A stretch of DNA of 29,858 bases, from positions 1 through 29,858 of the IMG/VR virus record IMGVR_UViG_3300025674_000250; one strand, written 5' to 3'. Shown piece by piece: positions 1-29,858 of the stretch. Below the pieces are notes generated by a model. It did not search any database. It saw only the letters and a list, made by a program, of their open reading frames with translations, and had not been told where the DNA came from. This stretch comes from a virus. How positions within the stretch are numbered: position 1 is the first letter of the stretch; every line of letters begins with the position of its first letter. The position numbers and the translations under genes are program-made.

Positions 1-129
1 CAGGGAGGTGGGGGGCTGCTCGAGCGCCTCTGCTTCTGCGGCCTCTTTACGGTGTGCGCCTGCGCGGAAGCCCTCGAGCACAGCAGAGAGGCGATCGACT
101 GCGCCCCCGATATGAATTAGCTCACTCAT
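1..129 (-). CDS. Small hypothetical protein, 3' end outside the window
   Basis: The first 43 codons of a leftward gene are visible, beginning MSELIHIGGAVDRLSAVLEG; the stop lies beyond position 1. The ATG at 129 is preceded by GAGGAGAG at good spacing and overlaps the last 8 bases of the upstream initiator-like gene, so the two are probably translationally coupled. The visible part is helical and charged, with an Ala/Glu-rich stretch and no recognisable domain. Its position directly after the replication-initiator-like gene suggests an early or replication accessory role, but that is inference only. Confidence 0.6.
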   Translation of the reverse strand, partial: MSELIHIGGAVDRLSAVLEGFRAGAHRKEAAEAEALEQPPTSL

Positions 130-781
130 GATTCTCTCCTCTGAACTGCTGGTGGTAAGCCTCGATTGACGATGAGAGGCGCGCGAAGTAGGGGGTGGGC
201 TCTGGCTGTGGCTCGGGCTCGAGCTCGGGCTCGGGCTGGGGTGCTGGCGAGCTCCACCAATCCCAATCACCCGAGGCAGGGGAAGAGGTGACGGGCGCCT
301 CTGGCTCACCCGGCTGCTGGGCGCCAGCGTCTGCGCGCTCAGTCTGCTCTACCGTTTCTCTGCTGTTGGTAGATGTTGGTGAGTGTTGGTATGGGGGGAA
401 AGAAACTGCACATTTAGTGTGCACTTTATTGCCCATTTCAGGTGCACTATCCTGCACCCCAAACTGTGCACTATCTTGCACATGTGCACTATTCTGCACC
501 TGTGCACTATCCTGCACAGTTTGGGGGATGATGATGCGGCGCCCCCGCACATAGCCTTTGCCTTTGAGCTCCTGCAGCAGATTGCTCGCCTGCCGCTCAG
601 AGTAGCCCAGCTGCGCGACGATACGCGCGCGGGGGCCACGCCCAAGCTGCCCCGTCTGGTAGTCCAGGTATGTCGTGAGCTCGAGCAGTGCCAGCCGCGC
701 CCCCGGGCTCAAGTCTGGCGCCTGCCAGATGGCGCGCAGGTCAGAGAATGATGGGGCATGGGGCCCCGGTTTGCAGCTCAT
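122..781 (-). CDS. Winged-helix replication-initiator-like protein
   Basis: 219 residues. About residues 10-82 form a helix-turn-helix domain of the HTH_36 type: a helical start, LSPGARLALLEL, then the recognition-helix segment YSERQASNLLQELKGKGYV. Residues about 88-120 are a linker built from repeated VQDSA/VQNSA units, and residues about 165-195 are a Pro/Glu-rich low-complexity stretch. Many phage replication initiators combine this domain with such repeats, because the repeated residues are translations of DNA iterons lying inside the gene; I infer the same here. The likely role is to bind the origin and load the replisome. The ATG at 781 has a GAGAGGAGAG ribosome site. Expression is expected from the leftward promoter in the 814-841 control region. 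A transcriptional regulator remains possible, since no helicase-loader domain is seen. Confidence 0.6.
   Translation of the reverse strand: MSCKPGPHAPSFSDLRAIWQAPDLSPGARLALLELTTYLDYQTGQLGRGPRARIVAQLGYSERQASNLLQELKGKGYVRGRRIIIPQTVQDSAQVQNSAHVQDSAQFGVQDSAPEMGNKVHTKCAVSFPPYQHSPTSTNSRETVEQTERADAGAQQPGEPEAPVTSSPASGDWDWWSSPAPQPEPELEPEPQPEPTPYFARLSSSIEAYHQQFRGENHE
442..517. repeat. Four iteron-like repeats, candidate replication origin
   Basis: Four near-identical 16-bp units start at 442, 466, 484 and 502. The consensus is GTGCACTATCCTGCAC, with one substitution each in the second (TCTT) and third (TTCT) copies. Each unit is an interrupted palindrome (GTGCA, 6 bp, TGCAC). Spacing is 24, 18 and 18 bp, so the units keep the reading frame of the initiator-like gene and appear in it as VQDSA repeats. 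A looser half-site pair, TGCAC at 407 and GTGCAC at 419, lies alongside. Repeats of this kind inside an initiator gene commonly serve as the origin recognised by that protein; the function here is inferred. Confidence 0.65.
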
Positions 782-813
782 CTCTCTCTCCTCTCGATGG
801 GTGCAAATAATGT

Positions 814-841
814 ATTGACAATCTCTATGCGTGTTGTCAAT
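814..841. promoter_or_regulatory. Overlapping divergent early promoters within an inverted repeat
   Basis: A perfect 8-bp inverted repeat, ATTGACAA (814-821) and TTGTCAAT (834-841), is separated by 12 bp. Each arm contains a consensus -35 hexamer TTGACA, one per strand (815-820 rightward, 840-835 leftward). At 17-bp spacing the rightward -10 would be CAATAT (838-843) and the leftward one CAATAC (817-812), both weak. The two promoters would occupy the same DNA and exclude each other. Rightward transcription would serve the 904-3082 operon and leftward transcription the initiator-like gene. The rest of the 782-903 gap holds only the two ribosome binding sites and a G-rich tract. Confidence 0.6.
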
Positions 842-903
842 ATCTTCTCACTCCCATCGAGGGGAGGGGGGGGCTGATTGCCCCACAGCAAGAGGAGAGA
901 GAG

Positions 904-1089
904 ATGAGCATCCAGATGATCACCTATAACCAGCGTTTGCCGCGCCACCTGCTCGAGCAGCTCGATGCAGAGCTAGCGCACGCCCGCAAGGGTGAGCCCC
1001 GCCTCAGCCGCTCCGCCCTGGTGCGGCAGATGCTGGAGTCAGAGATTGAGCGCAGACAGACAGCGAGAGGAGAGACTCATGCAATTTGA
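904..1089 (+). CDS. Ribbon-helix-helix (CopG/Arc-like) DNA-binding protein
   Basis: 61 residues with the short beta-alpha-alpha pattern of ribbon-helix-helix regulators: a strand around ITYNQRLP (residues 6-13), helix 1 around PRHLLEQLDAELAHA, and helix 2 around LSRSALVRQMLESEIERR. These proteins bind inverted repeats as dimers of dimers. It is the first gene of the rightward operon and lies about 60 bp from the inverted repeat at 814-841, so autoregulation and control of the divergent initiator-like gene are a natural inference. The ATG at 904 is preceded by AGAGGAGAGAGAG. It overlaps the next gene by 11 bases. An antitoxin-like role is conceivable, but the next gene does not look like a toxin. 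Confidence 0.6.
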   Translation: MSIQMITYNQRLPRHLLEQLDAELAHARKGEPRLSRSALVRQMLESEIERRQTARGETHAI

Positions 1090-1321
1090 CGTTTCCGAGG
1101 CCAGCAACACGCTGGATGGGCTGGAGTACATCTACAGGGCCTGCGCCTGTGTCGCCTGCTGGGGGGCCACTGGGCGCTGGCGAGATTGGTACCTCTACAG
1201 CGTAGACGATCGCGCGCCCACAGAGGCAGAGCGCCAGCGCGCCAAGCCAGATCTTGAGCTGCTGCGCAAGAGCTCTGCCTCTGGCTGGGGGGGCAATCCA
1301 CGCGAGAGGGCAGACTCCTGA
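1079..1321 (+). CDS. Small cysteine-containing hypothetical protein
   Basis: 80 residues starting at the ATG at 1079, chosen because AGAGGAGAG sits just upstream and the overlap with the preceding gene is only 11 bases. A CACVACW cluster lies near residues 18-24, followed by Trp-rich and charged segments (RWRDWYLYSVDD). The Cys pattern could bind a metal, but there is no second pair, so a zinc ribbon cannot be claimed. The last base of its stop is the first base of the next ATG (TGATG at 1319-1323), indicating coupled translation. I do not recognise a family. Confidence 0.6.
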   Translation: MQFDVSEASNTLDGLEYIYRACACVACWGATGRWRDWYLYSVDDRAPTEAERQRAKPDLELLRKSSASGWGGNPRERADS

Positions 1322-1551
1322 TGCGCGTGATCAATCGACCCACCACCCGCCACATCTACTGCGCGCATGGGCAATTCCCCCGCAGGGTGCGCGACATCGA
1401 CGATCTGACCATCACTGCCCGCTGCGCCTGCTGCGGCTCTCTGGGCCAGTGGGGGCTGGAGCTGCTCGACTATCGAGGCGAGCAAGGCGTGATTCTCACC
1501 TGTGATCCCTGCGCGCAGTTGCACGATTTGCGCGCCACCACCCAGCACTGA
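1321..1551 (+). CDS. Small zinc-ribbon-like hypothetical protein
   Basis: 76 residues. A CACCGS motif near residues 35-40 and CDPC near residues 61-64 give a CxxC-type pair separated by about 20 residues, the arrangement of a small zinc ribbon; an earlier YCAHG could add a ligand. The protein is basic at its N terminus. The ATG overlaps the previous stop (TGATG), so it belongs to the rightward operon. Small zinc-ribbon proteins in phage early operons often bind nucleic acid or a host enzyme, but no target can be read from the sequence. Confidence 0.6.
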   Translation: MRVINRPTTRHIYCAHGQFPRRVRDIDDLTITARCACCGSLGQWGLELLDYRGEQGVILTCDPCAQLHDLRATTQH

Positions 1552-1561
1552 GGAGGAGAGA

Positions 1562-1798
1562 ATGAACTACCAGATGGCGATCAAGGACTACCCGGCAGAC
1601 CCAGCCACCCCATGGGTGGCGCCCGCTGGCTATCTCGCGGCAGAGCGCTGGCTGCGCGACTATCCACCCACTTGGGGAGAGGCGAGCTGCTCCAACGCGC
1701 AGTGTGAGTGCGGCGGAGAATATGAGGTGCTCACCTATACCAGCCTCACCACGGCAATTTTCCAATGCTCAGACTGCGAGGAGAGAGACAATGCCTAG
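1562..1798 (+). CDS. Small zinc-ribbon-like hypothetical protein
   Basis: 78 residues from the ATG at 1562, preceded by GAGGAGGAGAGA; a longer in-frame start at 1502 would overlap the previous gene and lacks such a site. The C-terminal half has CSNAQCECGG (about residues 42-51) and CSDCEE (about 71-76), a likely four-cysteine zinc-binding fold. The N-terminal half is Pro/Trp-rich (YPADPATPWVAPAGY). The stop overlaps the next start by 8 bases. Function unknown; it is the second cysteine-rich small protein in this operon. Confidence 0.6.
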   Translation: MNYQMAIKDYPADPATPWVAPAGYLAAERWLRDYPPTWGEASCSNAQCECGGEYEVLTYTSLTTAIFQCSDCEERDNA

Positions 1799-1985
1799 AG
1801 CTAAACAGCGGCGCATCTGCCGAAAAGAGTATCGCGCCAGCAAGCGTGAGCGAGCACCATTCCCAGCCCATGCCCCAGCGCCCCGCAGTGATCTGAAAGA
1901 GTGGCTGGGCCTGCTAGCAGTATCACTGATAGGGGGGCTTATCTTGCTCGAGATCCTCAACTGGGCAGCGCGCCCGCACTTCTAA
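1791..1985 (+). CDS. Small basic single-pass membrane protein
   Basis: 64 residues from the ATG at 1791, preceded by GAGGAGAGAGACA. The first 30 residues are strongly basic (MPRAKQRRICRKEYRASKRE), followed by a Pro-rich hinge and one hydrophobic segment around residues 42-58 (WLGLLAVSLIGGLILLEIL). The positive-inside rule puts the basic N terminus in the cytoplasm. A small early membrane protein could act in superinfection exclusion or membrane-linked replication, but nothing in the sequence decides this. The gap 1986-2057 after it holds only the next ribosome site. Confidence 0.55.
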   Translation: MPRAKQRRICRKEYRASKRERAPFPAHAPAPRSDLKEWLGLLAVSLIGGLILLEILNWAARPHF

Positions 1986-2057
1986 TTCAGCGATTTAGCA
2001 CCCCGCGCCCCATTACCCCAACACAGGCAATGAGGCGCGAGGAGGAGAGGCAAACAG

Positions 2058-3023
2058 ATGAACATGATCACCAATGAGAAGCAAGTGTCGCTCCTCGAGC
2101 GCGAGGCCGCAGCGCGGCTCATGCTCGCGCAGGCGCGGCAGCTGGAGCTCCAGAATGAGCTCACCCAGTTGGAGCTGGAGGAGAAGCGGGCAGAGGCCCA
2201 GATGCGTGAGGCAGAGCGCATCAGCGCCAGCAGCTATGCTAAGCAGGGCGCCGCTGATGTCTATTATGCGTGGCGCGCCATGGGTGAGCCCCGAGGGTTG
2301 AACATGGCTCAGACGCTCCAAAACGCGCACATCATGCGCGGGGGCAAGCTGAGCGAGCACGCTGCTCTGCAGTGGGGTGATGTCGAGCGCAGCGGGCTGC
2401 TGGAAGATCTGCGGGTGGTAGAGCGTAGCGCCAATGCGGTGGTGCTCGACATCAAGCGCAAAGGGCGCAGCCCCCAGCGCATCTCTTGGACCATGGCAGA
2501 TGCGCAGCGCGCGGGCCTCGCCAACAGCAACACCTGGCGCCAGTATCCTGCTCGGATGCTGGAGGCGAGAGCTAAAACTGAGGCAGCCACGCTCATCTTC
2601 AGCGACATCACCACTGGCTCAGGCGGCAGCGGTGCCAACACCTACAGCACGGAGGAGGCCGCCTTTTTTCAGGGTGAGGATACTGATGCCCTCGCAGCGG
2701 TGGTGGGGCTCCCAGAGCTCGCGCCCGGAGAGGCCCCCAGCGCACCACCCGCGCCACAGCGCCCCAGCTCTCCCCCTGCCCCCTCTGCGCCCCCGCGCCC
2801 CTCGGCGCCCGCAGGGCCACCAGAGCACATCAAGCTGCGCCTAGAGCAGATCTTGGGTGAGCGCAAGATCCCAATGGAGACAGCCATGCTTTATTTGCGC
2901 GGGGCAGGGGTGGCGCCCCCCCGTGACTATGAGGCGCTCACCCGGCTGGTAGATGAGCATTTCAGCCTAGATGGCCCCTTCTATGAGGCCCACCCTGTGC
3001 TGCTGCCGGGGGAGGTCGAGTGA
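2058..3023 (+). CDS. RecT-like single-strand annealing protein (probable)
   Basis: 321 residues. An N-terminal coiled coil (about 10-55) precedes a central region (about 70-190) resembling RecT-type recombination proteins of phages: a GEPRGLNMAQTLQNAHIMRG segment, a KRKGRSPQRISWTMADAQRAG segment, then the conserved W-x2-YP-x2-ML-x2-RA block (WRQYPARMLEARAKTEA) and an acidic end. A Pro-rich linker (about 226-262) leads to a helical C-terminal part (about 265-321) that may bind a partner. Such proteins coat and anneal single strands during replication and end repair; no exonuclease partner is visible here. The ATG at 2058 follows GAGGAGAGG. The assignment rests on the motif pattern alone. Confidence 0.5.
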   Translation: MNMITNEKQVSLLEREAAARLMLAQARQLELQNELTQLELEEKRAEAQMREAERISASSYAKQGAADVYYAWRAMGEPRGLNMAQTLQNAHIMRGGKLSEHAALQWGDVERSGLLEDLRVVERSANAVVLDIKRKGRSPQRISWTMADAQRAGLANSNTWRQYPARMLEARAKTEAATLIFSDITTGSGGSGANTYSTEEAAFFQGEDTDALAAVVGLPELAPGEAPSAPPAPQRPSSPPAPSAPPRPSAPAGPPEHIKLRLEQILGERKIPMETAMLYLRGAGVAPPRDYEALTRLVDEHFSLDGPFYEAHPVLLPGEVE

Positions 3024-3082
3024 TGGAGTCTGCACTCCTGATGCTGATCCTGCTGCTGCTGCTGCGGGAGCTCTTTAGGTAG
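3023..3082 (+). CDS. 19-residue hydrophobic peptide coupled to the annealing protein gene
   Basis: A tiny frame starts at the ATG at 3023, sharing a base with the preceding stop (TGATG), and ends at TAG 3080-3082. The peptide is MESALLMLILLLLLRELFR: an acidic N terminus, about 12 uninterrupted hydrophobic residues, then an Arg-Glu-Leu-Phe-Arg tail. GGGGGAGG just upstream (about 3008-3015) can act as its ribosome site. It has the size and character of very small membrane peptides, but a chance frame from CTG repeats cannot be excluded. It ends 3 bp before the convergent late operon. Confidence 0.4.
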   Translation: MESALLMLILLLLLRELFR

Positions 3083-3085
3083 GCG

Positions 3086-3331
3086 CTAGCGTGGCATGGG
3101 GGTGCGCTTAAAATGCCCCTCAAGCCTCGCCATCATCTCGCGCAGTTGTTGGAGCTCCGCTCGGATTGCGTCTAGGGTGTGGTCAACAGATTTTGCCCTG
3201 GCTTCAAGTGAGACTACCCGTTGCTCAAGCACTGCCATGCGGGCTGCGTGCTCGGCTTTGACCCGGGCAAACTGCCACGCCAGCCCCAGCGCTGTGAACA
3301 CTGCGGCGCCGCTGATCGTGATGCTGTCCAT
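3086..3331 (-). CDS. Small membrane-anchored coiled-coil protein
   Basis: 81 residues, last gene of the leftward late operon. The ATG at 3331 was chosen because AGGGGG lies 6 bases upstream and it clears the previous gene; an upstream extension would read through two other genes out of frame. An N-terminal hydrophobic helix (about residues 5-20, ITISGAAVFTALGLAWQF) is followed by a long coiled coil (about 22-72) with heptad Leu/Val/Met and a basic tail. This topology fits an inner-membrane spanin-like or holin-accessory protein. Its company with two other coiled-coil secreted or membrane proteins supports a lysis role, which remains inference. Confidence 0.6.
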   Translation of the reverse strand: MDSITISGAAVFTALGLAWQFARVKAEHAARMAVLEQRVVSLEARAKSVDHTLDAIRAELQQLREMMARLEGHFKRTPMPR

Positions 3332-3341
3332 GGGCGTCCCC

Positions 3342-3785
3342 CTATCGAGCCAGTGAGAGAGTGAGCGCAGTGGCCAGGATGCCGCCACCTGCTGCGGCGC
3401 CCACCTTCCACCACCAGAGCTCACGGCGCTGCTGCGCGAGACGCTCAGTGAGCTGATCTTCGATTGTCTGGAGCTCCTCCACCCGCGCGGTGATGGGCGC
3501 GAGCCGCTCCTCGCAGCGGGCAGTGTTGGCCGCCAGCTCTCGCATACAGAGCTGTTGCTGATCACGCACGCGCCCCTCGCAGGCACGCCCCTGCGTCTGG
3601 ATCTCCCCAATGAGACGCGCGAGCTCCACCCGGCGCACCAGGAACCCTGCACGGGGTGCGGGCGCCCCCTGCTCAAGCCAGTGCGCTTCAACCTCGAGGC
3701 GCTGTGAGAGCTCTGGCTGTAGGCCGCTCTGCGGGGCAGGGGCTGCGAGCAATCCTGATAGGGTGAGGATTAGCGCGCTGTTCAT
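3342..3785 (-). CDS. Secreted coiled-coil protein with C-terminal membrane segment, lysis candidate
   Basis: 147 residues. The start at 3785 is taken because it overlaps the previous stop as ATGA; an in-frame ATG at 3827 would lie deep inside that gene. The N terminus looks like a signal peptide (MNSALILTLSGLLAAPAPQ, cleavage near residue 16), without a lipobox cysteine. A long coiled coil with three cysteines follows (about 20-115), then a C-terminal transmembrane segment (about 124-145, WKVGAAAGGGILATALTLSL). The protein would lie in the periplasm anchored by its C terminus, a layout reminiscent of unimolecular spanins but without the lipid anchor. A spanin-type role in outer membrane disruption is a candidate only. 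Confidence 0.6.
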   Translation of the reverse strand: MNSALILTLSGLLAAPAPQSGLQPELSQRLEVEAHWLEQGAPAPRAGFLVRRVELARLIGEIQTQGRACEGRVRDQQQLCMRELAANTARCEERLAPITARVEELQTIEDQLTERLAQQRRELWWWKVGAAAGGGILATALTLSLAR

Positions 3786-4099
3786 GGGATTGCCCCGTCT
3801 GGGCAGCGCTGGCGGCAGATGATGCAATCCAGGTGAGAGGCTGCCTCCTCTGTTGCCCGGATGCGCGCCTCGCAGCTCTCGCGCTCACGCTGCACGCAAC
3901 GCTCCAGCCCGCGCCCCTCCGCCTGCGTCTGCGTCTGCTCGAGTGCAGATACCTGCCGCCCGCAGACCTCGAGCGCCTCAATCTCTGGCGCACACTCCTG
4001 CTGGTGATTGGGCGTGCTGACGCTCCAGCGTCCCGCCATCACCGAGGAGATGGTGAGCGCCAGCGCGATCAGGTGATTGTGGTATTTCTCAAATTTCAT
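3782..4099 (-). CDS. Cysteine-rich membrane or secreted coiled-coil protein, lysis candidate
   Basis: 105 residues; the ATG at 4099 shares a base with the preceding stop (TGATG) and the stop overlaps the next start (ATGA). A hydrophobic segment at residues 9-22 (HLIALALTISSVMAG) is a signal anchor or signal peptide. The rest is a charged coiled coil with seven cysteines, including CIICRQRC near the C terminus. An inner-membrane spanin-like or periplasmic disulfide-bonded protein would fit. It precedes two more proteins of similar build, so the three may act together in the last step of lysis. No family is recognised. Confidence 0.6.
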   Translation of the reverse strand: MKFEKYHNHLIALALTISSVMAGRWSVSTPNHQQECAPEIEALEVCGRQVSALEQTQTQAEGRGLERCVQRERESCEARIRATEEAASHLDCIICRQRCPDGAIP

Positions 4100-4650
4100 C
4101 AGTCAAATCTCCAGATCAGGCAGCGGGTGTACCCTACCCAAAGCTCACCCGGAGCGGCTGAGTTAGGGTAGAGCGCATCTGACTCATTGAAATTGTAATT
4201 AGCAGTTGTGACCTTCCAACTGACATCGACGGCACCCCCCGTTGCGTCAACCCAGCAGCGCGCGGTCTCATCGCGGGAGAGGGGTACTTCTCCCTCATCA
4301 GTAGACTGATTTGCCGGAATAGTATTTTGGTAACTCTCAGTCCCGATATACGCCGTAGCTGTCTCGTTATAGAATCGGGTGTATATCTCTCGATTTAGAG
4401 GCCCGGATGAAGTTCCTGATGTATCTCCAACACTTACAGAGCCCTCAAGGAGGTAATAGTAGCCCGCAGGCAGAGTGATAACCCCAACGCCCGTGATAGT
4501 CGCGACATCGGCGCCAGATAGGTGATCTGAGTCAGCGAGATAAATCCTATCTCCAGCGGTGAAAGTGGGCGTGCCGTTGGAGTTAGAGAATCGCATTAAC
4601 CCGGATGGCTCGACATAATCGAATTGGTCTGCTTGGGCAGAGTAGGTCAT
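4099..4650 (-). CDS. Small beta-rich virion/fibre protein, third of three related genes
   Basis: 183 residues from the ATG at 4650, chosen because it forms an ATGA overlap with the preceding gene; a longer frame from 4725 lies inside that gene. The sequence is rich in Thr, Ser, Gly and aromatic residues and looks beta-structured. It carries an LPAGYYYLLEGSV segment near residues 60-72 and ends in CLIWRFD. The two upstream genes end similarly (AVIWRVS, IAWRLAP), and one has LPAGEYVLRF, which points to three paralogues. Their place after the repeat-built fibre gene suggests tail-fibre tip or head-decoration proteins, perhaps with a C1q/TNF-like jelly roll; that fold is a guess. Confidence 0.6.
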   Translation of the reverse strand: MTYSAQADQFDYVEPSGLMRFSNSNGTPTFTAGDRIYLADSDHLSGADVATITGVGVITLPAGYYYLLEGSVSVGDTSGTSSGPLNREIYTRFYNETATAYIGTESYQNTIPANQSTDEGEVPLSRDETARCWVDATGGAVDVSWKVTTANYNFNESDALYPNSAAPGELWVGYTRCLIWRFD

Positions 4651-5102
4651 GGTGCAAGCCTCCATGCGATCGAGTGATTGTAGGTGCTGTTGAACTCCAC
4701 CCGATAGCCGGAACCACCAACCCATCCCTCAATCTCCTCGAGGAGAATTGTGGAGGGTTGGGAGCGATAAAAGACGCACTCGTCATCACTCGTCATCTCA
4801 TAGATATCATGTGAGGACGTGGGCGAGAGCCAGACGTAGACGCCAGCCTGCTCCTTGTAATTCGTGCTATCATTAGCGTCTCCCACGCGCGATCGGCAAT
4901 GCCGCTCAGAGATAGGCACAGCGCGCATCAACACGGGCGCGGCAAAGCTTACGCCATCTGTTGTCGTTGGCGGCAGAGTAATCCACGCCGCGCTGCTACT
5001 GCTGGCAGTGGGCGAGCCATTGGATAGGGATTGGGCCCCCGTCAGCAGAGTCATCGTGTCACCGGCTACTGCGGTCTGAAAGAGGGGCGGCGAATAACTC
5101 AT
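4647..5102 (-). CDS. Small beta-rich virion/fibre protein, second of three related genes
   Basis: 151 residues with ATGA overlaps at both ends (5099-5102 and 4647-4650), so it is tightly coupled in the late operon. The N-terminal third is Ser/Thr-rich, the middle has a strand-like VLMRAVPISE segment, and the C terminus YNHSIAWRLAP matches the ending of its two neighbours. No catalytic motif is seen. It is probably a virion surface or fibre-tip protein involved in adsorption, inferred from position and its relation to the neighbouring genes. Confidence 0.6.
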   Translation of the reverse strand: MSYSPPLFQTAVAGDTMTLLTGAQSLSNGSPTASSSSAAWITLPPTTTDGVSFAAPVLMRAVPISERHCRSRVGDANDSTNYKEQAGVYVWLSPTSSHDIYEMTSDDECVFYRSQPSTILLEEIEGWVGGSGYRVEFNSTYNHSIAWRLAP

Positions 5103-5536
5103 GAGACCCTCCAGATCACCGCGTGAGAGTTGGCAGTGTCGAGCACCACAGATGGATCAACGCCAGTGATCTCCACCTGCACAGAAGTGCCCGTGGCAGT
5201 GACAAGATGCGCGTCTGCTGGGTCAATCGATGCAGGCTTAGTGGTAAAGTCAGCTCTATTGCTGGCCCCAGCAACACCAATGAGCGCCCCTGCCACCTGC
5301 CGCCACTGATAACGCATATTATCGAGAGATCCAGCTGTGCGGGTGATCGCGCCAAAAAATCTCAGCACATACTCTCCAGCAGGCAGCTGAATATCATTGC
5401 TGGAGATGGTGATCCCTGTCCCCGTCGAGCTCCCCACGAGCACAGGTGTCAATGGGTTTGATAGCGTCGGTGTCCCCGTAAAGGTGAAAAATGCGCACGT
5501 CGTTGTCTTTGCTGATGTCGGGATCTCATGAGTCAT
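5099..5536 (-). CDS. Small beta-rich virion/fibre protein, first of three related genes
   Basis: 145 residues. The ATG at 5536 follows AAGGGGGCTCCG. The central segment IQLPAGEYVLRFFGAI (about residues 49-64) and the ending SHAVIWRVS recur in modified form in the next two genes. Composition is Thr/Ser/Val-rich with no long helices, consistent with a compact beta domain. It directly follows the repeat-built fibre gene with a 10-base gap. A role as a fibre tip, receptor-binding or decoration domain is likely, without proof of binding specificity. Confidence 0.6.
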   Translation of the reverse strand: MTHEIPTSAKTTTCAFFTFTGTPTLSNPLTPVLVGSSTGTGITISSNDIQLPAGEYVLRFFGAITRTAGSLDNMRYQWRQVAGALIGVAGASNRADFTTKPASIDPADAHLVTATGTSVQVEITGVDPSVVLDTANSHAVIWRVS

Positions 5537-5546
5537 CGGAGCCCCC

Positions 5547-7661
5547 TTAGATGATGAACCAGTTAAACCCGTCAGTAGTCAGCGTGAGCGCCGCATACTG
5601 CACTGAGAGAACTTGATTAGCTGCGCCGTCAATGGTCCCCGAGGCCGGAGATATCGTGACATTTGCGGTCCCGAGGCGCTTGATCTGCGCTTTGTAGCCG
5701 CTGTTGCCCGTGACTGTCGGGAGCGTAATCACGACAGCGGCGGCGCCATTATCGACAAGGTAAATGTCCTCGAGGACCGAGGCGGCGGGATTAGAGATGG
5801 TTGAGTTGGTCCCGGAGGAGTCGGTCGTGACAGTCGGCCTCGAGCCCCCGCCAGATGCAGTAGACCAGCTCAGCTGCGCTGGATTGTTGCCGTCTGTGGT
5901 CAACAGCTGGCCAACGGTCCCCACAGAGGTGGGGAGCTTGAGCGTATAGCTCGCAGCAGCAGAGTGGGGAGGAGACTGCAGCGCGACCCCGTGAGAGTTT
6001 TGCTCACAGTTGAGAGTCACTGTGCCAGGCGTGAGCCCCACACCTGTGCCCCTGGCCACTACACTGCCAGTGCCGTCTGGCTCGAGGCCGATCGAGCCGT
6101 TAGCCGTAGAGGTGGTGATGATGCGGGCCTGCACATCCAGATCACCACCCAGCTGTGGGGTAGTGTCATCCACAACATCAGTGAGCCCTGTCTGATCAGT
6201 GAATGAGAGCTGCCCTGCTCCGTTTGTCTGGAGTACCTGCCCATTGGCTCCATCTGCCTGCGGCCAGTTGAGGCCATCCAGCACAATGCTGCCTGTGGTG
6301 TCTGGGGTGATCGCAATGTTGCCCGCTGCTGCTGACACAATCGCGTTGCCGTTCACATCCAGAGCACCACCCAACTGGGGGGTGGTGTCATCCACAACAT
6401 CAGTGAGCCCTGTCTGATCAGTGAAGCTCAGCTGCCCTGCACCATTGGTGACCAGCACTTGATTGGCAGAGCCATCTGCCTGAGGCCAGTTGAGGCCATC
6501 GAGAACAATGCTGCCCGTCGTGTCTGGCGTGATCGCAATGTTGCCCGCTGCCGCTGACACGATCGCATTGCCGTTCACGTCGAGCGCGCCACCTAGCTGC
6601 GGGGTGGTGTCATCCACAACATCTGCCAGCCCTGCTGCCTGATTGGTGAATGAGAGCTGCCCTGCTCCATCAGTGACCAGCACCTGCCCATTGGCACCAT
6701 CTGCCTGCGGCCAGTTGAGGCCATCCAGCACAATGCTGCCCGTCGTGTCTGGGGTGATCGCAATATCACCCGCTGCCGCTGACACGATCGCATTGCCATT
6801 AACGTCGAGGGCTCCACCTAGCTGCGGGGTGGTGTCATCCACAACATCAGTGAGCCCTGTCTGATCAGTGAATGAGAGCTGCCCTGCACCATTGGTGACC
6901 AGCACCTGATTGGCAGAGCCATCTGCCTGTGGCCAATTCAGGCCATCCAGCACAATGCTGCCCGTGGTGTCTGGCGTGATCGCGATATTGCCCGCAGCTG
7001 CTGACACGATCGCGTTGCCGTTCACGTCGAGCGCTCCACCCAGCTGCGGGGTGGTGTCATCCACAACAGCTGCCAATCCTGCTGCCTGGTTGGTGAATGA
7101 GAGCTGCCCCGCTCCGTTTGTCTGGAGTACCTGACCATTGGCTCCATCTGCCTGCGGCCAGTTGAGGCCATCCAGCACAATGCTGCCCGTCGTGTCTGGG
7201 GTGATCGCAATGTTGCCTGCTGCTGCTGACACGATCGCATTGCCGTTCACGTCGAGCGCGCCACCCAGCTGCGGGGTGGTATCGTCTACCACAGCTTGCA
7301 GGCCTGTCTCTGTGTTGTCGATCTTGTCGATCTTGGCGGGGTCAATCACCCCGCCCATATCAGCGTTTACAATGAGGTGATCACCAATGCTCCAGCTCTG
7401 CCCAAACTGGGTGCCCGCTACGCTGATCACATAAAAATCACCCTTGAGCGCATTGGTGAGAGCAGGGGTGCCAGTGCTCGCATCAAATGCGCCCTGATAT
7501 GTGAGTTGCCCCGTGAGGGCTGTATTTTCCCACTGCCCAGAGCCGCTGTTGTACTGCAGGATCTGGCCATTAGCCAGCACCCCCAGAGTGACATCAGTGA
7601 GCCCACCCAGAGCCGTTGCGCCACCACCACCACCACCACCACCAGAAATCATCAATGTCAT
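5547..7661 (-). CDS. Tail fibre protein with five tandem 74-75-residue repeats
   Basis: 704 residues. After a poly-Gly run (residues 7-14, a GGT tract near 7621-7645) comes a unique N-terminal part (about 15-123) with GQILQYNSGSGQWEN and GAFDAS segments typical of phage fibre proteins. Five near-identical repeats follow (about 124-495), each starting VVDDTTPQLGGALDVNGNAI and ending GAGQLSFT(N/D)Q, then a divergent sixth copy. The C-terminal 200 residues are unique and beta-rich, ending FNWFII; they contain TDGNNPAQLSW, a segment also typical of fibres. It probably trimerises into a shaft that presents the C-terminal tip. The start at 7661 has TAAGGAGCG upstream. Repeat number could vary by recombination. 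Confidence 0.8.
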   Translation of the reverse strand: MTLMISGGGGGGGGATALGGLTDVTLGVLANGQILQYNSGSGQWENTALTGQLTYQGAFDASTGTPALTNALKGDFYVISVAGTQFGQSWSIGDHLIVNADMGGVIDPAKIDKIDNTETGLQAVVDDTTPQLGGALDVNGNAIVSAAAGNIAITPDTTGSIVLDGLNWPQADGANGQVLQTNGAGQLSFTNQAAGLAAVVDDTTPQLGGALDVNGNAIVSAAAGNIAITPDTTGSIVLDGLNWPQADGSANQVLVTNGAGQLSFTDQTGLTDVVDDTTPQLGGALDVNGNAIVSAAAGDIAITPDTTGSIVLDGLNWPQADGANGQVLVTDGAGQLSFTNQAAGLADVVDDTTPQLGGALDVNGNAIVSAAAGNIAITPDTTGSIVLDGLNWPQADGSANQVLVTNGAGQLSFTDQTGLTDVVDDTTPQLGGALDVNGNAIVSAAAGNIAITPDTTGSIVLDGLNWPQADGANGQVLQTNGAGQLSFTDQTGLTDVVDDTTPQLGGDLDVQARIITTSTANGSIGLEPDGTGSVVARGTGVGLTPGTVTLNCEQNSHGVALQSPPHSAAASYTLKLPTSVGTVGQLLTTDGNNPAQLSWSTASGGGSRPTVTTDSSGTNSTISNPAASVLEDIYLVDNGAAAVVITLPTVTGNSGYKAQIKRLGTANVTISPASGTIDGAANQVLSVQYAALTLTTDGFNWFII
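6177..7292 (-). repeat. Five tandem 222-225-bp direct repeats inside the tail fibre gene
   Basis: Unit boundaries, reading leftward, are 7292-7068 (225 bp), 7067-6846 (222), 6845-6621 (225), 6620-6399 (222) and 6398-6177 (222); a divergent partial unit starts at 6176. Amino acid differences are almost confined to the last 25 residues of each unit (ANGQ/SANQ, TNQAAGLA/TDQTGLT). Two versions of this tail mix: units ending AAGLA are 75 residues and units ending TGLT are 74. Synonymous differences are present between copies, so the duplications are not all recent. Confidence 0.9.
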
Positions 7662-7673
7662 GATCTGCGCTCC

Positions 7674-8060
7674 TTAAATTGTGGGATCAGAGAGGCCCAG
7701 CAGGAAGATCAGCTCATCCCCTGCCGCTGCCTTTTTGTATGCGATCGTTGTGATCACTGCCCCAGCTGTGGCCGCGATCGGGAGGGAGATGGCAGCAGTG
7801 GCCGGGATCTCAATCTCTGCCGCCACTGGGTCTGCGGCGCCACCTCGAGCGCGCAGCTTGAGATAGGCGCTGCCCGTAGCTGATGTGTTGCGTATACCTA
7901 TACTGATAAACTGCAGCCCAGCAGGCATAGCGCTGCCCGTTTTGGAATCCTGCACATCAGTGCTCACTACATCAGTCCAGTCTGTGCTGGCATTGGTGCT
8001 GGTGTCGATTGAGCCGATATACCCCGCAGATTGCTGGGGTGGTGTTTTGTTCACTCTCAT
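7674..8060 (-). CDS. Small beta-rich hypothetical virion protein
   Basis: 128 residues; the ATG overlaps the stop of the holin-like gene (ATGA, 8057-8060). The sequence is Ala/Thr/Ile-rich with alternating hydrophobic residues (AEIEIPATAAISLPIAATAGAVITTIAY), suggesting a beta sandwich, and no signal peptide. Short proteins of this type next to fibre genes are often virion decoration or fibre-attachment proteins. No family is recognised, and the only support for a structural role is its place between the lysis pair and the tail fibre gene. Confidence 0.55.
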   Translation of the reverse strand: MRVNKTPPQQSAGYIGSIDTSTNASTDWTDVVSTDVQDSKTGSAMPAGLQFISIGIRNTSATGSAYLKLRARGGAADPVAAEIEIPATAAISLPIAATAGAVITTIAYKKAAAGDELIFLLGLSDPTI

Positions 8061-8443
8061 TGAGCCCTCCCTGAGAACTTGTGCTCTGCGGCATTGCCGC
8101 CAACAAACACCCCCAGCGCAGTCTGGATGGAGAGCAGCACCTCAGTGGTAGCCACACCCATCAGAGCCAGCGCAGAGGTGGCGATCACTGAGACTAGATA
8201 GGCAGCCATTTTTCGGCCACCAATCGCCTCAAGCAAGGTCTTGAGCTTGAGGCCTGTAGACTGCTGCGATGGAGGAGATGCTGCGCTCTCTTGAGCCAAC
8301 TCCCTCTCTGTAGTCTCCACTGGGCCCATAGGCTCTAGCGTTTCCCTCAAAGGTGCTGTAGGCGTCTCCTGCGAGCTCTCTACAGATGGTGATGTGCTGC
8401 CCATAGGGTTTAGCCTTCCTATCTGCCGCGCTGGCTGAGTCAT
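8057..8443 (-). CDS. Holin-like membrane protein, start uncertain
   Basis: The longest ATG frame gives 128 residues. The last 50 carry one or two membrane segments: GGRKMAAYLVSVIATSALAL, then TTEVLLSIQTALGVFVGGNA, ending AEHKFSGRAQ, a pattern seen in small phage holins. The preceding 65 residues are Ser/Thr/Pro/Glu-rich and lie out of frame over the 3' end of the endolysin gene (215-bp overlap). A TTG at 8236 (59 residues) or the ATG at 8209 (50 residues) would remove nearly all of that overlap. I cannot decide from sequence: the ATG at 8443 has no good ribosome site, while GGTGG precedes 8209. A holin role is supported by the endolysin directly upstream. Confidence 0.55.
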   Translation of the reverse strand: MTQPARQIGRLNPMGSTSPSVESSQETPTAPLRETLEPMGPVETTERELAQESAASPPSQQSTGLKLKTLLEAIGGRKMAAYLVSVIATSALALMGVATTEVLLSIQTALGVFVGGNAAEHKFSGRAQ

Positions 8444-8957
8444 TGAACACTACCACAATATCACCCGGCTGCATCCCATCAACGGGCACCCTGCGCGCCT
8501 GCCAATCTCGCCAAAGCCGATAGGTTGAGGGGAAGGTCTTTTTGCGGATCTGCGGGAGCAGAGAGGCCCAGCACTGAGCGGCAAATGCGCCGCACCAGGC
8601 AAACTGCCCATTGCGCGTATAGGGCTCCTCCCAGCTCCACTGCAGCCCCTCATCACCTCTGATGTAGGGATCAATGCGCTGCCAGTCTCCACCCAGCCCG
8701 GGCTCTGTCACATCACGCTCAAACTCTGCCTGAGCGCGCTCGAGCGCCACAGCTGCTGCTGCCTGCACTTCTGAGGTGAGCGCCCCCTCTCCCATGCGCC
8801 CCTCGCCTGCGGGTAGGTCGAGCGCCATTGAGGCCACCTCTCTGCGCAGGTGCCTGATGTGGGTGGCCTGCGCATCTGCCCCGCTCTGGAGCTCCAGCAG
8901 CTCTGCCTCCAATCCTCTCACCCGCTCGATCAAATCTTTGTTTGAAGGTCTCGCCAT
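8229..8957 (-). CDS. Endolysin, cysteine peptidase/amidase (CHAP or TIGR02594-like)
   Basis: 242 residues. An N-terminal coiled coil (about 6-45) is joined to a catalytic domain of about residues 95-235. The domain has AWCGAFAAQCW with candidate nucleophile Cys122, GDIVVVFN (residues 165-172), QHITI with candidate His188, and FEGNA (203-207) supplying a possible third residue. This is the order found in CHAP/NlpC-type cell wall hydrolases that cut peptide bonds of peptidoglycan. There is no signal peptide, so release through a holin is expected, and a holin-like gene follows. The ATG at 8957 forms TGATG with the preceding stop. A virion-borne hydrolase is less likely, given its neighbours. 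Confidence 0.75.
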   Translation of the reverse strand: MARPSNKDLIERVRGLEAELLELQSGADAQATHIRHLRREVASMALDLPAGEGRMGEGALTSEVQAAAAVALERAQAEFERDVTEPGLGGDWQRIDPYIRGDEGLQWSWEEPYTRNGQFAWCGAFAAQCWASLLPQIRKKTFPSTYRLWRDWQARRVPVDGMQPGDIVVVFNDSASAADRKAKPYGQHITICRELAGDAYSTFEGNARAYGPSGDYREGVGSRERSISSIAAVYRPQAQDLA

Positions 8958-11900
8958 CAGAGATACTCCTGCCCATCATTGGCGGCAGTGCCCAGCGTGC
9001 CCGCTGCGTCTGCCAGGTATGCCCGCGCCTGATGAGAGGCCGGGGCTGAGTTATAGGTGGTGGGCTCGATATGCCCCACGGCGCTGGCTATCCCGTGCGC
9101 CGCGCTAAACGTGATCTCATTCCCGCTGATGCTGGCGATCGTGAGGGTGGTGGCAGAGTCCTCATCACCCGGCGGGATGTAATCGATCACATCACCCACG
9201 CTGAAGAACTCCACATCATAGCGGGTGACACCTGTAGGGGATTGCCCGCGACCATAAGTGAAATTCTCCACCTCAATCGTGGTGGCATTGGTGATGGTTT
9301 TGAGCTCTGCCGCCACATTCCACCCAGCGCTGCCAAACGCATAGTGCAGCACCTCAACCTCTACCCCCTCACCTGTGAGGCTCTGGCGCACACTGCGCAC
9401 CATCCCCACCCCTGCATTGACACCATAGGAGTCACCATAGCCGCGCAGCTCTGGAGAGCTCACCTGCACATAGGCGCCCACCTCGAGCAGGTGCCCTAAG
9501 TGAAATCCAACTGTGCCCCGCCAGAGGCGCACGGGATCAGAGCCAATCCTGAAAATGCGGGTGAACACAGGGCGCAGGGCAGAGTAGATGTCTGCGGTAT
9601 TCTGCGCCAGCTCCTCTGCAGTGGCGCCGTAGAGGCTGAGGTCTAGGGAGAGCCGCTCTTGTGAATAGGCATTGATGGCCCGCTCATTGTTGATCGTCAC
9701 CTCACCCCTAAACTCTGCCTCATCTTCATCGTAATCGTAGGCCACCTGCAGCTGATTGACGCTCGCCTCAAACACCCCCCAGCTAGGTGGCGGATCTGCC
9801 AGCCAATCACCAGCGCTCACAGTTTGGCTCACCCTGGTGGCCACCTCCATGCCTACTGGCACCAGCGTGAGCTTGAGGCGTGCGCCTGCTGTGCTGGTGC
9901 GGCGCAGCACCATGGCTGCACCAATCGAGCGCAGCACACTCTCAAAAATATCTCTGATCTCGACATCATCACCAGCCAGGCTAAACGTCATGTTTGAGAT
10001 GCGGGTGCCGCTACCCAATGAGAGGAATGAGTCCTCATCAATAAAGGTGCTGCTGATGTTGAGCCCCACCCCTGTGGTGTCATAGGTGCCATTAATGCCC
10101 CCACCACCCCCGCTCTCTAGCAGGGTGAGCAACACCTCTCCGGGGCTGGCATCCTCAAACCTGACAGAGCTGCTGACGATGGCCCTGCTCTCTGTGCCCC
10201 GGCTGGCCCAATCGACCACAGGCACCATCCTGGTGCGCTGGCGTCGGGATAGGTGCAAGCGATAGCCTACAGTGGCCCCGTCATAGGTGACTGCTGTTTG
10301 ATGGGTGGCGCGCACATATTGGGTGATCTCCTCATCTCTGCGCCTATCGTAGGAGCGAATAGAGACAAAGAATGTCTGTGCCCCAGCTGCGCTAGGGATG
10401 CCAGCGATCTGCTCACTGATCAGCAGGATGCGCTCTGATGGCTGCCACCACCCCAGAGCATAATCTCTGAACCTGTAGCTCTGCCGGGAGAGCTCCTGCT
10501 GCCGCCATTCTCGAGGGTAGAGGGTGGCTTCATTGAGTGAGCGATCGTCTGGCCAGATCCTCGGGTAGGTCTCCGCGCCAGAGGTGGCAGGATCAATGGG
10601 CAGCACCATCTGTTGCACAGGGGCGAGCGGCAGCTGGGGCCCATTGGCGTCATAGTAGCGGGGCAGCTCATCACCCAGCCATGCGGCCCAGTTGCTGTAT
10701 GTGTAGACGGCAGCCCGCAGCGGCGCATCAATGTGGGGTGTTAGATCCCAATAGAGCAGCCCCTCTGTCTCCCTGATGGCCCATTTGAGAAACCCGCCAG
10801 CTAGGCCAGTTTGATCTGCTGGGCTGGCAGCATTGTAGCCTGCGATAAACTCTGCAGGCCACAGCCTCACGCCTGATGGGATGGTGTATCTGTGGAGCTC
10901 CAGCACTGGCGTCAGGTAGCCATGCTGAAACGGCCCAAAATTGTAGGTATGCACATTTTGATCGAGCTCATAGCCCTCTAGGTCAGCGCCATGATAGTGG
11001 TAGGCATCCACGCGCAGCGTGATCGTTGATGATGTGCCGTCTGCGTTCCTATAGCGCAGGAAGATGCTGCCAATGCGCGGGTGCTCAGTGTAGGGCTGCC
11101 CGTCTGCAGTCTGTAGGGTGATGTCAAAAATCGTGGGGTGATCATGGCCGCCTGTGTCCACGATGTTGTTGGCAGCATGGCTGCTCCAGGTCGCAGCCCC
11201 CTCCCCCACGATGTTGGGCATATCCTGTGGATTAAATGCACCCCAGCCAATGCCGCAGGCCCATTCAAAGGTATCGCCCACCCCCTCCTCAAAATCATGG
11301 TAGCCGTGCAGCAGTGTGGTCTGTCTGCTCACTCCGCCAGTGAGCCCCTCATCCACCATTGCTGTGAGGGGCACCACCTCGAGGGTGATCGCCACCCCAT
11401 CATCAACCTCTGGGGTATTGTCTAGGAAGCCTCTCATCAGCTCTACCCAATCACCCCAACTGCCATCACTGCGCCCAGAGCTCACCCAGATTGAGGCGCG
11501 GCGCCCCCGCCAGTAGACCACCTGATCAGTGAGCTCTGGCTTATTGCTCCCAGCCAGCCCTAGCTGGTGATCCTGAATAGGCGTCTCACCCACCCCGCGC
11601 TGATCTAGGGTGATCGTTGGAGAGGCCCCGCCAGTGGTGCCTGAGACTCTGAATGTCTCAGCATCAATGTGGCAGAGGTCTCCTGCAGAGTAGACGGCGG
11701 AGAGGTCTCGATCAGTATCCACTGTGATCGGGGTGGTGTCTGTGTGGCTGATCGGCTCGAGGAGAAACGCATGAGAGGCGCCAGTGGCTCGAGGGCCCAG
11801 CCTAGAGAATACAGTACCAGGCTCTGATGCGCCCCCCCTGCGATCCACTGCCAGAGAGATGGTGATGGCCTGATAGCTCGCCACACCTCCAATGGGCTCG

Positions 11901-12085
11901 AGCTCTGCGCCATAGTCGGAGACTGAGATGATGCTCTCAGAAAACGTGCGCGCCACCCCTGCGAGGGTTGAGCCAATCGCGCTCACAGATGAGAGGCCAG
12001 CGGAGCTGCCAGAGTAGTAAACCTGCGGCAGCCCTGCGATCACGAGAGCAAACCTGCGCCTCTGATTTTGATCAGTGAGACTCAC
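8957..12085 (-). CDS. Large tail-tip / baseplate hub protein
   Basis: 1042 residues. I use the GTG at 12085, because it gives a GTGA overlap with the preceding gene and sits 8 bases after GAGGAG; the TTG at 12091 lies only 2 bases from that site. The N-terminal 120 residues resemble minor tail proteins. A long Trp/Tyr-rich middle part may hold beta or carbohydrate-binding domains. Residues around 670-900 (ISNMTFSLAGDDVEIRDIFESVLRSIGAAMV and following) resemble the hub domains of long-tailed phages. As the largest protein downstream of the tape measure, it is the best candidate for the tail tip that contacts the host. The domain-level assignment is inference. Confidence 0.65.
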   Translation of the reverse strand: MSLTDQNQRRRFALVIAGLPQVYYSGSSAGLSSVSAIGSTLAGVARTFSESIISVSDYGAELEPIGGVASYQAITISLAVDRRGGASEPGTVFSRLGPRATGASHAFLLEPISHTDTTPITVDTDRDLSAVYSAGDLCHIDAETFRVSGTTGGASPTITLDQRGVGETPIQDHQLGLAGSNKPELTDQVVYWRGRRASIWVSSGRSDGSWGDWVELMRGFLDNTPEVDDGVAITLEVVPLTAMVDEGLTGGVSRQTTLLHGYHDFEEGVGDTFEWACGIGWGAFNPQDMPNIVGEGAATWSSHAANNIVDTGGHDHPTIFDITLQTADGQPYTEHPRIGSIFLRYRNADGTSSTITLRVDAYHYHGADLEGYELDQNVHTYNFGPFQHGYLTPVLELHRYTIPSGVRLWPAEFIAGYNAASPADQTGLAGGFLKWAIRETEGLLYWDLTPHIDAPLRAAVYTYSNWAAWLGDELPRYYDANGPQLPLAPVQQMVLPIDPATSGAETYPRIWPDDRSLNEATLYPREWRQQELSRQSYRFRDYALGWWQPSERILLISEQIAGIPSAAGAQTFFVSIRSYDRRRDEEITQYVRATHQTAVTYDGATVGYRLHLSRRQRTRMVPVVDWASRGTESRAIVSSSVRFEDASPGEVLLTLLESGGGGGINGTYDTTGVGLNISSTFIDEDSFLSLGSGTRISNMTFSLAGDDVEIRDIFESVLRSIGAAMVLRRTSTAGARLKLTLVPVGMEVATRVSQTVSAGDWLADPPPSWGVFEASVNQLQVAYDYDEDEAEFRGEVTINNERAINAYSQERLSLDLSLYGATAEELAQNTADIYSALRPVFTRIFRIGSDPVRLWRGTVGFHLGHLLEVGAYVQVSSPELRGYGDSYGVNAGVGMVRSVRQSLTGEGVEVEVLHYAFGSAGWNVAAELKTITNATTIEVENFTYGRGQSPTGVTRYDVEFFSVGDVIDYIPPGDEDSATTLTIASISGNEITFSAAHGIASAVGHIEPTTYNSAPASHQARAYLADAAGTLGTAANDGQEYL

Positions 12086-12717
12086 GCCCAACTCTCCTCG
12101 TACAGCTCAAAAATGTCCACTGCCTCCACATTCACCTCAGCGGCTGTGAGGCGCAACATCAGATTTTCTCCTCTGTTGGCTAGGGGGATCACTAGCGGGC
12201 GCGGATCATCCACGCCACCGCTAGCAGCCTGCACCTGAGCCCCTGTGCCGATCACTTGCACAGGATAGACTGGCACCCCGCGCTGCTCGATCGTGGGCGT
12301 GAGCCGATTGTTTACTGTGTCCCATTGGCAGCCCGCATCAATCAGGGTGTGAGGTGAGCCAGTGGTGTCGAGCTTGTAGAGCTCAGCCAGTAGGGAGGGG
12401 GTGGTGCCTGATGCCTGGATGGTGAGAAAGAGCAACAAGTGCCGCCCAATAGGTGAGCTGAGAAACGGGATCTCTAGCGTCTCAGCGCTGGGGGGTGGGA
12501 TGATCAGCGGGCGGAACACATCAGTTGGATCATCCAGGTCAGAGAACGTGCCCTGCCCTCGAGTAAAATTCGCATGAATCACCCTGCGTGAGCGCCCCAC
12601 CCCTAGATGATTGAGCAGATCAATCATCTGCGCCACTGTGCCCCCCATCACTGGCGCATCTACCATACACGCTCTAGGTGATGGGGTGGCTGCCTCAAAT
12701 GCGTTGATCAGTGCCAT
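12082..12717 (-). CDS. Minor tail protein, probable
   Basis: 211 residues, coupled to its neighbours (TGATG at 12715-12719, GTGA at 12082-12085). The early segment VAQMIDLLNHLGVGRSRRVIHANF resembles RLANMLNYTHAQLGCSPVVSQGW of the preceding 344-residue protein, so the two may share an N-terminal domain. The rest looks beta-rich (VFRPLIIPPPSAETLEIPFL; ENLMLRLTAAEVNVEAVDIF). It lies between tape measure and tail-tip genes, the normal place for distal tail or tip-assembly proteins. No family is recognised with certainty. Confidence 0.55.
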   Translation of the reverse strand: MALINAFEAATPSPRACMVDAPVMGGTVAQMIDLLNHLGVGRSRRVIHANFTRGQGTFSDLDDPTDVFRPLIIPPPSAETLEIPFLSSPIGRHLLLFLTIQASGTTPSLLAELYKLDTTGSPHTLIDAGCQWDTVNNRLTPTIEQRGVPVYPVQVIGTGAQVQAASGGVDDPRPLVIPLANRGENLMLRLTAAEVNVEAVDIFELYEESWA

Positions 12718-13751
12718 CAGGGCCCCCAGACTACCATTGACCAGATTGGTGATGCAGGCGCGCGCAGCGCAGACTCTCTAGGCAGCGTGGGCCCATCGCG
12801 CAGGAGCTCCAGATCAGCAGCGGGTGGGCGCTCACTGACTCGCTCTGGCTCATCAGTGGTGAGCGTCTGCCATGCTGGCGCAATCTGTGCTGCTGGGATG
12901 GTGGCGCGCTGGTCTCGCCAGATGATCTCTCTGTCGTCACCATTGTTGTGAGTGGCAGCGTAGATGTGCGCCTCATATTCATGCTCTCGCGCTCTGCTGC
13001 CTCCCCATTTGCGGCTCAGCGCAGATTTAGTCTGAAAGTCAGAGGGCAGCATAGATTTTGGCGCAGTGACGGGCGCCACATTTTGCAGCCCGCTCCAAGC
13101 GAAGAATACCCGGGGGCGCTTTGACAGCTCAGTCAATGAGCGCACCAGCGCCACCCCTCGAGCTGATGAGAGAGGGTTATCTGCTGCGCTCCGATTGGCG
13201 CCCATGGGGGTGATGTCAGAGCCGCTGTGTTTGTTGTCCACCACCCCTGCCGCCAGTGGGCTGGTGAGGGGCTGCCACTGCAGAGAGAGATAGCTGATGG
13301 TGGTGGTGCCCGCTGTAGCGTCTGCTGTGGCTGTGATCTCTAGGTAGGTGCCAGCCTGCGCACCCACAGAGAGGGTGGCCTCATACCACCTTGAGGTGGA
13401 GGTCAGGTTGATCGTGCTGGTGTTGTTGTTGGTGAGCTCCTCGATCGTGATGCTGCCTGCATTGCTGCTGTTGTCGGCTTTAACATGAATGAGCAGGGTT
13501 GAGTGGGCATTGGAGGGGATTGGGATGCGCCATCGAGCATTTGGCGCAGCAGGCGTGCCCGTCACAGAGAACACCCCATCAGGCCAGCCCTGCGAGACCA
13601 CAGGCGAGCAGCCTAGCTGCGCGTGCGTGTAGTTCAGCATATTGGCCAGCCTGCTGATGGTGTCTGCCTGGATGATCTGGCCAGACACCACAGCATCAGG
13701 TGAGGGGATGAGCCCTGAGCCGCTGGTGGGTGCAGTAAATGAGTTAGCCAT
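12717..13751 (-). CDS. Minor tail / virion protein with beta-sandwich middle, probable
   Basis: 344 residues. After a Ser/Gly-rich start, the segment QADTISRLANMLNYTHAQLG (about 27-46) is followed by a beta-rich part (about 60-165, RWRIPIPSNAHSTLLIHVKAD, TYLEITATADATAGTTTISYLSLQW) that looks like a carbohydrate-binding-type jelly roll. The C-terminal third is charged and ends near a Trp-rich tail. Start and stop each share one base with the neighbours. Position after the tape measure suggests a structural role at the tail end, possibly adsorption. Not a recognised family. Confidence 0.55.
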   Translation of the reverse strand: MANSFTAPTSGSGLIPSPDAVVSGQIIQADTISRLANMLNYTHAQLGCSPVVSQGWPDGVFSVTGTPAAPNARWRIPIPSNAHSTLLIHVKADNSSNAGSITIEELTNNNTSTINLTSTSRWYEATLSVGAQAGTYLEITATADATAGTTTISYLSLQWQPLTSPLAAGVVDNKHSGSDITPMGANRSAADNPLSSARGVALVRSLTELSKRPRVFFAWSGLQNVAPVTAPKSMLPSDFQTKSALSRKWGGSRAREHEYEAHIYAATHNNGDDREIIWRDQRATIPAAQIAPAWQTLTTDEPERVSERPPAADLELLRDGPTLPRESALRAPASPIWSMVVWGP

Positions 13752-14986
13752 CAGCCCACCCCATCATGCTCAATCGTGAGGGAGAGCGGCACCCTGCGCC
13801 GCAGCATCCCCGGATAGTTGAGATCAAACTCAGACTCTAGGAGGCGCCCAATATAGCGCCCCCGCTCTGGCTGTATGGTGTAGAGGGTGCCATATCGTGA
13901 GTTGATGTAGGTGCTACCCTGCACAGCCATGGGCGCTGTGTGGCGCCTCGAGTCTCCCCATTCCCCCACATAGGTGAGGCGCTGCCCCGGTCCCGTATAT
14001 CGGATAAACCGATCACCCCAATGCTGGTACAGGTCGCGGCTGTCTGCCTCTGCATCGAGATAGAATGAGATGCGGCTGCTGGTGTAGGTGGCGAGGCGAT
14101 TGCTTACCATACCTCCACCCAGCAGGCGCCGCGCAGTGGCTACTGTGTCTGTGCTGAGCTGGTGGCGCTCCACAGGGCGGGTGGGCAGGAGCATCATGGC
14201 GCAGGGATAGCTGGCCCGCAGTCTGCTGTAGATGCTCGAGCCACCCAGCGCAGAGGGTGTCTCATTCCCTGTGAAGCCCAACAGATTGCGCAGCTTTGTG
14301 CTCTGCCATGTGAGAGCAGTGACAGAGCTAGGGTAGCTCACCACTGCGTGCCCCTCTTCATCAATCAGCCACCTGATGCTATTCAGCCCGGAGAGCCCTA
14401 GCTCTGTGGTGTCTGTATGCGAGAGAGAGAGGGTTGAGTTGACTGCATCTGCATCAGTCCCGCTGCCTGATGCGGGGTCGCGGGTGAACACGCGCAAATC
14501 CTGATATTCACCATCTGCGATCACTGTGAACGGGGCACCAGCTGATGGGGTGAGAGTGATTGACCAGGGGCCCAACACCCTGCCTCTAGTCCAATCGTTG
14601 GGCATGGTGGCCACCTCATTGGCGCCCACAGTCACAGAGCTCACAGTGGCTGCGCCTACTCCCAGATAATCAGTGCCCGCTGCATAATCCACATCAAACG
14701 CAGTGCTGCTGTGAGTGATGGTGATCAGATCATCATCACTGATCGCCACGCTCCAGCCTCCCGCTGTGGGTGAGCCTCCTGCGCTGGCATAGTACTCAAT
14801 CACATCAGTGAGGCTCTGGGTGGCAGAGTAGCCATTTAGGAAATCCAGCACATCCAGATATACTGTGTCGGGCATTGTGATCTTGATGATGGTGCTGCCT
14901 CGAGAATAGAGATTAACCTCACTCAGGTCTCGCAGGTCGCACTCTGTGAGCAGGGCAAAATTTGGCGCACTATCTGAGCTAGGCAT
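13751..14986 (-). CDS. Minor tail protein (distal tail candidate)
   Basis: 411 residues, directly after the tape measure with a TGATG junction. The mix of Thr/Ser/Tyr-rich strands, short helices (TVYLDVLDFLNGYS) and a C-terminal block (ERGRYIGRLLESEFDLNYPGMLRRRVPLSLTI) suggests a beta-domain virion protein. In siphoviruses the gene after the tape measure usually encodes the distal tail protein or its functional equivalent. The identity is inferred from gene order; the sequence itself matches no family I recognise. Confidence 0.55.
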   Translation of the reverse strand: MPSSDSAPNFALLTECDLRDLSEVNLYSRGSTIIKITMPDTVYLDVLDFLNGYSATQSLTDVIEYYASAGGSPTAGGWSVAISDDDLITITHSSTAFDVDYAAGTDYLGVGAATVSSVTVGANEVATMPNDWTRGRVLGPWSITLTPSAGAPFTVIADGEYQDLRVFTRDPASGSGTDADAVNSTLSLSHTDTTELGLSGLNSIRWLIDEEGHAVVSYPSSVTALTWQSTKLRNLLGFTGNETPSALGGSSIYSRLRASYPCAMMLLPTRPVERHQLSTDTVATARRLLGGGMVSNRLATYTSSRISFYLDAEADSRDLYQHWGDRFIRYTGPGQRLTYVGEWGDSRRHTAPMAVQGSTYINSRYGTLYTIQPERGRYIGRLLESEFDLNYPGMLRRRVPLSLTIEHDGVG

Positions 14987-17124
14987 CAGCTCCTCCTCAA
15001 TCGCACAGCACCTCTGCGCGGGCTGTTGATCGTCCTCACCACCCTATCAGCAAACGCGCGCTCTGCGGCTGCCTGTGTGTCATAAATCACAGCATTGCCC
15101 ATATTCACATTGATGGTGATAGGCGCCCTATCCTCATCATCACCCCGGGCGCCTCTAGGTGCCGCCTGTGGAGCTCCAGAGGGAGACGTGCCAGAGCGTC
15201 TGCCAGCGCCCCCACCAGAGCTCTCTCCGGGGGTGAGCGCATGACCTACACTGCCTGCCACTGCGGCAGCTGTCCCAAACGCCAGAGCAGACTGAAAATA
15301 AGCAGCAGCTGGCAGGCCCATAGCTAGAGCGATGAGCCCGCGCCCGGTAGCCATTAGGCTCTCTACTGTTGCTTGAATTGCCACCGCTGTGAGCGCCTCA
15401 CCCACAGCTGCTTTCATGCTCTCCCCCATGAATTTCGCAGAGACTGCAGAGGTGAGCACGCTCTGGCTAAACTGCTCTGCCGATTGGATGAGGGGGCCAA
15501 AATCAAACGCATCCAGCTTGGCAAATGCCGCATTTAGATCGTGCATGAGCTCTATATTTTGGGCGCTCAAATCTCGCAGCTTCTCTAGCATCTGCTCACG
15601 CTGTGCAGCCCGCTGGCGCTCAATGTCGAGCAGCTCACGCTGGCGCACTAGAGAGGCTGTCTCTCTCTGTGCATCAGTCTGCGCTAGCTGTTGAGCAGTA
15701 TTATGGCGCAGCTCAATGAGTGCTATGCGCTGCTGCTCCCCCTCCATATAGAGACGGATCCTAGCCTCCTCGAGACGTGCTAGATCCTGCAGCTCTGCCC
15801 GCTCCTGCGCCTCTCTCTGCGCTTGTGCCTGCGCAGCCATGGCGCGGCGCCTCTCTGCTGCAGCGCGCCTTAATGCCGCGCGGCGCTGCATCGCGCTCTC
15901 AATGATCAGCGTTTCTGCGAGCTCACGATCAGAGGCAAACTGCTGCTGCTGTCGAGCGCGCTGAGCCTCCAGAGCTGTGGTGCGATCATTAAAGTGCCGC
16001 GCAGTGATCGTCTGCAGCTCCAGCTGCCTGGTGAGTGCCGCTTTCTCAGACTCAAAAACCTTATTGATGCGCTCAAGCTGCGCCTGCTCTAGCGCCCGCA
16101 CCTGTGAGATGCGCTGGTGCTGTTGGCTCTGCAGCTGCCTAGTCTGAAATGCGAGCGTGCTCATGCGCGCCTGAGCCGCCTCTGCCTCTGTCTGGATTTG
16201 CAGCGCGCCTATACTGCGCAGGGTGTTGGCATTTTCCTGCAACAGCTTGGCTCTCTCGCGCTCTGCTGCCTCGATTGCAGAGCGCCCCTGCGCCTCAGTC
16301 AAACGCTCCTGCTCATTCGTGAGCTCACGCCTCGCCTTAGCTGCCTCTTGAATCAATGGGATGAGCTCAGCCTCTATCCTAGCTGCACGCTGGGTGGCCC
16401 GATTATAGGCCACCTGCGCATCATGGCTGAGCCGTCTGACCTCTAGATCCTCGAGCTGAGCGCGCCTACTCGCTGTTAGCTGTCTGTTATTCTGCAGGCG
16501 GATCCTGATCGCTGTGCGCTGCGCTTCTGCCTCCTGCTGTGCTGTTTGCAGGGCTGCAGCGGCTCTGGCCTGCTCCTTTTGAGCAAGCTCGATGCGTTTA
16601 CCAATGACACCATTGCCCTCACGCAGCAGCTGCACATACTCCGTCTGCATCTGCGCATTGGTGGCTAGCTGCATCAGGTTCTGATGCTCTGCTGCAGTTA
16701 GCTCAATATTTGCATCTGCCAACTGCTCCAGCACAGAGGTGAACTCTGCTGCACCTTTTCTGATCGCCTCTAGGCGCTCATCCAGATCATTAGTGCTGTC
16801 GATGTAGCGTTTAACCGCATAAACCACCCCCACAAACGCTGTGCCTATTGCAGCAATGGGCCCCAGCATAGAGACAAGGCCTGCGCTTGCCCCAGTTGTT
16901 GCTGCACCCATCTGAGAGATGCCAGAGGTGAGCGCGCCTACACTAGACGCAATCCCGCCCACACTGGCAGTGACCTTGTTGGAGCTCGCAGAGAGGGCTG
17001 CCCCCATTTGAGTGAAGCCACCTGCTGCGCGCTCTGCGCCCCGGCTGATGGTGTTGAGCGCCTTCTCTGCCTGCCCCGCCCCGTCTAGCTCAACCCTGAT
17101 CTCAACTGTGCCTGCTGCTGCCAT
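14986..17124 (-). CDS. Tape measure protein
   Basis: 712 residues. The N terminus (MAAAGTVEIRVELDGAGQAEKALNTISRGAE) is the standard opening of lambda-like tape measures. A hydrophobic Gly/Ala/Ser segment at about residues 45-105 is followed by a very long Ala/Gln/Arg/Glu-rich coiled coil (about 110-520), more hydrophobic helices (about 570-640), and a C-terminal ITINVNMGNAVIYDTQAAAERAF block common in this family. It sets tail length; at about 0.15 nm per residue the tail would be near 107 nm. It also provides channel-forming segments during DNA entry. The ATG at 17124 follows GAGGAGG and overlaps the end of the GT frame by 23 bases, the order seen in lambda G-GT-H. Confidence 0.9.
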   Translation of the reverse strand: MAAAGTVEIRVELDGAGQAEKALNTISRGAERAAGGFTQMGAALSASSNKVTASVGGIASSVGALTSGISQMGAATTGASAGLVSMLGPIAAIGTAFVGVVYAVKRYIDSTNDLDERLEAIRKGAAEFTSVLEQLADANIELTAAEHQNLMQLATNAQMQTEYVQLLREGNGVIGKRIELAQKEQARAAAALQTAQQEAEAQRTAIRIRLQNNRQLTASRRAQLEDLEVRRLSHDAQVAYNRATQRAARIEAELIPLIQEAAKARRELTNEQERLTEAQGRSAIEAAERERAKLLQENANTLRSIGALQIQTEAEAAQARMSTLAFQTRQLQSQQHQRISQVRALEQAQLERINKVFESEKAALTRQLELQTITARHFNDRTTALEAQRARQQQQFASDRELAETLIIESAMQRRAALRRAAAERRRAMAAQAQAQREAQERAELQDLARLEEARIRLYMEGEQQRIALIELRHNTAQQLAQTDAQRETASLVRQRELLDIERQRAAQREQMLEKLRDLSAQNIELMHDLNAAFAKLDAFDFGPLIQSAEQFSQSVLTSAVSAKFMGESMKAAVGEALTAVAIQATVESLMATGRGLIALAMGLPAAAYFQSALAFGTAAAVAGSVGHALTPGESSGGGAGRRSGTSPSGAPQAAPRGARGDDEDRAPITINVNMGNAVIYDTQAAAERAFADRVVRTINSPRRGAVRLRRS

Positions 17125-17547
17125 GGGGGGCTGCCTCCTCTGCTGCGCGTTTTCTCATTCTAGCCTGTGCTAGCATATTTTGCGCTGATAGCTCTGCGAA
17201 TAGGTCGAGCACTGCGCAGGTGGGTGCATCAAATAGGTCAGAGAGAGAGCAGAGCCCAGCTTGTTGCCGCTGATAGGCCTGCAGCAGCGGCGCCAGTCTG
17301 TTGGTATCGGCCACAGGGCAGGAGCGCACCCTCTGCTCTCCCCATCCCCCATCGCAGTCTGGAGCGATCCTATAGGCCATCAGATAGCGCCCCTGATCAT
17401 CAGAGCGCACCCATGGCAGGCCATCCTGAAACGGCCCACCACAGTTGCCCCTGCGCGCACGCAGCCCCGGGGTGCTTTGGCATTGTTCACAGCTCCAAGA
17501 CCGGGAGCCAGCGTACTGCAGCCAGACGCTGGCCCCCGCTGCTATTT
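17102..17547 (-). CDS. Tail assembly chaperone GT extension, read by -1 frameshift
   Basis: This frame is open from the slippery site at 17545-17551 to the stop at 17102 and adds 147 residues to the 168-residue upstream chaperone, giving a 315-residue fusion. The first added residues read IAAGASVWLQYAGS, then CEQC and a further Cys, a possible metal site. The frame continues through WVRSDDQGRYLMAYRIAPDC and a helical C terminus ending just inside the tape measure gene. It lies in the -1 frame relative to the upstream gene, as in the lambda G/T pair. An independent GTG start at 17410 would give 102 residues, but it has no good ribosome site and would waste about 130 bp of open frame. Confidence 0.8.
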
Positions 17548-17551
17548 TCCC
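17503..17551 (-). promoter_or_regulatory. Programmed -1 ribosomal frameshift site: slippery heptamer plus hairpin
   Basis: On the minus strand the zero-frame codons GAG GGA AAA TAG contain the heptamer G GGA AAA (17551-17545), the X XXY YYZ form; lambda uses GGGAAAG. After a 7-base spacer comes a hairpin: 5' arm GGGGGCCAGCG (17537-17527), a 13-base loop (17526-17514) and 3' arm CGCTGGCTCCC (17513-17503). That makes 11 pairs with one G-U. The zero-frame stop lies directly after the heptamer. After slippage the frame stays open for 147 codons. All three elements of a canonical -1 frameshift signal are therefore present. Confidence 0.88.
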
Positions 17552-18048
17552 TCTGGGGGGAGGGTGCTCAGCGTCTGGATATGCGCCACTAGCTCAGAGC
17601 AGAGCAGCTGCCTGTGATGATCTGGTCTAATGCGATCAACTAGCTCGAGCGGATCACCATCATGGCCCACCACCCGCACCAGCCCAGCCCGCATCATCTC
17701 ACGATAGACGCGCGCCAAATAGCCTTCATAGGAGCCTAGCGCCTCGCGCTCATCCTCTGGCAGTTTGTGCTGCCAGCGGGCTCGCTCTGTAGGATCATCC
17801 GGCTGAGCCAGCCAGAGCTGCCGCCCCAGCTCGCTCCGCTTGTACACCCCAGCTGCCACCTCTGCCGCCTCACGCTGAGAGGGGGTGAGCGCCCGCACCA
17901 CAAAACGTGTAGCACCCTCAGTCTGCAGCAGGCTCTCATCGCGGGTGCGCAGGTATGCTGCCTTGTCCTCATCACTGCCCTGCACTGCGGGATCAATGGT
18001 GGAGACGATCTCAATTTCCTGCGCGGCATCAGTGGCAAACTGAAACAT
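17542..18048 (-). CDS. Tail assembly chaperone, G-like
   Basis: 168 residues, between the tail tube and tape measure genes, the fixed place of tail assembly chaperones. It is helical and charged, with a short beta start (FQFATDAAQEIEIVSTIDPAV) and ends TLSTLPPEGK at TAG 17544-17542. The chaperone coats the tape measure and recruits tube subunits; the minority frameshift product G-GT carries the extra domain that binds the tube protein, as established for lambda. The ATG at 18048 follows the tube gene by 2 bases. Sequence similarity to lambda G itself is not obvious; the call rests on position and the frameshift signal. Confidence 0.8.
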   Translation of the reverse strand: MFQFATDAAQEIEIVSTIDPAVQGSDEDKAAYLRTRDESLLQTEGATRFVVRALTPSQREAAEVAAGVYKRSELGRQLWLAQPDDPTERARWQHKLPEDEREALGSYEGYLARVYREMMRAGLVRVVGHDGDPLELVDRIRPDHHRQLLCSELVAHIQTLSTLPPEGK

Positions 18049-18050
18049 CG

Positions 18051-19352
18051 TTAGATCCCCAGAGCTAGCCTAAATGGGCTGTTGGCTGCATCACTGCTGC
18101 CGCCATCACCTCCAAACCTAGAGGCTGAATAGGTGAGGCGCTGCTGCACGATCTCACCATCAATCTGCCTGATCTGCGGATCAACTGTGAGGTAGGCGCC
18201 TGGTAGATTGAGCGCCATGCCCTGCCCTGCGCCCACAGGTCCAGAGCCGATCAGCAGAGAGCGGATCACACCATCTCTGAAGTCATTGGCGATCGCAGTG
18301 TTGGGGGTATCCACTGTGATGTTGCACTCAACCACCACATCAGACACTTCCATATCACTCATGCCAATGAGAGAGCTGGAGCTCCCCACAGGGGTGAGAG
18401 TGTTGGTGATGGTGAGATCAAACTCACTAACTGAGAGGTCGATCTTGTCGAGCTCATCACCAGTGGGCCCTGCCACGGTGGTGCGGCTGGTGCTCGCAGT
18501 GGAGGAGAGGCGCAGATAGCAGCTGCGGAAATGCGGCGTGCTGCCCGTGAGGGTGGTGGGCTCGATAGGCCCGCTGGCAGAGCCGTGGTCATCGTAGATG
18601 TGAGCAGCCTGAAAAACGAAATCGCCCATCAGGCGCCCGCCGTCGATCGTGATGTTGAGGCTCTCCAGCTTGCACCCAAATGCGTAGCTGCGCACCCCAA
18701 CCCCATCAACGCGAAACGCAACAGAGCTGTTGACGCTGCCGCTGTTGTTGCCTCGAGCAACAAACCAGGTCTCGAGGAGGCGCACCACATCAGGAGCAGT
18801 GGTGTTGAGCGCCCTGCTGAGCTGGGGGCTGTACCCAATATCTCCTGCCCCGCCAGCATTGACGCTAGTGACGTGCGCATACTCTGCGCGCCCGTCTAGC
18901 TCGATGCCCATCAGCCCACCTAGCTTGAATGATGCGGCAGCGGTAGGGGTGAAACGATTGTCACTCACTGCAGCTGTCACTGTGTCAGAGGCAGCGCCCG
19001 GGATAGTGCGTGAGAATCCAGCACCCAGCAGGAGGCCCAGAGCAGTGGCATCATAATTGGCTGCGCTGCTGCCCAGGGTGGTGAAGTCACAGCGCACAGA
19101 GAGGGTGCCAGTGCGCCGCTGCTGGCGGGTGCCTCCCACGCTGGTGGTGTCGAGCTCTGGCGGCAGCCCGTGCGGGCCATCCCTCGCCTCAGTGCGCTCT
19201 GACACAGGGGGCTCACCCGGCACAACGATGGGGTCTCGCTCGCAGGGGATGCTGATAAACGTGAGGCCGGAGGGGCTGGGCACACCATCAGCGCCCAATG
19301 AGCCGAATGAGCTCTCCCCTACGATTGATAGAGATCTGTGAGTGACAGCCAT
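18051..19352 (-). CDS. Major tail tube protein
   Basis: 433 residues. The sequence is rich in Thr, Ser, Gly and Val with alternating strands (GTLSVRCDFTTLG, SEFDLTITNTLTPVG, VVVECNITVDTP), the character of tube proteins, and there are no long helices. It is larger than lambda V (about 250 residues) and may carry an extra surface domain or a duplication of the tube fold. Its place directly before the frameshifted chaperones and after the terminator-like gene supports the call. Start and upstream stop abut (TAAATG), with GAGG upstream. Confidence 0.72.
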   Translation of the reverse strand: MAVTHRSLSIVGESSFGSLGADGVPSPSGLTFISIPCERDPIVVPGEPPVSERTEARDGPHGLPPELDTTSVGGTRQQRRTGTLSVRCDFTTLGSSAANYDATALGLLLGAGFSRTIPGAASDTVTAAVSDNRFTPTAAASFKLGGLMGIELDGRAEYAHVTSVNAGGAGDIGYSPQLSRALNTTAPDVVRLLETWFVARGNNSGSVNSSVAFRVDGVGVRSYAFGCKLESLNITIDGGRLMGDFVFQAAHIYDDHGSASGPIEPTTLTGSTPHFRSCYLRLSSTASTSRTTVAGPTGDELDKIDLSVSEFDLTITNTLTPVGSSSSLIGMSDMEVSDVVVECNITVDTPNTAIANDFRDGVIRSLLIGSGPVGAGQGMALNLPGAYLTVDPQIRQIDGEIVQQRLTYSASRFGGDGGSSDAANSPFRLALGI

Positions 19353-19820
19353 TTAGAGGGCCTCCTGATAGAGCAGGTCAAATGGGACAGAGAGCAGGAT
19401 CGCCATGGGATTGCCATCCTGCCCCAGCACAGGGGTGCTGAGGGGCTCACCTGTGATGAGGCTGGTGATCCCGGTATTGGGGAGATCATAGCTAGGATTG
19501 CGCAGCGCATTGATGATCTGTGAGGCATCCTCTCCCATCATGCGCTCCTGCAGCCCAACATCACGGGGCACATCATAGCGCACTCTCACCTCAACTGTGC
19601 AGCGCTTGCGCCCAGTGATGCCTGCCTGCCCGTCATCATGGGCAGGGGTAGTGATCCGCATCTCAAACAGCCTCAGAGTGTTGGGGCGCCTATCAGTGAG
19701 GAGCTCCTGCCCACCCGCTGCATCCACACAGACAAACCCCTGCGTTGGATCTGTTTTGGGCGTGAGCGCCTCGAGGCGAGCGATCAGCAGGTTGAGTGCA
19801 GATGAGATCCCCTGGCTCAT
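19353..19820 (-). CDS. Tail terminator candidate
   Basis: 155 residues with an ATGA overlap to the preceding gene. An N-terminal helix (ISSALNLLIARLEAL), strands (TLRLFEMRIT; KRCTVEVRVRYDV), a middle helix (ASQIINALR) and terminal strands (AILLSVPFDLLYQ) match the alpha/beta layout of lambda U-type tail terminators. Such proteins cap the tail tube and join it to the head. The gene order tail completion, terminator, tube supports the call. No diagnostic motif exists for this family, so it is a position-and-shape inference. Confidence 0.6.
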   Translation of the reverse strand: MSQGISSALNLLIARLEALTPKTDPTQGFVCVDAAGGQELLTDRRPNTLRLFEMRITTPAHDDGQAGITGRKRCTVEVRVRYDVPRDVGLQERMMGEDASQIINALRNPSYDLPNTGITSLITGEPLSTPVLGQDGNPMAILLSVPFDLLYQEAL

Positions 19821-20338
19821 GTGGACAGCCGCTTTCTAATGCGCGCAGCCACCGCATCTGTGAGCACGCGCACATCATTGGGAGAGAGGCCCAGATACGG
19901 GCGCCGCTCGTTGACATAGTAGCCATAGCCTCGCACTGCAGGTGTGAGCCCTATGGTGTACCCAGCGCGGCTCACCTGCAGGGGCTGAATGTTGTTGACC
20001 AAGGCGCCGCTCAGAGTGAGGTCTACCTCTGCTGTCTGATTGGCCCCACCAGCCACCCGGCGCCGTGAGAGGTGCTTATATTCTGCGTACCCTCCGGCAT
20101 AGTAGACGCTGCGCCCCGTGCGTGAGCGCCTGCCCCCCTTTGGCGTAAGGCGCGCTCCCTTTTTGGGGATGTAGATCGGCTTAGTGCTGTACCTAAAGAA
20201 GGGGCGCCCATTGGCATCAATGCCCTTATAGATGCGGCGCTTGATCAGCGCCACTGTGTCTAGTGCTGTCATTTGAGAGTCAGCTGCTGTCCACAGGGCA
20301 GGCACCTTAAATCTCTCAAATGTGACCTTGCTGGGCAT
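19817..20338 (-). CDS. Tail completion / neck protein (HK97 gp10 or Mu G-like), probable
   Basis: 173 residues. The C-terminal block RRPYLGLSPNDVRVLTDAVAARIRKRL matches the end typical of Mu G-like virion morphogenesis proteins and HK97 gp10 relatives (R-P-x-L-G-L-S followed by an amphipathic helix). The N-terminal half is basic with Gly/Arg/Lys-rich loops (YIPKKGARLTPKGGRRSR). These proteins act at the neck, connecting head to tail. Its start forms TGATG with the connector-like gene and its stop overlaps the terminator candidate. Confidence 0.6.
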   Translation of the reverse strand: MPSKVTFERFKVPALWTAADSQMTALDTVALIKRRIYKGIDANGRPFFRYSTKPIYIPKKGARLTPKGGRRSRTGRSVYYAGGYAEYKHLSRRRVAGGANQTAEVDLTLSGALVNNIQPLQVSRAGYTIGLTPAVRGYGYYVNERRPYLGLSPNDVRVLTDAVAARIRKRLST

Positions 20339-21318
20339 CAGTGCTGCATCCCTCGCCAGCGTGGGAATTGCTGCGCAATCTCCCGCTCACCTGCAGTGGG
20401 CTCAATGGTAGGCAGAGAGAATACCCCGCGCACATCAGTGGGGCTGCCCCCTGCTCTGCGCACGTCGATCTCATTGGCATCAATGAGGCCATCATCATCA
20501 GTGTCGAGCACCAACTGCCTGAGAGCGCGCTCGAGCAGATCAGCTGCGCGCTCTCCAGCCCGATCAGCTAGATCAGATTGCGCGCTCATCTCATAGACTA
20601 GCTGTGCTGCCAAATACTTGTGGGCAGGCGCGAAAACGTGAGGGTTGAAAATATCGTCCTCTGTCTGCTCTGGCCCAATATGCTCTCTGATGCGCAGCGC
20701 CAGCTCCTCGAGCGCGGCTGTCACCTGTGGCTCCAGATCCTGCTGCCTGCGTGGGATCATATCTCCCATCTGCGGCATCTGTGCGATCAGAGAGCTCGAG
20801 CTCACCCCTGTGGCAAATGGGTGCCGCACAATCTGCACTGTGCCCTGTGCACCCACTGGCTCATTGGTGGGGGTGGCTGTGGCTGTGTAGCTGATGCGCC
20901 ATGCCAGCACACCTCTGGTGCCAGTGTGGGCTGCTGGGATGGTGTACGCGTACCCCGCCCAGCGGAGCTCTGCAGATGCAGTGAGTGACAGCCCACGGGG
21001 GAGCACATCAGCCAGGATCGCAGTGGTGCCCTCGAGGCGATCAACTGTGACCGCAAACACACCATCACCCGCAGTGATGAGAAACGCTCTGCCAGTGGTG
21101 GGGCCAATGAGATATTGGCTGTCATCACCCGCAGTGAGGGTGAGGGTGCGCCTATCCCCACCTAGAGCTGTCACAGTGCGCGCAGCCCTCACTGCGCTCA
21201 TGCTGGTGGGTGCCTGCACTGTGCCCGCTGGGGTGGTGTAGCTAATAGTCGGCGCAGCCTGCAGAGGGCTGGGGGCCTCCCAGTAGAGGGCATAATCTAG
21301 ATCCTTCGTTGCCTTCAT
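20338..21318 (-). CDS. Head-tail connector-like protein with an EF-hand-type loop
   Basis: 326 residues in two parts. Residues about 1-170 are beta-rich and Thr/Ala/Gly-rich, decoration-like. Residues about 180-290 are helical (LEPQVTAALEELALRIREHIG; AHKYLAAQLVYEMSAQ), like gp6-type adaptor proteins that sit under the portal. Within the second part, residues 272-283 read DTDDDGLIDANE, a complete calcium-binding loop pattern D-x-D-x-D-G-x-I-x3-E. Its position between the Mu F-like minor head protein and the tail completion gene supports a connector role. Both ends overlap neighbours (ATGA, TGATG). Confidence 0.5.
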   Translation of the reverse strand: MKATKDLDYALYWEAPSPLQAAPTISYTTPAGTVQAPTSMSAVRAARTVTALGGDRRTLTLTAGDDSQYLIGPTTGRAFLITAGDGVFAVTVDRLEGTTAILADVLPRGLSLTASAELRWAGYAYTIPAAHTGTRGVLAWRISYTATATPTNEPVGAQGTVQIVRHPFATGVSSSSLIAQMPQMGDMIPRRQQDLEPQVTAALEELALRIREHIGPEQTEDDIFNPHVFAPAHKYLAAQLVYEMSAQSDLADRAGERAADLLERALRQLVLDTDDDGLIDANEIDVRRAGGSPTDVRGVFSLPTIEPTAGEREIAQQFPRWRGMQH

Positions 21319-22235
21319 CGCGCTGCCTTTGCTGCCTGGTTAGCTCTGCGCACATCTGCATTGGTGCCCCTATCGAGGCCTGCGCTCTCGATCAGCTCCT
21401 CAGATACAGGGGCCCAAGTGTGCCTGCAGTTATAGCCTCCACCCCTCACCAGCGGGGGCTCAATCTGATAATTGCGCAGATCTTGCACCTGAGATTTTGT
21501 GAAAACCTTCCCAGCTAGCTGCCTGCAGAATGGCCTAGTAATCCCATCTAGCGGGCCAGTGTAGAGGTAGTGATCAACCCCTGCACTCTCTGCCGCCACA
21601 GCTGTGAGCTCACGCCCAAATGAGGTGATGCGGGTGCGCGCCTCTGTGATCTGCCTGCCCTCTGCAGAGCGCAGTGCGGCATCCAGAGAGCCGATCGTCT
21701 CAGAGGGGTCTGCTGTGAATTGCGCACCTGCTAGAGCATCACGCACCACCCGCTGCACATCAGGCACGATCACATCATCAATGATCCCAGAGATGGTGTC
21801 ATCAGCCAGCGCCTGCCCTATCCCCTCGAGCGCGTTCACATCAAACCCATCAGAGGAGGCCAGCAGGAGCTGCTCAACATTGGCGAGGGTGTCCCGCTCT
21901 GCCTCTGTAATATCGAGCACCAGATCACCTAGGCCTGCATCTAGCAGCCAGCGGCTCAGGGTGTCTCTATCCATGCCACGCAGCGCAGGGAGATCACCGC
22001 TATCAGCGGCAGCTCTCACTGCATCTGTCACAGCGCTCTTTGCAGCTCGCAGAGAGCGCCTGAGTTTTTTGTCGAGGCTAGCCTCTAGGCGCAGCTGCGC
22101 CCGGGTAGCTCTCAACAGATCCCGCTGTCTGGCTGTGTTGGCCTCTCTGATTTGAGAGGCCAGATCAGCCAGTGCACGCTCATCACCATCAGACTCAGCT
22201 AAATGGTGATGCTGTGAGCACAGCGGGCAGCTCAC
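21315..22235 (-). CDS. Mu F-like minor head / morphogenesis protein
   Basis: 306 residues from a GTG at 22235; no ATG lies close by and the ribosome site is weak. The C-terminal domain (about 215-285) has the family signature: a YTGPLDGITRPFCRQLAGKVF block, then GGGYNCRHTWAPVS, where Asp, Arg, Cys and His positions typify Mu F-type head morphogenesis proteins. The N-terminal 200 residues are helical and charged. An added N-terminal CPLCSQHHH could bind zinc. These proteins associate with the portal and may be ejected with DNA. Here it follows, rather than precedes, the capsid gene, which differs from Mu order. Confidence 0.75.
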   Translation of the reverse strand: MSCPLCSQHHHLAESDGDERALADLASQIREANTARQRDLLRATRAQLRLEASLDKKLRRSLRAAKSAVTDAVRAAADSGDLPALRGMDRDTLSRWLLDAGLGDLVLDITEAERDTLANVEQLLLASSDGFDVNALEGIGQALADDTISGIIDDVIVPDVQRVVRDALAGAQFTADPSETIGSLDAALRSAEGRQITEARTRITSFGRELTAVAAESAGVDHYLYTGPLDGITRPFCRQLAGKVFTKSQVQDLRNYQIEPPLVRGGGYNCRHTWAPVSEELIESAGLDRGTNADVRRANQAAKAAR

Positions 22236-22241
22236 TAGTCT

Positions 22242-23234
22242 TTACGCCAGGCAGTTGGTGATCAGGCGCCCACGGGTGGCGTCGATCAGCTTGAACTGCT
22301 GAACGTGCTCGCCATAGACGTTCTTGCGCACCATATCAAGGGAGTCATACTCACCTGCAATGTAGCTCTTGTATCGGAGATCAACAGCGCAGAGAGGCAT
22401 GATCTTGAGATTGCCGCTGCGGCCTACCTGCGGATCACCACCGCGCATGAGGTAGAGGCCGATCGTCTCAGCTTCCCAGATCTGCGACTCGCTCGAGGCG
22501 GCGCCAGCCACTGCGGTCTCACGTCGAGCAGCACCAACGAGGATGTTTTGGATGCCCAGCTGATCGCGAAGCACCTCAATGATCACCTCATTCTGCAGGA
22601 GGCGATTGCCAGAGGCGACGCCACCCGCGCCAGTGGTGATGTAGCCACGCATCTCAGGGTTGCGGCCCAGCGCGCGGAAAACATCATAACCTAGGATCAT
22701 GGTGTCAGGCATGATCCCGTGGTTAGCAGCCCGGAGCACATCAATCTGCTCAGAGAGGTAGGTGAGGGGCTCACCACCTGCTGCGTTGAATTTGGTGGCT
22801 GGGCTGGCATTGGCAAACGACCCAGTATCAAAGAGAACAGACGCTGCCCGCTGCTCTTGAGCGAGGAGGAGAGCCCGCTTGACCCGACGCGCGCTACGCA
22901 TCTGCTCTGCCATTGGGTACTGGCTATCCTCGATATCCTCCATTGGGATCGAGTCAGCAAAACTGTAGATCTCGCACTTGTAAGTAGTGCTCGAGCGGGT
23001 GAAGTGAGAGAGCGCCTGCCGTGATGCGCCCGGGGCCCGCTGGGGGTCAGCGCCTGCCTCACCCATAAACGCGCGGCTCTCCTCGATAAGGATGGTGCCG
23101 CTGCGATCCTGCACCTCAATGGGCTCAAATGCCCGCTCTGCGATCAGCTGGCTATCGCTAGGGATCGCCTCATTGACCACACCTGTGAGAATCTCGTTAA
23201 CTGGATGAATACTGCTGTAGCCGCCTGATGACAT
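22242..23234 (-). CDS. Major capsid protein
   Basis: 330 residues; the ATG at 23234 follows GGGAG. The layout fits an HK97-fold coat protein: an N-terminal arm, an extended loop region, a long spine-like helix (QMRSARRVKRALLLAQEQRAA, about 108-128), a domain with a ...DTMILGYDVFRALGRNPEMRGYI... segment (about 176-197), and C-terminal LYLMRGGDPQV and beta elements. It follows the protease/scaffold and decoration genes, the standard order. The sequence does not resemble Mu gpT, so the head module is Mu-related in portal and protease but not clearly in the coat. There is no obvious N-terminal delta domain, consistent with a separate nested scaffold. Confidence 0.8.
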   Translation of the reverse strand: MSSGGYSSIHPVNEILTGVVNEAIPSDSQLIAERAFEPIEVQDRSGTILIEESRAFMGEAGADPQRAPGASRQALSHFTRSSTTYKCEIYSFADSIPMEDIEDSQYPMAEQMRSARRVKRALLLAQEQRAASVLFDTGSFANASPATKFNAAGGEPLTYLSEQIDVLRAANHGIMPDTMILGYDVFRALGRNPEMRGYITTGAGGVASGNRLLQNEVIIEVLRDQLGIQNILVGAARRETAVAGAASSESQIWEAETIGLYLMRGGDPQVGRSGNLKIMPLCAVDLRYKSYIAGEYDSLDMVRKNVYGEHVQQFKLIDATRGRLITNCLA

Positions 23235-23237
23235 CGA

Positions 23238-23621
23238 TTATGCTCCCTGCTCAGAGGCGCCATCGAAGATAATGAAAATCTCCTGAGCGTCTGCAGTGGT
23301 GGTGTGATTGATGTTGGGGATCCAAGAAGCAACGCTGTATTGGCCAGCGCCTGCTGCGAAATCGATCAGCTTGCCCGCGTTGTTGACCATCAGGAGACCC
23401 TGCTCTGAGAGGTCTGCCCCAGCGATCGCCTTAGTGAGCCCGCGCACGCAGACCTCGACCACCTCACCCGCTGCCGCTGGGCGCTGTGCGATACCACAGG
23501 CGATTTCACCCTGAACTGTGCAGGGAGTGACCTTGCCAGCGGCGTCAAACTTGACCACCTGCAGCGCAGTGATGGTGGCAGCCGCCACGCATGAGATGAT
23601 GGTGCTGTTGTTATCGCTCAT
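23238..23621 (-). CDS. Head decoration protein (DUF2190-like), probable
   Basis: 127 residues, Ala/Val/Gly-rich and beta-structured, with segments such as ALQVVKFDAAGKVTPCTVQGE and GIAQRPAAAGEVVEVCVRGL that match the small capsid-stabilising proteins of many siphophages. It lies between protease/scaffold and the major capsid gene, the place of lambda D. Its start shares a base with the preceding stop. It probably trimerises on the capsid surface. The identity is inferred from composition and position. Confidence 0.65.
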   Translation of the reverse strand: MSDNNSTIISCVAAATITALQVVKFDAAGKVTPCTVQGEIACGIAQRPAAAGEVVEVCVRGLTKAIAGADLSEQGLLMVNNAGKLIDFAAGAGQYSVASWIPNINHTTTADAQEIFIIFDGASEQGA

Positions 23622-24241
23622 CAGAATCCTCCAAACGCGCTCTTGATGAGAGCGGGCTCAGTGCGTGCGAGGCGCTCATATGCCTCAGAGAAAGTAATGC
23701 TCTCAGAGCTGGCGAGCTCCTGAGCGCGCTGGGCGATCGTCGCCTGGGAGATCTCCTCTCCGCTGGCGCCATGGCCGATCTCAGAGAGAGAGACTGCGTG
23801 CTCTGCGGCACGCCGTGAGAACATCTCCCAAAAGAGGGAGTCGCCGCGCTCTGCCAGCGCCCATGCGTGCTCTGCTACATCCCGCTCTGCGGGGCTGATG
23901 CGCCCGCTGCGGAGGAGGGCACCAATCTCTGCCTCACGGCGGGTGGCGGCCTCTTTCTCTGCGAGCGCCTGAACCTGCTCAGTGAGAGCTTGAATCTGGG
24001 CAGCCTGTGCGCTGTTAGCCTGCGAGAGCTGCTCGCTCATGCGCTTGTACTCACCCATCTGCTCCTCCTCTTTGTCAGAGCTGGCCTCTGCCATCTCCTC
24101 TGCCTGCTCCTCATCCTCTGCCATCTCCTCACGGGTGGCCTTCAGACGGGCCTCGAGCTCACGCACAAGCGCATCCTTTTGCTTCAGGAGGGCCTTAGCC
24201 TGCTCGAGGTCTGCGATAGCCTCAATCTCTGCTGCATCCAT
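23621..24241 (-). CDS. Nested in-frame scaffold protein (Mu Z / lambda Nu3-like)
   Basis: Codon 320 of the protease gene is an ATG at 24241, preceded by GAGGAG (24256-24251) at a 9-base spacing. It falls exactly at the boundary between the protease domain and the acidic coiled coil. Translation from here would give a 206-residue scaffold starting MDAAEIEAIADLEQAK without the protease. In Mu (I/Z) and lambda (C/Nu3) such nested, in-frame scaffold products are established. The element is seen directly; its use is inferred by analogy. Confidence 0.65.
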   Translation of the reverse strand: MDAAEIEAIADLEQAKALLKQKDALVRELEARLKATREEMAEDEEQAEEMAEASSDKEEEQMGEYKRMSEQLSQANSAQAAQIQALTEQVQALAEKEAATRREAEIGALLRSGRISPAERDVAEHAWALAERGDSLFWEMFSRRAAEHAVSLSEIGHGASGEEISQATIAQRAQELASSESITFSEAYERLARTEPALIKSAFGGF

Positions 24242-25198
24242 CAGATTGATCTCCTCTGATAGTGTGACCCGCTCGAGCGCAGACGCTGCCTGCTGTGGGC
24301 GGGGGGTGAGGGTGACGGCTAACAGCTGAGCAGAGCCAGTGCGTTCACCGCTCTCTCTGGCGTAGACATCACCTAGGAAAAACTCAGGGGAGCTCCAGAG
24401 GGTGCCGCCAGCAGCAGCCACCACCTCAGCTCCCCGTTGATTGTAGACCGGTACAGCGATCAGCTGGCGCCCATCCTCAGAGAGCCGCAGCTCAATAATC
24501 TCACCCAGCGCACCGCTCTGCTCAGGCGTGCTCTGCCCACCGGGGGCGCTCTGGTGATTCCAGTCAATGATCACAGGATCAGAGGCGCGGCGAGCGTCGA
24601 AGACTCTCTTGATCTCAGCTAGGTGCTCTGGGGTGACATCACAGATCACATCGCCAGAGAGGCGGGATGAGACCCGGCCTGCGCTGAGGGTGACAAATGG
24701 GCGGCCCATGGTTTGGCCGTCATCCACCACCACCACCAGCCCATCAAGCTCAGCCAGCGTGATCTCATTAAATGCGCCCCGGTATGGAGTGCGCTCTGCG
24801 AGCTTCTGATCTGCTGCATCCATTTGCCTCACCAATTTCCTAGCCCATGCAAATCCAGCATCCCCACCCCAGCCCTGCCATGCCTGCCATCCTTTGCCCT
24901 GCTCTGACCAGCTGGAGCCCTCTTTGTCCACCTCATGCCGGGTGAAATACGCCAGCATCCTGCGGGCAGTCTCGGGGCTGATGGTTTTGCCATTGGATAG
25001 ATCACGCGCACGCGCGAGGCCCACAGCTGTCATGCCCCGCTGCGAGGGTGGCTTTTCAGCCCGCACCTCTAGTGCTCGAGCTGCTGCCGCACGCACCCCA
25101 TCAGGCGGAGAGAAATCGATGTGGGCATAACGCTCTGCTAGCTGCTCTGTGGCCTGCTGGCGTGAGCGGCTGCGGCGCAGCTTACGCTTGAAGCTCAT
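23621..25198 (-). CDS. Mu I-type prohead protease with N-terminal extra domain and C-terminal scaffold
   Basis: 525 residues in three parts. Residues about 30-130 form an extra domain with PSQRGMTAVGLARARDLSNG and GKGWQAWQGWGGDAGFAWA, which also occurs in other phage head proteins but has no known function. Residues about 145-305 are the protease: VIIDWNHQS gives candidate catalytic His215, TLWSSPEFF gives Ser269 or Ser270, and the domain ends LLAVTLTPRPQ, as in Mu I-like peptidases. Residues about 315-425 are an acidic Glu/Ala/Gln-rich coiled coil, the scaffold, followed by a helical tail. It cleaves scaffold and itself during head maturation. The start at 25198 overlaps the portal stop (ATGA). 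Confidence 0.85.
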   Translation of the reverse strand: MSFKRKLRRSRSRQQATEQLAERYAHIDFSPPDGVRAAAARALEVRAEKPPSQRGMTAVGLARARDLSNGKTISPETARRMLAYFTRHEVDKEGSSWSEQGKGWQAWQGWGGDAGFAWARKLVRQMDAADQKLAERTPYRGAFNEITLAELDGLVVVVDDGQTMGRPFVTLSAGRVSSRLSGDVICDVTPEHLAEIKRVFDARRASDPVIIDWNHQSAPGGQSTPEQSGALGEIIELRLSEDGRQLIAVPVYNQRGAEVVAAAGGTLWSSPEFFLGDVYARESGERTGSAQLLAVTLTPRPQQAASALERVTLSEEINLMDAAEIEAIADLEQAKALLKQKDALVRELEARLKATREEMAEDEEQAEEMAEASSDKEEEQMGEYKRMSEQLSQANSAQAAQIQALTEQVQALAEKEAATRREAEIGALLRSGRISPAERDVAEHAWALAERGDSLFWEMFSRRAAEHAVSLSEIGHGASGEEISQATIAQRAQELASSESITFSEAYERLARTEPALIKSAFGGF

Positions 25199-26616
25199 TT
25201 GCCCGCCCCCTTCATGAGCTTGCGATAGCGTTCTGCCAGCGCCAGCCCACCACCACCTGCAGGCGCAGTGGCGCTGATGCGATCGTAGAATGAGCGCGAG
25301 GCCTCTTCAGGGAGCTCGCCAGCACCAATGCGCTGCCTGATGCTGCGCTCAAGATCATCCTCTGGAGTGAGTAAGCCAAACTGCACCAGCGTGCTCAGGC
25401 TGGCGAGGCTCTCTGCGAGCTCATCAGCATCTAGGCCAGAGTGCTTGAGCACTGGCAGCTGCGCTGGGTTGACCTCTCCGAAATTCCACCTGATCAGGCG
25501 CCCAATGGTGCCCGCTGCGCGACGATCAACCCCACCCACCCTAGAGGCAATCATGTCGCAGAGATTGAGCGCGCTGCGCCTAAACACTGAGAGATGAACC
25601 TCACCCACACTGCGGGCGCCTGTATCAGTGATGCCTAGGTGTAGGAATTGAGCTAGGAAGCTCTGCGCAATCTGGTTATCGCACTCTCGGATGATGGAGA
25701 GCGCGTGGGTGCTGTCGAGCTTCTGCTCCCCATATGTCTGGAATGAAACTACAGGGTTATCAACTAGATAGGATTGCTCCTGCGCCACATATGCCTGCGC
25801 CTGAGCTGCAGCTCGATCAATCATCGTGTCGATGTCATGATCAGTGAGCCCCATCTCTTCTGCCATAGCTCGATTCACGCTGATGCGAGGGGTGGCCACT
25901 GCCCAACGCTCGACACCTACCCCAATCAGGTTGCTGGTGCGCTGCTTGAAACGCCACCACCACCAGGCTGGCCTCAGCAGCCCGCGCCCCTCAAAGTTAG
26001 AGCCCGTCTGATTGAGGGTGAGCAGGAGCAATTTATCTGCTGGGATGGGCAGCGGCTGGCGATTGCCACGGGTAGCCTGCAGCACTGCATCTAGGTTCTG
26101 CCCGTCTGCGCTCTCCCAGCGTAGGTGCGCTGAGGGCTCACGGTCTGCGAACCTATCGAGCCAGACGCGCATCTGCCCAGAGGCGCAGGGGGCCACCCGG
26201 TAGAGCTCCTCAAAATACCTGTACCCTATAGGCGCAAACTCCCACATATACGAGAGCTGATCTTCCCATGGGATGGTGATTTGCCCCGGGTAGCCGTCAA
26301 AGCCAAAGGCCTCATTGGCATACTCGCACAGGCGCTTTGAGAGCTCATCGCTCTCATCGCCAGGCTCCCAGCGCCATGCGGCCTCGAGCAAAGTCTGTTT
26401 GAGCACGCGCCAGCTGGCTGCCACGCTGGCATCAGTGGCGAGCATCTCCTCAGCCTCGCGCACCCATGATGTGCCCGTGAGCCTATGGTTTTGCTCTTTG
26501 CCGCTGATGTAGCCAGATTGCAGATAGGTGCCCGTGATCCCCATCACCCGCAGATTGGGTGTTGGTGATTGGCCTCTATATGGCAAATCCCGATTGAGGT
26601 AGCCTAGTTTGTGCAT
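25195..26616 (-). CDS. Portal protein, DUF935 (Mu gp29-like)
   Basis: 473 residues, first gene of the late operon. Family-type features include an early AEEMLATDASVAASWRVLKQTLLEAAWRWEP segment, GYRYFEELYRV (wing region), LPIPADKLLLLTLN, GRGLLRPAWWWWRFKQRT and a long DMIASRV... helical end. The dodecameric portal forms the DNA channel at the capsid vertex and docks the terminase. The C terminus ends in KLMKGAGK, overlapping the protease gene start. The ATG at 26616 follows AGGGGG at 4 bases. It has normal length for the family. Confidence 0.82.
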   Translation of the reverse strand: MHKLGYLNRDLPYRGQSPTPNLRVMGITGTYLQSGYISGKEQNHRLTGTSWVREAEEMLATDASVAASWRVLKQTLLEAAWRWEPGDESDELSKRLCEYANEAFGFDGYPGQITIPWEDQLSYMWEFAPIGYRYFEELYRVAPCASGQMRVWLDRFADREPSAHLRWESADGQNLDAVLQATRGNRQPLPIPADKLLLLTLNQTGSNFEGRGLLRPAWWWWRFKQRTSNLIGVGVERWAVATPRISVNRAMAEEMGLTDHDIDTMIDRAAAQAQAYVAQEQSYLVDNPVVSFQTYGEQKLDSTHALSIIRECDNQIAQSFLAQFLHLGITDTGARSVGEVHLSVFRRSALNLCDMIASRVGGVDRRAAGTIGRLIRWNFGEVNPAQLPVLKHSGLDADELAESLASLSTLVQFGLLTPEDDLERSIRQRIGAGELPEEASRSFYDRISATAPAGGGGLALAERYRKLMKGAGK

Positions 26617-26672
26617 CAGTCCCCCTGTGTGACTAATATCACAATCATGAACAGTGTGCAGATTTTCAGGTC
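26617..26672. promoter_or_regulatory. Short divergent intergenic region between portal and terminase
   Basis: Only 56 bp separate the divergent portal and terminase genes, so promoters for the whole late operon and for the terminase unit should start here or inside the genes. I see TAATAT at 26634-26639 inside a small GTGA/TCAC inverted repeat, but no convincing -35 for either strand. This suggests a phage-specific or activator-dependent late promoter. The portal ribosome site (minus strand AGGGGG) is clear; the terminase one (CAGG) is weak. Confidence 0.35.
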
Positions 26673-28046
26673 ATGGTCAAATTGAACCCTCTACAGCTGG
26701 AGCTCCTCGAGGCCATCACCCGCCAGCAAACCATGGTGGCAGTGCGTGCAGGGTGGGGCTCAGGCAAAACCTCTGCGCTGGTGTTTGCCCTCGCATGGGT
26801 GAGCAATATGCGCCCGGGCACCAGCAGCCTTCTCATCACCGATACAGCGCAGCGCTACCGCACAGTGCTACAGCCAGAGATAGAGAAATGGCTGGGGCCT
26901 CTGGGGTGGACATGGAATCAAACTCAGGGCATCTGGAGCGATCCCGCCACGGGCTCATCAGTGTGGTGCCGTAGCTATTTCCGCCCTGGCACCAGAGATG
27001 CCAGCCATAACCCGCTCGAGGGGATCAACGCCACCAGCGGAGTGGCGCTCATTGATGAGGCCCAGACTATGACGCAGGAGGTAGCCTTTAAGGCGCTGGG
27101 GCGTCTGCGTAGCGGGCCCTCTCCTATGCTGGTGATGTGCGGCCTGCCAGTGATGGGGGCGTGGTGGGTGGAGCTCGCAGAGGATGCTGGCTGCACCCCT
27201 CTGCTGCACACCTCCTACAGCAACAGAGAGAATCTCTCTGAGGAGTGGTTTAAGGCCACAGAGCAGCTGCCACCAGAGGAGCGGGCGGCAATGATAATGA
27301 ACCAACCCGCACCACCCAGCGGGCTGGTTTACTCTGAGTTTTCAGAGGCGGAGAACATTGTGCAGGGCTGGCAATACCGGGAGAGCATGACAGCCCGTAT
27401 TGCAGTGGATTGGGGATTTAGAAAGCCCAGCGTGCTGATCATCGCGCATGATGAGGAGCTCGATGCAGACATCATCTGCGCTGAGCTGAACCCTAAAGAA
27501 GTCAGCCTGCAGGAGCTCTGCCGCATGATCCTCTCGATTGCATGGCCGCGCGCCCACAGAGCCAGCGCGCCCGGGCCTCGCATCTGGTTAGACTCTGGGT
27601 GTGGCGATAAGGCAGGCGCCGCGCGCAGTGACCGCACAGCACAGAGCACATTTAGAGAGCTGCGCTACCCTCCCCCGCATGGGCTGGGCCTGAAGCTGCG
27701 CTGGTCAACCTCCCCAGTGAAAACTGACATCATGAATGGAGTGCAGCGCCTCAAGCGGGCCATATGGGAGCGCAAATACCGCATCACTCAGGAGGTCTGG
27801 GACGCAGGGCGTAATGCCCCGGGCAACAGTCTGCGCAAGGCTATCTCTGGCTACGCATGGGACAAAAAGAAAGAGCAGCCCATTAAGAGCGGAATAGAAG
27901 ACCCGCTCGACGCCCTACGTTATGACCTGATTTGCTGGCGCTGGGATGATGGGCAGGCGCTCGAGCGCAGGGCTGCTGGAGCTCCAGCGCGCGCCCACCT
28001 CACAGCTGGGCAAAGAAAACCATGGGAGACGGGGGGCAGCTTTTGA
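26673..28046 (+). CDS. Terminase large subunit
   Basis: 457 residues. The ATPase domain has Walker A AGWGSGKT (residues 26-33) and Walker B ALIDEAQ (125-131). The nuclease domain has AVDWG (Asp246), LDSGC (Asp307) and EDPLDALRYD (Asp410/Asp413), the acidic residues expected for an RNase H-like fold. It packages DNA through the portal and cuts it. It is transcribed away from the head operon instead of leading it, and no small subunit gene is visible beside it. Start at 26673; the upstream CAGG is a weak ribosome site. It overlaps the methyltransferase gene. Confidence 0.9.
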   Translation: MVKLNPLQLELLEAITRQQTMVAVRAGWGSGKTSALVFALAWVSNMRPGTSSLLITDTAQRYRTVLQPEIEKWLGPLGWTWNQTQGIWSDPATGSSVWCRSYFRPGTRDASHNPLEGINATSGVALIDEAQTMTQEVAFKALGRLRSGPSPMLVMCGLPVMGAWWVELAEDAGCTPLLHTSYSNRENLSEEWFKATEQLPPEERAAMIMNQPAPPSGLVYSEFSEAENIVQGWQYRESMTARIAVDWGFRKPSVLIIAHDEELDADIICAELNPKEVSLQELCRMILSIAWPRAHRASAPGPRIWLDSGCGDKAGAARSDRTAQSTFRELRYPPPHGLGLKLRWSTSPVKTDIMNGVQRLKRAIWERKYRITQEVWDAGRNAPGNSLRKAISGYAWDKKKEQPIKSGIEDPLDALRYDLICWRWDDGQALERRAAGAPARAHLTAGQRKPWETGGSF

Positions 28047-29302
28047 GCGCCACAGTCATCAATGCCGACTCGATAGATCACCTGAAAACCCTGCCAGACT
28101 CTAGCATTGATGCAGTGGTCACTGATCCCCCATACGGTCTGGGCAACTGTTCCCCCCGGGCAGTGAGCGCAGCGCTCACAGCGTGGTTGGCTGGTGAAGA
28201 GTATCAGCCCAGCGGGGCTGGCTTTATGGGCAAAAGCTGGGATGCATTTGTGCCCGGGCCAGAGCTCTGGCGTGAAGTGTATCGAGTACTCAAGCCAGGG
28301 GGCCACGCTGTGATCTTCGCTGGCTCACGCACTGTAGACCTGATGGGGATCGCAGTGAGGCTGGCTGGGTTCGAGGTGAGAGATATGCTGCACTGGCTAT
28401 ATGGCAGTGGGTTCCCAAAATCTCATGATGTGAGTAAAGCGCTCGATAAGCGGGCAGGGGCTGAGCGTGAGGTAATTGGTGCAGGTGTCAGTGGGTCCAC
28501 TGCTATATGGGCGGATGGGGGCATGGGTGCCTTTGATATTACAGCCCCCGCCTCCCCTCTAGCGCAGCAGTGGTCTGGCTGGGGCACAGCCCTCAAGCCA
28601 GCGCATGAGCCGATCTTACTCTGTCGCAAGCCACTGGCTGGCTCTGTGGCAGAGAATGTGGAGCAGTGGGGGGTGGGGGGGCTCAATATTGATGGGTGTA
28701 GACTTCAGTGGGGTGAGGAGGAGCCTTATCATTATCCCAACGGGCTGGGTAAAGAGAGTAATGTTGACCCTAGCAGTATCAGGCTAGGCAGGTTGGAGGG
28801 GCAGCAGATAACAGGCGCAGAGAATGGACGCTGGCCAGCCAATATCCTCTTAGATCCCAGCGCAGGCGCAGCCCTTGATCTGCAGGCAGGCTTTGAGGCC
28901 AGCCGCTTCTTTTATGAGGGTAAGGCCAGCAGAGAGGAGCGTGAGGCAGGGCTGGTGGGGCTCGAGGCCCGCGCAGTGGGTGACGGAAGAGAGACGCCGA
29001 TAGACAACCCGTATCAGCGGGGTGAGACTAGGCGGCAAAATGTGCACCCCACAGTGAAGCCATTGGCAGTGATGCGCTGGCTCTGCAAACTGATCACCCC
29101 GCCGGGTGGTGTGATCCTAGATCCCTTCTGTGGCAGTGGCACCACTGGCTGCGCTGCTGCCCAACTGGGATTTGAGTTTCTGGGTATCGAGCGTGAGCCA
29201 GAGTATGCGGAGATTGCTCGAGCCAGGATCGCGCATTGGGGCTGTTTACCACCAGAGGAGCTAGGAGCGCGCAGGCCAGCTAAGCAGCCTACGCTGTTCT
29301 AG
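28022..29302 (+). CDS. DNA methyltransferase, DPPY type (N4/N6, beta-class order)
   Basis: 426 residues. The catalytic motif DPPYGLG is at residues 35-41 and the cofactor-binding motif DPFCGSGTTG at about 367-376, preceded by HPTVKPLAVMRWL; catalytic-first order marks a beta-class enzyme. About 200 residues between them include a likely target-recognition region. DPPY suggests N6-adenine methylation, protecting phage DNA from host restriction, possibly with a role in packaging or regulation. There is no restriction partner, so it is an orphan. A TTG at 28043 would give a 4-base overlap with the terminase stop and lies closer to a G-rich ribosome-like site than the ATG at 28022; the true start is uncertain. 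The 53 bp after it hold nothing recognisable. Confidence 0.85.
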   Translation: MGDGGQLLSATVINADSIDHLKTLPDSSIDAVVTDPPYGLGNCSPRAVSAALTAWLAGEEYQPSGAGFMGKSWDAFVPGPELWREVYRVLKPGGHAVIFAGSRTVDLMGIAVRLAGFEVRDMLHWLYGSGFPKSHDVSKALDKRAGAEREVIGAGVSGSTAIWADGGMGAFDITAPASPLAQQWSGWGTALKPAHEPILLCRKPLAGSVAENVEQWGVGGLNIDGCRLQWGEEEPYHYPNGLGKESNVDPSSIRLGRLEGQQITGAENGRWPANILLDPSAGAALDLQAGFEASRFFYEGKASREEREAGLVGLEARAVGDGRETPIDNPYQRGETRRQNVHPTVKPLAVMRWLCKLITPPGGVILDPFCGSGTTGCAAAQLGFEFLGIEREPEYAEIARARIAHWGCLPPEELGARRPAKQPTLF

Positions 29303-29355
29303 GCCACGCAGTGCACCCTCACACAGTCACATCAGAGCCCATAAGGTCTAGGAGC

Positions 29356-29858
29356 TCAATCGTCATCACCTCTCATGATGTCATCAAATGCCCTACTGCT
29401 AGGCAATGGGGTGGGTGGGGGTGCTGCCTGTGGAGCTCCTCGAGGCGCTCTAGGTAGGGGGCTGTGTGCAGGCCTCTCCTCGTCAGGAATCCAGCGCGCG
29501 ATTTCTTCAGGCAGCTCTTTGGAGTCTCTCATCTTCGCGAGGTCATCTAGGCGCTGATCGCCACTAAACAGAGAGAGGCGCTCGATAACCATAGCCTGCA
29601 GGCCCTCGAGCTGGCGCCGCAAAATGTCTTTGTCGATCTGCGCGTCTCGCAGGCGCGCGATCAGTGTGTTGCGATCGTCATGCAATTTTTCAATCTCAGA
29701 TTTCAGGCTGGCAACATCATCAGGATCGCGGCCCACAAAGATGCTGATAGCCATAGAGATTGAGCCAATCAGCATCCCAATGATGGAGGTCACGATGTCT
29801 TTGTTTTTGTCGGGTATCTCCAGAAACGTGAGAAAAAAGATCAGGCCCACCACCAGCC
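29356..29858 (-). CDS. Membrane-anchored coiled-coil protein, 5' end outside the window
   Basis: About 167 codons are visible; the frame is open to the window edge and probably starts beyond it, although in-frame GTG codons at 29853 and 29850 exist. Two hydrophobic segments (VVGLIFFLTFLEI and IVTSIIGMLIGSISMAISIFVG) separated by the charged PDKNKD form a hairpin, like small holin-type or phage membrane proteins. A coiled coil (VASLKSEIEKLHDDRNTLIARLRDAQ and onward) and a Pro-rich C terminus follow. Function is unknown; a holin, antiholin or membrane-tethered accessory protein would fit. It is convergent with the methyltransferase gene. Confidence 0.6.
   Translation of the reverse strand, partial: LVVGLIFFLTFLEIPDKNKDIVTSIIGMLIGSISMAISIFVGRDPDDVASLKSEIEKLHDDRNTLIARLRDAQIDKDILRRQLEGLQAMVIERLSLFSGDQRLDDLAKMRDSKELPEEIARWIPDEERPAHSPLPRAPRGAPQAAPPPTPLPSSRAFDDIMRGDDD

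Follow-up and report, generated by a model that had tools for sequence, protein, structure and literature searches.

A conserved slippery heptamer and hairpin predict lambda-type −1 frameshifting in a tail gene family of uncultured phages

In phage lambda, the tail proteins gpG and gpGT are made in a ratio of 30:1; both attach to the tape measure protein, and gpGT also binds the tube protein through its T part (PMC5009743). The question raised here is whether two overlapping frames of an uncultured phage, designated G and T, are joined by the same device. The sequence analysed is IMG/VR virus record IMGVR_UViG_3300025674_000250, and its entire stretch of 29,858 bases is called the window below. 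The head-tail genes of the window are located on the minus strand in the order portal/protease, scaffold, major head protein, smaller genes, a gene for a 433-aa protein, G, and a gene for a 712-aa protein. Family matches identify a Mu-like portal (PF06074) and a Mu I-like protease (PF10123) at 23621-26616 (minus strand); the window is thus a mosaic of known Mu-like head genes ahead of tail genes that lack any family match.

Several other genes of the window could be recognised. A weakly terminase-like gene (26673-28046) adjoins a gene for an N6/N4 DNA methyltransferase (28022-29302, plus strand; PF01555, E 6.8e-32), which is oriented opposite to the head-tail genes. A RecT-like single-strand annealing protein is encoded at 2058-3023 (plus strand; phrog_561, E 4e-8). 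Several stretches of a 704-aa protein (5547-7661, minus strand) match a baseplate wedge/tail fibre connector PHROG; despite the presence of this baseplate-wedge-like protein, no tail sheath gene was recognised in the window.

ORF G (17542-18048, minus strand) encodes a protein of 168 aa with the C terminus ...PPEGK, which, on the basis of a family alignment, a structure model and weak fold matches, is a predicted tail assembly chaperone. As a query, G retrieved only four near relatives. The protein of the window and a 50-member set showed no significant match in Pfam or PHROGs, and PDB sequence searches with G and T gave nothing significant either. The structure model of G has a pLDDT of 89.5. 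Its best viral fold matches are weak, and both are annotated tail assembly chaperones (E 0.0097 and 0.013; probability 0.92 and 0.97, respectively). Its top match among solved structures is YqbN of B. subtilis (PDB 3klu; Z 5.0, 96 residues aligned, rmsd 5.4, 16% identity), which is likewise weak and under the usual level of significance. YqbN is a prophage-encoded chaperone-type protein. These fold scores were used as agreeing evidence only. With neither G nor T assignable to a family in Pfam or PHROGs and the best fold similarities still weak (E 0.0097; Z 5.0), the predicted chaperone function of G is based mainly on gene position, with the fold match in addition, and not on a sequence family.

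The position of G is well defined. Immediately upstream lies the gene for the 433-aa protein (18051-19352, minus strand), by position a probable tail tube protein, a homologue of which directly precedes G in 61 of 62 relatives. Downstream, the gene for the 712-aa protein (14986-17124, minus strand) probably encodes the tape measure protein. In the relatives, the ends of this protein are conserved, its middle changes fast, hydrophobic segments are present, and its length varies from about 660 to 790 aa (complete copies, most loci), a pattern as expected for a tape measure protein. The start of the gene overlaps the end of T in the window and in nearly all loci, and the order tube-like gene, G, T, tape-measure-like gene is found at 61/62 loci. 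We infer the identities of tube and tape measure from size, position and divergence pattern.

At the end of G, the zero frame reads GAG GGA AAA TAG. It contains the slippery heptamer G_GGA_AAA (17545-17551, minus strand) in the phase X_XXY_YYZ relative to the frame of G, directly abutted by the stop codon TAG (17542-17544), just as the initial annotation had described. By itself, the heptamer is not rare, with two occurrences of GGGAAAA in the window vs. 0.8 expected. The second one (7525-7531) was rejected as a slip site, since it is not in phase, and a stop ends its −1 frame after 14 codons. The −1 frame at the end of G, i.e., T (17102-17545, minus strand), runs from an ATA codon at 17545 through 147 codons to a TGA codon at 17102-17104, which is located 23 nt inside the tape-measure-like gene (start at 17124). 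The open frame had been reported with this length and this end point, and the fusion length of 315 residues given with it is arithmetically correct (168 + 147).

Scans of viral contigs with T as the query produced at least 128 and then 234 matching stretches, and 80 loci per scan were retained. As the relatives are metagenomic, from many metagenomes, and partly near-copies, the sequence counts that follow are not counts of independent events. GGGAAAA, ending at the first codon of T, is retained without exception in the 82 distinct sequences related to the −1 frame. This set was chosen largely by similarity to T, and the test was therefore repeated on a second, unbiased set of loci fetched with the upstream 433-aa protein; all 27 loci that were distinct and long enough contain both T and GGGAAAA. 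The glycine at the slip site is encoded by GGA at every locus (10.6% of the Gly codons elsewhere in G) and the lysine always by AAA (54% of the Lys codons elsewhere in G). The residue preceding this glycine varies (E, A, S, R, V, Q), and its codon always ends in G. In the first set, each of the 62 distinct loci contains a complete −1 frame of 138-147 codons. Homologues that lack the heptamer or carry stops in the −1 frame, which the initial annotation had suggested looking for, were thus not found in these sets. The combination of phase, position, downstream hairpin and conservation in 82/82 relatives is beyond chance.

The hairpin (17502-17538, minus strand) begins 6 nt past the heptamer and consists of two arms (17526-17538 and 17502-17514) that form 13 bp, including one G-U pair, with a small inner extension of 3 bp. 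The presence of a hairpin had been noted correctly, but its dimensions had been given as a stem of 11 bp with a loop of 13 nt behind a spacer of 7 nt, which is a minor discrepancy. The 63 nt downstream of the heptamer have a folding energy of −34 kcal/mol vs. −23.2 ± 3.1 in dinucleotide shuffles (z −3.5). In 62 sequences, the mean energy of the hairpin is −22.3 kcal/mol vs. −12.7 ± 0.4 after synonymous recoding of T, and a structure scan over 500 nt showed one strong peak, right after the heptamer (mean z −2.8), the runner-up being an overlapping window (−1.2). Across 43 aligned sequences, the 13 pairs in the register of the window are 79% formed, as compared with 33-60% for slid registers, and compensatory changes amount to 83 double-change cells vs. 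38 in shuffles. The comparison of related phages that had been proposed for the hairpin thus revealed conservation in excess of synonymous recoding, compensatory changes and shifted registers, and it argues for a functional role of the hairpin.

The pairing register itself varies among the relatives (52, 53, 54 and 55 in the numbering of the analysis), and at least nine register changes are needed on the tree of T. The main helix begins 5-9 nt past the heptamer in 59 of 62 relatives. Over T residues 1-17 of relatives L006-L085, the stem is shifted by one to three bases between clades, with an unchanged distance to the heptamer. The conserved element is a helix at a set distance, not a sequence. 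An upstream stimulator of the Shine-Dalgarno type was also considered; a weak mean signal is present in the family ~8-14 nt before the heptamer, but such a stimulator is not claimed here because the signal is absent from the window.

T has the features of a translated frame. Protein similarity among the relatives sets in precisely with the codon that follows the slip. Within the conserved Cys/Trp domain, Trp8, Trp17, Cys19, Cys22, Cys35 and Cys76 are invariant, and Cys64 and Cys110 are nearly so. For T residues 1-44, dN/dS, calculated as simple pairwise estimates, is 0.03-0.29 wherever computable, whereas the two other frames of the same bases give values from about 0.9 to 20, which points to purifying selection on T from its first codon. 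The structure model of T has a pLDDT of 91.4, and its fold comparisons gave weak, mostly helical matches in the PDB as well as one viral protein of 84 aa with 45% identity. T showed no significant match in PHROGs, either for the protein of the window or for a 50-member set, nor in Pfam for the protein of the window. Scans of genome contigs with T detected no prophage relatives, and neither G nor T gave a convincing match among 50,697 phage records.

Thus, the heptamer, its phase, the hairpin and their conservation, the selection on the −1 frame, the gene order, and the lack of usable starts in most relatives are established. These data make it highly probable that G and GT are produced from one gene by a programmed −1 ribosomal frameshift of the lambda G/GT type, as the initial annotation had proposed. 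The main competing explanation is that T is made separately, by termination at the TAG and reinitiation at or near it, on the non-standard start codon AUA or, in a few relatives, on ATG, aided by the Shine-Dalgarno-like sequence GAGGG. In support of it, 55 of 83 loci have GAGGG in front of the site. However, in the 28 other loci the GAG codon is replaced (by GCG, TCG, CGG, GTG and others), and GGGAAAA is retained. The codon at the slip is ATA in 76/82 distinct relatives and ATC in 3/82. Furthermore, the zero-frame stop directly follows the heptamer in most relatives, but it lies two codons later, without overlap, in L035, L039 and L060, and a ribosome-binding site alone explains neither the fixation of GGA AAA nor a hairpin 5-9 nt downstream. 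Start codons are also scarce: none of the 83 loci has one upstream in the open −1 frame, which is closed by a stop 2-3 codons before the slip in 55 of them. The first in-frame ATG, GTG or TTG of T is at residue 28 or later in most relatives, and only a minority has such a codon within the first ten. With starts absent or late at most loci, separate translation cannot explain the family as a whole and we regard it as very unlikely. It is possible in L043, L048 and L053, where the slip site reads GAGGGAAAATGA (5995-6004 in each) and the TGA of the zero frame shares bases with an ATG in the frame of T; in this branch, frameshifting and reinitiation are possibly mixed.

Two other explanations were considered. 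Slippage of the RNA polymerase at the A run would also join the frames, and a short run is indeed present at the site. Four A's, however, are few for a polymerase to slip on, and this mechanism would require neither a hairpin downstream nor a fixed GGG, which leaves this explanation with very little credibility. Still less probable is that the two ORFs are remnants of a decayed gene or owe their separation to a mistake in sequencing or assembly. Although a slip of one base at a run of four A's is a typical error, 82 distinct sequences obtained from many metagenomes share the arrangement, the zero-frame stop is retained and the −1 frame is under purifying selection, which together refute such an origin.

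For the programmed frameshift, the following course of events can be envisaged, in which we infer the slippage itself, its rate and the chaperone roles of the products. Most ribosomes would terminate at the TAG and release the G protein of 168 aa. A minority would be paused by the hairpin 6 nt downstream, whereupon the tRNAs on GGA and AAA would shift back by one base onto GGG and AAA, and the slipped ribosomes would continue through T to produce a GT fusion of 315 aa. A slippage rate of about a few percent is a reasonable guess, because frameshifting at 6-7% was measured for HK97-like tail-chaperone genes (PMC3711429). If the products act as in lambda, the tape measure protein encoded by the next gene would be coated by G and by the G portion of GT, the T portion would recruit the tail tube protein, and correct assembly of the tail would depend on the ratio of G to GT.

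A more far-reaching proposal, which we put forward tentatively and consider rather improbable as a whole, is that G and T form a chaperone family that took up the frameshift logic of the known ones. Its T domain would be unrelated to those described and, being rich in cysteines, might be a metal-binding recruiter of the tube protein. The hairpin would have retained its shape and a fixed distance through repeated moves of its register, and in L043, L048 and L053 the slip site would double as a stop-start overlap at which frameshifting and reinitiation coexist.

The protein family represented by G and T is large and was not described before, and its RNA signal is unusually well supported. It is one of the better-documented computational cases of a lambda-type frameshift. 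G and T extend the tail-chaperone frameshift rule to a large family of uncultured phages, and relatives of these proteins were undetectable in the phage records searched. More than 80 sequences constitute a natural data set on a bacterial-virus frameshift stimulator that evolves under compensation. Gene callers would normally give G only and overlook T; the Cys-rich T sequences are a good probe to find such phages.

The locus resembles that of lambda gpG/gpGT in its position upstream of the tape measure gene, its two overlapping frames, the −1 direction and the minority fusion, which is predicted here (PMC5009743, PMC7618472). The heptamers are of the same class, i.e., G_GGA_AAG in lambda and G_GGA_AAA here. 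In contrast to lambda, where the 30:1 ratio was measured, the frameshift in the window is predicted from sequence. Other differences are that neither G nor T could be assigned to a chaperone family of Pfam or PHROGs, that T is a conserved Cys-rich domain, and that compensatory changes preserve the hairpin throughout the family. As to the chaperones of actinobacteriophages, Microbacterium phage Bush is reported to shift to −1 at the identical GGGAAAA (PMC11749239), and the two chaperone models of Arthrobacter phage Molivia are the best fold matches of G, but sequence homology to G and T is undetectable in the phage collection. YqbN leads the solved-structure matches of G, but the similarity is weak, at 16% identity. 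Thus, the device is known from lambda G/GT, whilst the G and T proteins appear to be new within the Pfam, PHROG, PDB and phage-record scans made; what distinguishes them are the Cys-rich domain of T and a hairpin that compensates and shifts its register.
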